Shown: positions 1 to 64,000 of the stretch, one piece after another
Position numbering within the stretch: position 1 is the stretch's first letter
Layout of the letters: each line of letters opens with the position of its first letter
Source: a bacterium
GTDB taxonomy: Bacteria; Zhuqueibacterota; Zhuqueibacteria; Residuimicrobiales; Oceaniaggregativiventaceae
Length of the DNA stretch: 64,000 nucleotides
Direction of reading: 5' to 3'
Assembly: GCA_029565675.1 (NCBI GenBank)
Contig: JAKQNP010000002.1
Location: forward strand, 186,001 to 250,000
The notes under the pieces: generated by a model
The model's input: only the letters and a program-made list of their open reading frames with translations
The model's database searches: none
Told to the model about the DNA's origin: nothing
Program-made: the position numbers and the translations under genes

Positions 1-1
1 A

Positions 2-3000
2 CTGATCGCGGCGAATTATACGCAAACTTTCGACAACTGGTTTAAAGGACGGCCGCGCTGGTTCAGCGATCTTTCCTGGCAAACTGAAATCGCCGGCATA
101 GATGTTCACGCGGGTTCACAGGGGATCGCGATCAGCGATTACAACGATGATGGTTGGCCGGATATCTATATCAGCCGCATTGCATCTCTATCTCCTGATG
201 AGCGTGAGCTCTCCTACATCAACCAGGCAGGATCTTTCTTCATAGAGGATGCAAAAAACCGCCAGATCGATGATCCAGGCCAGAGCCGCGGCTTGCTCTG
301 GGTCGACATCGACAATGACGGCGATTGGGATTTGTTCAATGCACAGACCTCAGGCCCCAACCGGCTCTATCGCAACACCGGTGCGGGTCAGTTCACCGAT
401 ATAACGGCGACGGCCGGGATTGTCGATTTGGGAAGTGTGACGACAACCACGGTTTTGGCGTTCGATATCGAGAATGACGGCGACATGGATCTCTATGCCG
501 CCAATTCTCGTGTTCCCAACGAGTTGTATGTCAATCAGGGGAATGTAGTTTTTTCCCGCGAAAATCGCGGTGCCGATGATGTCGTGGAAACAGGCGTTCC
601 CACACTGTCCGCTGCCGCTGCGGATTTCAATCAAGATGGTTTTACCGACATTTATCTGGTCAAACGAGAGGGTGCAAATCGCTTGTATGTTAACCAGGGC
701 GACGGAACCTTTGTCGATCGGGCTGCGGCTGCCGGTGTTGATTTAAAGTTGCAGAGCAATGGCGCGGTTTGGGCCGACATGGACAACGACGGGGATCTCG
801 ATCTGTTGGTCAGCCAAACATCGCTTACTGGCGATCCTGTCCACTTGCGCATCTATCGCAATGAAGGCGATGGCACATTCACCGATCTCAGTGCGCTCAT
901 CCAGATTCCTTTCGATGGCTACTCTGTGCTTGCCGCTGATTTCGACAACGATGGTTGGGTGGATATTCTGGCCACCGATGAACATGATGCAGGCAAATTC
1001 TACCACAACGACAGCAATTGGAAATTCAGCCACTGGGCGGACAGCGGTGCGGAAGTCAACGGCGGCGATGTGCGCGGTGCGGCGGTGGTCGATATTGATC
1101 GGGATGGCGATGTAGATGTGGTGGTGGTGCGCGCCGATGCCTTCAATATACTGTTGCTGAACAATCTCGACAACAACAACCATTTTCTGCAGATCGAAGT
1201 CGACGGTCCAGCCGGCAACCGCGGTGGTTTCGGTACTCGTATCTGGGTCTATCGCAGCGGGGAGCTCGGCAATCCAGCTGCTTTGCTCGGCTATCGCGAA
1301 GTGGTGTCTGCTTCCGGCCATCAGTCACAAAGCTCAGCTGTGCAGCATTATGGGCTGGGCACCCATTCCGCCTGTGATGTGATGGCGCGATTCAGCGACG
1401 GTACCATCGTCATCGAACGGCAAGTCGCTGCCGATCAATTGTTGTTCCTTCAACCCGGTGCGCCGGGCCAGGGCAGCGGCGAACCGGCAGTTTTGCTGAT
1501 GCAATCCGGAAATGGCCAATCCGCAACTGTCGGCAATCTGCTGCCAGATCCAATCGCAGTCCAGGTTCGCGATGTGAAAAACAATCCAGTTCAAGGGGCC
1601 CGGGTCGATTTCACTCTCCAAAGCGGGTCGGCACAAATTCTTGCTCCCACAAGCAGCGGAGAATCAATCGGGTTTCAAACCGAAAGCTCCACCCTCGGAG
1701 GATCGAGTTTATGGGCTTATGACCGCAGTTGTTCGGGCAACGGCATGGTGATGGTTCTTTATGAATCGCCCTCCAGCGGCACTGTCGAGGCCAATATCGA
1801 TTTGGCATCTGCCGGTGGATATTATGTCTGGATGCGCGCCTTGCATATGGGCCGCAGTGGGCTGGTTCTTTTGCAGGTCGACGACGGTGCGGCCTTGACG
1901 GTGCCGATCGAGTCTGCTGGCCAGTGGAATTGGTATCGGGTCCACTCTTCAAACACCCCACACCTTTTTCAGCTCGCTGCCGGCAGACGCAGGTTTCGAC
2001 TCACCTTGCCCGCAGCGGTTTGCGTGGACCGGGTCTTGCTTAGCCAGGATCCGAACTATCTTCCGGTGGGTATCGGCGACGAGGATGCCAATCCACTGCT
2101 TACGGACTCTTTTGGCGTCGCCAGCCGCGCCGTGCGGATGGGAAACACCGCCGGGCCGGTGCAAATCAGCGCTCAGTTGTATCGCAACGGTCTGCCGCTG
2201 AACGGCCAAACCCAGCAGTTTGACCTCGTCGCCCAGCCGGGCGAGCCGATCTCTTTCGCTGTCTCTGGCGATAGACAGATCGGTGAAATTGGCGTGCCTT
2301 TGGCAGAACCCTTTGCCGTCGATGTCTTTGATGTTTTTAACAACCATGTCCCCGCTGTCCCGGTTACTTTTGAACTGGTGTCCGGCGGCGGTACCCTGCA
2401 ACCATCAGGCATGATTTTAACCAATGATCGGGGACATGCGGAAACCGTATTGACTCCTGGTGAGGCAGGCAGTCTACAGCAGGTTCGCGCCACCATTGCC
2501 GGTCTTCCCGGATCCCCTTATCTTTTTACCGCAACTGTACGCGGGGTGGCTTCATCGCTTCACAAGATCTCTGGCGATGGCCAGTCCGATGCGGTGTCTG
2601 TATTGTTGGCCGAGCCCCTGCGCGTGCGTGTGATGGTCGCGGACAATGAACCTGCGCCGTCTTATCCGGTAACTTTTCGCATTGTCTCCGGCGGCGGTTC
2701 TTTACAGAGCAATTTCGTTGCTGTACAACCCGAGTACCAAACTCAAGCGATCGCATCTGACACTTCTCTTACGCTGATCAGTGACAGCGAAGGTTATGTA
2801 CAGATCTACTGGCGGTTGGGTACGAAAGCAGGCACCCAACAGGTCGTGGCGCAGGCTCCCGGGTTGACTGGCAGTCCGATTGAATTTCTTGCCAATGCCC
2901 TGCCGGATCGCGCCAGCCGTATTTTTGCTTTTTCCGGCAACGAGCAGAGCGCGCCGATTATGGAGAATTTGCCTGAACCATTCGTCGTACGTGTGGTCGA

Positions 3001-6000
3001 TGTCTACAACAATCCGATTGCCAATCACCTGGTTTCGTTTACCTCACTCACTGCTGGAGGAATATTTACCGCTACCGGCACCTCGAACCAACAGGTTCGC
3101 ACCGATTCCCTGGGCTATGCCCGCAGCCAATATCGGCTCGGAACGATGATCGGAACCGATACCTACCACGTACAGGCTATCGCGGTCTATTTGTCCACCC
3201 CGCTTTCGGGGTCGCCGGTCGATTTCTATGCCAGCGGAATACCTGGCGTGGCCAGCCTTGCCTACAAACTGTGGACCGAAGGACCAATTGACACCGTTGG
3301 CACCACCTTGAGCGAACCGCTGCGAGTCAAAATTACGGACAGCCAGCAAAATCCAGTTTCCGGATATCCGGTTCTTTTTCAGGTGGTCAACGGTGGGGGC
3401 AAAGTCGATGAACAGAACTCGGTGAGCAAAACGACAGACAGTCAGGGAATCGCGCGAGCGATCTTTCGCCTGGGACCGACAGCGGGTATGCTCAACCACA
3501 CCGTTGAAGCGCGAATTCCCAATTTGACCCCAAGCGTCCTGCAATTTACCGCCTCAGCCTGCGCCGGCTCGCCTTATCGCCTGGAAGAGATCAGCGGCAA
3601 TAAGCAAGTCGGCTCGGTCAACAGCACCTTGTTAAGGCCTTTTGTCGTGCGGATATCCGATTTTTACGGCAATGCAACGGCCAATCATCAGGCAATCTTT
3701 CAGGTAATCAGCCAGGAGGGCACTTTTTCCGGCAGCCGTATGGTTGATGCTTTTTCAAATGAGCTCGGCTTGGCTTCCGCTCACCTGACTCTGGGATCTC
3801 AGGTCGGGGATTCGCTTTATTGGGCTGAAGTGCGGAGTTATTATCGCGGTGCCGAGCTGCAGCAAAGTCCCATCCGATTTGTCGCTTCTGGTTTGTTCGC
3901 CCAACCGGTGCGGCTGGTTTCGATCACCGACGGTTCGTTGATGCTCGGAGCCGCTTTCCAGGAATTGAAGACTCCTTTGCGGGTCAAAGTTGTGGATGCT
4001 GAAAACAAAGGAGTAGCGGGTATTCCGGTCAATTATACCGTAATATCCGGCAACGGTTCTCTCTTGCCCGATCAGCAGACGCAAATTCAGTGTATTACCG
4101 ATGGAGAAGGACTGGCGGAAGCGCGCTGGATTCTCGGTTCATCGACTGAAGAACAAAAAGTGCAAGCAGCAGTCCTTTTCAACGGCAGTCATCTGCAGAA
4201 TTCTCCTTTCACTTTTTCTGCGATTGCCGTTGCCACTCAACCGGCTCGTTTGCTGCAGGTTTCTGGCGATCTGCAGACTGGAATCGTGGGGCAGCTGTTG
4301 GAACACGATTTGGTTGTCAAAGTTGTGGATATGCTTGGCTTGCCGGTCAGCGATCATCCGGTTCGCTTTCAAGTCATCCAAGGTGATGCGGTTTTTCAGT
4401 CTACCAGTGCACCAAGTGCGGTTTATTATACCAGCAAAGAAGGAGAGGCCGGCGCCCGCCTGATTCTGGGAACGGTTGCCGGTCATCAAATACATCGAAT
4501 CAGGGTGACCTCAATCGATACCCAGGGCCAAGATCTTGATGGCTCGCCGCAAGTTTTTGTCTGCAGTGCACTGCCGGCAGCACCCGATTGGCAAAACTCT
4601 CAATTGACTGCAACCTCGCCCATTCCTGCAAACGGAGTGGCGTATGCCGCTCTGAATGTGCGGATCGCCGATTCCTACGACAATCCGATTGCCGATCGAC
4701 TGCTTAAATTCAGTGCGTCACCGGATTTTCTGCAAATCGATCCCGAACAGGGAAAGACCGATTCTTCCGGATCTTTATACGCCCGGGCGGTTTGCACTGT
4801 GCCCGGTGTTTATACGGTTCGCTGTCAAGATTTGGAGAGCGGTGCTTGGATTTCGGCATCTGGGCAAATCGAATTCATCTCTTCCCCGGCAGCGCGGATT
4901 GTCCGCATTTCCGGTCAAGACCAGATCGGCTATCTCTATTCACAGCTGGCGCAACCTCTGCAAGTGCTGATAACCGATATCCAGAACCGCCCGGTCGCCG
5001 GTTTTCCGGTCCATTTCTCTGGTGATTCCAGCCGGGTAAGCTTTTTGACATCTCTGCCCGTGGTCAGCGACGATCAAGGCATTGCCACGACCTGGATTCT
5101 TTGCCGCGATTTGCTCGGTTCTGCCATCATCACAGCACAGGCACCTGGATTGACCGGCCATCCAGTGCTGTTCGACGTCCAAGTCAAAGAACCCCAAAGC
5201 TTTCAAGTGGTCGCACTGACACCGTCGCCGATTGTCGGGTTGGCTGCTCAGGATTCGCTCGTCGATGTCCAGGTGCAGTGCGTGGATGACCAGAACCGGC
5301 CGATTGGTAGCCAAAAGCTCTATTTTACTGTCGAACTGGCGCAAATGGCAACTGTCGATTCCCTTTTCCATCGCACCCGCTATGATGGCAAAACGACAGC
5401 CAGTCTGCGTTTCGGCAATCAGAGTGGGCAGACCCAGCTGCGCATCGCTGACAGCGAGGGCAAGGTCAAACTCACCTTCGATATTGTGGTCAAACCTTCT
5501 ACAGCGGGCAAGATACAGGCCGATTCTGGCGATCAACAGCAAGGAATCGTCGGCAAACAGCTCGCGCGTTCTCTGGTGGTTCGGGTTGCCGACACCTTCG
5601 GCAATGCGGTTCAGGGCGTCCGGGTGACCTTTGCGGTGGCCGAAGGTGATGGCCACCTGATCGGTGATTCAGTCAAGGACACCGATAGCGATGGTCGGGC
5701 CGCCATCGAATACCAGCTTGGCACGCGCAGCGGCGAACAAGTTATCGAAGCTACCACCGATTTGCTGCCGGGTGAAAAAGCCGTATTCCGCTGTCAGGCG
5801 CTTCCCGACCAACCATGGATCTTGATTCATGCCGGGGGGCAACAACAGACCGGTATCGCCAAACATCTCCTCAGCCAAAAGATAGCGGTCAGAGTGAATG
5901 ACCGTTATAGCAATGGTGTGCCGGGTACCCCGGTCTTCTTTCGCAGCAATGAGTCTGATGATCGCTTGTTGCCGTCGGAGATTGCGATTACCGACAGCAC

Positions 6001-7240
6001 AGGTGTTGCCCGAGTTGCCTGGATACTCGGAAGCCGTCCGGGTCTGCAAAGTCTGGCGGCCGTCCGCGATGGACTGCAGAATTCTCCGCTGCAATTCATC
6101 GCCGTTGTCTTGCCGAACAACCCGCCGACAATATCAGCTCCGGATAGTGTCAGGGTGCGCGAGACCGAACCTTTGGTGATAGAAATCGAATTGCTCGACC
6201 AGGAACAGGATCCAATCGTGTTGCAGGCCGCCGATTTGCCTACGGGCGCCCATTTTGATTCGACAGTGATAACCTGGGTCCCCGACTATGGGCAGGCAGG
6301 TTTCTACGATGTGTGGTTGACCGCAGTCGACAGCACCGGCGCCACTTCGCGGAAAAATATTTCTATCAAAGTGGAAAGGGGCAACCGCAAGCCGAAAATA
6401 ATCGAAGAGTTGACCATGCCGACGGAACGCAACCTCGGTACAGTCAAACAACTGGGAAATGTAGAATTCAGGGTAGCCGCTTTCGATCCCGACGGCGATC
6501 CGCTGGCTATCGTCTGGACAGTCAACGATCAGATTGCCGGCTCTTCAACATCTTTTTATTTTCAGGGCCAGTTGTATCCCCCAGGTGATATTCAAGTGCA
6601 AGCGCTCGTTTTTGACCCCTATGACACCACGCGGGTGACCTGGTCGTTTCAGCTGATTACCCCGGTTGACCTCGAAACTTTTTGCGGCGAGAGCGTGCCG
6701 TTCAATGGAATTCAATTGACCTGGAAAGTCCGGGCAGGAAAACAACCCCGCGGTTTTTTTGTGCTCAGGGCCGCACAGGAGAACGGCACTTATGAACGGA
6801 TCAGCGGTTTGATACCGAGCAACACGACAGGGGATTATCGCTTCTTCGATGACACCATTGTAGACGAACCGCTGCAGGTATGGCATTATCGCTTGCAGGA
6901 TGTGCAGTTTTCCGGCGAAATCGGTGAACACGCAGCGATCGCGGTGTCTCCCGTTGTGCCGACCGAGTTCTGCCTCTATCCAAACCACCCCAATCCCTTC
7001 AATCCGGAAACGTCGATTCGTTTCCAGCTGTCAGAATCCGCTCCGGTGCGTTTGACAATCATCGATCTCATGGGCCGGCATGTCGCTACCCTGGTCGACG
7101 GCCCCTTTGCAGCCGGGTTTTATCGCCGGAGCTGGAACGGCTCTACCGATGCCGGGGATCCTGCTGCATCGGGTATCTATTTTGCGATGCTCATTTCCGG
7201 TCAGAAACGCGCCAGCCAAAAACTCATCCTGTTGCGCTAA
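2..7240 (+). CDS. Giant exported FG-GAP / Ig-like repeat protein with C-terminal FlgD-type sorting domain (5' partial)
   Basis: The frame is open from base 2 with no stop, so the true start lies left of the window; about 2,412 residues are visible. In order: at least seven FG-GAP/VCBS loops with acidic DxDxDGxxDL calcium-type motifs (to about 1150); an ASPIC/UnbV-like segment (about 1150-1450); thirteen Big_1-like Ig modules of about 100 residues, many beginning with SG(N/D)xQ and carrying a D..NPV.G.PV.F core (about 1490-6110); two further Ig-like domains; a fibronectin-like stretch; and a terminal domain with YPNHPNPFNPETSI, LIDLMGRHVATLV-like and SGIYFAML motifs typical of FlgD-like/T9SS type A tails. 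A carbohydrate-binding-like domain (about 1680-2080) interrupts the first Ig module. It is probably cell-surface or secreted; ligand unknown. Domain calls come from motif recognition and module boundaries are approximate. Confidence 0.9.
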   Translation: MIAANYTQTFDNWFKGRPRWFSDLSWQTEIAGIDVHAGSQGIAISDYNDDGWPDIYISRIASLSPDERELSYINQAGSFFIEDAKNRQIDDPGQSRGLLWVDIDNDGDWDLFNAQTSGPNRLYRNTGAGQFTDITATAGIVDLGSVTTTTVLAFDIENDGDMDLYAANSRVPNELYVNQGNVVFSRENRGADDVVETGVPTLSAAAADFNQDGFTDIYLVKREGANRLYVNQGDGTFVDRAAAAGVDLKLQSNGAVWADMDNDGDLDLLVSQTSLTGDPVHLRIYRNEGDGTFTDLSALIQIPFDGYSVLAADFDNDGWVDILATDEHDAGKFYHNDSNWKFSHWADSGAEVNGGDVRGAAVVDIDRDGDVDVVVVRADAFNILLLNNLDNNNHFLQIEVDGPAGNRGGFGTRIWVYRSGELGNPAALLGYREVVSASGHQSQSSAVQHYGLGTHSACDVMARFSDGTIVIERQVAADQLLFLQPGAPGQGSGEPAVLLMQSGNGQSATVGNLLPDPIAVQVRDVKNNPVQGARVDFTLQSGSAQILAPTSSGESIGFQTESSTLGGSSLWAYDRSCSGNGMVMVLYESPSSGTVEANIDLASAGGYYVWMRALHMGRSGLVLLQVDDGAALTVPIESAGQWNWYRVHSSNTPHLFQLAAGRRRFRLTLPAAVCVDRVLLSQDPNYLPVGIGDEDANPLLTDSFGVASRAVRMGNTAGPVQISAQLYRNGLPLNGQTQQFDLVAQPGEPISFAVSGDRQIGEIGVPLAEPFAVDVFDVFNNHVPAVPVTFELVSGGGTLQPSGMILTNDRGHAETVLTPGEAGSLQQVRATIAGLPGSPYLFTATVRGVASSLHKISGDGQSDAVSVLLAEPLRVRVMVADNEPAPSYPVTFRIVSGGGSLQSNFVAVQPEYQTQAIASDTSLTLISDSEGYVQIYWRLGTKAGTQQVVAQAPGLTGSPIEFLANALPDRASRIFAFSGNEQSAPIMENLPEPFVVRVVDVYNNPIANHLVSFTSLTAGGIFTATGTSNQQVRTDSLGYARSQYRLGTMIGTDTYHVQAIAVYLSTPLSGSPVDFYASGIPGVASLAYKLWTEGPIDTVGTTLSEPLRVKITDSQQNPVSGYPVLFQVVNGGGKVDEQNSVSKTTDSQGIARAIFRLGPTAGMLNHTVEARIPNLTPSVLQFTASACAGSPYRLEEISGNKQVGSVNSTLLRPFVVRISDFYGNATANHQAIFQVISQEGTFSGSRMVDAFSNELGLASAHLTLGSQVGDSLYWAEVRSYYRGAELQQSPIRFVASGLFAQPVRLVSITDGSLMLGAAFQELKTPLRVKVVDAENKGVAGIPVNYTVISGNGSLLPDQQTQIQCITDGEGLAEARWILGSSTEEQKVQAAVLFNGSHLQNSPFTFSAIAVATQPARLLQVSGDLQTGIVGQLLEHDLVVKVVDMLGLPVSDHPVRFQVIQGDAVFQSTSAPSAVYYTSKEGEAGARLILGTVAGHQIHRIRVTSIDTQGQDLDGSPQVFVCSALPAAPDWQNSQLTATSPIPANGVAYAALNVRIADSYDNPIADRLLKFSASPDFLQIDPEQGKTDSSGSLYARAVCTVPGVYTVRCQDLESGAWISASGQIEFISSPAARIVRISGQDQIGYLYSQLAQPLQVLITDIQNRPVAGFPVHFSGDSSRVSFLTSLPVVSDDQGIATTWILCRDLLGSAIITAQAPGLTGHPVLFDVQVKEPQSFQVVALTPSPIVGLAAQDSLVDVQVQCVDDQNRPIGSQKLYFTVELAQMATVDSLFHRTRYDGKTTASLRFGNQSGQTQLRIADSEGKVKLTFDIVVKPSTAGKIQADSGDQQQGIVGKQLARSLVVRVADTFGNAVQGVRVTFAVAEGDGHLIGDSVKDTDSDGRAAIEYQLGTRSGEQVIEATTDLLPGEKAVFRCQALPDQPWILIHAGGQQQTGIAKHLLSQKIAVRVNDRYSNGVPGTPVFFRSNESDDRLLPSEIAITDSTGVARVAWILGSRPGLQSLAAVRDGLQNSPLQFIAVVLPNNPPTISAPDSVRVRETEPLVIEIELLDQEQDPIVLQAADLPTGAHFDSTVITWVPDYGQAGFYDVWLTAVDSTGATSRKNISIKVERGNRKPKIIEELTMPTERNLGTVKQLGNVEFRVAAFDPDGDPLAIVWTVNDQIAGSSTSFYFQGQLYPPGDIQVQALVFDPYDTTRVTWSFQLITPVDLETFCGESVPFNGIQLTWKVRAGKQPRGFFVLRAAQENGTYERISGLIPSNTTGDYRFFDDTIVDEPLQVWHYRLQDVQFSGEIGEHAAIAVSPVVPTEFCLYPNHPNPFNPETSIRFQLSESAPVRLTIIDLMGRHVATLVDGPFAAGFYRRSWNGSTDAGDPAASGIYFAMLISGQKRASQKLILLR

Positions 7241-7381
7241 ATCGCCAGCCGGCCTGAATCCGCTCCAACAGCTGATCGGACTCAGGCCGGCAACTCTTCC
7301 GGTCAGTGTGAAAAACCATTGGATTCCAAACGTCTGTTTCTTAAATTGCAGCAACTGTTTATCAATCAACATTTGCGGTTT

Positions 7382-8266
7382 ATGACTGAATTATCCAACA
7401 TTCGGTTCGATCCCTTTGCCCATCCTGAAGGGATTGCCGATTTCATGAACTTTTTCGGGGTAAAAAGCGAGGCGCCGACAGGCGAATTTTTGCGCACCCT
7501 GTTGCGCTCATTTGCCCGCCTGCCTTATGAAAATATCAGCAAAATTATCAAATTGAACCGCAACCTCGATTCGCCAAATCCTTTGCGCTTGCCCGAAGAG
7601 GTTATTTCTGATCATGTTCGTCACCATTTGGGCGGTACCTGTTTTTCCTTGACCTATTTTCTGCAGACCATCCTCACCCATCATGGCTTTATCAGCTATT
7701 CCATCACCGCACATATGCGCAATCGCCCCAACGTGCACTGTGCCCTCATCGCCATCTGTGAGGGCAAAAAGTGGTTGCTCGATCCAGGCTATTTGCTCAA
7801 TGACCCGATGGAAATTGACCCGGACCGTCCGCGAATTTTTCGCTCTCCACACACCGGGGTGGAGCTGCGCTTTGACCGTGAGACTGAACTTTATCATCTC
7901 TATACTTTCGACCACCAACAGAGCAAGTGGCGCTATTGTTTTCATGACCAGCCCTTGTCCTTCGATGAATTCCTCCGTTATTGGCTGGCATCTTTTCACG
8001 CTTCCACCATGCATGGCATTTGCATCACCCAGTTGTCAGAAAACGGCATGATCTATCTGCACAACGATTTTTTACAGGTTTCCCAGCTCAGCGGCAAGAA
8101 AAAACAACGAATCCACGGGGATGTACAAAAGGTCATCGAGTCGATTTTTCAAATAGACGGCGATTGGGTGGACGAAGCGCTGACCGCAATCGGGAAAAAT
8201 ATGCGCTGGGAACAGGAACAGGGTCTTTTTGTACCGCGAAAGAAAGTGACCGATGAAACCATCTGA
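7382..8266 (+). CDS. Arylamine N-acetyltransferase-family protein
   Basis: This resembles the NAT family, cytosolic cysteine acyltransferases that move acetyl from CoA to arylamines or related amines. Visible hallmarks are LPYENISKI near the N-terminus, GGTCF with the candidate catalytic Cys, NVHCALIA with the His and LLDPGYLL with the Asp. Numbered from the upstream TTG at 7319, these are Cys108, His140 and Asp155. The ATG at 7382 is preferred to that TTG because it gives a family-typical N-terminus, although neither has a convincing ribosome binding site. The gene overlaps the next one by 14 bp, so the two are probably cotranscribed. The sequence is divergent from textbook NATs (GGTCF rather than GGYCFE), so the substrate may differ. 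Confidence 0.75.
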   Translation: MTELSNIRFDPFAHPEGIADFMNFFGVKSEAPTGEFLRTLLRSFARLPYENISKIIKLNRNLDSPNPLRLPEEVISDHVRHHLGGTCFSLTYFLQTILTHHGFISYSITAHMRNRPNVHCALIAICEGKKWLLDPGYLLNDPMEIDPDRPRIFRSPHTGVELRFDRETELYHLYTFDHQQSKWRYCFHDQPLSFDEFLRYWLASFHASTMHGICITQLSENGMIYLHNDFLQVSQLSGKKKQRIHGDVQKVIESIFQIDGDWVDEALTAIGKNMRWEQEQGLFVPRKKVTDETI

Positions 8267-8795
8267 ACCTTTGCCGGTAAAACTGTTTTGCGGAGTGCTT
8301 TTTTCCGATGAAAAGCTGCGAGATTGCGCCTATCAACGGCTGCAAGAGCGGTTCGGTCCTGTCGATTATCGCAGCCCTGTTTTCCCCTTTGACTGTACCG
8401 ACTATTATCGCGATGAGATGGGCTGGCCAATAGATCGGCAGTTCATCTCACTTTTTTCTTTGATTTCACCAAAGGAATTGCCGGAGATCAAAATCGCCTG
8501 TAATCAGATCGAGGACGAGTTGGCGCCGAGCGGACGCAAAGTCAATCTAGATGCAGGTTATCTCGACTACGACAAGGTTGTTTTGGCGTCCGCCAAGTAC
8601 AATGCCCATAAAATCTATTTGGATCATGGCATTTACGCCGATCTGACCCTCTCTTTCCACCGCGGCGTGTTCGAACCCTCTGCCTATGCTTTTCCTGATT
8701 TTAAAAGCGGTGCTTACAATTCGGTCTTTTTCCACATTCGCTGCAAATACAAGGGACAGATGCGCAGATGGCTGAGCGAAAATCAGGTCAAATGA
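8253..8795 (+). CDS. DUF4416 family protein
   Basis: A 180-residue protein with the DUF4416 pattern: an N-terminal P-V-K-L-F start, FDCTDYYRDEMGWPIDRQF, a VNLDAGYLDYDKVVLASAKY core, then HKIYLDHGIYADLTL and a final AYAFPDFKSGAY. The family is conserved in many anaerobic and uncultivated bacteria and has no established function. No signal peptide or membrane segment is visible. Its start lies within the last codons of the preceding NAT-like gene, and a terminator follows directly, making it the last gene of this plus-strand unit. Family assignment is by motif memory. Confidence 0.8.
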   Translation: MKPSEPLPVKLFCGVLFSDEKLRDCAYQRLQERFGPVDYRSPVFPFDCTDYYRDEMGWPIDRQFISLFSLISPKELPEIKIACNQIEDELAPSGRKVNLDAGYLDYDKVVLASAKYNAHKIYLDHGIYADLTLSFHRGVFEPSAYAFPDFKSGAYNSVFFHIRCKYKGQMRRWLSENQVK

Positions 8796-9099
8796 ATCGA
8801 TATTCCGGTTATTGAGGATCCAAGGGCAGGTTGTTGGCGCGAACCAGCCCTTTTTCATGCACACCCGGAAACTTCCATTTCACTGGGGAAAGTGAGTTTC
8901 CTGCACCTCTGGGAGAGAGAACCGTCCGCCTGGCGGCGACGAACTTTCCAATCGATGCGTGAAGAGAACCGTACGCAGTCGAGGGCCGGCCAGCAGCAAG
9001 GTTATCATCTCAAAGCCTGCTGACCGGTTACCAGACTTCCTTCCTCAAGGTTCGAATGGTGATTGCCGGATTCGCCGGCAGCTATCGCATGTCTTAATG
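8796..9099. other. Convergent intergenic region between DUF4416 and argA
   Basis: About 300 bp without a credible gene. It holds the plus-strand terminator at 8822-8855. A short imperfect hairpin lies near 8930, and an element resembling AGAGAACCGT(C/A)CGC occurs twice (about 8928 and 8962). A 6-bp perfect hairpin, TGCCGG/CCGGCA, spans 9064-9080 about 20 bp beyond the argA stop; it lacks a T-run on the minus strand, so it is at best a weak 3' end for the amino-acid operon. Confidence 0.5.
8822..8855 (+). terminator. Rho-independent terminator closing the surface protein/NAT/DUF4416 unit
   Basis: AGGGC-A-GGTT at 8823-8832 pairs with AACC-A-GCCCT at 8842-8851. The stem has nine pairs with one A/A mismatch and a 9-nt loop, and it runs straight into five T residues. 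It lies 27 bp after the DUF4416 stop. Confidence 0.75.
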
Positions 9100-9579
9100 T
9101 CAGGGATTATCCTGATGATCCGCGGATGGGGCAAGGATATGGAGCATGGCGATTTCATCGCAGTCGGGAAACTTGGGGCAGTTGATGCAATCTTTCCAGA
9201 CTTTATGGGGCAATTCGCTTTTATCGATTTCCTGGAATCCAAACTTTTTGAAAAATTCAGGTTTGTAAGTCAGCGAGAATATTTTGGGGCATTCCAGTTC
9301 CCGTGCATCCCGGAGTAAAAAATCGACAATTTGCCGACCATAACCTTTTCTTAGGTGTTCGGGATTTACAGCGAGCGAACGTATTTCAGCGATATCGTCC
9401 CACACGATATGCAGTGCGCCGCAGGCGATGATTTGCTCATCTTCCTCGATGACAACGAAATCCCGCAGAGCGGTATATACCTGGAGACGTGAGCGACCGA
9501 GCATATCGCCTTTTTGTGCCCAATCGGAGATCAGTGTAACGATGGCTGGAACATCTTTGATTTTTGCTCTTCTGACCAT
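9100..9579 (-). CDS. argA: Short-form N-acetylglutamate synthase (GNAT family)
   Basis: A single-domain GNAT acetyltransferase of 159 residues that probably makes N-acetylglutamate from glutamate and acetyl-CoA, the first step of arginine synthesis. Visible features are a VRRAKIKDVPAI start, the acetyl-CoA loop around LRKGYGRQIVDFLL, YKPEFFKKFGF, and a C-terminal CINCPKFPDCDEIAM segment characteristic of short NAGS proteins. The ATG at 9579 was chosen because the 24 upstream in-frame residues do not look like the family and reach into the intergenic hairpin region. It is the last gene of the minus-strand operon, 97 bp after argD. If ArgJ in the same operon is bifunctional, this enzyme would mainly serve to prime the acetyl cycle. 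Confidence 0.8.
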   Translation of the reverse strand: MVRRAKIKDVPAIVTLISDWAQKGDMLGRSRLQVYTALRDFVVIEEDEQIIACGALHIVWDDIAEIRSLAVNPEHLRKGYGRQIVDFLLRDARELECPKIFSLTYKPEFFKKFGFQEIDKSELPHKVWKDCINCPKFPDCDEIAMLHILAPSADHQDNP

Positions 9580-9674
9580 TGTATAGGCCTTTCGGCATGC
9601 GGTATTAGCTAATTTTGGCGAACCTTGCTGGGCCGCCCCCTCATTTGGCAACTCGGATGATTTGAACGCCAGGG

Positions 9675-9708
9675 CATTAAGCGCGGCCGGAACTTGTCGC
9701 GCTTAATG
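9675..9708 (-). promoter_or_regulatory. 11-bp inverted repeat at the argD stop / argD-argA junction
   Basis: CATTAAGCGCG at 9675-9685 and CGCGCTTAATG at 9698-9708 are perfect inverted copies separated by 12 nt. They cover the last argD codons and its TAA stop. There is no T-run on the minus strand, so this is not a classical terminator. It could stabilise the upstream mRNA, act as a processing site, or reduce readthrough into argA. Confidence 0.5.
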
Positions 9709-10882
9709 CAGAGGCAAATATTTCGATCGCGCGGTCGATTTCCTGTCGAGTAACGACCAATGGCGGCAGAAATCGCAGGGTTTGTTCTCCGGCACGGCAG
9801 AGCAACAGCCCCCTGGATTGACAGGCTTTTAGCATGGTTTTGGTTTCGATTGCGACATCAACTCCGATCATCAGTCCACGGCCGCGAACTGCGGTTAGGG
9901 CGGAGTTGCGGGACTGCAACTCTTGCAGCTGCTGCAACAGATAATAGCCCATCTCCCGCACGTGTGCAATAAATGCAGGGCGGGAAATTTTATCGATCAC
10001 CACCTGAGCTACGCTGCAGGTGAGAGGCCCGCCGCCAAACGTTGTTCCGTGATTGCCTACTTGCATGACTTGCGCGACATCCTCATTCATGAGAATGGCA
10101 CCCAGCGGCAGTCCGCCGGCCAGAGGTTTTGCCAAAACAACGATATCTGGCCTGATGCCATAATATTCATGTGCCAGAAATGAACCGGTGCGGCTCAGGC
10201 CGCATTGGATTTCATCGAGAAGCAGAAGGCAGTGGTTCTGCTGGCACAACTCGTACACCGAACTCATGAATTCACGATCAGCAGAATAGATTCCCCCCTC
10301 GCCCTGAATGGGTTCGATCAATACTGCACAGGTTTGCGAGGTCATCTGCTCGCGCAGGGATGCAATGTCGTTAAAGCGGGCAAAGCGAAAACCCGGCAAC
10401 ATCGGACCAAAATCCTGCTGAAATTTTGGCTGGCCAGTCGCTGATAAGGATCCATAGGTTCGACCATGAAAAGAGTGGTCAAAAGCAACGATTTCCCAGG
10501 CTGATTCGCCCTTGTGGTGGTGGCCCCACTTGCGGGCGATTTTAATTGCGCCTTCAACTGCCTCGGTGCCGGTATTCGAAAAAAAGACCCGATCGGCAAA
10601 GGTCAATTCGACCAACCGTCGGGCCAGTAAAACTTGCGGCTCTGTGTAAAAGAGGTTGCTGCAGTGCCACAGTTTGGCCGCTTGTTGCGCCAGCGCTGCA
10701 ATCAGGTCGCTGTCGCCGTAGCCGAGGGCATTGACGGCAATGCCGGCGACAAAGTCCAAATACGCATTGCCCTCGCTGTCGTAGAGGTAACAACCCTGGC
10801 CGTGATCGATGACGAAATCTGGCCGGCTGTAGGTCTGCAACAGAACCGATTTTTCCAGATCGATGAGCTCTTTGGTGTTCAT
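9677..10882 (-). CDS. argD: Acetylornithine aminotransferase
   Basis: A PLP-dependent class III aminotransferase of 401 residues that interconverts N-acetylglutamate semialdehyde and N-acetylornithine using glutamate. Recognisable motifs are DHGQGCYLYDSEGNAYLDF at the N-terminus, FFSNTGTEAVEGAIKIARK, FDHSFHGRTYGSLSATG, the ALLLLDEIQ-type aspartate motif (LLLLDEIQCGLSRTG) and VVLAKPLAGGLPLGAIL with the Schiff-base lysine. It lies 82 bp after argB and before argA in the operon. Paralogues such as succinylornithine or GABA aminotransferase are the only realistic alternatives, and the arg context argues against them. Confidence 0.95.
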   Translation of the reverse strand: MNTKELIDLEKSVLLQTYSRPDFVIDHGQGCYLYDSEGNAYLDFVAGIAVNALGYGDSDLIAALAQQAAKLWHCSNLFYTEPQVLLARRLVELTFADRVFFSNTGTEAVEGAIKIARKWGHHHKGESAWEIVAFDHSFHGRTYGSLSATGQPKFQQDFGPMLPGFRFARFNDIASLREQMTSQTCAVLIEPIQGEGGIYSADREFMSSVYELCQQNHCLLLLDEIQCGLSRTGSFLAHEYYGIRPDIVVLAKPLAGGLPLGAILMNEDVAQVMQVGNHGTTFGGGPLTCSVAQVVIDKISRPAFIAHVREMGYYLLQQLQELQSRNSALTAVRGRGLMIGVDVAIETKTMLKACQSRGLLLCRAGEQTLRFLPPLVVTRQEIDRAIEIFASALSATSSGRA

Positions 10883-10964
10883 GGCTGTCTTTCTAACTGT
10901 ATCCGGGTTTTAGGTTGGTCATCCCTCGGCTTGGCCATTGGGATGGGATTTGTGGTCATGGCGA

Positions 10965-11747
10965 TCATTGTTTGTAAAGCAGGGTCCCATGAGTTGTTTT
11001 GTGATTGAGTGTGTTTACCAGGGTTTGGTCATCCTGCCAACAGGTGATATGTACGCGAGAAACGCCGCCGTCCAGGGCGCGGAATACCGATTCCATCTTG
11101 GCAATCATCCCATCGCGGATCTGGCCTGTGGCGATCAGGTTTTGTGCCTCGCCGATGGTCAAAGAAGATACAAGACGATCTCCGGCACGCACACCTGGAA
11201 CATCGGTAAAATAGATCAGATCTGAAGAGCCCATTCCCACGGCGAGCGCTGCGGCGGCGCTGTCAGCATTGACATTGTAACTGTTGCCATTTTCATCTGC
11301 TGAAATCGGCGAAACCACCGGTATCACACCCTCGTCCAGCAGAGTGACGAGCGGTTCGGGGAAAACACTTTCGATTTCGCCGACATAACCCAGGCTTTGG
11401 CCGTTGCGCAGCATGGGTCGCACTCTGAGCAAACCTTGTGTACGGCCGGAAAGACCACGACAGGCAAGCCCGTTTTGCTGAAGCTGGTCGACGATGCGCT
11501 GGTTGACCTCGGTCGACAGCACCCTTTCGACGATGGCCATATCCTCTTTGGATGTCACACGGTAGCCGTCGATGAACTGCGGTTGTCGGTGTGCATCGCG
11601 CAGTGCTTGAGAGATATCCGCTCCTCCGCCATGCACGATGATCAGGCTGTGGTTGGATAACTTTTTTATGCTTCTTGCCAGAGAAGCATAGCCATCTGAA
11701 CTCTCAAACGCACGTCCTCCGAGTTTGAGCAAGAGAGTCGATTTCAT
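10965..11747 (-). CDS. argB: Acetylglutamate kinase
   Basis: An amino-acid kinase family protein of 260 residues that phosphorylates N-acetylglutamate with ATP, the usual control point of arginine synthesis. It shows LLLKLGGRAF at the N-terminus, SLIIVHGGGADIS, the NVNADSAAAALA motif and LIYFTDVPGV. Its ATG overlaps the argC TGA as ATGA, indicating translational coupling. Allosteric behaviour cannot be judged from sequence alone; no long N-terminal helix of the hexameric arginine-inhibited type is obvious, which hints at an arginine-insensitive form. Confidence 0.95.
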   Translation of the reverse strand: MKSTLLLKLGGRAFESSDGYASLARSIKKLSNHSLIIVHGGGADISQALRDAHRQPQFIDGYRVTSKEDMAIVERVLSTEVNQRIVDQLQQNGLACRGLSGRTQGLLRVRPMLRNGQSLGYVGEIESVFPEPLVTLLDEGVIPVVSPISADENGNSYNVNADSAAAALAVGMGSSDLIYFTDVPGVRAGDRLVSSLTIGEAQNLIATGQIRDGMIAKMESVFRALDGGVSRVHITCWQDDQTLVNTLNHKTTHGTLLYKQ

Positions 11748-12772
11748 CCCAACAATCCCGTGGTTTCGTTAAATCCCAGCATGATGTTAAAATTTTGCAA
11801 AGCCTGTCCCGCCGCCCCTTTGCCCAAATTGTCGATTGCCGAAAACAATACAGCCATACCGGTTTCTTGATCTCGATAGGCAGAAAGCATGCACAGGTTG
11901 CTGTGCTGGACCGCCCTTGTGGCTGGCAATCCTTCATCCAGAACTCTAATAAACGGCTCATCGCGATAGACTTTGTGCAGATGAGCGACAAGATCCGAGG
12001 TGTCTGCATCCCGGTTGAGTTTAAAATAGACCGTTGCATAGAGCCCGCGCCCCATCGGCACCAGATGCGGTGTGAACAAAATTTGCACTCCCTGGCTGGC
12101 CTGCAACGCTGCCTGGGTTTCGATTTCACCGACGTGGCGGTGTTGGCGTCCCGGTTTATAGGCCGCAACGCTCTCGTGGGACTCAAAAAAGTGGGTGGTT
12201 CGGGTCGGCGATTTGCCGGCCCCTGAGATGCCTGACTTGGCGTCGGCAATGATCGGGTTGTTGCAGTCCACCCAGTCGGCCTGTAAAAAGGGGAGAAGTG
12301 CCAACAGGATGCTGGTCGGGTAACAGCCGGGATTGCCGATGATCGCGGCATTGCGGATTTGTTCCCGGTTCCATTCCGGCAGACCATAGACCGCATGCGG
12401 CAAGAGATCGGCGGCGTCATGCGGCTGTTGATACCATTGCTGATAATCGCTTTGCTTGGCGAAACGAAAGTCCGCCCCGAGATCGATCAGGCGTTCATGA
12501 CGGTTGTAACGGATCCTGGCAATTCGCGCGGATTCGCCTGCCGGCAGGCACAAAAAAACCAGATCCGCTTCCATTTCCTGTGCTTGGGCAGCAGTAACCA
12601 GCTCGATAGATGCCCATTTTTGCAGCCGCGGATAAACGGCGCCCAAGCGGATGCCGTTCTCGCGTTCCGATGTGGCAAAGACCACCTCGATCCCTTCATG
12701 TCGCTCCGCCAGCACCAAGAGCTCTTCGCCGGTATATCCAGTGGCTCCGTATATTCCGATTCGGCAAATCAC
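11744..12772 (-). CDS. argC: N-acetyl-gamma-glutamyl-phosphate reductase
   Basis: An NADPH-dependent reductase of 342 residues that makes N-acetylglutamate semialdehyde. The N-terminal Rossmann motif reads RIGIYGATGYTGEELL and the active-site segment reads IGNPGCYPTSILLALLPF, with the catalytic cysteine. Its stop overlaps the argB start (ATGA), and it begins 8 bp after proC, so all three are tightly coupled. Length and motifs match the canonical type 1 enzyme. Confidence 0.95.
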   Translation of the reverse strand: MICRIGIYGATGYTGEELLVLAERHEGIEVVFATSERENGIRLGAVYPRLQKWASIELVTAAQAQEMEADLVFLCLPAGESARIARIRYNRHERLIDLGADFRFAKQSDYQQWYQQPHDAADLLPHAVYGLPEWNREQIRNAAIIGNPGCYPTSILLALLPFLQADWVDCNNPIIADAKSGISGAGKSPTRTTHFFESHESVAAYKPGRQHRHVGEIETQAALQASQGVQILFTPHLVPMGRGLYATVYFKLNRDADTSDLVAHLHKVYRDEPFIRVLDEGLPATRAVQHSNLCMLSAYRDQETGMAVLFSAIDNLGKGAAGQALQNFNIMLGFNETTGLLG

Positions 12773-12780
12773 AGCTTCTC

Positions 12781-13620
12781 CTATTCCAGGCCATTCTCTT
12801 GTTTTAGCAGTTCGCTGAGTTCTTTTGACCGGCGTGTTGCAGTCTCCACAGCGCGGATCAACATGGGTCGCAAGCCGCTGGCTTCCAACTCCTTGATCGC
12901 GGCTATGGCGGTTCCTCCAGGGGTGGTGACTTGATCGCGCAAAACTGCCGGATGGATGCGGGTTTCCTGAACCAGGCGTGCGGATCCGAGAACCGTCTGG
13001 GAAGCCAGGCGAGTCGCTACATCGCGCGGCAAGCCCATCAAAACACCACCGTCGCTCAGTGCCTCGATGATCATATAGATATACGAAGGTCCGCTGCCGC
13101 TAAGTCCGGTGACCACATCCATTTGCGTTTCCGCCACCACTTCAACTTGTCCAATCGATTGAAAGATCCGCGTGGCGATCAAACGGTGTTCCTCCTGGGC
13201 GAATTTTCCCATACAGATTGCAGTTGCTGCCGTCTGAACCACGGCTGGAATGTTGGGCATGGCGCGGACAACGGGATTTTTACCGGTCAGGGCATAGGTG
13301 ATCGTATCGGTGGTAATTCCGGCTAAAATGGAAATCACCAGCTGCTCTCCTCGAATGATCCCTTTGAGTTGTGCCAGCACCTCGCTGATGGTCTGCGGTT
13401 TGACACACAACAGGATCACGTCGGCATCCTGGGCAGCCTGGCGGTTGTCCAGGGAGGTGCGGATTTTCCATTTGTTTTGCAAGTCTTGCAGCCGTTCGGG
13501 TCTGATGTCGGTGGCGATGATGTTGGCAGGATCGGTCAATTTAGCCGTCAACAATCCGCCGAGCAGTGCTTCTCCCATGTTGCCGGCGCCTATAAACGCA
13601 ATTTTTTTATTGAAAAGCAC
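12781..13620 (-). CDS. proC: Pyrroline-5-carboxylate reductase
   Basis: A 279-residue reductase that converts pyrroline-5-carboxylate to proline with NAD(P)H. The N-terminal nucleotide-binding motif is IAFIGAGNMGEALLGGLL, the middle carries VVRAMPNIPA and a VTGLSGSGPSY segment, and the C-terminal dimer domain includes DQVTTPGGTAIAAIKELE. It sits between argJ and argC. This places proline synthesis inside the arginine block and suggests joint control of glutamate-family amino acids. Confidence 0.95.
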   Translation of the reverse strand: MLFNKKIAFIGAGNMGEALLGGLLTAKLTDPANIIATDIRPERLQDLQNKWKIRTSLDNRQAAQDADVILLCVKPQTISEVLAQLKGIIRGEQLVISILAGITTDTITYALTGKNPVVRAMPNIPAVVQTAATAICMGKFAQEEHRLIATRIFQSIGQVEVVAETQMDVVTGLSGSGPSYIYMIIEALSDGGVLMGLPRDVATRLASQTVLGSARLVQETRIHPAVLRDQVTTPGGTAIAAIKELEASGLRPMLIRAVETATRRSKELSELLKQENGLE

Positions 13621-13637
13621 AGTACCACTCCAATCGT

Positions 13638-14906
13638 TTACGTATGATATTCCGCGTTGATTCGCACATAATCATAGGACAGGTCGCAGGTGTAGACGCG
13701 AGCCCTGTATTGGCCAATACCAAGGCGCGCCTCGATTTCTACCTCAGCCTCCTGCAACGCTTTTTGCATGGCAATGCGGTCATAATCGATGGCCTGGCCT
13801 TTTTCGGCTACCACGATGCCGGCGAAACGGATTTGAATTTTTTCTGGTTGTAACTGTGCGCCGCTGGCGCCCAGAGCCGAGATGACCCGACCCCAGTTGG
13901 GATCACGGCCAAAGAGAGCGGTTTTGACCAAGAGAGAATTGGCAACTGACCGGGCTGCCCGGTCTGCTTCTTCGGCAGTGGCGGCTTCCTGCACGGTTAC
14001 GGTGATCAGTTTGCTGGCGCCTTCGCCGTCGCGTGCCAATTCTTGTGCCAGCGCAACGGCCACTTGATCCAAAGCGCGCTGAAAAACGCGAAAATTTTCG
14101 TCCTTTTGGCGTATTGCTGGATTGCCGCACTGGTGATTGGCAAGGATAAAGACACAATCGTTCGTGCTTTGCTCGCCATCGACGGTTAAAACATTGAAAC
14201 TTTTGTTGACGCTGTTCTGCAGAGCTTCCCGCAACAGCGTCGGTTCAATGGCACAGTCGGTTGTAAAGACCGCGATCATGGTCGCCAAACGGGGTTGAAT
14301 CATACCGCTGCCTTTGGCCATGGCGCCGATGCGGCAAGACTTGCCATCGATCCGGCATTCGATCGCCATCTGTTTCGGTCTCGTATCTGTGGTCATGATG
14401 GCACGGGCTGCGTCGGGTCCGCCGTTTGGTTGCAAATCGGCAACAGCCCGCTGAATTCCTGCAAGGATCTTTTCCATGGGCAGAAAGTGACCGATGACCC
14501 CGGTGGAGGCGATGAGGGTGTGGTTGATGGGGATATGCAATGCCGCGCTGACAGCTTTCGCCGTCATTTCGGCGTCTTGCCAGCCCCTTGCCCCGGTGCA
14601 GGCGTTCGCATTGCCGCTGTTGATGAGAATCGCTCGCGCCTGCTGGCAAGCGATATGGTTTTCACTCACCGCGATGGGCGCTGCCCGCAGCTTGTTGCAG
14701 GTGAACAGGGCTGCAGCAACAGCGGCGGTCTCGCTGAAGACCAGCGCCATATCCATGCCCTCAGCTTTAAGGCCGCAAGCAACACCGCTGGCTGAAAATC
14801 CGCGCGGTGAGGTGATGCACCCGTTTTCAAGCGCAATGAGCGAAACATCGTCCTCCTGTAGCGCTCCGGTTTCTTCAGTCTGCTGATGGGGTATTGCTGG
14901 AGTCAT
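13638..14906 (-). CDS. argJ: Glutamate N-acetyltransferase / ornithine acetyltransferase
   Basis: A 422-residue ArgJ-family enzyme that transfers the acetyl group from N-acetylornithine to glutamate and may also use acetyl-CoA. ArgJ self-cleaves at a conserved threonine; here the motif is [19 protein letters not shown] with that Thr in place. Other signatures are [36 protein letters not shown] and [13 protein letters not shown]. The start ATG overlaps the leuB stop (ATGA). The N-terminus is about 30 residues longer than usual before the [10 protein letters not shown] start of homology, so a downstream start is possible. Whether it is mono- or bifunctional is not decidable by eye. Confidence 0.93.
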
Positions 14907-15976
14907 ATTTGTTCTCCTTTGATGGTCATGCAGATCAGTTCGCCCATTTCACGGGTGGTGACCGTCGTGGTTCCTGGTGTCGCGATATCCTTGGTACGGT
15001 AGCCTGTTGCCAATACCTTGGCAATTGCCCGATCGATTCGTTCAGCCTCCTGACTGCGGCCCAAACTGTGCTGCAACAGCATTGCACAGGAGGAGATGGT
15101 GGCGATCGGATTGGCACAATTTTTCCCGGCAATATCGGGTGCGGATCCATGTACCGGTTCATATACTGCTGTGAGGTTGCCAATGCTTGCTGACGGCAAC
15201 ATGCCGAGCGAACCGGTCAGCATTGCCGCCTCATCACTGAGGATATCGCCAAAAAGATTGCCGGTGAGAATGACATCGAACTGGCGAGGATCGCGGATCA
15301 GCTGCATCGCCGCATTATCGATATAGAGATGGTTGATCTGGACGTCCGGGTAATCCGCGGCGACCTCTTGCACCACTGACCGCCAGAGCTGTGAAACCTC
15401 CAGCACGTTGGCCTTGTCTACAGAAGTGATTTTGCGGCGCCGCTTTCGGGCCGTTTCGAAAGCGAATCGCGCGACACGCTCGATTTCATGGCGGGTGTAA
15501 ACCATGGTGTTGAAGGCGAGGTTCCCGGTTAAACTCCTGGGTTCACCGAAATAGAGCCCCCCGGTCAACTCGCGGACGATCAGCAAGTCGGTGCCATCGA
15601 CCACCTCGCTTCGCAGAGCGGAAGCGGCCAGGAGGCTGGGATAGATCCGGGCAGGTCGCAGGTTGGCATACAGCTGCAGACTCTGACGCAGTCCTAGAAG
15701 ACCGCGTTCGGGGCGTTTTTCAGCCGGTTGTGTGTCCCAACGCGGGTCTCCGATCGCACCCAGCAGAACGGCATCGCTGCTGCGGCACAACTCCAGCGTG
15801 GACGACGGCAGAGGATCTCCTTGTTCCTGTAACGCTGCACCGCCGATCAACCCCTCAACGAAGTCAAAAGCAAAATCGGATCGTTCCGCTGTCGCTTCTA
15901 ATGCGCGTTTGCCTTCAGCCACGACTTCCGGCCCGATCCCATCTCCAGGCAGCAGGGCAATTTTATAGGTTGTCAT
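14903..15976 (-). CDS. leuB: 3-isopropylmalate dehydrogenase
   Basis: A 357-residue NAD-dependent decarboxylating dehydrogenase of leucine synthesis. It begins [21 protein letters not shown] and carries the [13 protein letters not shown] and [15 protein letters not shown] motifs, a [14 protein letters not shown] metal/substrate loop and [13 protein letters not shown] for NAD binding. It overlaps the leuA end by 14 bp and the argJ start by 4 bp. LeuC and LeuD, which provide its substrate from the LeuA product, are not in this operon or window. Confidence 0.95.
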
Positions 15977-17507
15977 GCTTGGTTTCCGTTGGCTGATGTT
16001 TTGTTTCGTGGCTTAAAATGCGGTTCAGGGCGTTGATGTAAGCCTTGATGCTGGCTTCGACCACATCGGTACTCGCGGCACGTCCGATGGTGTTGCGGCC
16101 ATTTTGCTTTACCCGGACGATCACTTCGCCCATGGCATTTTTGCCTTCGGTTACCGCCTGTAACGAATAGCTCACCAGTTGGACGGGCATTTGCACGATG
16201 CGGTCGATGGCTTTGTAGGCGGCATCTACCGGTCCATCGCCGGCAGATGCTTCCTGTATCACTTTTTCCTCATGGCGCAACCGTACAGTTGCTGAAGGAA
16301 TGGTCTGACTGCCGCTGAGGATGTGAAAATAGTCGAGCTGGTAGATCTCTTGCTGCAGGGCATCCCCGATGACCAGCGCGATCAGATCTTCATCAAAGAC
16401 TTCCTTTTTCTTGTCCGCCAACTCGAGAAAACGGTCATACAGGTGATCGATTTCTGTCTTGTTCAAAGCATAACCCAATTCCTGCAGCCGTTGTTTCAAA
16501 CCGTGCCGACCGGAGTGGCGCCCTAGAACGATGCGACTTGATTCCAAACCCACGTCCTGGGGTTTCATGATCTCGTAAGTCGAAGCATCTTTGATCACTG
16601 CATCCTGGTGTATGCCCGACTCGTGTGCGAATGCATTGCTGCCGACGATGGCTTTATTGGGCTGAACGAGGATACCGGTCAAACTGCTGACGAGACGGCT
16701 GGTGCGAATGATTTCCTCGGTGCGGATTTTGGTGGTTTTTTGGTAAAAATCGCTGCGCGTTTTCAGTGCCATAACCACTTCTTCTAAAGAGGCGTTGCCG
16801 GCACGTTCACCGATGCCGTTGATCGTCACTTCCGCCTGCTGGGCGCCGTTGGCGATGGCCGATAGAGTGTTGGCAACCGCCAGACCGAGATCGTTGTGAC
16901 AATGCACACTGAGGATGATTCTGTCGATATGGGCAACCCGCTTGCGGATCTCTGCGATCAAGCGGCCAAATTCGTCCGGATTGGAATAACCGACAGTGTC
17001 TGGAATGTTGATGACCGTGGCACCGGCAGCGATGGCTGCAGCGATGATGCGAAAGAGGAATTCTTTGCCGGTACGAGCCGAGTCTTCTGGCGAAAATTCG
17101 ATGTCGCTGAAATAGTTTTTCGCCCGCTTTACCCCCTTCACAGCCAGTTCCAGTATTTCGTCTTCGCTTTTTTTAAATTTCTTTTCCAGATGGATTTTTG
17201 AGGTCGCGGCAAATACATGAATGCGCGGTTTCTTTGCTTTTTCCAGCGCTTGTGCTGCACGGTCGATATCGAGATCCACACACCGGGCGAGAGCGGCAAC
17301 GATCGGACCTTTGACCTCTTCGGCAATCAATCGCGTCGCCTCGAATTGCACCTGCGAAGAAACCGGGAACCCTGCTTCGATCACATCGACATTGAGCCGT
17401 GCCAGCTGCTGAGCGATCGTCAATTTGTCGTGAAGGTTCAAACTGGCGCCCGGAGATTGTTCGCCGTCCCGCAAAGTCGTATCGAAAATGTAAATGCGAT
17501 TTTTCAT
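15963..17507 (-). CDS. leuA: 2-isopropylmalate synthase
   Basis: A 514-residue enzyme that condenses acetyl-CoA with 2-ketoisovalerate, the committed step to leucine. The catalytic TIM barrel shows [15 protein letters not shown] and [18 protein letters not shown], and [18 protein letters not shown] is present. The C-terminal part matches the LeuA regulatory domain, where leucine feedback would act. The ATG at 17507 is chosen because an AGGGGGATC ribosome site lies just before it; an upstream in-frame ATG at 17534 would overlap ilvC. Homocitrate or citramalate synthase is less likely given leuB next door. Confidence 0.93.
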
Positions 17508-17520
17508 GTGATCCCCCTGC

Positions 17521-18513
17521 CTATGGTTTGGCAATCCAGCTCATCATCGTGCGCAAATCTTTGCCGACCTGCTCGATTCGCGATTCCTGCATCATGCGGC
17601 GCAAGGCCTTGAACCTGGGCGCTTTCGCCTGGTTTTCGAGGATCCATTCGGTGGCAAACTCACCCGATCGGATTTCTTGCAGAATCTTTTTCATCGCTTG
17701 TTTGCTTTCCTCCCCGACAACGCGCGGACCCCGCGTCAGGCCTCCAAATTCAGCCGTGTCGCTGACCGAGTAGAACATGCGCGACATTCCACCTTCGTAG
17801 ATCAGATCGACGATCAATTTCATCTCATGCAGACATTCAAAGTAGGCGATTTCCGGTTTGTAGCCCGCCTCCACCAGAGTCTCAAAGCCCGATTGTATCA
17901 GTTCCATGATGCCGCCGCATAAAACGGCCTGTTCGCCGAATAGATCGGTTTCAGTTTCCTCCCGAAACGTCGTTTCGATTACCCCGGCCCGGGTCCCGCC
18001 GATGCCCTTGCTGTAGGCCAGGGCGATTTTGTGCGCTTTTCCGCTTGCATCTCGAGAGATGGCGATGAGGTTGGGGACCCCGCGTTGCTCTTTGAATTGG
18101 CGTCTGACCAGATGGCCCGGACCTTTGGGCGCGATCATGATCACGTCCACATCGGCGGGCGGATGGATCTGACCATAGTGGATATTGAAGCCATGCGCAA
18201 AAGCCAGCACTTTGCCGGCTTTCAGCGACGGCAGCACTTCATCCCGATAAACTTGCGGTTGCACCATATCCGGTACGAGCATCATGATCAAATCAGCATT
18301 GGCAGCCGCTTCGGCACAGGTCTGTACCGTCAGTCCATCTGCTTGCGCGGACTGCCAGGAAGGGCTGCCGGCATAAAGGCCGACCACAACCTTTAATCCT
18401 GAATCGTGTAGATTGAGCGCATGGGCATGCCCCTGACTGCCATAGCCAAGAACAGCAATTGTCTTGTCAGCCAGGACGCTGAGATCGGCATCACTATCGT
18501 AATAAACCTTCAT
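17521..18513 (-). CDS. ilvC: Ketol-acid reductoisomerase (class I)
   Basis: A 330-residue short (class I) KARI that isomerises and reduces acetolactate or acetohydroxybutyrate. Motifs are the N-terminal [15 protein letters not shown] nucleotide loop, [13 protein letters not shown], and the C-terminal knotted domain with [33 protein letters not shown] and a [17 protein letters not shown] helix. The ATG at 18513 has a clear AAAGGAG site about 8 bp upstream, so the slightly longer reading from 18534 is not used. It lies 51 bp after ilvN. Confidence 0.96.
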
Positions 18514-18564
18514 GTGGATTCTCCTTTGTTTCATCGGTTGTGAACAGGTTGCGGAATCGGATGC

Positions 18565-19053
18565 TTACATTTTGCCGTTCGAGTCCCGCACCATGGCTAT
18601 CGAACCGGTTCGAGCGATCTCCTGGATGCCGAATGGCTGCAGGGTTTCCAGAAAGGCCTCAATCTTGGGCTCATTGCCAGTCAATTCCAATGTCATTGAA
18701 CGGTTGCTGATGTCGACAACTTTGGCGCGAAAAATCTGCACCAGCTGTGAAATGTCACCTCGTTTCGCAGGAGGACAATAGACCTTGACCAGAACCAATT
18801 CCCGGCCGACAAAGTCGGTGGATGTCACATCGGTGACACGATAGACATCGATCAGCTTGTTCAGCTGTTTGATGACCTGCTCGATTATCCAATCGTCTCC
18901 GCGCACCACCAGGGTCATGTGCGAGGCGGCTTCGGAGTCCATCTTGCCAACACTCAGACTTTCGATGTTAAAGCCGCGGGCGCTGAAAAGACCGGCGATT
19001 CGCGCCAGAACACCGGATTGATTTTCCACCTGCAGATTGATAATGTGTCGCAT
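18565..19053 (-). CDS. ilvN: Acetolactate synthase small (regulatory) subunit
   Basis: A 162-residue regulatory subunit with an N-terminal ACT domain (NLQVENQSGVLARIAGLFSARGFNIESL), which in this family binds valine or another branched amino acid and activates and feedback-controls the catalytic subunit. The C-terminal half matches the second ALS small-subunit domain. Its ATG shares one base with the ilvB TGA (TGATG), a stop-start arrangement expected to give coupled, stoichiometric translation. Confidence 0.95.
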   Translation of the reverse strand: MRHIINLQVENQSGVLARIAGLFSARGFNIESLSVGKMDSEAASHMTLVVRGDDWIIEQVIKQLNKLIDVYRVTDVTSTDFVGRELVLVKVYCPPAKRGDISQLVQIFRAKVVDISNRSMTLELTGNEPKIEAFLETLQPFGIQEIARTGSIAMVRDSNGKM

Positions 19054-20774
19054 CAGGCCATCCCTCTCAACATCTGATGAATGGGTGCGCCGGTCGGCAC
19101 CATCGGATAGACGTTTTCCTCTCTGTCAATGGATATTTCGACGATGACCGGCCCTGGAGTGGTGATGGCAGTCTGCAAAACGTCGGCGACTTGATCTTTG
19201 TGGTCGATCCGAAATCCGTGGGCGCCATAAGCTTCTGCGAGTTTCACGAAATTGGGTACATAAGCGGCGGAACAATCGCCATTGGCCTGTTGGCAATCCG
19301 GCGGACACTGTTTGTTGCGCCGCAAACAGGTTTGCGAAAAACGCCGATCGTAAAAGATCGATTGCCACTGGCGAACCATGCCGAGAGAATGGTTGTTGAG
19401 GATGATGATTTTAACCGGCAAATCATAAAGCACCGCCGTTGCCATTTCCTGGATGTTCATTTGAATGCTGCCGTCTCCGGCAATGTCGATCACCAGTTTG
19501 TCCGGCCAGGCAACCTGGGCTCCCAAAGCCGCCGGGAAACCATATCCCATGGTTCCCAGACCTCCGGAGGAAAGGAAAGAACGTGAACTGTGGAAATTGT
19601 AAAATTGCGCCGTCCACATCTGGTTTTGACCGACTTCTGTGCAGATGATCGCTCGATTATCGGTCAGTTTGGCGAGCTGTTCGATGACATACTGCGGCTG
19701 AACCTTGTCGGTTTGTGGATAGCGCAAGGGGTGCCGTTGTTTCCATGTCTTGATCTGTTCCATCCATTGCGGATTTTGCCGCGGTTTAAGCAGGGTATTG
19801 AGCTCCTGAAGGACGGTCCTGATATCGCCGACGATCGGTACTGTCACTTGTACATTCTTGCGAATCGATGTCGGATCGATATCGATATGGATGATCTGCG
19901 CCTGTGGGGCAAATTTATCGACTTTGCCGGTGACGAGGTCGTCAAAACGAACGCCGACAGCGATCAGCAAGTCTGCTTCTTGCACCGCATAGTTGGCATA
20001 TTCGGTTCCGTGCATTCCCAACATCTTTAAGGCATGGCTGTGGGTCTCGGGAAAGATACCCAACCCCATCAGCGATGTGGTGACCGGGGCATCGAGGATC
20101 TCTGACAAAAGGCGGATTTCGTTCTGAGCGTCACTGCTCACCACACCACCGCCGGCAAAAATCACCGGTTTTTTGCTCTGATCGATCAATCCGGCCGCTT
20201 TTTGCAGTTGCTGCATATTGCCTCTAAGAGTCGGCCGATAAGAGCGAAGTTTGATATCGTCGGGATAAGGCTCGTCTGTCTCAGCCTGCTGGATGTCTTT
20301 GGGCAAGTCGATCAGCACTGGCCCTGGCCGGCCGGATCGTGCGATGTAAAAAGCGGATTTGAGCACCTGCGGCAAATCAGCAATGTCTCTGACCAAATAG
20401 TTATGTTTGGTAATCGATCGGGTAATTCCGCAAATATCAACCTCCTGAAAAGCATCATTGCCGATCAACGAGGTCGCTACTTGGCCGGTTAAAACCACCA
20501 AGGGGATTGAATCCATGTGTGCTGTGGCAATGCCAGTGACCAAATTGGTCGCTCCAGGTCCGGATGTCGCTATACACATCCCGACTTTGCCTGACGCGCG
20601 GGCGTAACCATCGGCCGCGTGGACTGCGCCTTGTTCATGTCGCGTGAGATAAAAGGGCAGACCACTGGAATAAATCTCGTCAAAGATATCGAGAACCGTC
20701 CCGCCCGGGTATCCAAAAAGCGCTTTGACGCCTTCTGCCTGCAAAGCTTGAATAACGAGTGCCGCACCTCTCAT
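19053..20774 (-). CDS. ilvB: Acetolactate synthase large (catalytic) subunit with an extra four-Cys loop
   Basis: A 573-residue ThDP/FAD enzyme that makes acetolactate or acetohydroxybutyrate. It shows ALFGYPGGTVLDIFD, the catalytic glutamate region FYLTRHEQGAVHAADGYAR, the FAD region, and the ThDP-Mg motif GDGSIQMN...ILNNHSLGMVRQWQ. Just after YDRRFSQT it carries an insertion with four cysteines spaced C-x6-C-x3-C-x6-C (19272-19328), absent from E. coli-type enzymes, before returning to the normal FVKLAEAYG. It is the first structural gene of the operon and is preceded by an AGGAG-type ribosome site and the leader region. Confidence 0.95.
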   Translation of the reverse strand: MRGAALVIQALQAEGVKALFGYPGGTVLDIFDEIYSSGLPFYLTRHEQGAVHAADGYARASGKVGMCIATSGPGATNLVTGIATAHMDSIPLVVLTGQVATSLIGNDAFQEVDICGITRSITKHNYLVRDIADLPQVLKSAFYIARSGRPGPVLIDLPKDIQQAETDEPYPDDIKLRSYRPTLRGNMQQLQKAAGLIDQSKKPVIFAGGGVVSSDAQNEIRLLSEILDAPVTTSLMGLGIFPETHSHALKMLGMHGTEYANYAVQEADLLIAVGVRFDDLVTGKVDKFAPQAQIIHIDIDPTSIRKNVQVTVPIVGDIRTVLQELNTLLKPRQNPQWMEQIKTWKQRHPLRYPQTDKVQPQYVIEQLAKLTDNRAIICTEVGQNQMWTAQFYNFHSSRSFLSSGGLGTMGYGFPAALGAQVAWPDKLVIDIAGDGSIQMNIQEMATAVLYDLPVKIIILNNHSLGMVRQWQSIFYDRRFSQTCLRRNKQCPPDCQQANGDCSAAYVPNFVKLAEAYGAHGFRIDHKDQVADVLQTAITTPGPVIVEISIDREENVYPMVPTGAPIHQMLRGMA

Positions 20775-20965
20775 ATGCCAATCTCCTCGGCGTTACCGAA
20801 AGATGTCTGATGACTACACAACAATGGCCATTGCCTGCAGCTGCATCGATGCAAGAGATCAACCCAAAAAATTTGTCAGCGCGGATAAAAAAAAGAGTGA
20901 AAATCAGAGTGGGGACCTCATGCAGCGAAACGCCTAACGGCGCGGTCGCAACAGGAGGCCTAGAA
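20775..20965 (-). promoter_or_regulatory. ilvB leader RNA with hairpin over the leader-peptide stop and a downstream U-tract
   Basis: Read on the minus strand, GCGA-ccg-CGCC-gtta-GGCG-tt-TCGC forms a nested stem covering the last codons and stop of the leader peptide (about 20928-20951). About 30 nt further on is a run of eight T residues (rc of 20887-20894), then ilvB follows after another 110 nt. The stem and the T-run are not adjacent, so this is not a simple terminator. A competing structure that depends on ribosome position is an inference. Confidence 0.45.
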
Positions 20966-21038
20966 TCGCGAGAGCCAGTTCGCTATGGAGCAACCCATAG
21001 CGGCGTAAATGCCGGTGGCGGTAAAGGAGCGCAGTCAT
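20934..21038 (-). CDS. Putative leucine-rich leader peptide of the ilv-leu-arg operon
   Basis: A 34-codon frame with ATG at 21038-21036 and TAG at 20936-20934, lying 160 bp upstream of ilvB on the same strand. Eleven of 34 residues are leucine, including LLL just before a terminal RPRR. This composition fits ribosome-mediated attenuation by leucyl-tRNA supply. The 3' end of the frame overlaps a nested RNA hairpin. The ribosome site is weak (GGGCGG-like). No similarity search was possible, so the call rests on position, composition and structure. Confidence 0.6.
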   Translation of the reverse strand: MTALLYRHRHLRRYGLLHSELALAILGLLLRPRR

Positions 21039-21303
21039 GGGAATATCCGCCCTTTGCGCATTGCGCGAAGAAAAGTTGATGCCGTTGTTCAGCGGTCTGG
21101 CCATTTGCGCTCTTTGTTTTGGATCTAAAATAAAGAAATTCTTCGATGATTGATACCTGTACCATGCGACGGTTGTTGCAGAAATGGACAGGACCTCCAA
21201 AATCTTCCGCTTTTCCTTCACCCTTCCGATCACCAATGGAATCCATCGCCACAATACGCCGACGTCGCTGCACTGCCTTTCGGAAATGATCGCATTAAGG
21301 CTA

Positions 21304-21331
21304 AATATAGTGTATTAATTAATAAAGTCAA
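21304..21331 (-). promoter_or_regulatory. Sigma-70-type promoter for the ilv-leu-arg operon
   Basis: On the minus strand, TTGACT (21331-21326) and TATATT (21309-21304) are separated by 16 bp in a strongly AT-rich block. Both hexamers match consensus at five of six positions. Transcription would start near 21297, giving a leader of about 520 nt before ilvB that contains the Leu-rich peptide. Confidence 0.65.
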
Positions 21332-21540
21332 TAGTAAAATGAGTAAATAATAAATATTTTAATCAAACATGGGTATTTTAGTAATAAAATTCATTGGTTT
21401 TCGCCTGCAAAGATGAAAACGGGGTTGAATCGCACCAGTTCGATCGTTCATGGCTTGGGAGGTTGTGGGTCAAGCCACAGTTTCAGCCAATCCAAAGTGT
21501 TCTGCAAGTCTTGTTTTCAGCTCAAGTACAATAAAACCCA

Positions 21541-21676
21541 GATTCGGTGTTAACCGAATCAAAAAAACTGTCAATCGCTTATTCTTGCTGCGGTTGCGAA
21601 TAGGTCACTTTTCACCCAACGTCCATTGCCATCAGATTGATTTTCTTTGAGATCCGGTGCTGCGCACCGAATCCGG
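21541..21676. repeat. Two related palindromes (GATTCGGT...ACCGAATC type)
   Basis: GATTCGGT-gtta-ACCGAATC (21541-21560) is a perfect 8-bp-arm palindrome. About 110 bp on, CGGTGC-tgc-GCACCG (21655-21669) is flanked by GAT and ATC, so it shares the GAT.CGGT/ACCGAATC arms. Neither has a T-run placed for termination. They may be REP-like elements or operator sites in the divergent spacer between the ilv promoter and the nuclease gene. The rest of 21340-21813 shows nothing else I can support. Confidence 0.4.
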
Positions 21677-21813
21677 GCAAAAGTGTGGGCAAGGTGATGC
21701 GGCGGTCACAACGCCGAGAAAATGATCTTGCTTTGCTGCGCTGGAATGGCTAAGTTAAAAAGTTTTTCTGTCGGTTCGGAAGCGATCTTCTATTCAATGC
21801 AGGCGAAGTGAAT

Positions 21814-23070
21814 ATGCGTAAAAGTATTGCTGCCGTCATTGTTTGGCTTTTATCATGGGGCTGGTTGTTTTTCGGTGTGGTTGAGCTTTTGGTGTGGAGC
21901 GGTTTGCGGCATGATATTTTTGGCAAAACAGCCATGGTGGAGATGCTGGCCAGTGTTCTGGCTGATCTTCTTTGGTTGCCGATCGCCTTTCTTCTGCCGT
22001 TTTATCTCTATGCAGAATTGCGCCGGTTGATCAAGGGCAAGATGGTCAGGTTCTTGACGATTTTTGCTTTGTTATTTTTGCTGTTTCTTTTGCTGGTCAA
22101 TCCCGCTTTTGTTTTCCGATGGCTCTTTTTGCCCTCGTTTTTATTCCTCTTTTTGCTGGGAAGACGAATTTATCTCGATCGCCGTTTGCGCTGGGATAAG
22201 GTTCTCTATGCGGTGTGTCTGCTCATTTTGATCGGCTACTATGGCCCACAGTTGCTGCCGCACCTGGCAATCGAACGAAAGTCGCCAACTCTATCAGCGA
22301 TCAGTTACAATATTTCCGTGTCGCAGCCAAAGCCCATGCGGCAGCAATTCATCGATCAGGTTTTGCGTTTGTCTCCGGATGTGATTTTCGTTCAAGAAAT
22401 CAATTCTCGTGACCGCAATCTTTTGCGCGACAAGCTGAGTGAAGCTTATCCTCACCAATTGTGGTCCGATCGATCGGCAACCTACAACAACGGGGCGATT
22501 CTGTCGCGTTTGCCATTCGAACAGAGTGAAAATGTTAACATTTATACACCCTATATGCGGTCACACACGAATGTCAACTATGCGGCGGTAACACTTGCCG
22601 GTCAGCCTGTGCATCTGTTCAACTGTCATCTTTATCCAAGTGGGCACTCGTTTATCCGCTTTCTTTTTGGTCGGATGGAGACGGATGCCTTTGTCCATGA
22701 AACCCGCATCGCCTATAAGCGGCGGTTGGAAGAGGCAGAGCAAATCCATCGGCTGATTGAGGTTTTGCCGGGCAGTGTGGTTCTGGCTGGTGATTTGAAC
22801 GACTCGCCGAACAGCCAGATCTATCAGCTCTTCGCGAACAAACTGCGGAATGGATTTCGCCAAGCGGGTTGGGGGTTGGGATCGACCTTTGGGGAATACC
22901 GGTTGGCTGAGCAGTTGCCGGCTCGATTGCGATTTTTGGCGAACGATTTTTTACGCATCGATCACATCTTTTGCTCACCGGATTTGCAGGTCTACTCGGC
23001 GCGGGTTTTACAGATCGACGACTCGGATCATAAGCCGCAAATCGTCAAGATCAGACCGGCCAAGGAATGA
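21814..23070 (+). CDS. Membrane-anchored endonuclease/exonuclease/phosphatase family protein
   Basis: About 418 residues. The first 150 contain four or five hydrophobic segments (for example AVIVWLLSWGWLFFGVVELL and a Phe/Leu-rich stretch near residues 90-110). The rest is an EEP metallohydrolase domain with the expected motifs in order: VIFVQEIN, FNCHLYPSG, VVLAGDLNDSPNS, RIDHIFCS and DSDHKPQI. The family includes nucleases, lipid phosphatases and sphingomyelinase-like enzymes, so the substrate cannot be named. The catalytic domain probably faces outside after the anchors. The ATG at 21814 is preferred to a GTG six bases upstream. Confidence 0.85.
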   Translation: MRKSIAAVIVWLLSWGWLFFGVVELLVWSGLRHDIFGKTAMVEMLASVLADLLWLPIAFLLPFYLYAELRRLIKGKMVRFLTIFALLFLLFLLLVNPAFVFRWLFLPSFLFLFLLGRRIYLDRRLRWDKVLYAVCLLILIGYYGPQLLPHLAIERKSPTLSAISYNISVSQPKPMRQQFIDQVLRLSPDVIFVQEINSRDRNLLRDKLSEAYPHQLWSDRSATYNNGAILSRLPFEQSENVNIYTPYMRSHTNVNYAAVTLAGQPVHLFNCHLYPSGHSFIRFLFGRMETDAFVHETRIAYKRRLEEAEQIHRLIEVLPGSVVLAGDLNDSPNSQIYQLFANKLRNGFRQAGWGLGSTFGEYRLAEQLPARLRFLANDFLRIDHIFCSPDLQVYSARVLQIDDSDHKPQIVKIRPAKE

Positions 23071-23204
23071 ATCAACTGCCGGGGCCAAGCTGAGTGCCGG
23101 CATTAACAGAGTATTTCAGGATTTGCTCGTCCATGAAACAGCAAACCAGCGTCTGATCAACAGCGGCTGGGCTTTTGGTTTGCACATCAAATAGGGAGAA
23201 TGGT

Positions 23205-25487
23205 TTGCCAACCGGTCAAAAACGGTTTTTTAAATATTCGGTTATTCTCTGGGCGATCGGTCTCAATCTCTGGGTCATACCCGGTTCCGGCCAAAGCTTG
23301 TCGGAGGCGCTGGAGTTCTGGCGTCAGGGCGATCTTGCTGCTGCCGCGGATCGGTTGTACCGTTTGACAAATGGAAGCGCCGACAGTTTGCAGGCTATGG
23401 TTTTGTTGGGCAAACTGGAAACCATGCGCAGCAACTGGTCTGACGGCATCGGGTGGCTGGATCGCGCCGAGCGAGGCGGTTCCGATGATTTGGCTGTCAA
23501 CTTTTATCGGGGTATCTGTTACCGCCAGCGCGGTCGCTCCAAAGCCGTCATCTGGCGACGCAGCGATTGGAATGCGGCGGAAAAAAATTTCCTTCAAGTG
23601 ATCGACCGCAATCCTTCGTATGAACAAATCTGGATCGAATATGGAATTTTGCATAAAGATCGGCAACAATATTTCACCGCAGTGGAAACGGCTGAAAAGC
23701 AACTGTACTATCACCCGCTGCAAAGCGATGCTGAGGTTTATGTCAATTATCTCTATGAAGTGCTGCTGAAACATGAAAATGCTGAAGCCTGGCTTGCAGA
23801 ACGATCCGATTTGCGCTCGCGCTTTTTCCTCGGCCAATTCTACCTTAGCAAGGGCAAGATCGGGCTTGCGCGAGACATTTTTCTGCAGTTGCTCGACAAC
23901 CCAGCCTCTCGTCTTTCTGCGGTGCCTGTTTTTTTGGCGCTCGCCCGCATTGCCGCGCAGCAAGAGGATGCCGCTGCAGTGCAGCAGTATGCCGACAGCG
24001 CCCTCGATACCATTCGCTATGAAGTCGACGCAGCACACTATTTTGACGCGATTCAAACCATTTTAACCGATGACGAATTCGCCTTGTATCGGTCTTTAAC
24101 CAAGATTGCCGATAAGCAGGCCTTCTTTCGTCGAATCTGGCATATCCGCAACCCGCTGCTTGGAACATCGATCAACTATCGTCTCTTTGAGCATTTTCGC
24201 CGCCTTTTGGTTGCGGAAAAAGAGTATTGGTATGATGGCTGGCGGACCTGGTTCAACAATCCGGACAAGATGGGAAGACTGCAATTCCCGGCCGTTTTCT
24301 ATCTTAATCAGCGGTTCAATGACAAGGGCTTGGTTTATCTCCGGCACGGTGAGCCGCACGACCGCGCCATCCAGGTCGGTGCCAATCTGCCTGACAACGA
24401 GTCTTGGTTGTATCGCGCTGATGATCGCCGGGAAAAACTGATGTTTCACTTCGTCCTCGATGACAATGCAGTAGGCAACAATTGGCGGATTACCCCGAAT
24501 CTGCCGTTAAGCCTCTATCGCAGCCGGCAAGAATGGGATGCCGCCTTTCAAATCAGCCAGGTGATGAGCGAGCTGGATGTGCTGCAGAGTGAAGAAGACA
24601 TCATGCGAAAGAGCGAAGCCAGCGTGACGATCGGACTGAATTCCGATCGCCATACCTGGAAGCGCGATCTGCAACCCATCGAAATCGCCAATTATATAGC
24701 TACTTTTAAATCTGATAGCGGTCGAAACCGTCTCGAGTGCTACATCGGCCTCAGCCTGGATGCGGTTTTTGGTGATACGTTCTTGGATGTTGTCGAAACC
24801 CCGGTCCATTTCGAATTTATCGTATCGGATACCGGCGGCAGGAGCTTGTTTCGCCAGGAAAGACGGATCGATGTGGCTGAAATGCGCAAACAGCACGCTC
24901 AGCACGGATTGTGGATCGGACAGATGTCATTGGAGTTGCCCCCTCAACCTCTGCTGATCAGCTTGCATTGCCGCTCGCCGCTTGCAGGCAGGATAGGCGG
25001 GTATGCGATTCGCTATCCACAAAAAAATTTTGATTCTGGCACTGTGCAACTGAGCGACATCGTGCTTGCGCATTCCATAGCCGAGCGGGAGCAAGCAGGA
25101 GAGTTCGTTAAAAACGGACTGGAAATCATTCCGCGTCCAGATCGGCAATTCTCTCGTCGGCAGCCGATTTATCTCTATTATGAAATTTACCATTTGCCTC
25201 TCGATGAGCGGGGCCGGGCGAACTACGAGTTGGAATATCGCGTGCGCAGCGTTGGCAAGCAGAAACGCAACCTGCTTGCCAAAATCACCGATCTTTTTTC
25301 CACCAATCGCGAAAAGATCACCAACCGCGTGGAACTCGACAGTCGACACACCTCCGTCAAGGATTATCTCGCCCTTGACCTCAGCCGGCTCTCTGCCGGA
25401 TCCTATGAACTGGAAATCGGTGTTCGCCTGGTTGGCGACGAAAACGAAATCAGCTCACGAATCCCTTTTATTCTGCGAGATGAGTGA
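23205..25487 (+). CDS. Exported TPR / GWxTD-like domain protein
   Basis: About 760 residues. The TTG at 23205 is chosen because GGGAG lies 5 bp before it and it yields a signal peptide (FFKYSVILWAIGLNLWVIPGSG). Residues about 30-290 are helical repeats with TPR-like spacing, for example DLAAAADRLYRL. A middle segment with GWRTWFNN, KGLVYLRHGEPHDRAI and NESWLYR resembles the GWxTD domain, whose usual GWxTD is here GWRTW. The C-terminal 300 residues are beta-rich and end without an anchor. GWxTD proteins are common in KSB1, Acidobacteria and related groups and have no defined biochemical role. The domain call is moderately secure. Confidence 0.65.
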   Translation: MPTGQKRFFKYSVILWAIGLNLWVIPGSGQSLSEALEFWRQGDLAAAADRLYRLTNGSADSLQAMVLLGKLETMRSNWSDGIGWLDRAERGGSDDLAVNFYRGICYRQRGRSKAVIWRRSDWNAAEKNFLQVIDRNPSYEQIWIEYGILHKDRQQYFTAVETAEKQLYYHPLQSDAEVYVNYLYEVLLKHENAEAWLAERSDLRSRFFLGQFYLSKGKIGLARDIFLQLLDNPASRLSAVPVFLALARIAAQQEDAAAVQQYADSALDTIRYEVDAAHYFDAIQTILTDDEFALYRSLTKIADKQAFFRRIWHIRNPLLGTSINYRLFEHFRRLLVAEKEYWYDGWRTWFNNPDKMGRLQFPAVFYLNQRFNDKGLVYLRHGEPHDRAIQVGANLPDNESWLYRADDRREKLMFHFVLDDNAVGNNWRITPNLPLSLYRSRQEWDAAFQISQVMSELDVLQSEEDIMRKSEASVTIGLNSDRHTWKRDLQPIEIANYIATFKSDSGRNRLECYIGLSLDAVFGDTFLDVVETPVHFEFIVSDTGGRSLFRQERRIDVAEMRKQHAQHGLWIGQMSLELPPQPLLISLHCRSPLAGRIGGYAIRYPQKNFDSGTVQLSDIVLAHSIAEREQAGEFVKNGLEIIPRPDRQFSRRQPIYLYYEIYHLPLDERGRANYELEYRVRSVGKQKRNLLAKITDLFSTNREKITNRVELDSRHTSVKDYLALDLSRLSAGSYELEIGVRLVGDENEISSRIPFILRDE

Positions 25488-25588
25488 TCTCTTGACCGAT
25501 CAAGGCCGCTTTGATCTGATTCTAATCCAGTAGCATCTCATCGTCAAACGGGATGCTGCTTATCCAAAGCCATAAAAGGAAAAAGTGC

Positions 25589-26296
25589 ATGGATAAAAAA
25601 AGTGTTGATCTGGAATACGAACTCGAATTGCTGGAGGATCTCTACGAACTGGTCGTCCCCAAATTTCGGGAAGCCAACGATATCGTCGTTTCGATGCTCG
25701 ATTTTCCGGCGGATCGGCCAATCCGGTTGTTGGATTTGGGCTGCGGGTTCGGTCATCTGAGCAGTCGGCTGCTGGAGATTTTGCCGAATGCAAAAGTATT
25801 CGGATTCGACAATCAGCCGGCGATCTTGCAGCGCGCGCAGAAACGTACGCAAGAATTTGGCGATCGCTTTGTAGGCTTGGTTCGCGATCTCAATGAGAGC
25901 AATTGGCTGCAGGAGATGCGAGAAATCGATGCGATTGTCTCGACTTTTGCTCTGGACTATCTGCCGCCCGAAAGACATCGCCAACTCATTCACGAAGCAG
26001 CCGCATCCCTGCAGAACGGCGGTCGCTGGGTCAGCTGTGAATTTTTCCGCGCCAAAGACGATCGCATCAACAGGGTTTTTCATGATATCGAGGTACAACT
26101 GGTTCAGGATAAATTGCGGCAGGGTGAGGTCAGCGCCGAAGAAATCGACCAACTGTCCAATTCCAGCCTCCTGCGCCAATCCCACTATGTCGTGGATGTG
26201 GCGCAAAAATTGAGCTGGTTACAGGAAGCGGGCCTGAAAACCGTCGATATCCCATGGAAATTTCTCAACCTGGCTATTATCTGTGCTGTCAAATGA
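25589..26296 (+). CDS. Class I SAM-dependent methyltransferase
   Basis: A 235-residue protein with a Rossmann SAM-binding motif RLLDLGCGFGHLSSRLL at about residues 46-62, the acidic strand VFGFDNQP and a motif IV region AIVSTFALDYLPP. It has no membrane segment. The substrate is unknown; the short C-terminal half with SEFFRAKD-like and HYVVD segments gives no clue. The ATG at 25589 follows an AAAAGGA site, whereas the longer frame starts with a non-family leader. It lies about 100 bp after the GWxTD gene and may be cotranscribed. Confidence 0.8.
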   Translation: MDKKSVDLEYELELLEDLYELVVPKFREANDIVVSMLDFPADRPIRLLDLGCGFGHLSSRLLEILPNAKVFGFDNQPAILQRAQKRTQEFGDRFVGLVRDLNESNWLQEMREIDAIVSTFALDYLPPERHRQLIHEAAASLQNGGRWVSCEFFRAKDDRINRVFHDIEVQLVQDKLRQGEVSAEEIDQLSNSSLLRQSHYVVDVAQKLSWLQEAGLKTVDIPWKFLNLAIICAVK

Positions 26297-26401
26297 TCAG
26301 GCGGTTCGACCAGCAAAGACTTTTTGCCAAAGAACCCATTGGCCGACCACACGCTGCCGACAAGAATCATGTCCCTTCCGTTTTTCCCTGTCTGATGCTT
26401 C

Positions 26402-26430
26402 TTGACTTTGTGAATCAGGTTTATTATTTT
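26402..26430 (+). promoter_or_regulatory. Sigma-70-type promoter for murE
   Basis: TTGACT at 26402-26407, a 17-bp spacer, then TATTTT at 26425-26430 in an AT-rich stretch. It lies about 100 bp upstream of the chosen murE start, in a 240-bp gap that has no other visible feature. Confidence 0.55.
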
Positions 26431-26534
26431 TAAAATCGCCTATAAATCAAACGCCTGGGAATGGCGACGTTCGTCTGGTCGCAACCTTCCCGGAGCCTAA
26501 TCGTGTCTTGGTGCATCTTTATGTGGGATGGTCT

Positions 26535-28022
26535 ATGGATCTGCAAAAATTGTTGGATACGCTGCCAGAAAAACGCATCAGCGGCAATATCAAAAAGATC
26601 GATGTAAAAGGCATCGTCTATGACCCGTTGCGCGTGCAAAAAGATTTTATCTATGTGGCAATCAATATCTATACCCAACTGGATAAAGTCGAGCTGCCTG
26701 ATGGCCACCCTTTTGTCGATGATGCCATTCGCAATGGTGCAACCGCAGTGGTGCTGCAAAAGGATCGGCAACTGCCCGACTCCATTATCAAGGTGGTGGT
26801 GCCCGATTCTCGGCTGGCGCTGGGTTTGCTGGCCAACGCTTTTTACGATTATCCCTCACGAAAAATGAAAGTGATCGGGGTTACCGGCACCAACGGTAAA
26901 ACCACAACCACCCACATCATCGAATCGATTTTGATCCAAAATCATAAAGTCGGTTTGATTGGCACCCTCTATTACAAATTGAACGGCGAGATCAGAAAAT
27001 CCAAAGACACCACCCCGGAACCGCCAGATCTGCAGGCGATTCTGCAGCAAATGGCGGATCGCGATTTTGACTATGTGACTCTTGAGGCCTCTTCGCATGG
27101 AATCGATTTCCACCGATTGACCGGCATCGATTTCGATGTCGCTGTTTTCACCAATTTGACCCAGGATCACCTTGACTACCACAAAACCATGGAAGCTTAT
27201 TTGCAAACCAAATTGCGCCTCTTTCAATGGTTGTCGCCCGACAAGAGTGCGGTGGTCAACAGCGATGATCCCGCCAGCGGCAGCTTCATCGCCGCAACCC
27301 GCGCACATGTCTTGACCTATGGTCTCAATCACGATGCCGATATTACGGCAAAAAACATCAAAATGACTCTTGAAGGTACCCATTTCGATCTGGTGACCCC
27401 TGCTGGAACGATTCAGGTGAACTCGGGATTGATCGGCCGGCACAATCTCTACAACACCCTGGCTGCGGTCGGTGTAGCCATCTCGCAAAAAATCGATCTG
27501 GAGACGATCAAATCTGGTCTGGAACGGCCGATCTACGTTTCAGGCCGATTTGAGTTGGTAAAAAAAGGTCAGAATTTCGCTGTGGTGGTCGATTATGCCC
27601 ATACACCGGACGGTATTGAAAATGTGCTCAGCTTGGCGAAGAAGCTCAATCCACATCGAGTGATCACGGTGTTCGGATGCGGAGGAGATCGAGATCGCGA
27701 GAAACGGCCAATCATGGGTCGAGTGGCTGCGCAATACAGCGACTTTATCCTGCTCACTTCCGACAATCCGCGCAACGAAGAGCCGGCCGCGATTCTCGCG
27801 CAGATCGCCAGCGGCATCAAGAACTCACCGGTGCCGGTGGAAACGATCATCGACCGCCAACAGGCCATCAACCGTGCCATTCGAATGGCGCAGCCAAACG
27901 ATATCGTCATGATCCTCGGCAAGGGACACGAAACAACCCAAACGATCAGAGAGAAAACAATCGATTTCAACGATCGCATTGAAGCTGAAAAAGCTCTCGA
28001 CTCTTTGCTCGGACAGAATTAA
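26535..28022 (+). CDS. murE: UDP-N-acetylmuramoyl-tripeptide synthetase (meso-DAP-adding Mur ligase)
   Basis: A 495-residue cytoplasmic Mur ligase that adds the third stem-peptide residue to UDP-MurNAc-Ala-Glu in peptidoglycan synthesis. The ATP loop GVTGTNGKTTTTH is at residues 115-127, followed by TLEASSHGI, TNLTQDHLDYH and VVVDYAHTPDGIENVL. The specificity loop DNPRNEEP (Asp410) is the DNPR form associated with meso-diaminopimelate rather than lysine, supporting a Gram-negative-type wall. The ATG at 26535 gives the usual N-terminus; a GTG at 26508 is the alternative. It is not in a dcw cluster here. Confidence 0.93.
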   Translation: MDLQKLLDTLPEKRISGNIKKIDVKGIVYDPLRVQKDFIYVAINIYTQLDKVELPDGHPFVDDAIRNGATAVVLQKDRQLPDSIIKVVVPDSRLALGLLANAFYDYPSRKMKVIGVTGTNGKTTTTHIIESILIQNHKVGLIGTLYYKLNGEIRKSKDTTPEPPDLQAILQQMADRDFDYVTLEASSHGIDFHRLTGIDFDVAVFTNLTQDHLDYHKTMEAYLQTKLRLFQWLSPDKSAVVNSDDPASGSFIAATRAHVLTYGLNHDADITAKNIKMTLEGTHFDLVTPAGTIQVNSGLIGRHNLYNTLAAVGVAISQKIDLETIKSGLERPIYVSGRFELVKKGQNFAVVVDYAHTPDGIENVLSLAKKLNPHRVITVFGCGGDRDREKRPIMGRVAAQYSDFILLTSDNPRNEEPAAILAQIASGIKNSPVPVETIIDRQQAINRAIRMAQPNDIVMILGKGHETTQTIREKTIDFNDRIEAEKALDSLLGQN

Positions 28023-28101
28023 ATACGCTTGGCGGTGCGATCAAAGCCGTCTATTCTTTCGCCTGCAATGAGGTGCATCGGCATAACCCAAGGAGGAAGG
28101 A

Positions 28102-30399
28102 ATGATTCAACGATTCCTTTGCTTCTCCTGGATATTCATCAGCCTCGCCTTCTCGCTCACCACGGGACTGGAAATGGATTCTATCGCTGTTGTTTCAGCA
28201 ACCATCGCTTCATTCAATACGATCGAAATTCAATTCAATACACCTTATGAAGATGTGCAGATCGACGATTTTTCTTTCAAGCCTCGGATAGCACTTTTTG
28301 CACTGCAGCGGGTCGACCGCAAGATCCGTATCTATACCGAGCCGATCGATTTGCACCACCCCCTCGAGCTCTGCTTCCGCGGCCAACGTTTTGAGGTTCA
28401 ACCTGATCAGGTTCTGAATTCTTTTTACTCGGATTTGCCCATGGGGTGCACGTGGACTGACGACGAGACGATCTTTCGCCTTTTCGCACCGCGTGCACAA
28501 CGGGTTACTCTGGGGTTGTTTGCCAACCTGGATGAATCCGCTGCCCTTCTCTACCCGATGGAAAGGGATGCGGATGGAGTTTGGTGCGTCAGATTGCCGG
28601 GCCTGCATTTTGGCAAAAGCTATGCTTACCGCATCGATGGACCTGATGGCGCTTCAGAAAACTTTGCCGGTGACCGCTGGGTGGCCGATCCATACAGCCG
28701 GGCCGTCGCCAGTAAAAATGAATATCTGCATCGCTCGCAAGCCCTTATCCGCGACTTTTCTGCATACGACTGGCAGGATGATGCGCCGGTGCGGATCGCA
28801 GCACAAGACCTGGTGATCTATGAATGTCATGTGCGGGATTTGGTCGCTCATCCGTCTGCGGGTATATCGTGCGAGAAAGTGGGAGTCTATGCCGCGCTGA
28901 TCGATGCCGATGCGCGCGGCGGCTTGAATCATCTGCGCTCTCTTGGTGTCAACGCGGTCGAATTTTTACCGATTCACGAGTTTGGCAACCTCGAAATTCC
29001 ATTCGGCATTCCGGTAGACGGCGTGACCAATACCTGGAATCCCTATGCCCGCAACCACTGGGGATATATGACCAGTTATTTTTTTGCGCCGGAAAGCTAT
29101 TATGCCAGCGATGGATCGATGACCCCTGCACGGATCAGCGGCCACGACGGCAGACAGGTTGAAGAATTCAAAGATGTGGTCAAGGCTCTGCATCGTGCGG
29201 GTATGGCAGTGATTCTCGATGTGGTCTATAATCACGTGGCGCAATACGACCAGAACAGCTTTAAGCTCATCGATAAAAAATATTATTTTCGTCTCGATGA
29301 AGAAGGAAATTATCTGTCAGCCAGCGGTTGCGGCAATGATTTTTATACCGAACGCCCGATGGCACGGCGATTGATCCTCGACAGTGTCCGGTATTGGATG
29401 TCTGAGTACCACATTGATGGTTTTCGATTTGATCTGGCGGCGATGCTCGATTGGCAAACGATCGATGAGATCCGCGAAATGGCGCGCTCGATCAATCCGG
29501 ATGTAATCCTCATCGCTGAACCCTGGGGAGGGGGGCGGTATGAGCCCAGCACTTTTTCCTCACGGGACTGGGCGGCATGGAATGATCAGTTTCGCAACGG
29601 CATCAAAGGACAGAACCCCGAAACCGGCCTGGGATATATTTTTGGCCGCTGGTGGGGTGGTGACAGCCTCGAATCCCTCAAAAAGTATTTGGGCGGTACG
29701 CTGCAGCAGGAAGGCGGTCTTTTTCAAAAACCTGCGCATAGCGTCAATTATCTCGCTTCGCATGATGACCATTCGTTGGGCGACTTTATCCGCATCGGCA
29801 GCGGTGAAGTAGCTGCTCATGAACCGATCCGTGATCTTGCAGCCAATGCCTGCTTGACGCCCTTGCAAATGCGCATCAATAAATTGGCTGCGCTGATCTT
29901 GTTCACGGCTCAAGGCGCGATCATGCTCACCCAGGGCCAGGAATATGGCCACAGCAAAGTCATCGCACCAACAAAAGCTCCGGATCCGTCAGTTGGGTTC
30001 ATCGATCACAACAGTTACAATAAAGACAATGAGACCAATTGGCTGAATTATAACCATGCAGCCATCAACCGGGAGTTGGTCGATTATTACCGCGGTTTGA
30101 TCGCCTTGCGCCGACAACACTCGGCCTTGCGCCGCACTCCGCGCAACGAGATGATTTTTATGTCCGGCGATAGCCCGATGAGCCTGGGGGTTTATCTACC
30201 CCGCAAATTTTCCGGGGACACTCGTGATATCCTGGTGTTGATGAATCCACAGCGCACAATCGGTGCGCGGTTCGCAATTCCGGAAGGCAGTTGGGAATTA
30301 TTGGCAGACGACAGCAGCGCTGGAGTCGTGCCGCTGCGTCGCGTCAGCGGAGGCCAGATCGAATGTCCGCCGCTTTCAGGTATGATCTTGTGCAGATGA
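28102..30399 (+). CDS. Secreted GH13 pullulanase-like glycoside hydrolase
   Basis: A 765-residue protein starting at an ATG with a strong AAGGAGG site, with a signal peptide ending near residue 20. An N-terminal beta domain and a CBM48-like module (FRLFAPRAQRVTLGLF, YAYRIDGP) precede the GH13 barrel with VIYECHVRDL, VILDVVYNHVA, DGFRFDLAA (nucleophile Asp444), ILIAEPWGGG (acid Glu473) and YLASHDDHS (Asp555 or 556). The order and the YECHVRD motif resemble type I pullulanase/debranching enzymes acting on alpha-1,6 branches. The signal peptide implies action in the periplasm or outside. Linkage specificity is inferred. Confidence 0.85.
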   Translation: MIQRFLCFSWIFISLAFSLTTGLEMDSIAVVSATIASFNTIEIQFNTPYEDVQIDDFSFKPRIALFALQRVDRKIRIYTEPIDLHHPLELCFRGQRFEVQPDQVLNSFYSDLPMGCTWTDDETIFRLFAPRAQRVTLGLFANLDESAALLYPMERDADGVWCVRLPGLHFGKSYAYRIDGPDGASENFAGDRWVADPYSRAVASKNEYLHRSQALIRDFSAYDWQDDAPVRIAAQDLVIYECHVRDLVAHPSAGISCEKVGVYAALIDADARGGLNHLRSLGVNAVEFLPIHEFGNLEIPFGIPVDGVTNTWNPYARNHWGYMTSYFFAPESYYASDGSMTPARISGHDGRQVEEFKDVVKALHRAGMAVILDVVYNHVAQYDQNSFKLIDKKYYFRLDEEGNYLSASGCGNDFYTERPMARRLILDSVRYWMSEYHIDGFRFDLAAMLDWQTIDEIREMARSINPDVILIAEPWGGGRYEPSTFSSRDWAAWNDQFRNGIKGQNPETGLGYIFGRWWGGDSLESLKKYLGGTLQQEGGLFQKPAHSVNYLASHDDHSLGDFIRIGSGEVAAHEPIRDLAANACLTPLQMRINKLAALILFTAQGAIMLTQGQEYGHSKVIAPTKAPDPSVGFIDHNSYNKDNETNWLNYNHAAINRELVDYYRGLIALRRQHSALRRTPRNEMIFMSGDSPMSLGVYLPRKFSGDTRDILVLMNPQRTIGARFAIPEGSWELLADDSSAGVVPLRRVSGGQIECPPLSGMILCR

Positions 30400-30517
30400 T
30401 AGACGTTTGCGCGCTGGCGTTTATGGGTTGCTCGGACAAGGTGACATGCTTTAAGTGTGTCGCTGGAACACACAGCTCGTCAAACCTGTGGTGCATGCAT
30501 AGGCAGAAAGATAAAGT

Positions 30518-31663
30518 ATGGATCGATCGGTTGTCGAATTAACCCAAAATCTCGTGCGTATCAATTCGATTACTCCCCAGGCCGTCAGTGAGACAGCCCG
30601 GCTTGGCGGAGAGGCGAATTTGGCGGCGTGGCTGCAAAAATACTTGGAGGCGCGCTCTTTTCGCTGTCAGCTCGACTGGGTGGAACCCGGGCGGCCGAAT
30701 TTGATCGCCTACCCAGGGTATTGGGATCCTTCTCGTCCTTCGATTGCCTTTACGGCGCACATGGATACGGTCGATGTCGGCGATATGCCTGAGCCATTTT
30801 CTGCCACAATTCACAACGGTGTGCTCTACGGCCGCGGCGCTTGTGATGTCAAGGGCACGATGGCGGCCATGATCACCGCCATTATTGACTGGAGTTCACA
30901 GCAAAAGCAGCCTGCCTTCAATCCGCTTTTTATTGCCACCATGGGAGAAGAGGCGGGAACCCTGGGGTCAAAAAGGTTAGCCAAACAGGGAATGCAACTG
31001 GATGCGATCCTGGTCGGCGAACCGACCGGTTTGCAGCCGGTGGTCGCTCACCGCGGTTTGTGGCGGTTGGCCTTGCAGACCCTGGGCGTTTCCTGCCACT
31101 CATCCCGACCTGAAAACGGGGTCAATGCGGTTGATTCGATGGTTGATCTGATCAACGCGATCCGTCAACACCTCATTCCTGAGTGGTGTGGCACGGGGAA
31201 TACCACTTTTTCTTTTACGACCATTCACGGCGGATCGATGATCAACATGATTCCGGATTCATGCCGCGTGGAAGTCGATTCTCGCTGTGATCCCGGAATC
31301 GATATCAAAGGATTTCGAAACGCTCTAATAAAGGTGATCGACGACCAGGCTGGTAAAGTGGAATGGAGCGAGATCCAGTGCGATCCCGGTTATCGGGTGC
31401 AGGAAAATTCATTGCTGTTGTCGACCCTCGCCCGCGCGATGGCCGATGAGGGATTGCAGTTTGTACAAAAAGAAGAACCATGGTATTCAGATGCCGGCCA
31501 TTTTTCCGCGGCTGGCTATGATACCCTCTTGTGGGGAGCCGGCGATATTCGATGGGCTCATACCAGAGATGAAATCATCAAAGTCAAAGATTTGGAAAAA
31601 GCGGTGGCGATCTTGAAACGCCTTCTTGCTCACTACCAGGTGCATTATGAATCCGTCGGTTGA
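30518..31663 (+). CDS. M20-family metallo-amidohydrolase (ArgE/DapE-like)
   Basis: A 381-residue cytoplasmic dinuclear-zinc hydrolase. Metal ligands and catalytic residues are visible: FTAHMDTVDV (His81, Asp83), GRGACDVKGTMAAM (Asp110), MGEEAGTLGS (Glu144, Glu145), VGEPTG (Glu168), and a C-terminal AHTRDEIIKV with the last His. The dimerisation lid lies between. It could be acetylornithine deacetylase, succinyl-diaminopimelate desuccinylase or a peptidase. Since ArgJ is present, an ArgE role is not needed, and DapE or a peptidase role is as likely. Confidence 0.85.
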   Translation: MDRSVVELTQNLVRINSITPQAVSETARLGGEANLAAWLQKYLEARSFRCQLDWVEPGRPNLIAYPGYWDPSRPSIAFTAHMDTVDVGDMPEPFSATIHNGVLYGRGACDVKGTMAAMITAIIDWSSQQKQPAFNPLFIATMGEEAGTLGSKRLAKQGMQLDAILVGEPTGLQPVVAHRGLWRLALQTLGVSCHSSRPENGVNAVDSMVDLINAIRQHLIPEWCGTGNTTFSFTTIHGGSMINMIPDSCRVEVDSRCDPGIDIKGFRNALIKVIDDQAGKVEWSEIQCDPGYRVQENSLLLSTLARAMADEGLQFVQKEEPWYSDAGHFSAAGYDTLLWGAGDIRWAHTRDEIIKVKDLEKAVAILKRLLAHYQVHYESVG

Positions 31664-31758
31664 TCGTATTCGATTTGCCAGCGATGCAACCGGTCGCCAA
31701 CAGCCATCGCCGCAGGCACCGATCGATCGGATGCCAAATATCCAATAGCGAGGGAATC

Positions 31759-32916
31759 ATGCATCGATTATATAAAAAGGATTGGCTGCAATTGATCCCT
31801 TCGGTGTTTCCGCCGATCGAGGCGCAGCAGGCGTTGGCGGTTTTGCTCGATGTACCGCGCGACAGCCAGGAAGACAATCCGGACTGGCAGGCGCGGCGGC
31901 GTTTGGCCGTTGATTGGACAAAGGCTTTGAAACGATTGGCTGCGGAATTGCACCTGGCTGAAGTTCAATTGGTCTGTTATCCCAGTGTGGGCTCCAATAA
32001 CGCCGATCTGCCACCAAATGGCTTTTATGTGAACCCGGATTCGCCAAACCTGACCAAAACGGCTGATCTCGATCGGCAAGGTGTCCTGGTACCTTTTTCA
32101 TCGGTTTTTAGCCGATTTAACCTATTTTTGGCGCCGACCGAATACTCAACCACGGCACCCTTGAAAATCGCCGCCCGAACCTACCATTTTCGCGCGGCAA
32201 CCATGCCCGGTTTTTGCCTTGCCATGATTCCCGCTCTGCGGATCGATTATGGTCTCGTCAACAGCCGGGTAATGGCGCTCAAAACTCGACTCGATCGTGC
32301 TGATCACGCTGCAGTTGGCTTTTGTGTCGATGGGCGAGAAAATTGTCAGATGATTTTCGATCTGCGGAATCGCACGGCGCACGCCAGCGGTGGCCGCTTT
32401 CCGGAACGCGGTACAGCTGGAAATCTCCCGAGCGGAGAGGCTTATATCGTGCCATATGAAGGAGAGGCGAAGGAGTGCAGCGCTACGCAAGGGATTTTGC
32501 CTGTTCAATTCGAGAATGAGATCGTCTATTATCAGATCGACAAGAATCGCGCGCGATCGGTCAACGGTGAAGGAGCGATGGCACAACAAGAGCGCGAGCA
32601 TTTGCGGAATGAACCCGCTTATGGCAATATGGCAGAACTCGGCTTTGGCGTGTTGTCTGAGTTCGGAATCGAGCCGATCGGCGAAATATTGCTGGACGAA
32701 AAGCTGGGTTTTCATGTCGCTTTTGGCCGCAGTGACCATTTCGGCGGTTTTGTCGGCGCGGCACAATTTTCTTCAGCAAAAGCTGTGGTCCATATCGATC
32801 GAATTTACATTCCGGCGATTCAACCTCGGATCGAGCTCAAGTCTGTCGAGTTGCACTATCCAGACGGAAAACTCGAACGGATTATGCAGAGCAGCGATTA
32901 CACTCTCGGCGGCTGA
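31759..32916 (+). CDS. M29/NicX-like metallohydrolase
   Basis: A 385-residue protein whose C-terminal half resembles thermophilic aminopeptidases (M29) and the NicX dioxygenase fold. It has GNLPSGEAYIVPYEGE (candidate Glu ligands), ELGFGVLSEFG, GEILLDEKLGFHVAFGRSDHFGG and VHIDRIYI. The N-terminal half is less recognisable. The ATG at 31759 has a GAGGGA site; the frame extends upstream to 31660, overlapping the M20 gene, but without a family-like sequence. Next to the M20 gene, a joint role in peptide or amide turnover is plausible but unproven. Confidence 0.65.
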   Translation: MHRLYKKDWLQLIPSVFPPIEAQQALAVLLDVPRDSQEDNPDWQARRRLAVDWTKALKRLAAELHLAEVQLVCYPSVGSNNADLPPNGFYVNPDSPNLTKTADLDRQGVLVPFSSVFSRFNLFLAPTEYSTTAPLKIAARTYHFRAATMPGFCLAMIPALRIDYGLVNSRVMALKTRLDRADHAAVGFCVDGRENCQMIFDLRNRTAHASGGRFPERGTAGNLPSGEAYIVPYEGEAKECSATQGILPVQFENEIVYYQIDKNRARSVNGEGAMAQQEREHLRNEPAYGNMAELGFGVLSEFGIEPIGEILLDEKLGFHVAFGRSDHFGGFVGAAQFSSAKAVVHIDRIYIPAIQPRIELKSVELHYPDGKLERIMQSSDYTLGG

Positions 32917-32980
32917 CAGGGTCGCTGGTCTACGGCGACCCCGACCGGCAGAACAGCCAGTTCGACCTCCTAAATTGTTC

Positions 32981-33009
32981 TTGATTTCTAAAGTATTTTT
33001 TGTTAAAAT
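32981..33009 (+). promoter_or_regulatory. Strong sigma-70-type promoter in the gap before the zinc-ribbon gene
   Basis: TTGATT at 32981-32986, a 17-bp spacer, then TAAAAT at 33004-33009; both hexamers are near consensus and the spacing is optimal. Predicted transcription start is near 33016. There is no coding frame downstream until 33427, and a terminator intervenes. Confidence 0.6.
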
Positions 33010-33015
33010 TCTACA

Positions 33016-33237
33016 GTAGCTTCGTTGCCTGTTCATTTTTCGGCGAAACAAACAGTTCTTCTAAAAAAAGTACCGCGTTTCCAAAGCGGGTGATGATAGG
33101 TCGTGCTTCGACCTTAAACTTTGGTTCTTTGCAGAAGTAAATGAGAGACAAAAAAGCCACGAAATCCTGTTACGGCATAATCCACAAAAACGGTTTAATC
33201 TGTTTAAAAAGTGCATCCCAAAGGTTGCACTTTTTTT
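33016..33237 (+). ncRNA. Candidate small RNA of about 220 nt
   Basis: A stretch bounded by the promoter at 32981-33009 and a terminator at 33206-33237, with no credible gene inside. It contains a perfect hairpin AGGTCG-tgctt-CGACCT (33098-33114) and a second stem with CCGC/GCGG arms at 33073-33089. It does not show the conserved cores of SRP RNA, tmRNA or RNase P, and I could not establish a 6S-like closing stem. Alternatives are an untranslated leader or the 3' region of the upstream gene. Confidence 0.4.
33206..33237 (+). terminator. Rho-independent terminator
   Basis: AAAAAGTGCA (33206-33215), a 10-nt loop and TGCACTTTTT (33226-33235) form a perfect 10-bp stem ending in seven T residues. 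It ends the candidate small RNA and would separate it from the zinc-ribbon gene. The remaining 33238-33426 shows only a ribosome site. Confidence 0.75.
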
Positions 33238-33426
33238 ATTCATAAACAAATCTGCACCAGTCTCCATGTCGCGGCTGAACTTGTCCGAAACCTGGGAGCT
33301 GGAGAAAACAAATAGACGGCTAAGTGCTGTCTCTATTTGGGGTTGTCAATTGATCCCAATGGGTGAAGGAATGGATTGTTCGATCCCATGCAGCGGGGTA
33401 AGTATTGAGCGATAAGGAGAACAAAT

Positions 33427-34158
33427 TTGCGACAAGCTTTGCAGACTTTAATCGAACTGGCACAAATCGATGAAGAATTGTTGGTGTTGGAGCTCTCCAG
33501 GGGTGATCTGCCGAAAAGGGTAGAACAACTTAAGACCGAATTGCAGCGACAACAAGAAAAGTCCGATGCTTTACATGCTTCAGTCGAAACGAGTCAGCAG
33601 CAAAAGCGCCTTCAAGAAGGCGAGTTGGCCGAGTTAAAAGAAAAGTTGAAAAAGTATCAACAGCAGCTCTTTCAGGTGAAAAACAACAAAGAATACGATG
33701 CCATTACCCTGGAAATTGAGCAGGCAGAGAGCAACGCGGAAACTTTGGAATTCAACAACCTGGAGCTTGACGAACGGATCGAGGCGAGCAAAGTGCAGCT
33801 GCAGAGTCTGCAGGAAGAGCTGGAACACCGGCGGCAAGAGCTGGCTGTTGGTGAAGAACAGCTGCACAAGGTCTTGTCGCGCACTGCTGAGCAGGAAGCT
33901 CTGTTGAAGCAAAAGCGGCAGCGTTTTTTGAACGTCTTGAATGTGCAGATTTATAGCCAGTACGAGAGGATCAGGCGCGGCCGCGGAGGCTCGGCGGTTG
34001 CCTATTTGGCCAACGGCGCATGCAGCGCCTGTTCCTCACGTATTCCGCCGCAGCGAGGCATGGAGATTCGCATGATGAATCATCTTTATGTGTGCGAAGT
34101 CTGCGGCCGTATTTTAGTTTGGGTGCCGGACAAAGAAGTGGCCGGCCAGGAAAAGTAA
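33427..34158 (+). CDS. Coiled-coil protein with C-terminal C4 zinc ribbon (DUF164/CdsZ-like)
   Basis: A 243-residue protein. Residues about 5-175 are a long charged coiled coil with heptad Leu and Gln/Glu, including KNNKEYDAITLEIE, a hallmark of this family. A C-terminal zinc ribbon follows, with GACSACSSRIPPQ and YVCEVCGRIL supplying two CxxC pairs. Family members occur next to rnpB or Nif3 genes in many phyla and have been linked to flagellar or chlamydial chaperone roles, but their general function is not settled. It starts at TTG 33427 with AAGGAG upstream and ends just before rnpB. Confidence 0.85.
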   Translation: MRQALQTLIELAQIDEELLVLELSRGDLPKRVEQLKTELQRQQEKSDALHASVETSQQQKRLQEGELAELKEKLKKYQQQLFQVKNNKEYDAITLEIEQAESNAETLEFNNLELDERIEASKVQLQSLQEELEHRRQELAVGEEQLHKVLSRTAEQEALLKQKRQRFLNVLNVQIYSQYERIRRGRGGSAVAYLANGACSACSSRIPPQRGMEIRMMNHLYVCEVCGRILVWVPDKEVAGQEK

Positions 34159-34170
34159 TTTTCATAGTGA

Positions 34171-34538
34171 GCCAGAGCAGGTCAGACGATCGCGTTCCGT
34201 TGCCAAACGGAATGAGGAAAGTCCGAACTCCACAGGGCAGGATGGTCCGTAACACGGACTCGTTGTGAAACGGGGAAAGTGCCACAGAAAGCAAACATTC
34301 CGCTGTTCAGCGGATTAAGGTGAAAGGGCGAGGTAAGAGCTCACCGCCTTGTTGGTGACAACAAGGGCATGGCAAACCCCATCCGGAGCAAGACCAAATA
34401 AAAGGGAAGAGGCGGCCCGTCTCGTTTGACCCTTGGGTAGGTCGCTCGAGGTCGATGGCAACGTCGATCCCAGATAGATGATCGTCGGTTCCGCATTGCG
34501 GAACAACAGAATTCGGCTTATCGACCTGCTCTGGTTAG
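34171..34538 (+). ncRNA. rnpB: RNase P RNA, class A
   Basis: The catalytic RNA for tRNA 5' maturation. Conserved cores are visible: GAGGAAAGTCCGAACTCCAC with CAGGGCA (near 34210-34245), AGTGCCACAGAAA (34279-34291), and GGTGAAAGGGCGAGGTAAGAG (34319-34339). The P1 helix is formed by CCAGAGCAGGTC (34172-34183) and GACCTGCTCTGG (34523-34534), a perfect 12-bp match, followed by a run of nine T residues that can terminate transcription. Ends are set by P1 and are approximate by a few bases. Confidence 0.97.
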
Positions 34539-34563
34539 TTTTTTTTTCAGGGAGCACGCTCTA

Positions 34564-36261
34564 ATGCAGCTCAGATGGATTATCGGAAATGATTGTCGTG
34601 GTGACGAGATCCAGTCGCTTGCTGAGACATTGCGAATTCCGCCGGTTATGGCGCAAATATTGATCAGCAGAGGGATTCGTGATTTGGAATCTGCACAGCG
34701 ATTCTTTCGTCCGTCTTTGGATCAACTTTATGATCCGTTTTTGCTCACCGATATGGATAAAGGAGTGGAACGGTTGCGCCGCGCGGTCCTCAGCGATGAG
34801 CGCATTTTGATCTATGGCGACTATGACGTTGACGGCATCACCTCGGTCTCTTTTCTTTACATGATTTTAAAAGAGATCGGCGCTTCGGTTTTTTATTATA
34901 TCCCAGACCGCCGATCAGAGGGATATGGTCTTTCAGAGAAGGGGATCAAGGGTTTTGCTGAACAGGGGATCAATCTGATCGTGACAGTGGATTGTGGGGT
35001 GACCGGTCACGAAGAAATCGAACTGGCTCGCACGGTGGGAATCGATGTTATTGTCAGCGACCATCATGAACCAGGCCCGACTCTCCCTGCAGCTGTGGCA
35101 GTGATCGATCCAAAGCGACACGATTGTCAATATCCATTTAAAGAGTTGGCAGGTGTCGGCGTTAGCTACAAATTGGCGCAAGGACTGCTCCAGCGCATGG
35201 GAATCGATTCCTCCATTCTTGAACACTATCTCGAATTTGTCGCTATCGGCACCTCCGCCGATATCGTCCCCTTGATCGATGAAAACCGTCTCTTTGTCAA
35301 GACGGGTATGCAAAAACTGAATTCAACGGAGAATATTGGGCTCAAAGCGCTTATCAACGTTGCCGCTTTGTATGGGCGGGAGATCAGCACCGGCCACATT
35401 GTTTTTATTATTGCACCGCGCATCAACGCAGTCGGTCGGCTCGGTGACGCCGAACGCGCAGTTAAACTGCTGACCACTGAGGATGAGGCAGAAGCTCGCG
35501 CAATTGCCAATATTTTGGAAATGGAAAATCGCCACCGCAAGGATATTGACGAAGGCACATTCCGCGAGGCGCTGGTTTCTGCGGATGAGCTTTTCGATTC
35601 GGAGCACACGCGGTCTCTGGTTCTGGCCAAAGAAGGATGGCACTCTGGGGTGATCGGCATCGTTGCTTCGCGGGTGGCGGAGAGATTTTACCGTCCGACC
35701 GTCCTGATATCGATCGAGGATGGTATCGGCAAGGGGTCAGCGCGCAGTATCGATGGATTCGATCTCTTTCAAGCCATCAAGAGTTGTGAAGATCTATTGG
35801 TTGCTTATGGCGGACATAAATACGCTGCCGGATTGACGATTGAAGAGAAAAACATACCTGCTTTTCGCGAGCGGTTTGAAGAGATCGCGCGGCAGAAATT
35901 GTCGCCCGACATGTTGATCCCCAAGCTGAATATCGATGCGGAAATACATTTGGACCAGATCGATGAACAATTCCTCAAACTCTTAAAGAGATTCGCGCCA
36001 TTTGGTCCCAAAAATATGCGGCCGGTTTTTGTCAGCAAGAATCTGCATGTGGTTGGCACACCGACGATTGTCGGCACCAATCACCTCAAGTTACGTGTCG
36101 GCCAAGGACGGCAGACTTTTGACGTCATCGGCTTCAATATGGGCGAATGGCTCCAAAGGCTGATTTCACGACCGGCGTCATTGGATATGGCCTATGTTAT
36201 CGATGAAAATGATTATTTGGGCAGGCGTTATATTCAACTGCGGGTAAAAGATCTTCAATAA
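34564..36261 (+). CDS. recJ: Single-stranded-DNA-specific exonuclease RecJ
   Basis: A 565-residue 5'-3' exonuclease of recombination and mismatch repair. DHH-superfamily motifs are IYGDYDVDGITS (residues 83-94), TVDCGVTGHEEI, VSDHHEPGP (Asp166-His168) and a DHHA1 segment with GGHKYAAGLTIEE. The C-terminal OB-like domain completes the usual length. It starts immediately after rnpB. No features depart from the family. Confidence 0.95.
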   Translation: MQLRWIIGNDCRGDEIQSLAETLRIPPVMAQILISRGIRDLESAQRFFRPSLDQLYDPFLLTDMDKGVERLRRAVLSDERILIYGDYDVDGITSVSFLYMILKEIGASVFYYIPDRRSEGYGLSEKGIKGFAEQGINLIVTVDCGVTGHEEIELARTVGIDVIVSDHHEPGPTLPAAVAVIDPKRHDCQYPFKELAGVGVSYKLAQGLLQRMGIDSSILEHYLEFVAIGTSADIVPLIDENRLFVKTGMQKLNSTENIGLKALINVAALYGREISTGHIVFIIAPRINAVGRLGDAERAVKLLTTEDEAEARAIANILEMENRHRKDIDEGTFREALVSADELFDSEHTRSLVLAKEGWHSGVIGIVASRVAERFYRPTVLISIEDGIGKGSARSIDGFDLFQAIKSCEDLLVAYGGHKYAAGLTIEEKNIPAFRERFEEIARQKLSPDMLIPKLNIDAEIHLDQIDEQFLKLLKRFAPFGPKNMRPVFVSKNLHVVGTPTIVGTNHLKLRVGQGRQTFDVIGFNMGEWLQRLISRPASLDMAYVIDENDYLGRRYIQLRVKDLQ

Positions 36262-36371
36262 ATCATCTGGACTCATTCTGGCTCGATGGGTCAGCTCTCT
36301 TTGACCATATCGATTGCCCAGTCAGAGGGCGGAGATTGCCGATTTTCGACAAGTAACCAAGGAGACCAGTT

Positions 36372-37304
36372 ATGGATCCTAGAGATGAAAAAAGCAAGAT
36401 TTGGTTTGACGGCAAGTGGGTCGATTGGATGGATGCCACGATTCATGTGATGTCGCATGTCGTGCATTATGGATCCAGCGTTTTTGAAGGCATTCGCTGT
36501 TACAGCACCCCCAATGGGCCAAGCGTTTTCAGGCTCCAGGCTCATATCCGGCGATTGTTCGATTCGGCTAAAATTTACCGCATGCCAATTCCTTTTAGCC
36601 AGGCGGAAATCATTCAGGTCTGCAAAGAGGTGGTTAAAATCAATCACTATGATTCAGCTTATATCCGGCCGATTGTTTTTCGCGGCTATAAGGCTCTGGG
36701 CGTCGATCCCAGCAAGTGCCCGGTGAACGTGGTGGTGGCGACATTGAATTGGGGCCGCTACCTCGGGGAAGAAGCGCTTGCTCAGGGCGTCGATGTGCGC
36801 GTTTCCAGCTGGACCCGTATGGCGCCCAATACCATGCCGGCTTTGGCCAAAGCGGCATCCAATTATATGAACAGCCAGTTGATCAAACTGGAAGCACTGG
36901 CGGATGGATACAGCGAAGGTATCGGCCTTGACAACCAGGGACACGTCAGCGAAGGCAGTGGTGAAAATCTCTTTTTGGTGCGCAACAACCAGCTCTATAC
37001 GCCACCGCTCGACGCTTGCATTCTTCCGGGCATCACTCGCGATTGCGTTTTGACGATCGCCAAAGAGATGGATATCCCGGTACACGAAATCCATGTTCCG
37101 CGGGAAATGCTCTATATTGCCGACGAACTCTTTTTTACCGGTTCAGCTGCAGAAGTGACACCGATTCGTTCGGTGGATCGGCAAACGATCGGGGAAGGCA
37201 AGCGGGGGCCGATAACCGAGAAAATACAAACACGGTTTTTTGAGTACATCAATGGTCAATGCAAAGATATCTACGGGTGGAATGACTACGTCAACTCATT
37301 CTGA
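36372..37304 (+). CDS. ilvE: Branched-chain amino-acid aminotransferase
   Basis: A 310-residue class IV PLP aminotransferase that performs the last step of Val, Leu and Ile synthesis. Motifs are KIWFDGKWVDWMDATIHV, HYGSSVFEGIRCY, YIRPIVFRGY, the lysine region PALAKAASNYMNSQL, and the cofactor loop EGSGENLFLV followed by a terminal-phosphate TGSAAEVTPIRSV motif. AAGGAG lies before the ATG. It complements the distant minus-strand ilv/leu operon. D-alanine aminotransferase or ADC lyase, which are also class IV, fit less well. Confidence 0.93.
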   Translation: MDPRDEKSKIWFDGKWVDWMDATIHVMSHVVHYGSSVFEGIRCYSTPNGPSVFRLQAHIRRLFDSAKIYRMPIPFSQAEIIQVCKEVVKINHYDSAYIRPIVFRGYKALGVDPSKCPVNVVVATLNWGRYLGEEALAQGVDVRVSSWTRMAPNTMPALAKAASNYMNSQLIKLEALADGYSEGIGLDNQGHVSEGSGENLFLVRNNQLYTPPLDACILPGITRDCVLTIAKEMDIPVHEIHVPREMLYIADELFFTGSAAEVTPIRSVDRQTIGEGKRGPITEKIQTRFFEYINGQCKDIYGWNDYVNSF

Positions 37305-37794
37305 TGATCCACTGGAAGAGGGGGTTAGCGCATCGCCGGCAGGCACGCGCCGAAAAGCACGCGAAATCGCCTTGCAAGGGCTGTATGCGTTTGAACTGTC
37401 GGAAAACAGCGTACAAAAAGTATGCAAAGATCTGGCTGATTTTTTTGTCCTCGACCCTGCGGTATTCGAATTTTCTGAGCAACTGATCGAAAAAACCGCT
37501 GAATATCGGGAAGAGATCGACCGGCATATTCGCGAGCATACCGACAATTGGGAATTTGAACGCATTGCTATCATCGACCGCCTGATTTTGCGCATGGCGA
37601 TTTGTGAATTTCTCCATTTTTGGGATATCCCACCCAAAGTGTCGATCGATGAAGCCATCGAGTTGTCCAAACAATTCAGCACCGAACAAAGCGGCCGATT
37701 TGTCAACGGCATTCTTGATGCCGTGCTGGTGGAGTTGAAAAAGGGTAATCTGCTGATCAAAACAGGTCGCGGGCTGCGAGACGAAACCGACTGA
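37282..37794 (+). CDS. nusB: Transcription antitermination factor NusB
   Basis: About 170 residues. The NusB helical fold is recognised from RRKAREIALQGLYAFELS at the start and the C-terminal VSIDEAIELSKQFSTEQSGRFVNGILDAV. In other bacteria NusB pairs with NusE on boxA RNA in rRNA antitermination. Several in-frame starts overlap ilvE; the ATG at 37282 (23-bp overlap) is chosen as the shortest with an acceptable GGGTGG upstream, and 37240 or 37252 are alternatives. Likely cotranscribed with ilvE. Confidence 0.93.
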   Translation: MTTSTHSDDPLEEGVSASPAGTRRKAREIALQGLYAFELSENSVQKVCKDLADFFVLDPAVFEFSEQLIEKTAEYREEIDRHIREHTDNWEFERIAIIDRLILRMAICEFLHFWDIPPKVSIDEAIELSKQFSTEQSGRFVNGILDAVLVELKKGNLLIKTGRGLRDETD

Positions 37795-37969
37795 GCGTAG
37801 ATATTCCAATTTCCTCTGACCACAAATCGGAGCAGATCGGCTGCTGACAGAGCAATTCGCCTGCCACCACCCGCTGTCGCAATCGGCTGTTGCGCTGGCC
37901 GTCGTTTAACCAGAAAATCGCGATCTGCGCACCTGTCTGCAGGGCTTGCCTTTTTTTGCAGGAACAATT

Positions 37970-37998
37970 TTGCCGTTGATCGGTTTTTTGCTTATATT
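37970..37998 (+). promoter_or_regulatory. Sigma-70-type promoter for secA
   Basis: TTGCCG at 37970-37975, a 17-bp spacer and TATATT at 37993-37998, about 65 bp before the secA ATG. The 270-bp gap after nusB holds no other feature I can support. Confidence 0.5.
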
Positions 37999-38064
37999 CT
38001 GGTTCCAGCGGTTCTGTGAATCTGGGAGAAGAATCGCTTCTCTATTCGAAAATGAGGTTTTTTG

Positions 38065-41000
38065 ATGAAAGAAAGAGCAGAAAAGTTTTTTGCCAAACTC
38101 ATGGGCGGTACCAATAACGATCGGTTTCTTCGCAACGCCCAACCGATTGTGGCTGAAATCAATCGCTTCGCTGAACGCTTCCAGGAGCTGACCGACGATG
38201 AAGTGAAAGCAAAAACCCAGGAATTTAAATACCGGCTGCGAATGGGCGAAACGCTCGATGACCTTCTGCCGGAAGCTTTCGCCGCTGTCAAGGAAACCTG
38301 CCGGAGGCTGGGTGGCCGAAGCTGGAAAGTGCGCGGCCAGGATACGATATGGAATATGGTCCCCTATGATGTGCAGCTGATCGGCGCGATTGCCCTGCAC
38401 CAGGGCAAGATCGCCGAAATGGCAACCGGTGAAGGCAAGACCCTGGTCGCGACCATGCCGCTCTATCTCAATGCACTCGCCGGCAAAGGTGTCCATCTGG
38501 TCACCGTCAACGATTATCTGGCGCAGCGCGATTGCGAATGGATGGGAGAGATCTACCAATTTCTCGGTCTGCGCGCCGCCGCTTTGGTCGGCGATCTGCT
38601 CCCCGATGAACGACGGCAGGCCTATAACGCCGATATCACTTATGGCACCAACAACGAGTTCGGTTTCGACTATTTGCGGGACAATATGGCAGTCGATGTG
38701 TGGTCGGTTGTGCAGCGTCCCCTGAACTATGCCATTATCGATGAGGTCGACAGTGTCTTGATCGATGAGGCGCGAACGCCGTTGATCATATCCGGAGCCG
38801 TCGGCGCGCCCCGCAATGTGTACAACGAACTCAGACCGATTGTCGCCAACCTCTATCAACGGCAGGAAGAACTGGTCAATCAGTTGATCACCCAGGGCAA
38901 AGAGCTGGTGGAAAGCCAGCCAGATGAAGCTGGCCTGATGTTGTTGCGCGCTCACCGCGGTGATCCGAAAAATCCGCAATTGCTCGATCTTTTAACCAAA
39001 GAGTTTTCCATCAAACGCCTGATCGAACGCTTGCAGGGGCAGTATGAAGTTGCCAAAACCATGGGTCAAGTCGATAGCGAACTCTATTTTGTGATTGACG
39101 AAAAAAGCAATATCGTCGATATCACTGAAAAAGGCCGGATATTTCTTTCGGGTGGACGTGAACAGGATATCGCCTACAAAATTCAAATCCTGGACGAGTT
39201 GGATCAATCCCTGAGCGAATTGGCTGAAAAGAAAAACAGTACAAACCATTTTCAGCAAGATTCTCTGACCGGCTGGTGCAACGGCCTGACCTTGACCGGA
39301 AAGTGCTATTTGTGTGGGGTCAAAAACGATTTGGTGCCCGCCGACGAAAAAGCAATCGATAACCTGGCCGCACGCCTGGCACAGATTCCCAGCCGAATCG
39401 ATCAGCTCAGTCAAGAAAGACACAGCGACAAATCAACGGCCTGGCACCACTTTTTTGTCTTTGCCAAAAAGATGGACAAGGTTGTCGATGCTTTTTCTGA
39501 AGCAGGTGAGTCATTCATTCGCGAAGGCAGCCAGGACGACTCTTATCAGAGCTGGGCAAAAACACTTTTCGATGTCCTGGCAATGATTTGCGATCAGAGC
39601 AAAGAGCTGTCCGAAAGCCATCCGCGCATCGCTCAGGATCGCCAAAGGCTCATGCTCGAGTCGCTATTTGAACTTTCCAGCCAATCCGGCGCGATCGTCG
39701 GTTTAACCGAAGAAGGTCGGGTGGCACTGATTGCAGCGCGCCATGACGGCGATCTGCGAGTTTTGCCCTATATCCGAATGGTCAGTGAAATTCTGCGCCG
39801 CAAGGAAAGTGGCGGCAACGGCAGCGATACAGATGCCAGCCTGACCCAGCTCGAACGCAAACAGGACTATTTTGAATTTTCCGATAACGGCGCGGTGATC
39901 AGGCATATTACCGAAAAAGGCCGCATTGCTCTGCTGGGCGGCAATCCAGACCTTTATGTGTTGCCGGATCGCACCCTCGTCGAAGAACGCGATCGCACTC
40001 TGCAGAACTTGTATGATCAAACGCTGAACCAAAGCGATTATGATTATTCCGGACGCGTGACAGCTGCTTTGCAGTTGGTCAGGGATATCGATGCGCTGCT
40101 TGCCTCGCCGGCGATTCTGCCGCAGGCCGTGACCCTTTCTCGACAATTCGACAATCTGCAGATGCAAATCTCCGATTGGGGAAAATCGCTGTTAAGCGAT
40201 TTCAGCGATTCTGCACACACCTTGCTGGAGCAGATCGATCATGCGTTGACGTCGCCGTCCAAGGAGCAACAACTTTTCGCTTTCGATGGTCAGGGTCGAC
40301 CAACCGGTTTGGCCAATTCGTTTCTCGATCAGCTGCTCGGTTGGCCTTTTGCAAAGGTGAAAGCCGAAGTCGACCGCTGGCAGGCCGAGCACGGTGGTGG
40401 CGACAGATCAGAATTGGTGCGACGCATTGAACTGGATCGCGCACTGGAAAAGGCCCTGGGAGCAACCGCCTCCTCGGGCGATAGCGTCAGCGTCAGGTAT
40501 GAAACCTTGCTGCACACGCAGCAACAGCTGGGCGATTTGTTCGATGCGCTCAATAAAAATGAACTGGCTCTGAATGAAAAGCGGCGTTTTTTGCAGCGGA
40601 TTTTTATTGCCGATGACAGCAATGCCGGGGTAGCTGTTGCCGCCGACGGGTCGCTGCGGATCAATGGCATTTCCACTGCGGGTTACCGCAGGCTGGTGGG
40701 AGATCGTCACAACCGCGTTTCGGTCGCTGAACGATTTTTCCAGCTGGTGCAGGACCCTGATATTGAACTCGATGCGCTTTTTGTCCTCGACGAACAGGGC
40801 GAACCTTTGCGCTTCAATCCTGCTGCCCGCGCTGCCCTGATCGATGACTTGCCGTTTTTTGACTATGAACAGGAATATCTGCAGTTTCGCGATGAAGTGA
40901 TCAAACTGATGAGCAAAAAAGTCCAGAATCGCAGTGAACTGGAAGCTCTGTTGCCCCGCGATCGCTCGCACCTGCAAAGCAAAGGCTATTTGTTCGATGA

Positions 41001-44000
41001 TCGAGAAGTGGTCGAGCTGGTTGAAAAATGCCATGCACCTCGGTATGTGCTGAACAACGATGAGATCGAATTCTGGTTCCGCAGGCATTTTAATCGCAAA
41101 CCGCGCCGGGTTTTGGATGCCCAGCACGATCGCTATTGGCGCGAGTACAACGAAATTGAAGAGCGTATTCAAAACATTTCTCAACTTCTCAAAGCCTATA
41201 CGCTGTTTCATCGCGACGTTGATTATGTGGTTAAAACCCTCGAAGAAAGCGATATGCGGGGTCGGGGACGTTTTACGCCCGGGCAAAAAGCGGTCGTGAT
41301 CGTCGATCAATTCACCGGCCGGCAGATGCCTGGCCGACGGTTCAGCGATGGTTTGCACGAAGCCCTGGAGGCCAAGGAAGGGGTGCAGGTTCAAGCAGAG
41401 AGCCAAACCCTGGCCACCATCACCTTGCAGAATTTTTTCCGTTTATACAAGAAACTCGCCGGTATGACCGGAACCGCTGAGACCGAAGCCCAGGAATTTT
41501 TCGGCACTTATAAAATGGAAGTGGTGGTGATTCCGACCAACCGTACGGTTATCCGCATCGACCATAACGACGTTATTTTCCGCACCAAGCGCGAGAAATA
41601 CGAAGCTTTGTTGGATGAAGCGCTGCAGATGCATGAAGACGGCCGCCCGGTGTTGATCGGTACAGTCTCTGTCGATGTTTCCCAGCGCCTCAGCGAAATG
41701 TTGACGCGCCGGGGTATCCCGGTGGCGAATTGGCTCAAGAAAGGCGATGTCAGCAAAGAGGTGGAATCGGGACGTTTCCATACTGTCCTGAATGCCAAAT
41801 ACCACAAACAAGAGGCCGAAATTGTCAGCAAAGCCGGTCTTGCCGGTGCGATCACCATCGCCACCAACATGGCCGGCCGTGGTACGGACATCAAATTGCC
41901 GCCCGAGGTGATCGGCCGGGGCGGATTGCACATCATCGGTTCAGAAAAACATGAGGCGAGGCGCATCGACAGACAGCTGCGCGGCCGCAGCGGCCGGCAG
42001 GGCGACCCCGGTTCATCCCGTTTCTATCTTTCCCTCGAAGATGATCTGATGCGCTTGTTCGGCGGCGACCGCATCACCAACATCATGAGCCGCATGGGAG
42101 GGGCGGAACAAGGAGAACGCATTGAACATCCGCTCATCACCCGCTCGATCGAGCGAGCCCAAAAAAAAGTCGAAGAACGCAATTTCGATATCCGCAAACA
42201 GCTGCTCGAATACGACAACGTTTTAAACGATCAGCGCAAGATTATCTACAAACGGCGGCAGAACCTGCTCGGTTTCGCTCAGCCAGAGGATTTTGTTAGG
42301 TCGAAATCCAAACGTTATTTTAATGAAGAAGATCCGCGCGACAAGTGGCAGCTGGATGAATTGGTGCGAGACCTGGAGGCATTTTTCAATAAAAGTTTCG
42401 ACCTGGATGTTGCTGAACTGGAGTCTCTCAAGCCGCCCCAAATTCGTGAACGCGTCGAGGAATGGGTGTTACAGCAAGTCGAACTTGACCAACACCTGAA
42501 AGAGATGCAGATTCGCCACCGCATTTTGGGGTACACTCCGATCGAGAATATCCTGACTGAACTGGTCCGCATCAAACTGCAGCTGCACAATGCCGGTTCG
42601 GAAGATCCGTCAAAATGGAATTGGGACGGAATCGGCCAGGAAATGGAGAGGATCTTTGCCGTACAGCCGGATTTTCTCGCTGCGGAAAAGAACAACGATG
42701 CAGCGCGATGGCAAAAACGGCTGGGCGAATGGGCAGTCGATGTCTATCGTTCGCGCATGCAAAAAATTGAACAAGCAGCCCATATTCCTTTGTTCGCCGA
42801 TTTGCGGCATGAAGAATTTTTACATGTCTTTTTGCTCGGTTTGATGAATCGATATTTGCGCCTCACGGCAGCCCCGGTTTCCTGGCACGCTGATGAATTT
42901 GTTGCGGTGCTGGAAAGAGTTTTTATGCAGAAACCGCCGGTGTCGGCAGCAGAAATCCGCGATATTCGGCGGGAAAAACTGGAGCAAATTCTGCTGGACT
43001 GGATGCAGAATCTCCAGGCTGCTGGACAGGGCGATGCTCTGCGCCATCGAGTCCTTGGGATTCTGCCGATTCTCTTTTTCGTCGGTTCAACAGTGGAATA
43101 CAGCTTTCGCAAGTACAATGTGCCGGTCGACAATCAAGTGCAGAACCTGACGCCGCAGCAAACCGAGTTTTTGCAGCGCGTTTTCGGCCCGGTTTATTCG
43201 GAATTGCCGAAAGAGGCGCAAACCAACGTTTTTCTCGATGCGGTTTATCAGACCAGCAGCCGCAGCATGATGCAAAAGGTGGTCGATCACCTGAAAGAAT
43301 ACGATGCACTGATGTTGGCATCGGCTTCTACCGAGGAGATGCTGCATGCAGCCGTTTCTTCAGCAGTCAGTTCGGCGGCGGCGCAGGGCTATGAGCAGGG
43401 GGTCAAATTTTTACCACAAATTATCGAGAGCATTCTATTCAAGCGGCCGGCAAAATCCTTGCCGGAAACCGATGATTCTGAACGGGTGGAGACGTTTGGC
43501 GAGGAGATGGTCGCCTGGGCCCTGGCGCATTATGCTGAAATCAACTATCGCGAACTACGGATCGAAGAAGAGCGGCTCAGCAGCGAAATTGTGCGGGATT
43601 CGGTTTTCTCGATGATCGACGATACCCTCTACAACCTTATCTCCCAGGCGCTTGACGATGCCGACACATTGGACCGCAATATGATGTTGCGCCTGCAGTC
43701 GGATTGCCGGCTGATTTTCCGCCAGTCACCGGCCTTGCTGGACGAATCGGATCAAGGGCGCAATCCTGCTGATGTGATGCATGAGTTGTGCGAGTGGGCG
43801 CGTTCGATCTACCAGCGCCGGGTGGAAAGCATCGGCTCGGAACTGGCGACCCGCTATGAGCGTTTTTATGTGTTGGAAAAGATCGACGAGAATTGGCGAC
43901 AGCACTTGGCCGGCGTCGATGAGCTGCGCGAGGGTATCGGCCTGCGGGGTTACGGTCAAAAAGATCCGTTGCTGGAATACAAGAGCGAAGCCTACAAGAT

Positions 44001-44304
44001 GTTTGTGCAGACCATCGAGCGGATCAATCGGGATGTTGTTGCCACGCTCTATAAAGCCTTTGATATGGGATTGGGCGTCGAAGAAGAGCGCATGCAGCAT
44101 CGACAGCCAACACGAACCGAAACCAGCCATTCCGCATTGCAAAGCATGCAAACCATCAGCGCCCCGATTGAGAGCACAGCAAAGTCAGCCGTTCCGCCGA
44201 CTGCCCCCAGAACCGCAGTGAAAACCTCGCGGGTGGGCCGTAATGATGCTTGTCCTTGCGGCAGCGGCAAAAAATACAAACATTGCTGCGGCCGAAATGC
44301 TTAA
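38065..44304 (+). CDS. secA: Preprotein translocase ATPase SecA, about twice normal length
   Basis: The motor that drives preproteins through SecYEG, here 2,079 residues against roughly 800-1,150 in most bacteria. Core motifs are intact: MATGEGKTL (119-127), [35 protein letters not shown] (227-245), [50 protein letters not shown], the [20 protein letters not shown] helix region, and a terminal [14 protein letters not shown] zinc tail. About 650 residues (about 365-1020) are inserted in or next to the preprotein cross-linking domain, with three TEKGR-like elements (Thr354, Thr548, Thr616) and a C-x8-C-x2-C cluster (405-417). A second expansion of roughly 400 residues lies in the C-terminal helical region (about 1405-1930). 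The frame is continuous. The ATG at 38065 follows GAGG. Confidence 0.97.
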
Positions 44305-44418
44305 AATCCGGCCCCTCGATCAGGTTATAATGCAATGATTTTTTTCGCCCACAGCGGCCGGCAATTTGGCCGTTCTATAAAACGCTTGCATTTCGTGACA
44401 CTTTTCATATATTGCTGC

Positions 44419-44446
44419 AAGTGTCCGTTCGATCGGACACTTTTTT
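44419..44446 (+). terminator. Rho-independent terminator after secA
   Basis: AAGTGTCCG (44419-44427), loop TTCGAT, CGGACACTT (44434-44442) and then further T residues: a 9-bp perfect stem with a T-run. It lies about 115 bp after the secA stop and just before the DUF494 gene. Confidence 0.85.
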
Positions 44447-44488
44447 GCTGGCTTAACCAAAAGGCTTTGAACGACAAAGGTAGGATTA

Positions 44489-44959
44489 ATGAATAAGAAT
44501 ATTTTGCGCATACTGGCACACATTCTGCAGGAAATGAAAAGTCCAGATTTTGATGATACCGATCTGCAGACGATCACCGAGATGCTGATGGACCGCGGCT
44601 TTTCAGAAGAAGAGGTGATGCAAGCTATTTCCTGGCTCGACGAACTCGAGGAGGATGATTACCACGCGATCGACCAAGATGACTTCTTACATTTGCCCCG
44701 TCCAATTTGGCGGCAGATGAATGCCCTGGAGAAGGACATTATTTCGCCCTCCGCTTTCAGCTATCTCTTTCGTCTGCGAGAATCGGGCATGATCGCCGAT
44801 GCAGAGATGGAACGCATCATCGACCGCGCAACACGTTTGGACTTGCAACAGGTCAATGTGGAAGAGATGAAAGACCTGGTGGCCGTGGTGCTGCTGGATG
44901 TGGAAAAAAATGCTTCGGATGGATATTTCCAGTTTTTTGTCAACCAACAGCCCCATTAG
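44489..44959 (+). CDS. DUF494 (Smg) family protein
   Basis: A 156-residue acidic, helical protein. The pattern ILAHILQEM, then a GFSEEEVMQAISWLDEL helix and a C-terminal DLVAVVLLDVE segment, match the DUF494/Smg family, usually found near dprA, topA or xerC. Here it lies just before xerC, in keeping with that neighbourhood, but topA is absent. The function of the family is unknown. The assignment rests on length, helix pattern and context. Confidence 0.7.
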   Translation: MNKNILRILAHILQEMKSPDFDDTDLQTITEMLMDRGFSEEEVMQAISWLDELEEDDYHAIDQDDFLHLPRPIWRQMNALEKDIISPSAFSYLFRLRESGMIADAEMERIIDRATRLDLQQVNVEEMKDLVAVVLLDVEKNASDGYFQFFVNQQPH

Positions 44960-45014
44960 AGGATTGTGGATTTTGGCAAACGAGTTGCCTGGCTGCATTC
45001 AAGACCGAACTGCC

Positions 45015-45039
45015 GCCGCCCCAACCGGGTGGCGTTTTT
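45015..45039 (+). terminator. Probable terminator between DUF494 and xerC
   Basis: CGCCCC (45017-45022) pairs with GG-t-GGCG (45028-45034) with one bulged T, followed by TTTTT. It is a short GC-rich stem and therefore moderate evidence. Confidence 0.45.
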
Positions 45040-45110
45040 GTTGGTCCTTTTACCACTATCGGGGAAAATAGCACTTGCTTCCTCGGGAAAAAAAAGTTAC
45101 CATTCAATAG

Positions 45111-46031
45111 ATGACCGAGCGAATTTTATTACATGACTGGATCGATGTTTTTCTGCGCAATTTGCAGAGCGAAAAACGCGGTTCAGAACACACCATCGCT
45201 GCCTATCGAACCGACTTGCTGCGTTTTGTTGAATATGTACAACAGCGCGGCAACAAAGCGATAACCCTGGCGGATTTGACAAGGCGAGAGATCCGCGGCT
45301 TTCTCTCGCAGATGGTCCGCGACGGTTACCGCAGCCGCACGATTGCCCGTCGACTCTCCTGCCTGCGCCTTTTCGCCAAATACCTGGTTCGTGAGGAGGT
45401 GTTGCCAGCCAATCCAATGATCGGGATCGCATCTCCACGTCTGGAAAAACGGCTGCCGCACTTTTTGACCCAAAATGAAATCGAGCAGGTGCTGGCTCTG
45501 GTGCCAATCGACACTCTGACCGGGAGACGGGATCGTTTGATTTTGGAACTCTTTTATAGCACAGGGGTTAGAATAAGTGAACTGATTCAGTTGCACTGGA
45601 ACCATATCGACTTGCAGCAGAACACCATACGGGTAACGGGAAAACGAAACAAGACGCGAATCGTTCCCCTCGGACAGGCGGTGAAAGTCGAATTAATGAA
45701 TTATCTCGACGCCAGCTTTAAAGTCTTCGGACAACAACCAGATCCCAACGATCCTATTTTTCTCCAGGATGGGCAGCCATTCACGCGGCAAAAATTGGCG
45801 CGTATGGTCCGCGGCCATCTCCTAAAGGGAACGCGGCCAGAGAACGCTCATCCCCATGCATTGCGTCATTCCTTTGCGACCCATCTGCTGGATGAAGGTG
45901 CAGATTTAATGTCGGTCAAAGAGCTTTTAGGTCATGCGAGTTTATCTACCACTCAGATCTATACCCATGTGTCGGCAGAACATTTGAAACAAGTTTATCG
46001 CCAAACACATCCGCGCGCCAAGCGCGAATAA
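45111..46031 (+). CDS. xerC: Tyrosine recombinase XerC
   Basis: A 306-residue site-specific recombinase expected to resolve chromosome dimers at dif. The N-terminal SAM-like core-binding domain is followed by the catalytic domain with STGVRISEL (Arg154), KGNK-type beta hairpin (GKRNKTR, Lys178), HPHALRHSFATHLL (His249, Arg252), LLGHASLSTTQIYTHV (His275, nucleophile Tyr284) and an HPRAKR C-terminus like E. coli XerC. It has no mobile-element neighbours, so a chromosomal Xer role is likelier than an integrase. Confidence 0.9.
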   Translation: MTERILLHDWIDVFLRNLQSEKRGSEHTIAAYRTDLLRFVEYVQQRGNKAITLADLTRREIRGFLSQMVRDGYRSRTIARRLSCLRLFAKYLVREEVLPANPMIGIASPRLEKRLPHFLTQNEIEQVLALVPIDTLTGRRDRLILELFYSTGVRISELIQLHWNHIDLQQNTIRVTGKRNKTRIVPLGQAVKVELMNYLDASFKVFGQQPDPNDPIFLQDGQPFTRQKLARMVRGHLLKGTRPENAHPHALRHSFATHLLDEGADLMSVKELLGHASLSTTQIYTHVSAEHLKQVYRQTHPRAKRE

Positions 46032-46174
46032 TTGCGCCGGCGTTCTTGCGCCGATCAACTGAACAGCTGACCGCTTGTTTTTGGGCAGCAAAAGGAGGTG
46101 AATCTGAACCACGGAATTTTCAGCCTACAGCACCTTTTCCATGCTTACCCAATCGATGCAAACAGGAGGTTTCT

Positions 46175-46501
46175 ATGAGAATTACCTTCACTGCTCGGCA
46201 TTTCAAAACTTCCGAACGTTTGAAAGAGTTTGCTGAAGAAAGAGTGAAAAAATTAGCAAAATATTACGACGGTATCCTTGATATTGAGATCGTTCTCGAC
46301 TATATTAAGCAAGAACAGGTTGCTGAATTGGTTGCCAAGGTTTATGGCACGCGGTTGGCGGTAATCGAAAAGAGCGACGATATGTATAAATCGATTGACC
46401 TCGCCGTCGACAAGCTCGAACGACAATTGAAACGCTATAAAGGCAAGATGCGCGGTTTTGAAAAAGAGAGAATCGCTGAGAATATAACAGACAACGAGTG
46501 A
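46175..46501 (+). CDS. hpf: Short-form ribosome hibernation promoting factor
   Basis: A 108-residue protein of the HPF/RaiA fold (MRITFTARHFKTSERLKEFAEERVKKL, then DIEIVLDY and a KSDDMYKSIDLAVDKLERQLKRYK segment), which binds the 30S decoding site during growth arrest. It lacks the long C-terminal dimerisation domain. The ATG at 46175 has an AGGAGG site; a longer in-frame reading from 46046 is not family-like. It is followed by hprK, with a 9-bp-stem hairpin between. Confidence 0.92.
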   Translation: MRITFTARHFKTSERLKEFAEERVKKLAKYYDGILDIEIVLDYIKQEQVAELVAKVYGTRLAVIEKSDDMYKSIDLAVDKLERQLKRYKGKMRGFEKERIAENITDNE

Positions 46502-46530
46502 TCGGTTTTTGCTCGTTCGTGCCGACTTTC

Positions 46531-46558
46531 GGGTGGGACTGATTCTATCGTCCCACCC
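46531..46558 (+). promoter_or_regulatory. Stable hairpin between hpf and hprK
   Basis: GGGTGGGAC (46531-46539), a 10-nt loop, and GTCCCACCC (46550-46558). The 9-bp GC-rich stem has no T-run after it, so it may be a weak or factor-dependent terminator or an RNA stability element in the 180-bp gap. Confidence 0.45.
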
Positions 46559-46681
46559 CTTCATGTTTAGAGCAAAAGGATTCACGCCTTGTCCGCTGCC
46601 GATCTTTCATTGGCAAGCAGCTCGGCGGTGAATCGGCAAAGGTCGGCGTCCGATCGGTTTACCTGAGCCATTGAGCGAGCT

Positions 46682-47641
46682 ATGCAAGAAAAGCACAAAA
46701 AATCATTTATAACTGTCCGCGATCTCTACAAGGCTTGTGCCGAGAGCATTCACCTTGAAATAATCAACTCCGAATGCAGCTTTGGATGTGAAATTCATGA
46801 AAAGGATCTCAATCGTCCGGGCCTCGCTCTGGGTGGTTTCGTCGAAGTCTTTACCTATTCGCGCGTGCAAATCATGGGCAACACCGAAGTCGGCTACTTG
46901 AATACGCTGCAAGGGGAGGAACGGATTCAGGCCATTTCAAAGGTGTTTTCTTTTAATTTGCCATGCGTTGTCATCACCGACAACAATACCCCGCCGATGG
47001 GATTGATCGAAATTGCCAATCAAAAGGGGGTTACTCTTTTTCGCACCCCGCTGAGCACAACGACAGTCACCCATTACCTGAGCGAGTATCTCGAGTCTGT
47101 TTTTGCCGTTGTTGATATCATTCACGGATCTCTGGTCGATGTATACGGTGTGGGAATGTTGATTTTGGGCGAAAGCGCTATTGGCAAAAGCGAACTCGCC
47201 CTCGATCTGATCGAGCGTGGCCATCAACTGGTTGCTGATGATGTGGTCAGCCTGATTCGCGTCGGGCTCAACAATTTGCAGGGTGAGCCCAATGATGTGC
47301 TGGCCCATTATATGGAAGTCAGAGGTTTGGGAATTATCGATATCCGGCGGATGTTTGGAATACGTGCCATTCGCGGCCGCAAGACCATTGCGGTGGTGCT
47401 GCGGCTGGAAAATTGGGATGAAGAAGCTGAATATGAACGCATCGGTGTAGATGATCAAACCATCGAAATCCTCAATGTAAAGCTGCCGCTGGTGCGATTG
47501 CCTATTTTGCCGGGCAAAAATTTGACGGTCATTGCGGAAGCCGTGGCTCTAAATCAAAAGCTCAAACAGTTCGGAGTCCATAGCGCCCGCGAATTCAACG
47601 AGGCTCTGATTGCCAAAATGAAGAACGAGGGTCAAACATGA
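46682..47641 (+). CDS. hprK: HPr kinase/phosphorylase
   Basis: A 319-residue bifunctional enzyme that phosphorylates and dephosphorylates a serine on HPr or HPr-like proteins. The C-terminal catalytic domain has the P-loop ILGESAIGKSELAL (163-170 core), LVADDVV and the signature EVRGLGIIDIRRMFGIRAI. The N-terminal regulatory domain is present. Its stop overlaps the EIIA start (ATGA), giving one translational unit with two PTS components. No HPr gene is visible in the window. Confidence 0.95.
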   Translation: MQEKHKKSFITVRDLYKACAESIHLEIINSECSFGCEIHEKDLNRPGLALGGFVEVFTYSRVQIMGNTEVGYLNTLQGEERIQAISKVFSFNLPCVVITDNNTPPMGLIEIANQKGVTLFRTPLSTTTVTHYLSEYLESVFAVVDIIHGSLVDVYGVGMLILGESAIGKSELALDLIERGHQLVADDVVSLIRVGLNNLQGEPNDVLAHYMEVRGLGIIDIRRMFGIRAIRGRKTIAVVLRLENWDEEAEYERIGVDDQTIEILNVKLPLVRLPILPGKNLTVIAEAVALNQKLKQFGVHSAREFNEALIAKMKNEGQT

Positions 47642-48042
47642 AACAAGCGATCTTGCTGACACACGGTCCTATCGGGGAAGCGTTGATCGATGCGGTTACT
47701 GGAATCATGGGTGTCACAGAGGGACTGCATGCTCTTGCGGTAACCGATAGGTCAGCAGATGAAATCAAGCAGCGGCTGCTGTCGCTGGTCAATCAGCCGA
47801 GTGCCATAGAGGAGGGCGTATTGATCATGGCCAGCCTCAAAGGAGGCAGCTGCTGGAATGTATCGGTGGAAGTCGCTGTCAATCATCCCTCGGTTCGTGT
47901 CATATCCGGTGTCAATTTGTCGATGGTGTTGTCTTTTATGACCAAACGAGATGAAGCTGATATCGATGAGTTGCTCGATATCGTCGCCAAAGACGGTATT
48001 CGCGGAATCACCCCGTTCGAAAAAAAACCTAGTCATTCCTGA
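47638..48042 (+). CDS. PTS EIIA component, mannose family
   Basis: A 134-residue EIIA-Man fold protein with the phosphoacceptor His in AILLTHGPIGEAL (His9) and the conserved GVLIMASLKGGSCWNV and VISGVNLSMVLS segments. It would take phosphate from phospho-HPr. It is coupled to hprK by a 4-bp overlap and lies 14 bp before EIIB. Confidence 0.88.
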   Translation: MKQAILLTHGPIGEALIDAVTGIMGVTEGLHALAVTDRSADEIKQRLLSLVNQPSAIEEGVLIMASLKGGSCWNVSVEVAVNHPSVRVISGVNLSMVLSFMTKRDEADIDELLDIVAKDGIRGITPFEKKPSHS

Positions 48043-48056
48043 GGAGAAATCACGCT

Positions 48057-48557
48057 ATGCCTTTGGTGCAGGTGCGGATTGATGATCGTTTGATTCATGG
48101 TCAGGTCGTAGTCGGCTGGCGCAATGTGTTGAAACCGGAACGCATCTTGTTGTGCAGCGATGAGGTGGCCAATTCAGAATGGCAGCGCACCATCTACATG
48201 TCCGCTGTGACCAATGACATCGAAGCTTCGGTATTGACATTGCAGCAGACAATTGGATATCTCAAACCTGAAACACTTAAAAACGAGCGAATCCTGTTGT
48301 TGGTCGATTCTCCACGGACCATCGTTGACCTGGTCAACGCCGGTCTTTCCATTACAGAAGTGAATGTCGGTGGTATGCATTTTCGCCCCGGGAAAAATCA
48401 AATCGCGCCCTTTATCTTTGTCGATGATGGCGATATTAAAAATTTCCAGCAATTGCATGATCGTGGCATCACCTTGGAAGGTCGCGATGTGCCTACTCGT
48501 CCTTCGGTGGATTTGGCCAAGGTGCTCAAGCTCGATAGCGAAAATTCTCTTTCTTAA
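48057..48557 (+). CDS. PTS EIIB component, mannose/sorbose family
   Basis: A 166-residue EIIB-Man/Sor protein with the phosphohistidine loop RIDDRLIHGQVVVGW (His15) and the ITEVNVGGMHFRPGK segment. An AGGAG site precedes it. Usually EIIC and EIID permease genes follow, but here the next gene lies on the opposite strand, with a 3-bp overlap of the stop codons. This hints at a regulatory phosphorelay, or at permease genes elsewhere. Confidence 0.9.
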   Translation: MPLVQVRIDDRLIHGQVVVGWRNVLKPERILLCSDEVANSEWQRTIYMSAVTNDIEASVLTLQQTIGYLKPETLKNERILLLVDSPRTIVDLVNAGLSITEVNVGGMHFRPGKNQIAPFIFVDDGDIKNFQQLHDRGITLEGRDVPTRPSVDLAKVLKLDSENSLS

Positions 48558-50146
48558 TTCGGCATCGTTTGGTCTTTAAAGCGGCTAAAAACCAGACCGA
48601 TCGCCAGCGATACCGTACAGCCGATAAGGACGTACCAGGGAAACGAGATTTCTGCAGCGCGGCAACCGAAAAGCAGGATCACCATTAAAATCCCCCAGCC
48701 GATCATAAAGATGCGATTGGCCATTTTCCGCAGATGTAAAAACAGCACTGCTCCGACAGCACAATTGATGATTGTCAAAACAATGGCTGTCAACCCCTGC
48801 GGCCCGATTATCCAGGTCATGAAAAAAACAGCTCCCCACATGGAAATCAGGGCATCATCCTCTGTCGCTCTGGCACAATAAGAACCGAGAAAAAAAACAC
48901 CCAACAAACCGCCATAGGTAAAGGATGCGACGGCCAAACCAAGTTCCACCACCGGGTTGTCTCTGTCTTTGAAGAGCATGGCTCCTGCGATCAGAACAAT
49001 AGCCCAGAAGAAAGTCAGGAGGCGGGAGACCAATAAATCCCTTCTTTCTGTATTGTGCTTACCCCACCCGGTCTTGTAGATATCGAGCATGGACGCCGAG
49101 GCGAGTGAGTTGAGAGAGCCGCTCAGAGTGGACATGGCGGCGCTGAACACGCCGGCGATGATAAAACCCGATACACCAGGCGGCAAACCTTCAACAACAA
49201 AGCGCGGCAACACTTCATCTGAAGGCATCTCTGCGCCCTTGTAATGGACATAGAGAAGCACACCCAAAAAGAGAAAAAGCGCAAATTGGGCGATAACCAG
49301 AAAACCGCTGGTGATCAGGACCTTGCGGCTGTCTTGCAGCGATCGGCAGCTCAGAAGCCGTTGAACAACGAGATGATCCGTTCCATGTGAAGCCATGCTC
49401 AGAAACGCTCCACCCAGGAGACTGCCGATCAGAGTATAGTTGATCTTAAAAAAATCTCTGACCGAGCCGTCGAATCCGAGATTGATGATGTCCCATTTGC
49501 CTGCTGCAGCAGCGGTCGTGCGGATGGCGGGCCAGCCGCCAGGAATCGTGTGCAAAAGTACAGCGACGGCCAAGAGTGCCCCGCCGATATAGACCGCCAT
49601 CTGGATGACGTCCATCCACACCACCGCGCGAATGCCGCCGATATAGGTGTAGACAACGGTTGCGACGGCGATGATCAAGATGCTGGTCGAATAATCCAGA
49701 CCGGTGATCACCGCCAGTGGAATCGCAGTTGCGAACAATCGCACTCCATCGGCCAGCATGCGGGTGATCTGAAAAACCAGCGAAGAAAAGCGGCGCATTC
49801 GCATGCCAAAGCGCTTGCCAAGCAGTTCATAGGCGGTGACCAACTCCCCGCGATGATAGGCGGGCAACAGGGTGAAGCTGATAATTGTGCGGCCAATCAG
49901 ATATCCGACGGTTATTTGGAGAAAATTCAGGTTGGTCAAATAGGCCAGTCCTGGAATACTGATAAAGGTCAAGGTGCTGGTTTCTGTCGCAACAACGGAA
50001 AAACAGACAGCCGTCCACGGCAAATTGCGATCGCCTAAAAAGTAGTCTCGTGTGTTGCGCTGTTTTTTACCTATCCAAACACCGAATCCTGTTACCCCAA
50101 TGAGGTAGAGAAACAGAATGATTGTGTCGATCAGGGCAAAGTGCAT
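48554..50146 (-). CDS. Sodium:solute symporter family transporter
   Basis: A 530-residue inner-membrane protein with about 13 hydrophobic segments. SSS-family features are an N-terminal DYFLGDRNLPWTAVCFS motif, ATETSTLTFISIPG, YTYIGGIRAVVWMDVIQ and GFIIAGVFSAAMSTLSGSLNSLAS, which includes sodium-site-like residues. Substrates in this family range from sugars and proline to pantothenate and sialic acid, so none is assigned. AAGGAGA lies 8 bp before the ATG. Confidence 0.9.
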   Translation of the reverse strand: MHFALIDTIILFLYLIGVTGFGVWIGKKQRNTRDYFLGDRNLPWTAVCFSVVATETSTLTFISIPGLAYLTNLNFLQITVGYLIGRTIISFTLLPAYHRGELVTAYELLGKRFGMRMRRFSSLVFQITRMLADGVRLFATAIPLAVITGLDYSTSILIIAVATVVYTYIGGIRAVVWMDVIQMAVYIGGALLAVAVLLHTIPGGWPAIRTTAAAAGKWDIINLGFDGSVRDFFKINYTLIGSLLGGAFLSMASHGTDHLVVQRLLSCRSLQDSRKVLITSGFLVIAQFALFLFLGVLLYVHYKGAEMPSDEVLPRFVVEGLPPGVSGFIIAGVFSAAMSTLSGSLNSLASASMLDIYKTGWGKHNTERRDLLVSRLLTFFWAIVLIAGAMLFKDRDNPVVELGLAVASFTYGGLLGVFFLGSYCARATEDDALISMWGAVFFMTWIIGPQGLTAIVLTIINCAVGAVLFLHLRKMANRIFMIGWGILMVILLFGCRAAEISFPWYVLIGCTVSLAIGLVFSRFKDQTMPN

Positions 50147-50547
50147 AGCCTCTCCTTTTTCATCTCAGCGTTGAACAAAACCAATATACGCAAATCCCCA
50201 ACAAACACAAATCTTTTGCGCATCTGCTTGAGAGCGGTTGATCACTCTATTAGGAAAAGAAATGTCTTGATTAACATTAAACGAGTGTTTACATTTTTGT
50301 TTGATCATCTCTAATTCTGCCGATACAGGATACAAGTGTTATTTTGCTCTGTCTTTTGTCCTTGCCTTGATCATTCCATAATTAAGTATTGGGATATTCA
50401 GGCCGATTTATGGACGACAGGGTTTATGTATTGTGCGGGTCAGATCCATTTCTCCACTTTAGGATAATTTCAGCCGGATCTTTGGAAAGCGAAAATTGAC
50501 CAGGGATTTTGTTCTTTCTACAGCCAATGGGTCATTTCCTCTGTCGC
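50147..50547. other. Divergent spacer between the symporter and the Cys-rich gene
   Basis: About 400 bp. On the minus strand a TATATT box (rc of 50183-50188) with a poor -35 could serve the symporter. TAAAC-gagt-GTTTA (50278-50291) is a small perfect inverted repeat in an AT-rich block and might be an operator. No strong plus-strand promoter was found for the Cys-rich gene, and no open frame is convincing. Confidence 0.35.
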
Positions 50548-51462
50548 ATGAATGATCAGGTAATTCAACAGAGGTTTTTCTTGATCAATCCGTATAAACG
50601 TCAGGACGTTTTTAGCTGTCGATACAGTTCGCACGCCCGTTTCAGCTACCGTGTGTCGGCTTATCATGTCCTGAAGGAAAAACAGTGTTTTCCGCAAGGC
50701 TGTATTTATTTCAAATGGTCATGCCGTCTGTTGGAGAAAGGCAAGAGTTGTGTGCGCAAATATCACTATGTCGGGCGTCTTTGCGATGGATGCCGATATT
50801 ATGAAGATGAGAAAGTCCACCTGCAACCCGCGCTGCTGCTGACTGCCGCAGAATACGAGCGATTTCTCTCGCAGATACAAGAGTTTGACGACTGGATAGA
50901 AAGCTTGACCGGCCGTGAGGTCGAGTTTTACTGCCAGATCGACAGTGTCAAGCCCCGTTTTCGCAAAGAGGTCATGGGGCGAAAAAACTATTTTCGATTG
51001 AACGGCTATGTCCTTGTTGTGCGAAAAGGTTTTATTGACCGAGAATCGTTTGAGGATATTTTTTATATCGACATTGCTCCTGCCCAACAGGAGCGATATC
51101 GTTTAGCCTCTGGAGATTGTTTTGAAGCAAAAGGCCGGGTGAGCATTGACCGCGGTCGGGTGCTGATCGGCCGTACCAATCGGATTGAATTCGAGGAACG
51201 CTCACAACAACCGACCTGGAAAAACAGTGAGGCGTTGGTCGCTCGGCAAGTCGCCACTCTTTTTATACACCAACCCGAACCCTGCCTGAAATGTCCCAAA
51301 GGCGCCCTGGTCGATGTCAGCGAAACAGTCCACGGCGTGGAGCAAAAGAGGCGCGAATTGTATTGTTTGGCAGGGATCGTTGATCCGCGCGCGTGCTACC
51401 TTTTTCCGCATGAAAAGATGGCTGAATGCATCTTTGCCGACCGCGCCCTAATCAATTCATGA
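50548..51462 (+). CDS. Cysteine-rich protein of unknown function
   Basis: About 304 residues, not recognised. The N-terminal part is rich in cysteine (CFPQGC, SCRLLEKGKSC, LCDGC), the middle (about 110-220) is beta-rich with DDWIESLTGREVEFYCQID and a YFRLNGYVLVVRKGF segment, and the C-terminus has CLKCPKG, YCLAG, ACYLF and AEC. No signal peptide or membrane segment is seen. Cysteine spacing suggests zinc or iron-sulfur binding at both ends. ATG 50548 is used; ATG 50527 and TTG 50509 are alternatives, none with a clear ribosome site. It lies 99 bp before proS. Confidence 0.6.
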   Translation: MNDQVIQQRFFLINPYKRQDVFSCRYSSHARFSYRVSAYHVLKEKQCFPQGCIYFKWSCRLLEKGKSCVRKYHYVGRLCDGCRYYEDEKVHLQPALLLTAAEYERFLSQIQEFDDWIESLTGREVEFYCQIDSVKPRFRKEVMGRKNYFRLNGYVLVVRKGFIDRESFEDIFYIDIAPAQQERYRLASGDCFEAKGRVSIDRGRVLIGRTNRIEFEERSQQPTWKNSEALVARQVATLFIHQPEPCLKCPKGALVDVSETVHGVEQKRRELYCLAGIVDPRACYLFPHEKMAECIFADRALINS

Positions 51463-51561
51463 GCGATAGCAGACAAGTTTTTCTGCTGCCAAAGAACTAT
51501 GAACACACACCGCATCCGCAGAAGAGCGGCATGCGGTAAAACAGCGGAATGGAAGACGTAA

Positions 51562-52992
51562 ATGGCAAAAGGAATAACCAAACGCTCCGAAGACTATTCG
51601 CGCTGGTATCTCGATGTGATCGCGCAAGCCGATCTGGCGGAGCATTCCAGTGTCAAGGGATGTATGGTGATTAAGCCCAATGGTTATGCCATATGGGAAA
51701 AAATTCAGGGTCAACTCGACAAGATGTTCAAAGAAACCGGGCATGTCAATGCCTATTTCCCGCTTTTCATTCCGGAAAGTTTATTGCGGAAAGAGGCCGA
51801 GCATGTTGAGGGATTTGCGCCTGAGACGGCGGTGGTGACGCATGGCGGCGGCAAATTGTTGGAAGAGCCGCTGGTTGTCCGCCCGACTTCTGAGACAATC
51901 ATCTGGTCGACCTATAAAAAGTGGATTCAATCGTATCGCGATTTGCCAATTTTGATCAATCAATGGGCGAATGTTGTGCGCTGGGAGATGCGCACGCGTC
52001 TTTTTTTGCGCACCACCGAATTTCTCTGGCAGGAAGGGCACACGGCTCACGCAACGGCAGCAGAGGCTGAAGCTGAGACGCGGCAGATGCTCGAGGTTTA
52101 TCGCCAATTTGCAGAAGAGTATTTGGCGATTCCTGTCCACACCGGCGTCAAAACTGAAAGCGAAAAGTTTGCCGGGGCTGTGCATACCTATTGTATCGAG
52201 GCGATGATGCAGGACCGTCGGGCGCTGCAGGCAGGAACTTCTCATAACCTCGGACAGAATTTTGCCCGGGCATTCGATGTGACATTCCAAAATGAGGACG
52301 GAGTCTCGGATTATGTGTGGGCCACCAGTTGGGGCGTTTCCACCCGCCTCATAGGCGCTCTCATCATGGCACACAGCGATGACAACGGTTTGATCGTTCC
52401 GCCCCGCCTCGCTCCATTGCCGGTTGTCGTGGTGCCAATCTGGAAAAGCGACGATGAAATGGCTGCGGTAATTTCCCATGTGCGTGAACTGACCGCCTCC
52501 TGGAAAGGCAAGATTGATTTCAAGGTGGATGATCGCAATCAATATCGCCCTGGATTCAAGTTCAACGAATGGGAAAAACGCGGTGTGCCGATCCGAATCG
52601 AGATCGGTCCAAAGGACATCGAAAACAAGCAAGCGGTCATTGTGCGCCGCGACACAGGAGAGAAAATATCGATTGCCCAGGATCAGGTGCTCCAGGTTGT
52701 CTTGCAGAAACTGCAAGAAATGCAGGAAGCGCTCTTTAAGCGCGCACTCGAGCATCGAGAGACCTATAGTTTTGTTGTTGACGATTTGGAGGATTTCAAA
52801 AAACGCATCGATGAGCCTGGCGGCTTTTTTTGGGTGCATTGGTGTGGAGCGCAAGCTTGTGAAACGAAGTTCCAGGAAAGCTCTAAATCAACCATTCGTT
52901 TGATTCCGTTCGATGCCCAAAAAGAAAAAGGCAAGTGCATTATCTGTGGTTCTCCCTCTCAACAGCGGGTTTTGGTCGCCAAATCGTATTAA
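51562..52992 (+). CDS. proS: Prolyl-tRNA synthetase (type 3, archaeal/eukaryote-like)
   Basis: A 476-residue class II synthetase lacking the editing insertion of long bacterial ProRS. It matches the short form: [15 protein letters not shown] (motif 1 region), [45 protein letters not shown] (motif 2), [14 protein letters not shown], and a C-terminal zinc-type domain with WCGAQACE and CIICGS. The enzyme charges tRNA-Pro. Such enzymes occur in several bacterial phyla by descent or transfer. Confidence 0.95.
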
Positions 52993-53073
52993 TTTGACCT
53001 GTCGACCGTTGCCGGACCTTTTGGCGGAACGAGGGTGCCAGCTCGCAGCTGTGCCAATGGATGAGGAGGTTAT

Positions 53074-54423
53074 GTGCAGGAACAAATCTTGCTTGTGCTG
53101 AGACGTTTAAGCGATGTGATTTGGGGTCCTCCTATGCTCGTGCTGCTGGTCGGTACAGGCATTTTTCTCACTGTGCGTCTGGGGGGTTTGCAATTTCGCA
53201 CTCTTGGATCTTCCCTCTATCTTGGTTTGATCAAGCGCAAGGAAGATGGCGCTGCACAAGGCGACATCAGTCACTTCCAAGCTCTGATGACTGCACTGGC
53301 CGCAACCGTCGGGACCGGTAATATTGCTGGAGTGGCTACCGCCATAGCAGCAGGTGGTCCTGGCGCCCTTTTTTGGATGTGGGTGACTGGTTTTTTTGGC
53401 ATGGCCACCAAATACAGCGAGGCGGTTTTGGCGGTGCGCTACCGAGTCACCAACAGCGACGGCACAATGAGCGGCGGACCGATGTACTATCTGGACAAAG
53501 GCCTCAAAGCCAAATGGCTTGCCGTTCTTTTCGCTCTATTCGCTTCAATATCGGCATTCGGAATCGGCAATGTGGTGCAATCCAATTCGGTGGCCGAAGC
53601 GATATCGACCGTTTTTCCGCTGATCCCGAATTGGCTGGTCGGCGCATTGCTCTTTGTTGCCACATCAATGGTGTTGTTGGGCGGCATAAAAAGCATCGGC
53701 CGCACCGCTTCTGTGATTGTGCCTATCATGATCGTTTTTTATATGATCGCCTCGCTGTTCGTGGTTTTTCGCCACATCGACCGGGTACCCGAGGTGTTTA
53801 TTCTGGTGATCAGCAAAGCCTTTACCCCCATGGCTGCCGTGGGAGGTTTTTCCGGCGCTATGGTCGCACAAGCCATGCGATGGGGAATCGCGCGCGGTGT
53901 TTTTTCCAACGAATCCGGCCTTGGCAGCGCACCGATCGCTGCTGCTGCTGCCCAAACCAAGGATCCGGTCACCCAGGCGCTGGTCTCTATGACCCAGACT
54001 TTTATCGATACAATCGTTGTCTGTTCTCTAACCGGTTTTGTCATCCTCTCTTCCGGCACGTGGACTTCCGGCGTGACCGGAGCGGCACTGACGAGCAATT
54101 CCTTCAGCACTGCGCTGCCCGGCACCTGGGGGGGGGTGGTGGTCGCAGTCAGCTTGGTTTTCTTCGCCTACAGCACCATCATTGGCTGGAGTTACTATGG
54201 CGAAAAATCGCTGCAATATCTGCTTGGTGCGCGCAGCGTCTATTTCTATCGCATCTTTTTTTGTGCTGCGGTTTTCGTCGGAGCAGTGATCACCAAAGTC
54301 GATTTGGTCTGGACTTTTGCTGATGTTATGAATGGATTGATGGCTATTCCCAACTTGATCGGTTTGATCGGCCTCAGCGGTGTGGTCGTTTTCGAGACAA
54401 AAAAGCATTTCAACCGGGATTGA
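53074..54423 (+). CDS. Alanine/glycine:cation symporter (AGCS family)
   Basis: A 449-residue inner-membrane transporter with about 11 hydrophobic segments. Signature AGCS stretches are [43 protein letters not shown] and [19 protein letters not shown]. It takes up alanine or glycine with sodium or protons. The GTG at 53074 is used because AGGAGG lies 5 bp before it; an overlapping ATG in another frame gives only nine codons. Confidence 0.93.
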
Positions 54424-54540
54424 GAGCCGGCACCGGAGATAAAGCGATTAACGCAAGACGTGCAATTGGCGACCCATGGCCCAGACGGAAATGGGCGTTT
54501 CATCGGCCCATCTGCCTGGTGCTGCGAGCAAGGAGTGTTT

Positions 54541-54996
54541 ATGCCCAATAAAAATCGCGAAATCGTGTATGTCGAGATTCCCAGCAAAGCTCTACGGATC
54601 CATCATGCCGCGTGCAGCAACGGCCACAGCTTGATTTGTCCGGACCATTTGATCAACGGTTACGCTTCCGTGTGTGTCAAGGTTCGCTATCAGGATAACG
54701 AGGGCTTGATCTATCTCGATCCCATCTATGGAAGTTTTTGCAATGTGACCGAAATCCAAGTTCCAGATCGGGGTTTGGTCGAGTTTTTTTGCCCATCCTG
54801 CGGGATATCTCTGACCGCCAAACAGCAGCTTTGTACCGAATGCGGAGCACCGATGTTTGAATTGGCTCTCCCTCGCGGTGGCACCGTCGCTGGCTGCTTG
54901 CGAAATGGTTGCCACTTTCATCTGCTCAAATTGGCGGACGGCGTCAAGCTTCTCGATTCACTCGCTGATGAACCAACCTGGGATTCGTTTCTCTGA
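54541..54996 (+). CDS. Zinc-ribbon protein of unknown function
   Basis: A 151-residue protein, not recognised beyond its metal motifs. It has CSNGHSLICPDH near residue 25, a clear C4 ribbon FFCPSCGISL...LCTECGAPMF in the middle and GCLRNGCHFHLLKL near the end. Start ATG 54541 follows AAGGAG. It lies between a transporter and era. Three separate Cys/His groups suggest more than one metal site. Confidence 0.7.
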   Translation: MPNKNREIVYVEIPSKALRIHHAACSNGHSLICPDHLINGYASVCVKVRYQDNEGLIYLDPIYGSFCNVTEIQVPDRGLVEFFCPSCGISLTAKQQLCTECGAPMFELALPRGGTVAGCLRNGCHFHLLKLADGVKLLDSLADEPTWDSFL

Positions 54997-55041
54997 AAAG
55001 CAAATAAATCATCAAGAACCAAAAAAGCAGCATTCACGATC

Positions 55042-55087
55042 AGCGCTCCTGATCCTTTACCAGCGCGAGATGACGGGAGCGCTTTTT
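55042..55087 (+). terminator. Probable terminator upstream of era
   Basis: AGCGCTCC (55042-55049) pairs perfectly with GGAGCGCT (55076-55083), which runs into TTTTT. The loop is 26 nt, longer than usual. Confidence 0.55.
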
Positions 55088-55115
55088 CTCAGAACGGCGA
55101 AAGGCAAAACCAGCG

Positions 55116-56021
55116 ATGAGCACAAGCGAAAAATCGACTTTCAAGGCTGGATACATTGTGGTGGTGGGTCTACCCAATGTCGGCAAATCCACCCTGGTCA
55201 ACAATTTGATGCGATTTCGCCTGTCGATTTGCACAGCAAAACCGCAGACCACACGCCATCGGATTCTGGGCATCTACTCGGGTGAAAATTTTCAAATGAT
55301 CTTTTGGGACACTCCGGGCTTGATTGAACCCAAATACCGTCTACAAGAAGCGATGATGCGCACCGCGGAACGGGCGATTGCTGACGCCGACTTCATTTTG
55401 TTTATCGTCGATGTCGATCACCAGGACCAGAGCAAGAATGAAACTCTTTTAACTCGTTTTGCCGCGGTCGGCAAACCCATCGTTCTCGCGATCAATAAAA
55501 TCGACACGATCTCGCGCGATGCGCTGCTGCCCATTATCGATCGATATCGACATCTCTATGAATTTGCTGATATTGTGCCAGTTTCTGCTCTCCATGGCGA
55601 CAATGTGGATGAGTTGGAAAAAGTTTTGATTCGACTGCTGCCAGTCAACCCGCCCTTTTATCCTCTCGATCAAATCACCCAGCATCCAGAGCGCTTCTTT
55701 GTTGCCGAGATTATTCGCGGAAAGATTTTCACCAATTTTGGCCAGGAAGTGCCCTATTCGACTGCTGTAGTGATCGATGACTTTGTCGAAAAGCCAGGCA
55801 AGAAAGATGTGATCAAGGCGCGGATTGTGGTCGAACGCGAAACCCAGAAGGCGATTATTATCGGTAAAAAAGGCAAGGCACTTAAAGAGATCGGCAAAGA
55901 AGCGCGGATAGAGATCGAAGCATTTTTGCAGCGACCGGTTTTTCTCGAGCTGTGGGTGGTGGTGCGTGAAAAATGGCGTAAAAAAGAGAAATGGCTGCGG
56001 GAGTTTGGTTATGATCAATGA
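55116..56021 (+). CDS. era: GTPase Era
   Basis: A 301-residue ribosome-assembly GTPase that binds the 3' end of 16S rRNA. G motifs are GLPNVGKST (18-26), the KPQTTRHRI switch I, WDTPGL and AINKID (NKxD); the C-terminal KH domain includes KGKALKEIGKEARIEIE. It lacks anomalies in length or order. Confidence 0.95.
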   Translation: MSTSEKSTFKAGYIVVVGLPNVGKSTLVNNLMRFRLSICTAKPQTTRHRILGIYSGENFQMIFWDTPGLIEPKYRLQEAMMRTAERAIADADFILFIVDVDHQDQSKNETLLTRFAAVGKPIVLAINKIDTISRDALLPIIDRYRHLYEFADIVPVSALHGDNVDELEKVLIRLLPVNPPFYPLDQITQHPERFFVAEIIRGKIFTNFGQEVPYSTAVVIDDFVEKPGKKDVIKARIVVERETQKAIIIGKKGKALKEIGKEARIEIEAFLQRPVFLELWVVVREKWRKKEKWLREFGYDQ

Positions 56022-56048
56022 TTCCGCTTTGAACTTGAAACTACATGA

Positions 56049-57728
56049 ATGGTGTCCATGAACCGTTTGCCCTTTTTTCGACAACCCCGGTCGCAGACAA
56101 TCGACCGGGCTCGAGTATGCGTTGCAGCGGGCGCTGTGGCTTGGAGTGCGATCATCTTTTCTTCCTGCGCCGGCTATCGTGCCCCGCAGACAGTCGCCAG
56201 CCCCATTGTTCGAATCGGTCTGCTGCAAAATCAAGACAGCGTGGCCATCGAACCGCAAGGTGATTTTTTTATCCTGACCCAAACTCCGCGCCCCCGCAAA
56301 CCGGAAAAAGTCATGGGCGTGTGGAGGGTCAGTGTTGTCGAGAGCTATACGGATTCCTTGCAGATTTACCGCTTGTTGTTTGCAGAGTCGCGCAACAGCG
56401 ATGTCATCAACCGCCAGCTGGAGGAATTGCGCAGCCAGGGCTTGGCCATCGAACGATTGGAAAAAGGCGAGATTCTCTATGCCGGAAGACAGCGGATCGC
56501 TGATACACGAGTGCAACAGCTCTATCATCCCACATTTTATACCAGCCTTGCAGCGGCTGAAGAAGCGCGACAACGTCTCAATCTGAAAGCCAAGGTGGTG
56601 CTTGATCAGCGCTTCCGCACAAAAGGAAAACTGCGGTTGACCAGTCCGGATGGCGCTGTTTTGGAAGCAGAACAGGCGATCAGGTTGAGCGGACCTTTTT
56701 TTCGCATCAAGAAGATCACCGCCGGTGCAGGATACCATTGGCAACGCGTCGAAGATCGAACTTTTCGTGGCGAGATAGAGGTGATGATCGATGGACGCGG
56801 CAAATTGACCGTTGTCAATGTTTTGCCGCTGGAGGAGTACTTGCGCGGAGTGGTGCCGCAGGAGATGTCCTCGACTTTTGCTCTGGAAGCACTCAAAGGG
56901 CAAGCAGTGGTCGCGCGGACCTTTGCCGTTTACCATTTTTCACAGCGCCATACCGATGCGGAATTTGACTATTGTGCAGATGTTCATTGTCAAGCCTATT
57001 CCGGCATGGAAAAAGAGTCTCCGGAAACCGACCGCGCCGTGGCCGAGACTCGAGGGATGGTTCTCACTTTGGATGGCAAAGTTTGTCTGACCCCTTTTTC
57101 GGCGATCTGTGGCGGCCATACCGAGGAGGTTAGCGCCATTTGGCAGGGCGAGCCCCATTCCCATCTGATTGGGCGGTTCGATGTGCCGGAAGATCGAGTT
57201 CCGCGAACGCTCGATTTAAGCCAGGAGTCCCATATCGCGCAATGGATCACCACGCCTGTGCAAGTGTTTTGTAATGTCGATCTTGTTTCGGATAAAAGTG
57301 TTGCCGAATATTCTCGCAACTATTTTCGTTGGCAAGAACGCCTGGAATGCAAAGAGTTGGAAAATCGCATCCGCCATGAAACCGGAGTCGATATCGGCAC
57401 TTTGCTCGAAATACGGCCGTTGCGCCGAAGTGTTTCGGGACGGCTGATCGAAATCGAATTGATCGGCAACCAGAATCGACTGCGGGTGGAAAACGAACTG
57501 AAAATCCGCCGGTTGTTGTCAGAGAAAACGCTTTACAGCAGTTGTTTTGTGGTTGAACCCGAGGGAAACGCCCAGGCGCCTACTGCATTTCTGCTAAAAG
57601 GGGCTGGATGGGGGCATGGCGTGGGAATGTGTCAGATCGGTGCCGCAGTCATGGCCGAGCAAGGCTATACCTTAAAGCAAATTTTGGCACATTATTACCC
57701 CGGCGCAAGGATTCAGGCCCTCTATTGA
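56049..57728 (+). CDS. SpoIID/LytB-domain protein, probable lipoprotein
   Basis: A 559-residue exported protein. A hydrophobic segment ends in IIFSSCAGY, an imperfect lipobox. A SPOR-like region follows (TDSLQIYRLLFAES, then LAAAEEARQ), and then the SpoIID domain with VLPLEEYLRGVVPQEM, LKGQAVVARTFA, FSAICGGHTEEVSAIW and GAGWGHGVGMCQIGA. SpoIID-type enzymes cleave denuded glycan strands in peptidoglycan; in non-sporulating bacteria they act in wall remodelling or division. ATG 56049 or 56058 may be the start. Confidence 0.87.
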   Translation: MVSMNRLPFFRQPRSQTIDRARVCVAAGAVAWSAIIFSSCAGYRAPQTVASPIVRIGLLQNQDSVAIEPQGDFFILTQTPRPRKPEKVMGVWRVSVVESYTDSLQIYRLLFAESRNSDVINRQLEELRSQGLAIERLEKGEILYAGRQRIADTRVQQLYHPTFYTSLAAAEEARQRLNLKAKVVLDQRFRTKGKLRLTSPDGAVLEAEQAIRLSGPFFRIKKITAGAGYHWQRVEDRTFRGEIEVMIDGRGKLTVVNVLPLEEYLRGVVPQEMSSTFALEALKGQAVVARTFAVYHFSQRHTDAEFDYCADVHCQAYSGMEKESPETDRAVAETRGMVLTLDGKVCLTPFSAICGGHTEEVSAIWQGEPHSHLIGRFDVPEDRVPRTLDLSQESHIAQWITTPVQVFCNVDLVSDKSVAEYSRNYFRWQERLECKELENRIRHETGVDIGTLLEIRPLRRSVSGRLIEIELIGNQNRLRVENELKIRRLLSEKTLYSSCFVVEPEGNAQAPTAFLLKGAGWGHGVGMCQIGAAVMAEQGYTLKQILAHYYPGARIQALY

Positions 57729-57738
57729 GAGGAAACGG

Positions 57739-58662
57739 TTGCAGAATTACCGCCGATCGAATAAAGTCGAACATTTCATATTGATCTTTGTTGACGGCTT
57801 GGGCGTCGGAGTCAACGATTCAACGCGCAATCCGTTGGCACGCGATTCTTTTCAGCTCCTCTCCCTTTTTCAAGATGAATCCAATCCGAAACCGATTCTG
57901 CATGGCGGGATCGCTTTCGGGGTCGATGCAACGCTCGGCGTGTCTGGATTGCCGCAAAGTGCGACTGGCCAGACTGCGCTGTTGACTGGCATCAACACTT
58001 CACAAATGCTCGGACACCATCTGAGCGGTTTTCCGAACGCGAGACTCCGCGGTGTTCTGCAGGAAAAGTCTCTGTTGAAACAGCTGCAGCAACACGGGTG
58101 CCGTGCCGCCTTTCTCAATACTTTTCAACCGCCTTTTTTCGATCACAATCCGTATGATATCGTCCGCTATCTCTCGACGACCACCCTGGCCAATCTTTAT
58201 GCCGGTTTGCCGTTTTTCACTCTCGATGATCTGCTCGGCCGACGTTCGATCTACCAGGATATTACCAATGAAATGTTGCAGGCAAAAGGATTTGCCGTTC
58301 CGCTTTTCACGCCTGAAGAAGCCGGTGCGATCGTCGCTGACCGAGCACAACAGTATGACTTTGTGCTCTTTGAGTTTTTTCAGACTGATCGAGCCGGGCA
58401 TGCCCAGGATTTCGCGCGTGCGATTGGTGAGTTGCGCAAATTGGAAAGATTTTTGCTCTCCCTGATCCAAAGGATTGAACTGGAAAAGACGCTGGTGCTG
58501 ATCACCAGCGATCACGGCAACATCGAGGACTTGTCGATCAAGTCCCACACCCGAAATCCCGCCCTGACCTTGGCGTTTGGCCCTGAGGTCGATGAATTGG
58601 CCCAGCTCCTGGAAAAATTGACCGACTTTGTTCCGCTGATCCTCTCGACCTGCAGTCGCTAG
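57739..58662 (+). CDS. Alkaline-phosphatase-superfamily metalloenzyme
   Basis: A 307-residue protein with the metalloenzyme fold of phosphopentomutase and cofactor-independent phosphoglycerate mutase: LIFVDGLGVG (metal Asp), GLPQSATGQTALLTGIN (nucleophile region), TDRAGHAQD and LITSDHGNIEDLSIKSHTRNP. It is shorter than iPGM and lacks the inserted phosphotransferase domain, so the substrate is undefined. It starts at TTG 57739 with GAGG upstream, 10 bp after the SpoIID gene, and is probably cotranscribed. Confidence 0.82.
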   Translation: MQNYRRSNKVEHFILIFVDGLGVGVNDSTRNPLARDSFQLLSLFQDESNPKPILHGGIAFGVDATLGVSGLPQSATGQTALLTGINTSQMLGHHLSGFPNARLRGVLQEKSLLKQLQQHGCRAAFLNTFQPPFFDHNPYDIVRYLSTTTLANLYAGLPFFTLDDLLGRRSIYQDITNEMLQAKGFAVPLFTPEEAGAIVADRAQQYDFVLFEFFQTDRAGHAQDFARAIGELRKLERFLLSLIQRIELEKTLVLITSDHGNIEDLSIKSHTRNPALTLAFGPEVDELAQLLEKLTDFVPLILSTCSR

Positions 58663-58707
58663 CTATCGTCGCCGGCAACGACGGGGTTGCCCCACATGAC
58701 GGCACTT

Positions 58708-59877
58708 TTAGTGGTTTTTAAAAAAGTAGATGTTTTCCGGTTCGGAGGCTGCGACGAGGCCGTTGTCGACCACGATGGGGTGGGTGAGAATATGGCCGCG
58801 GGTTTTATAAGACCACAAATGGCCGCCGGTTTGCGGATCGACAGCATAGAGATGATCGTCGAGAGAACCGAAAATAACGGCGGCAGGAGTGATCACCGGT
58901 GCGGTGCTGATCACCCCTGAAGTTGGAGTGCGCCACAGCAAGTTGCCCTTTAGGCCCTCCAGACAATAAATCGTGTGTTGGGTCGTGCCAAAGCACACCT
59001 TTTCGCCATCGGCTGCTGCACCCAAAAAGATCTTTCCGTCTGCAGAAAAACTCCACAGCAGCTGGCCGTTCAGCAGATCCAGGCAATAAAAATGTTCGTC
59101 GGTTGAACCAATAAAAACGCGATCATTCAAACAGGTCGGCGAGGCTTTGATCGCGCCTTGTGTTTGATATTCCCAGACAAGATTTTTTCCGCGCCAGGCT
59201 GTTACACGGCCGTCATCCCCTCCGACGATCACCAGCCCGGCTGAAAATGCGGGGGATGACTCGGTTTGGGTGTTCAGCGAAGTTTGCCATTTGAGCTCTC
59301 CACTGGCGAGATCATAACAGACCAGTGAGCCGCTATAGTAAGCGACGACCAGATCTTCGCCGGCGATCAGCGGTTCGGTGAGCAGCGTTTCGCCGGTCGC
59401 TTTCCATATTTCATCGCCGGTTTTCATATCGATCGCTTGGATGGCCGGTTTTTCATTGCGGCGCACCACAATCGCCTGTGATCCATGCAGTGCGATAGCT
59501 CCGATGGTGCTGCGAGACAACTTGAATTTCCCAACAGTTTTGCCGCTCTCCAGCCTGAGGATGTCGATTTTGCCGTTGAGCGTCGGGATGAAAATCATGC
59601 CGTCCTGATGCAGAATCGTTTGTCCGATTGCCGCAGTGATTTTTTTCTCCCAGACAAGTTCAAACGGCGGCGACACCGCGATCGGTTTTGCATGCGTTCT
59701 GCCTGGATCACCGCCGTAGAGCGGCCAATCCGATGGCGTGTGCGGCTGCAAATCCGCCAGGTTCAATCGACCGCACTGCGCAGAAAAGAGCAAGAAAACA
59801 AACAGGAAGCAGTGCAGTAACTTGTTAGAAATCCCAGCCGAAAAAGAATTGGGTGAACCACGTGTTATCGATTTCAT
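58708..59877 (-). CDS. BamB-like PQQ-repeat beta-propeller, probable envelope lipoprotein
   Basis: About 389 residues. A hydrophobic segment (LLHCFLFVFLLFSAQC) ends at a Cys in an atypical lipobox. The rest is a PQQ-type propeller of about seven blades with repeated LVCYDLASGELKWQ, FYCLDLLNGQLLWSF and LYAVDPQTGGHLWSY motifs. The ATG at 59877 overlaps the 3' end of the upstream barrel gene by 53 bp; a later rare start at the signal peptide is possible. Such propellers act as assembly scaffolds (BamB) or ligand binders. Being next to an Omp85-like barrel supports an outer-membrane role. Confidence 0.82.
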   Translation of the reverse strand: MKSITRGSPNSFSAGISNKLLHCFLFVFLLFSAQCGRLNLADLQPHTPSDWPLYGGDPGRTHAKPIAVSPPFELVWEKKITAAIGQTILHQDGMIFIPTLNGKIDILRLESGKTVGKFKLSRSTIGAIALHGSQAIVVRRNEKPAIQAIDMKTGDEIWKATGETLLTEPLIAGEDLVVAYYSGSLVCYDLASGELKWQTSLNTQTESSPAFSAGLVIVGGDDGRVTAWRGKNLVWEYQTQGAIKASPTCLNDRVFIGSTDEHFYCLDLLNGQLLWSFSADGKIFLGAAADGEKVCFGTTQHTIYCLEGLKGNLLWRTPTSGVISTAPVITPAAVIFGSLDDHLYAVDPQTGGHLWSYKTRGHILTHPIVVDNGLVAASEPENIYFFKNH

Positions 59878-62764
59878 AGCGATCCAAAGTGGTGAGATGG
59901 GAGAGATCGTCGAGTTGAAAACGGCGGCCGACATCCATGCGCAAGACGAGCATACCGCCGAAACAGAAACGCACGCCGAATCCGGTGCTGCCCAGCAGTC
60001 CGTTGGGTTCATCGTACCATGCATTGCCGACGTCAAAAAACATGGCGCCGCGGATGGCGTGCAATCCCAATCCGCCAAAGGGAAATTTGACCACCAGATT
60101 ATCGATGAATGGGAAGCGCAATTCATTGGAAATCAGCGCGAGCTTGGTTCCCCAAATTCGCCAAAATCCATATCCGCGCAAATCCCAACTGCCCCCCATA
60201 TAGAAAGGTGTGCTTTCTTTGCCGTAATTGAGCTGAGTCCATAAACGCACCGCATGGGTCATGCGCGGGCTAAGGCGAAAATAATGGCGGTAATCGGCAA
60301 TCAAGGTCGAAAAGCGCACATTTGAATAGGCCACATCATAGGTGTTGCCAAAGGTCAGGTTGATCCGCTCACCGTCGATCGGTCCGGTCATGCCCCATAG
60401 AGAAGTGTCCTTGATGTAAGAACCAAATGCCGACACCAGCAGTGCATCGCGACGATAGTCGCGAATAAACCATTCTTTGTCAGAATGGCGGATGTTGAGG
60501 CTGGCTTCGATGCGCTTGAATTTCGACAACGGATAGCTGAGTGCGCCATAGCCGCCATATCGTCGCTCCCAATACCAGTAATCGTGGCGATTGTAAAAAC
60601 GTCCGGCAAAATGGTAAAGGCCAATCGACATATTGGTGCGTCTGGAAAGATCGACTCGGGTGATCGCCAAGTTGAAGCTTTCAAGAAATTCATCCCTTGT
60701 CTGCGCGCGGTTGCTGATCAGGAAAAAATATTGATAGTTGCCGAGCATGTCTGAGATGGCCACCTGGGCGCCGCCCGATGTGCCAAAAATCGGATCCTGC
60801 GTAATCTGACTCTGCGCAATGTCGAGGTTGTATTTTGCTTTATAGCGCACGGCTCGTGTTGTTTCCGGACCGGCAATTTTATCGAATGAACGCCCGGCCG
60901 CAAGCATGGGTACGTTGAGAGGTTCAACCGGAACGGCATTTTCAATCTGCGCATCGATGTCAGGCGCCAAAAATATCTGATAGGAAAAATTCTCAAAACC
61001 GGTGAAAATCAAAGTGCGGTCGTCAGTCCATTCCGGATCGAACACACCGGTGGTAAAGCGGGTGACCTGTTTGAGCGTTCGGTTTGGATTGGCAACCGAA
61101 AAGAGATAGGTCGAATCCGGGGTCAGCTTTGTATCGACCGGTGAAAAGGCCAAAGCAGCAGTGGTGGCCAACACAGGGGGTTGTTCTTGATCTTGTACCT
61201 GCAGAATCCAAACATTTGAAGTCCCACCGCGATCCGAAGAAAAAGCAAGACAAAGGCCGTCAGGCCGGAAGGCTGGAGCATGATCATTGAATTCTCCGCA
61301 AGTCAAGGCGTGCATCTCGCCGGTCTGCAATTCATAGGCATGCAAGTTGTAATAACCCGATTCGCCATAGATGCCCCGATCAGAACTGAAGGCGATTGCT
61401 CCGCCATCCGGTGACCAACTGGGGTCTCTTTCGTCGAAATAATCATCAGTTACCTGCTGCAGTGAATCGAGATGCAAATCGTAGATGTAGAGATCGCATT
61501 GGCCGGAAAATGCAAGACCGCTGAAAGCAATGCGCGACCCGTCACCTGACCACGAAGGTGAATAGATGGAAACCAATTTTGTAAAAACATGGTCGTTGAT
61601 GATCTGCTGTTGCTCGATGTCGTAGATGTACAGATGGTCTTGCTCGCCGCTTCGCGATGAAAAAACCAGTCGTCCGTTTGGGTGAACATCGATTTTGTTG
61701 CTCAGCAGATGAAAAGATTCAAAATCTGCCGTTCGTTCGCCGGCAATAATGGTTTTGACTTCCGCTTCACGATCGCTCAACCGGATCGGCATGGAGCAAA
61801 TATTGGCATAACCGCTGCGGGTGGAAAGGAAATAGAGTTCCGGGGTATCGGCGCACCGGTAAAAAGCGGGTTTAATATTGATGCCCTGGTAGGTCAATTG
61901 CTTTGCCGCCATGCGTGCAGAATCGTGGTCTTGTAACAGCGGGAAATGCTGTTTTTTCAGTTGATACAACCAGTCTCGATCGAAATGGCGATAGTTGACT
62001 CCCAACGTCGCTTCAAAGACATCGCTAAAGTTGGTTGACATCCAGATGTTTTCAATCAGATCGAGGATTTTGGCTTCTCCAAAAGTGTCGGCAATGTATT
62101 TGATCGCCGCCTGGCCTTCTTTATACATTAAAAAAGAGCCATTGATCTGGTAGATGTTGCTGAGAGGGTAGAGGTAGCCGTTGAGAATGGCATCGCGCGT
62201 GAACATTTCCGCCTGCGAATCCCAACCTGAAGACCAGTATTCGGCCAGGCCTTCTACAAACCAGAGCGGCAGCCCGGGATGGTTGTTCTGGCGATGTCTC
62301 TTAAGGATTTGAAATTCTAGGCTGTGGGTAAAGACGTGCACAAGTTCGTGTCGCAAGACATGCTTAAAATCGGGAATCGACCCGTTGGCCGGCACCACCA
62401 CTCGACCTTTGATAAACTCGAAGAATCCTCCAACCCCTTCAGGAATCAGATAAGGGATGGTGTTGGTCTCTTGAAAGTGGGCCTGGGTGGCATAAAAAAT
62501 CAGCGGTATGCGTTGTTGGACAGTGTGGTTGAATTTGTTTTCCAGAAACCGGTAGGTTTCTTCAGCATAGGCGGCACCGATTTCCGCCAACTCGCGCATT
62601 TCTGGATAGTAATAGATGTCGAAATGGTCGGTCTCCAGCACATGCCAATCGAATTGGTTGTACTGAATTTTGTTGCGGCCAAAATAGTACTGGCAGAAGC
62701 CGTTTTTCGACTGCAACAGGAAGAGCAAAACAAATAAAACTTTAAGCAGGGTCTTGAATTTCAT
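59825..62764 (-). CDS. Secreted gluzincin - TolB propeller - Omp85-like barrel fusion
   Basis: A 979-residue protein. A signal peptide (KTLLKVLFVLLFLLQSKNGFCQ) is followed by a zinc-peptidase domain with RHELVHVFTHSLEF (His139, Glu140, His143) and WFVEGLAEYWSS (third ligand Glu171 or Glu175). Residues about 290-600 form a TolB-like propeller with PSWSPDGGAIAFSSDRG-type blades. The last 330 residues resemble an Omp85/D15 barrel, with GGSWDLRGYGFWR, NELRFPF and a FFDVGNAWYD strand. It is probably an outer-membrane barrel displaying a protease and propeller. Peptidase-propeller proteins are known in FCB-type bacteria; the substrate is unknown. Confidence 0.8.
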   Translation of the reverse strand: MKFKTLLKVLFVLLFLLQSKNGFCQYYFGRNKIQYNQFDWHVLETDHFDIYYYPEMRELAEIGAAYAEETYRFLENKFNHTVQQRIPLIFYATQAHFQETNTIPYLIPEGVGGFFEFIKGRVVVPANGSIPDFKHVLRHELVHVFTHSLEFQILKRHRQNNHPGLPLWFVEGLAEYWSSGWDSQAEMFTRDAILNGYLYPLSNIYQINGSFLMYKEGQAAIKYIADTFGEAKILDLIENIWMSTNFSDVFEATLGVNYRHFDRDWLYQLKKQHFPLLQDHDSARMAAKQLTYQGINIKPAFYRCADTPELYFLSTRSGYANICSMPIRLSDREAEVKTIIAGERTADFESFHLLSNKIDVHPNGRLVFSSRSGEQDHLYIYDIEQQQIINDHVFTKLVSIYSPSWSGDGSRIAFSGLAFSGQCDLYIYDLHLDSLQQVTDDYFDERDPSWSPDGGAIAFSSDRGIYGESGYYNLHAYELQTGEMHALTCGEFNDHAPAFRPDGLCLAFSSDRGGTSNVWILQVQDQEQPPVLATTAALAFSPVDTKLTPDSTYLFSVANPNRTLKQVTRFTTGVFDPEWTDDRTLIFTGFENFSYQIFLAPDIDAQIENAVPVEPLNVPMLAAGRSFDKIAGPETTRAVRYKAKYNLDIAQSQITQDPIFGTSGGAQVAISDMLGNYQYFFLISNRAQTRDEFLESFNLAITRVDLSRRTNMSIGLYHFAGRFYNRHDYWYWERRYGGYGALSYPLSKFKRIEASLNIRHSDKEWFIRDYRRDALLVSAFGSYIKDTSLWGMTGPIDGERINLTFGNTYDVAYSNVRFSTLIADYRHYFRLSPRMTHAVRLWTQLNYGKESTPFYMGGSWDLRGYGFWRIWGTKLALISNELRFPFIDNLVVKFPFGGLGLHAIRGAMFFDVGNAWYDEPNGLLGSTGFGVRFCFGGMLVLRMDVGRRFQLDDLSHLTTLDRYEIDNTWFTQFFFGWDF

Positions 62765-62795
62765 GGCCCTCGCCGACTTGTATTTTTTCTGTTAT

Positions 62796-63962
62796 TTACT
62801 GCCCATCGGAGCATTTTGTTTCATTTTTCACCGGTTCGCTGTTCTGGTCTATGGTTTTTTCATAAAAGCGAAAGGTTTTATACCGTTGGGCATCGAGATC
62901 TTCCAGGGCGCGGATCATTGGCTCGTTGCTTTCAACGATCAGAGAACATTCTGAATCCAAAAAACCGAGTTCCCGGCCCCGCTCGATGGTATTGAGATAA
63001 AACACCAGATCAATCCCCCGATGGCGATATTCTTTGATGACTCCCATGGCGATGGTGCGCAATCGGGTGATTTTCGACATCTCGCGGATCATTTTTACAA
63101 GTCCTACCGGAAAGAGCCGGCCATTGGCTTTTTGCAGAGCCGGATTGGCATCTTTGATATTTAAAGAAAATCCGATGCAGCGGCCGTTGTGAAACGCCAG
63201 ATAGGTCAGTTCCGGGACCACCACCGGTTTGAGTTCCTTAAGCAGATGATCCAGTTCGGCATCCGTAAAGGGCACGTGTTCCCAGTTTTCCATCCAGGCA
63301 TCAGCAAAAATCTGACCGATCAGTTCAACAGCCCGGTCGAGCTGCTTCATGTCAAGAGTCTCGAATTCGATTTTTTGCTGGCGGACGAGGCGATCGCGGA
63401 TGCGGTAGAGCGACGGCGGCACCACCACATTGCGGTGCACCAAAAATGCATACCAATCGCTCGCCTTGGCCAGGCCGCTCTCCTCGACCAATTTGCGATA
63501 ATAGGGCGGACTATAGGCCGTCATGATTACCGGAGGATCGTTAAAACCATCGACAAGAATGCCGCTGATGTCGTACAACCCAAAACTCATCGGCCCCAAC
63601 ATCCGTTTTTTGCCGCGGTCCCTTAACCATCTCTCTGCAGCGGCAATCAGCGCCTTGGCCGCATCCACATCCTCGATGCATTCAAAAAAACCAAAGAAGC
63701 CGGTATCTTGATTGCGGAAACGCTCATATTGGTGGTTGACATGAGCAGAAATGCGACCTACAGGTGTCTTGCCCTTGTACACCAGAAAGAGCGCCGCCTC
63801 GCCGTTCTGGAAGAAAGCCCCACTCTTCGGCGATAGAGCTTTTTCTTCACTGCTCAGCAGGGGGGGAACCCACTGGGGAATGTCGCTATAGATTTTCCAT
63901 GGCAAACGGATAAAGTCACGCAAATCCCCGTGGCTCTGAATCTGACGCACTTGAAAATTCAT
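62796..63962 (-). CDS. GNAT-fold acyltransferase-like protein
   Basis: A 388-residue cytoplasmic protein. An N-terminal segment has PWKIYSDIPQWVPP and LVYKGKTPVGRISAHVN; a C-terminal GNAT-like domain has TLAFHNGRCIGFSLNI-type strands and the acetyl-CoA-region pattern IAMGVIKEYRHRGIDLVFY. This matches a family of long GNAT proteins of unknown substrate found in uncultivated and anaerobic bacteria. It is the first gene of the minus-strand group at the right edge; 38 bp to the window end hold only part of its upstream region. Confidence 0.75.
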   Translation of the reverse strand: MNFQVRQIQSHGDLRDFIRLPWKIYSDIPQWVPPLLSSEEKALSPKSGAFFQNGEAALFLVYKGKTPVGRISAHVNHQYERFRNQDTGFFGFFECIEDVDAAKALIAAAERWLRDRGKKRMLGPMSFGLYDISGILVDGFNDPPVIMTAYSPPYYRKLVEESGLAKASDWYAFLVHRNVVVPPSLYRIRDRLVRQQKIEFETLDMKQLDRAVELIGQIFADAWMENWEHVPFTDAELDHLLKELKPVVVPELTYLAFHNGRCIGFSLNIKDANPALQKANGRLFPVGLVKMIREMSKITRLRTIAMGVIKEYRHRGIDLVFYLNTIERGRELGFLDSECSLIVESNEPMIRALEDLDAQRYKTFRFYEKTIDQNSEPVKNETKCSDGQ

Positions 63963-64000
63963 CTGTCACCTCTGCAAGAGATTTTTGTTGCTTTTTTGAA

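Follow-up and report, generated by a model that had tools for sequence, protein, structure and literature searches.

The ilvBNC-leuAB operon on the minus strand of the 64,000-nucleotide stretch of DNA analysed here (the window) is preceded by a short leader ORF dominated by branched-chain amino acid codons, the end of which supplies the first of three RNA strands (A, B and C) that are conserved across an order of uncultured KSB1 bacteria. Strand B can pair with either A or C, and we consider it highly probable, from sequence comparison, that the ribosome translating the leader works this switch in response to branched-chain amino acids. The fuller explanation, namely a ribosome-mediated attenuator that dispenses with an intrinsic terminator and has an inferred Rho-dependent output, is one that we favor with reserve. 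The elements of the locus are:

20934..21038, minus strand: Leu-rich leader ORF, from ATG at 21038 to TAG at 20934, 34 codons plus stop
21039..21104, minus strand: candidate 5' extension of the leader ORF, an open frame whose sequence is hardly conserved relative to the congener
20948..20960, minus strand: strand A, GGCCTCCTGTTGC, within the last Leu codons; pairs with B
20911..20928, minus strand: strand B, TCGCTGCATGAGGTCCCC, directly 3' of the stop; pairs with A or C
20863..20910, minus strand: B-C linker, G-poor, containing a T8 tract (20887-20894)
20845..20862, minus strand: strand C, TTGATCTCTTGCATCGAT, the covarying partner of B
21304..21331, minus strand: promoter-like TTGACT-16-TATATT, matching 10 of 12 consensus positions, predicted from sequence
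19053..20774, minus strand: ilvB, acetolactate synthase large subunit (NCBIfam TIGR00118, 837 bits), first gene of the operon
14903..19053, minus strand: ilvN, ilvC, leuA and leuB (NCBIfam matches), in the same order in relatives
9677-14906, minus strand: argJ-proC-argC-argB-argD, following ilvBNC-leuAB almost without gaps

A branched-chain amino acid-rich leader ORF is conserved before ilvB

The 34-codon ORF encodes MTALLYRHRHLRRYGLLHSELALAILGLLLRPRR, with 11 Leu residues and LLLRPRR at its C-terminus, and on the minus strand its stop lies 159 nt from the ilvB start at 20774, in agreement with the initial annotation of the window, which had described such a frame about 160 bp before ilvB. Its extent is less definite than that description implied: the 34-codon reading exists, but the frame is open farther 5', where an in-frame ATG at 21104 gives 56 codons. 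The same length of 56 codons in the window and its congener was discarded as proof of the start because, in the part 5' of the last 26 codon positions, non-synonymous codon differences outnumber synonymous ones by 26 to 4, which is close to what unrelated sequence would give. Over the last 26 codon positions, there are 11 synonymous and 6 non-synonymous changes, and the end of the leader frame is therefore under coding constraint.

The order is represented by 22 genomes, 17 of them usable and mostly metagenome assemblies judging by their fragmentation; the remaining five have no matching ilvB or one cut at a contig end. All 17 genomes with the upstream region possess an ORF rich in Ile, Leu and Val before ilvB, so that the frame is conserved in relatives, where the initial annotation had allowed that it might not be. 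The leaders of the window and its congener draw almost exclusively on Leu, and those of the other members on a mixture of Leu, Ile and Val. Across the 17 leaders these three residues account for 260 of the 425 last-25 codons (61%), as against 23% in IlvB (binomial p ~5e-62), while CTA supplies 40 of 205 Leu codons in the leaders versus 11 of 600 in ilvB (odds ratio 13); in the leu leader of Salmonella, it is CUA that acts as the sensitive control codon (PMC1183508).

An RNA model of the leader finds a confident match in 17 of the 22 genomes, exactly one in each and always before ilvB, including a genome outside the model-building set (G021, locus L128), whose leader, MYAHSQQNFFNTCAEIDATGALCALRLPVVLLYGSVPGLLLLGLVIINLLLR, has all the parts. 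Outside the order, the model gives no match at E 0.01 among 60 genomes of the same phylum, and among the 80 nearest named loci no such leader precedes ilvB except in the records of two members of the order. Covariance models of the T-box and other Rfam leader families likewise have no match in the leader region of the window or of 16 relatives. A chance Leu-rich frame with incidental hairpins and no regulatory role is thus hardly credible: although the window leader folded alone is unremarkable (z -1.36) and the ORF start is ambiguous (21038 or 21104), such an origin is already contradicted by the comparison, namely by the presence of the leader in every genome with the region, its codon bias, the synonymous excess in its last codons and the covariation described below. 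Given the unremarkable fold of the window sequence by itself, the evidence for a switch is comparative.

Seven of the 34 codons of the window leader specify Arg, and arg genes lie downstream in the same operon; the leader might sense Arg codons as well. A correspondence between leader Arg content and the arg genes of the operon is suggestive across the order, and was set aside as too few genomes are without arg genes. At L031 (G017:C4:75002-76718) and L144, ilvB and leuA are each split into two frames with the leader intact; in G017, the split may reflect sequencing or assembly error, or decay.

Three strands form mutually exclusive pairings

The core of strand A, CCTCTTGC, is nearly invariant across the order, and the core of strand B, GTGCAAGAGG, situated right after the stop, pairs with A in every leader. 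The conserved part of the A:B stem is CCTCTTGC with GCAAGAGG, and 99% of the A:B cells over all the leaders are standard pairs. Strand C is present in 16 of 17 leaders (15 of 16 plus L128), with L009 as the single leader without a clear one, and begins 33-59 nt after B (about 46 nt; 49 nt in L128). In the window, the pairing energies are -20.8 kcal/mol for A:B and -22.3 kcal/mol for B:C (with B extended to 20932). Since B is common to both, the two pairings are mutually exclusive, and one of the strands lies inside the end of the ORF. When five leaders were folded, B:C was chosen in four and A:B in one, the behavior expected of near-equal competitors.

A:B hardly varies, too little for covariation, because strand A is fixed by its codons. 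In contrast, B:C covaries: cognate pairs average -19.2 kcal/mol versus -15.0 kcal/mol for swapped ones, a value reached by none of 20,000 permutations that ignore kinship. On a fixed alignment, 7 of 500 shuffles reach the B:C covariation score, and 75% of the B:C cells pair, as against at most 49% when the strands are slid. A compensatory example is the GGCTGC of B with the GCAGCC of C in L014 and L015, which elsewhere read GGTGC and GCACC. The initial annotation had placed a nested hairpin at the stop, and its GCGA/TCGC and CGCC/GGCG arms do exist, but only as the species-specific top of the longer A:B stem, the CGCC/GGCG part being missing from the congener; strand C (20862-20845) had escaped it. 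It had also proposed a search for covarying stems upstream of ilvB and for alternative leader structures: the latter are found in A:B and B:C, and covariation is found in B:C but not in the scarcely varying A:B.

We propose that, when charged Leu, Ile and Val tRNAs are plentiful, the ribosome would finish the leader and leave, allowing A:B to form; the C-rich linker would then be free for Rho, and transcription would stop before or early in ilvB. When these tRNAs are scarce, the ribosome would stall on Ile or Leu codons located at A or immediately ahead of it and would thus cover A, so that B:C would pair, closing the linker in a loop and letting transcription continue into ilvBNC-leuAB. Counting against this mechanism are the Ile and Val codons lying far 5' of A, as a ribosome stalled there would leave A unmasked.

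The ilvB leaders lack the intrinsic terminators of the his and trp leaders

A scan for a hairpin with a T-rich tail detects no intrinsic terminator in the 17 ilvB leaders (mean best -4.5 kcal/mol versus -3.3 kcal/mol when shuffled), and the DNA after strand C folds no better than its shuffles (mean z -0.05). A terminator composed of strand C and the DNA downstream was rejected, shuffles being equally good. Under the same scan, leuL, ivbL, ilvL, thrL and trpL of E. coli score -13.4 to -20.1 kcal/mol (mean -18.0), and a terminator of -11.5 to -25.3 kcal/mol is present in every one of 24 leaders tested within the order itself: 16 his leaders (mean -16.5 kcal/mol), a few of which have no more than short His runs, and 8 trp leaders (mean -22.6 kcal/mol). 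Intrinsic terminators are therefore part of attenuation in this lineage. The ilvB leader departs from that pattern, and its operon must be switched off otherwise, perhaps via Rho.

This bears on the initial annotation, which saw in the locus the layout of ribosome-mediated attenuation, with a T8 tract following the hairpin. Attenuation by the leader ribosome is well supported by the Ile/Leu/Val leader, the CTA usage, the exclusive stems and the B:C covariation. However, the classical hairpin and U-tract are found in none of the 17 leaders, though the his and trp leaders have them, and the T8 tract, while present at 20894-20887, is not conserved, follows no terminator and falls within the B-C linker. 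A classical attenuator whose intrinsic terminator escaped the scans, such as an atypical hairpin close to C that has a weak U-tract, could draw on L016 and L018, where a short ACCC/GGGT hairpin near C is followed by T-rich DNA, and on hairpins of -9.9 to -11.4 kcal/mol in L007, L011 and L012. Yet no hairpin is common to the leaders, and the control leaders score far more strongly than the ilvB mean, which makes such a terminator improbable.

All 8 trpE loci for which upstream DNA is available (L155-L162) have a leader ORF containing a Trp run (WWW or WWWW); downstream of each ORF, two hairpins with T-tracts stand in tandem, GCGCCGTG...CACGGCG and GGCGCTGTG...CAGCGCC. Upstream of hisG (L164-L182), leader ORFs with His runs (up to HHHHHHH) are present in most loci, along with intrinsic terminators; the hisG leader of the window's own genome (L165) is MLRNHRHHSWICFDSCAGG, with a terminator of -19.4 kcal/mol.

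Composition of the linker and the predicted output

A C-rich, G-poor composition is typical of Rho-loading sites. Across the order, the B-C linker contains 226 C versus 68 G over 15 leaders. Its mean skew is 0.55, whereas intergenic windows have 0.00; of 481 such windows within the 64-kb stretch, 1.5% reach the linker value. The DNA after strand C is skewed in the opposite direction, and the matching stretch of the his and trp leaders has a skew of 0.01 (147 C, 154 G). The genome encodes Rho (PF07497, 127.2 bits). Thus, the linker composition is consistent with a Rho site in the order (see also PMC6386406 for the composition of such sites), but weakly so in the window itself, whose linker is T-rich with 13 C versus 8 G, a poorer case than the order overall. 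From this composition, Rho-dependent termination would be the likeliest output of the ilvB leader switch, a prediction in which our confidence is evenly balanced. Besides the main rho, the Rho RNA-binding domain is matched again, more weakly (37.1 bits), at G000:C37:3009-3209 on the minus strand, within an open frame of 463 residues.

With sensor and A/B/C switch unchanged, the output may instead be translational, free C pairing with the ilvB start and blocking initiation until B:C frees it. The fourth strand would then be codons 2-8 of ilvB (in many, GGTGCAGAA) or else the ribosome-binding site, and Rho could have a secondary effect on the message left untranslated, for which E. coli toiL-topAI offers a precedent (PMC12121999). 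Such an output requires no terminator. Strand C pairs with positions -6..+27 of ilvB more strongly in cognate than in swapped combinations (-12.2 vs -10.6, p 0.007). It also prefers this segment over other stretches of ilvB (combined p 0.006), which strand A, the control, does not (p 0.87), and to this extent the pairing counts against a Rho output. However, the -6..+27 signal was picked post hoc among eleven stretches, which makes these p-values optimistic. Moreover, the ribosome-binding site alone gives p 0.24-0.31, so that pairing of C with the ilvB Shine-Dalgarno is unsupported as a general rule; the distance from C to the start ranges from 50 to 235 nt; and the GGN-GCN sequence follows from GA residues that IlvB conserves. 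We regard start-blocking as unlikely, though it is the chief rival to Rho.

Control of message stability, through an RNase site in the linker or A:B rather than through termination or translation, would also accord with a long linker unpaired in one state only, and has precedent in one layer of Salmonella speF control (PMC6386406). Nothing specific to RNases was found, however, and we deem this less probable still than a missed terminator.

Relationship of the KSB1 leader to known attenuators

Attenuation of branched-chain amino acid genes by leader peptides is, as a kind, already known. Like the KSB1 leaders, ivbL-ilvBN, ilvL and leuL of E. coli place a leader rich in the regulated amino acids before ilv or leu genes; the leu leaders likewise use the rare Leu codon CUA, and in the ilv and leu attenuators a strand within the ORF competes with a third strand for the second. 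They differ in the strong intrinsic terminators of ivbL, ilvL and leuL (-16.9 to -20.1 kcal/mol in the same scan), which the KSB1 ilvB leaders are without, and in having about as much C as G after the stop, where the latter are C-rich. In E. coli tnaC, the output of the leader peptide depends on Rho and lies immediately past the stop codon (cited in PMC1262725); this leader senses free tryptophan by nascent-peptide arrest and turns a catabolic operon on. The likeness thus lies in joining a leader peptide to a Rho output, a predicted one in the KSB1 ilvB leader, but the tnaC spacer is only mildly C-rich.

The ilvB leaders of the actinobacteria Corynebacterium, Mycobacterium and Streptomyces also have an Ile/Leu/Val-rich ORF before ilvB(N)C, but this precedes or overlaps a terminator hairpin with poly-U, of which none was found in the KSB1 leaders (PMC1262725, PMC13236596, PMC10272879); the two sets have no sequence or Rfam relation. 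In Staphylococcus aureus, a Leu/Ile-rich peptide similarly controls the ilv-leu operon, but there the leader precedes ilvD, and a terminator lies 52 nt beyond its stop (PMC5794164). Along with a case in Listeria (PMC5864092) and leader peptides in Firmicutes generally (PMC2965389), the S. aureus leader shows that the initial annotation overlooked the Firmicutes in calling such attenuation little described outside Proteobacteria and Actinobacteria. The mycobacterial cys leaders are similar to those of KSB1 in that the regulated residue occurs in runs and a terminator hairpin is absent, with Rho suggested by the authors, but no conserved alternative structure is reported for them (PMC1262725), as opposed to the covarying three-strand switch of the KSB1 ilvB leader. 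In Salmonella orf34-speF and E. coli toiL-topAI, the position of the ribosome on the leader ORF alters folding, with Rho termination downstream; these respond to other signals before other genes, and their RNA structure also hides the ribosome-binding site (PMC6386406, PMC12121999).

Because the ilvB and ilvD leaders compared all carry intrinsic terminators, a conserved terminator-less branched-chain amino acid leader with a covarying three-strand switch would be new relative to them; a terminator-based survey of leader peptides itself states that such cases are missed (PMC2965389). We tentatively suggest that this might be a distinct class of attenuator, in which the leader ribosome steers the A:B/B:C switch gating Rho in the linker, with C possibly gripping the first ilvB codons, in an order whose his and trp leaders have intrinsic terminators. 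In the open-access literature searched, no paper joins leader-peptide attenuation with KSB1, and a query for Calditrichaeota returned only papers without that name. An uncultured lineage thereby gains a predicted amino acid-sensing circuit, and ilv, his and trp leader peptides are added to a group for which that literature reported none. The leader also lends itself to a clear-cut test of amino acid attenuation gated by Rho (or at the start), which terminator-based surveys overlook by design.

Setting of the operon

The ilvN-ilvC-leuA-leuB genes adjoin ilvB with no gaps for another notable promoter, and the TTGACT site lies 371 nt from strand A; in the congener, a similar site is 313 nt upstream. 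Relatives (L134-L142 and L144) have an additional LeuA-like gene between leuB and argJ, perhaps a citramalate synthase (26-31% to leuA); the window operon is without it at 14903-14906. Elsewhere in the window, an RNase P RNA of bacterial class A is encoded at 34174-34536 on the plus strand (303.7 bits).

Follow-up and report, generated by a model that had tools for sequence, protein, structure and literature searches.

Growth of a housekeeping SecA in one order of KSB1 bacteria, apparently by internal duplication of its PPXD and wing modules

The SecA of one order of KSB1 bacteria is twice as long as known bacterial SecAs and almost certainly grew in place, by copying modules of its own PPXD and wing domains. 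Our best reading of the alignments and structure models is that the housekeeping protein was enlarged in the common ancestor of this order by serial internal duplication, whereby the single hairpin-helix of the PPXD bulb became about nine and the single helical-wing unit about six. Nearly all bacteria have a SecA, which is essential to them and varies little in size. Here such a machine tolerates, and apparently keeps, a major rebuild, and an essential motor has evidently grown through internal module duplication, not domain capture.

The gene lies in the window, that is, the whole stretch of 64,000 nucleotides that was analysed, and belongs to a KSB1-type genome of 4.4 Mb in 64 contigs. Its reading frame is uninterrupted from a start at 38062 or 38065 (ATG at 38065) to its end at 44304 (Table 1). 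Since PF01043 has a single match across this genome, the protein is its sole PPXD-bearing SecA. The order recJ-ilvE-nusB-secA-smg is conserved in the KSB1 order with the giant SecA, and its nusB-secA-smg part is shared with sister orders, which indicates that a housekeeping gene was enlarged in place. A short hydrophobic ORF upstream was considered as a SecM-like regulator, but conservation of this ORF was looked for and not found, and the idea was rejected.

Table 1. Features of the giant secA gene, with positions in the window and residues of the product.
Feature	Position	Strand	Residues	Remarks
secA	38065..44304	+		2,079 aa; the genome's only PPXD-containing SecA
NBD1, first part	38122..38784	+		Walker A 38419-38442; DEVDS 38737-38775
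h0, original PPXD beta-hairpin-helix	39082..39150	+		23 residues
Insert 1, in PPXD	39151..41118	+	363-1018	eight hairpin-helix modules linked by helices
h1	39241..39312	+	393-416	AF2 strands 396-398/405-408; matches h0 4e-7, h3 7e-7
h2	39451..39522	+	463-486	hhalign E 4e-5, 0/150 shuffles; AF2
h3	39661..39741	+	533-559	E 4e-5, 0/150 shuffles; AF2
h4, best-preserved copy	39865..39966	+	601-634	21-residue segment; E 1e-8, 0/150 shuffles; AF2
h5	40126..40194	+	688-710	E 1e-6, 0/150 shuffles; AF2
h6	40270..40338	+	736-758	E 0.006, 0/150 shuffles; AF2
h7	40600..40698	+	846-878	E 0.004, 0/150 shuffles; AF2
h8	40777..40839	+	905-925	matches h6 2e-7, h3 5e-6, 0/100 shuffles; AF2
Lengthened PPXD stem loop	41233..41292	+		20 aa vs 4-5 in sister orders
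Order-specific NBD2 insert	41722..41778	+	1220-1238	19 aa
Insert 2, helical wing domain	42271..43725	+	~1403-1887	~490 aa
Wing unit u1	42292..42519	+		E 8e-9, 0/120 shuffles
Wing unit u2	42538..42780	+		E 2e-10, 0/120 shuffles
Wing unit u3	42817..43044	+		E 1e-5, 0/120 shuffles
Wing unit u4, weaker	43078..43320	+		E 0.002, 0/120 shuffles; matches u2 1e-5
Wing unit u5, weakest	43321..43554	+		E 0.04, 1/120 shuffles; matches u2 3e-4, u6 5e-4
Wing unit u6	43606..43839	+		E 4e-7, 0/120 shuffles
C-terminal helical scaffold with two-helix finger	43837..44064	+		
SEC-C zinc motif, C-terminal	44230..44295	+		

Judged by its sequence, the window protein is a SecA and not a SecA2. It scores 892.9 bits against TIGR00963 (cut-off 800) and 958.8 bits against NF009538 (cut-off 814), and Pfam finds PF01043, PF07516 and PF02810, with PPXD and wing each interrupted by an array. 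PPXD, the scaffold with its two-helix finger, wing and zinc tail are all present; together with NBD1 and NBD2 these are the domains common to bacterial SecAs (TIGR00963/NF009538; structures 1TF5, 2FSF and 6ITC). From the latter the giant differs by its doubled length, its roughly nine PPXD hairpins and six wing units, and its longer stem and NBD2 loops. That the ATPase motifs are intact, as the initial annotation of the window had stated, holds well beyond this one gene: Walker A, Walker B (DEVDS), GRGTDI and QLRGRxGRQGD are found in 17 of 17 full-length giant SecAs, and the window SecA is identical at 93 of the 97 NBD1 positions that are invariant among sister orders. A SecA2 accessory ATPase was rejected, since the protein stays below the cut-offs of the SecA2 models (TIGR03714, 655.6 vs 930 bits; TIGR04397, 753.7 vs 1085) and no second PPXD-bearing SecA occurs in the genome. 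SecA2 and other secondary SecAs occur as an additional copy and measure about 750-860 aa (PMC7503281, PMC4452313); they resemble the giant in joining a SecA motor to altered arms, but the giant is longer and is the sole SecA.

To locate the additional length, the window SecA and 16 relatives were aligned column by column with 16 SecAs from sister orders. About 650 extra PPXD residues had initially been placed at 39157-41118, which the alignment confirms with a start at 39151. The last residue of the DITEKGR strand is 358 (base 39138), and residue 1036 (base 41170) is the first of a 10-residue segment that follows the insertion. The anchors FLS and IQNISQ enclose 672 residues in the window SecA against about 47 in sister orders, a net gain of about 625. 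The change is, however, not confined to PPXD, where it had been located, because the wing is enlarged as well. Neither this wing insert nor the 19 aa gained in NBD2 nor the 15 aa gained in the stem loop had been noted at first, and the origin of the two large inserts in repeats had likewise been missed. The giants in turn lack two inserts of the sister orders, one of 49 aa close to the N terminus and one of 28 aa in NBD2. Together the net changes (+625, +436, +19, +15, -49 and -28) account for a protein of doubled length, 2,079 aa against about 1,060. Among 17 proteins the insert lengths are near-constant (633-670 aa for insert 1, 479-487 aa for insert 2), while identity is 33-41% in the inserts and 76-79% in the core. 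The insert sequences are acidic and not strongly hydrophobic. SecAs of sister KSB1 (Zhuqueibacterota) lineages are encoded by the same syntenic gene and share about 65% core identity with the giants, but measure 1,023-1,183 aa and lack the arrays.

Where did insert 1 come from? Sliding windows of it were set against the PPXD segment of SecAs from sister orders by profile-profile alignment (hhalign), and the best matches recur on one stretch of the canonical PPXD, a 22-residue hairpin-helix. Six modules (h2-h7) did better than 150 of 150 column shuffles, with scores of 15.4-35.5 against a maximum of 12.8 among 83 control windows taken elsewhere in the protein. The first module, h1, was initially visible in the AlphaFold2 model and then tested by profile comparison with the other copies. 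Against the canonical PPXD profile neither h1 nor h8 rises above the controls, and both are tied to the array solely via other copies. The modules share the pattern [FY]F-x-x-D...G-[LI]-[TS]-x-x-G-x-x-x-L. On the profile comparisons and the model, insert 1 is an array in which the PPXD beta-hairpin-helix recurs in eight degenerate copies, making nine when the original is counted. The clamp domain had been described as enlarged, which fits well with an insert whose residues appear themselves to be PPXD-derived modules.

Insert 2 was treated in the same manner, its units being compared profile to profile with the canonical wing, with shuffles and non-wing windows as controls. Five units (u1, u2, u3, u4 and u6) resemble the canonical wing at E values of 2e-10 to 2e-3, which none of 120 shuffles equalled, and with scores of 21.6-58 against a control maximum of 17.6. 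The score of u5 against the canonical wing profile, 15.8, lies below that maximum, and this unit is linked to the others via u2 and u6 alone. By profile match and predicted fold, insert 2 adds about five units to the original wing, for a total of about six.

Template-free AlphaFold2 models, built from alignments of 15-18 members, are consistent with both arrays. Insert 1 has local pLDDT values of mostly 75-90, with eight predicted helix-strand-strand-helix modules at the h1-h8 positions, and residues 1325-2005 (pLDDT 85, pTM 0.78) are predicted to form a chain of helical wing-like units. For residues 1-1150 the pTM is 0.47, the motor core being poorly modelled from the shallow alignment and the array not placed relative to the core. 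A Foldseek comparison of both models with the PDB gave matches to SecA alone, chiefly to the motor part for residues 1-1150, and no Pfam or PDB family matched the insert; the capture of a foreign domain into PPXD was rejected on these grounds. An intein was likewise rejected, as Pfam finds no Hint or splicing domain in the whole window SecA or in 17 inserts.

The enlargement is an order-wide trait. The insert is found in 21 of the 22 genomes of this order but in none of the 60 genomes taken from the rest of the phylum (41 from other orders of the class, 19 from other classes), a distribution that chance does not account for, and the lone insert-less genome is a 78%-complete MAG without any SecA match. 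SecA lengths are 2,062-2,166 aa in the order and 1,023-1,183 aa elsewhere in the phylum, with no intermediates. The giants form a single clade (94/88) beside the sister orders and occur in KSB1 MAGs produced by numerous projects, with a small number of records labelled Calditrichota or Actinomycetota. Every one of the 17 full-length giants has both arms enlarged, a combination absent from the other orders, as would be expected if the two arrays act as a pair. Scanning 84,980 species by pattern, which is blind to independently enlarged SecAs of other sequence, returned 17 loci, all from this set, and a search of 2.9 million viral contigs gave no match to the insert; a viral or horizontally spread insert was rejected.

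In the open-licence papers searched we found no enlarged SecA of this kind, and neither of two genome papers on KSB1/Zhuqueibacterota mentions SecA. The largest SecA inserts that we found described are the conserved signature inserts of thermophiles, of 50 and 76 aa and situated in NBD1 (PMC7023208). These are lineage-specific like those of the giants, but the latter lie in PPXD and wing, where the net gain is about 625 aa and 436 aa respectively, and appear to be made of SecA's own modules. An order in which the sole SecA is doubled amounts to a natural experiment on the role of the PPXD and wing arms. How these domains handle the signal peptide and the chain is still debated, and a comparison of array-bearing SecAs with the array-less SecAs of sister orders could address their role directly.

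No distinctive need for a larger SecA is visible in this order, given that its cargo is neither longer nor commoner and that SecB is nearly absent throughout the phylum. Cargo size was judged through proteins with a T9SS-type C-terminal tail. They number 118 to at least 150 per genome in the order and 81 to at least 150 in sister orders, and among the top-scoring matches listed their median length is 670 aa in the order against 812 aa in the sisters. SecB is scarce whatever the size of SecA, and compensation by the arrays for a lost SecB was rejected, the near-absence extending to orders with a normal SecA. In the order, SecY, RpoB, SecD, SecF and trigger factor have the usual lengths, and on the lengths of these five the idea that the lineage generally acquires inserts in its housekeeping proteins was rejected.

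What, then, might the arrays do? Because the motifs are intact, the gene is the sole copy and its synteny is conserved, we infer that the export role is retained: ATPase core, two-helix finger and zinc tail are the same in kind, and the ATP-driven push of preproteins would still go through a normal SecYEG. A normal-length SecY is indeed encoded in the genome. The signal peptide site of known SecAs is situated between PPXD and wing, and when substrate is clamped PPXD moves away from the wing towards NBD2 (PMC5963308); clamp contacts are known from work on SecA, and the arms also touch SecY loops and lipid (PMC6599042). By analogy, the two arrays would extend both walls of a single groove, either as a longer cradle for the unfolded preprotein or as a control or lock on the opening between PPXD and wing, before and during clamping. 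We put the chances of this reading at about even. Against it count the ordinary cargo, the scarcity of SecB throughout the phylum, and insert sequences that are variable and acidic. A cradle would work by many weak, generic contacts, the arms being a built-in holding platform with no new catalytic part. A further step, that such a cradle replaces soluble export chaperones and alters the clamp, constituting a second architecture of the export motor, is tentative and on balance rather unlikely.

Alternatively, the arrays may be docking scaffolds for partners (the ribosome, the membrane surface, SecDF, or an outer-membrane or T9SS assembly factor) that make no contact with substrate. The inserts are surface appendages on the very arms that contact SecY loops and lipid in known SecAs (PMC6599042), their acidic, variable sequence at conserved length would suit a scaffold, and every sampled genome encodes dozens of T9SS-tailed proteins. 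However, the abundance of these tails, SecY, SecD/F and trigger factor are alike in sister orders with a normal SecA, no co-inherited partner emerged from these comparisons, and we regard docking as unlikely.

It is also conceivable that no new function arose at all, the arms having been amplified once by accident, tolerated and then structurally locked in. Such constructive neutral growth would agree with the absence of any cargo or partner difference among the features compared (T9SS-tailed cargo, SecB, SecD/F and trigger factor), as well as with the rapid evolution of the inserts, several times that of the core. Between close pairs, dN/dS is about 0.09-0.18 for the inserts, as against about 0.03 for the core. 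The inserts are, on these sequence estimates, under purifying selection, yet change several-fold faster than the core, and their low dN/dS together with their near-constant length indicates that they are maintained. Copy number and length are constant over five families and two separate domains were altered together, which makes neutral growth improbable.

The initial annotation had proposed an adaptation to very large or repetitive exported proteins, and the window does encode a 2,315-aa Ig-repeat protein of exported look. That proposal did not survive the comparison with the sisters: T9SS-tailed proteins are as many in the orders with a normal SecA and, among the matches listed, if anything longer there, the longest (2,732 aa) coming from a sister order. 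We hold it to be very unlikely. Hardly any weight is left for an assembly chimera, an intein or another artefact. A chimera among relatives of normal length had been raised at the outset, but the whole order has an enlarged SecA. The gene is split in four assemblies, by contig ends in G001, G015 and G021 and by a frameshift in G017, which we take for a sequencing error because rpoB is frameshifted there too; against an artefact stand the purifying selection, the lack of an intein domain and a full single ORF in the same syntenic place in 16 other MAGs.

Among the giants (the double-length SecAs of one KSB1 order) shown in the alignment, a 19-aa insert in the motor domain NBD2 appears strongly conserved, and it might touch one of the repeat arrays of the giant protein. 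The hydrophobic ORF preceding secA is not conserved in relatives.

Additional to the main SecA, a short SecA-like ATPase of about 790-856 aa that lacks most of the wing was found in two members of the order and in several genomes of sister orders; the carriers include G017, G026, G036 and G070. Its branch in the tree is very long, and no type I secretion genes were present among the scanned neighbours at the two loci checked. The large Ig-repeat protein of the window is probably exported.

Frameshifts split both secA and rpoB in the five-contig assembly G017, and are probably uncorrected long-read errors. A SecA of the KSB1 order also occurs in a MAG labelled Actinomycetota (locus L044), probably a mislabelled record.

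Coordinates of the features discussed
Feature	Location	Details
Hydrophobic ORF, 39 codons	window 37946-38065	overlaps secA start via TGATG
NBD2 insert, 19 aa	window 41722-41778	[13 protein letters not shown]
Frameshifted secA of G017	G017:C1:76350-82850 (L036)	
Short second SecA-like ATPase	L059:6217-8592	
Short second SecA-like ATPase	L060:8814-11228	
Large protein, 2,315 aa	window 293-7240	seven Big_1 Ig domains, FG-GAP repeats, FlgD/Por_Secre-like tail
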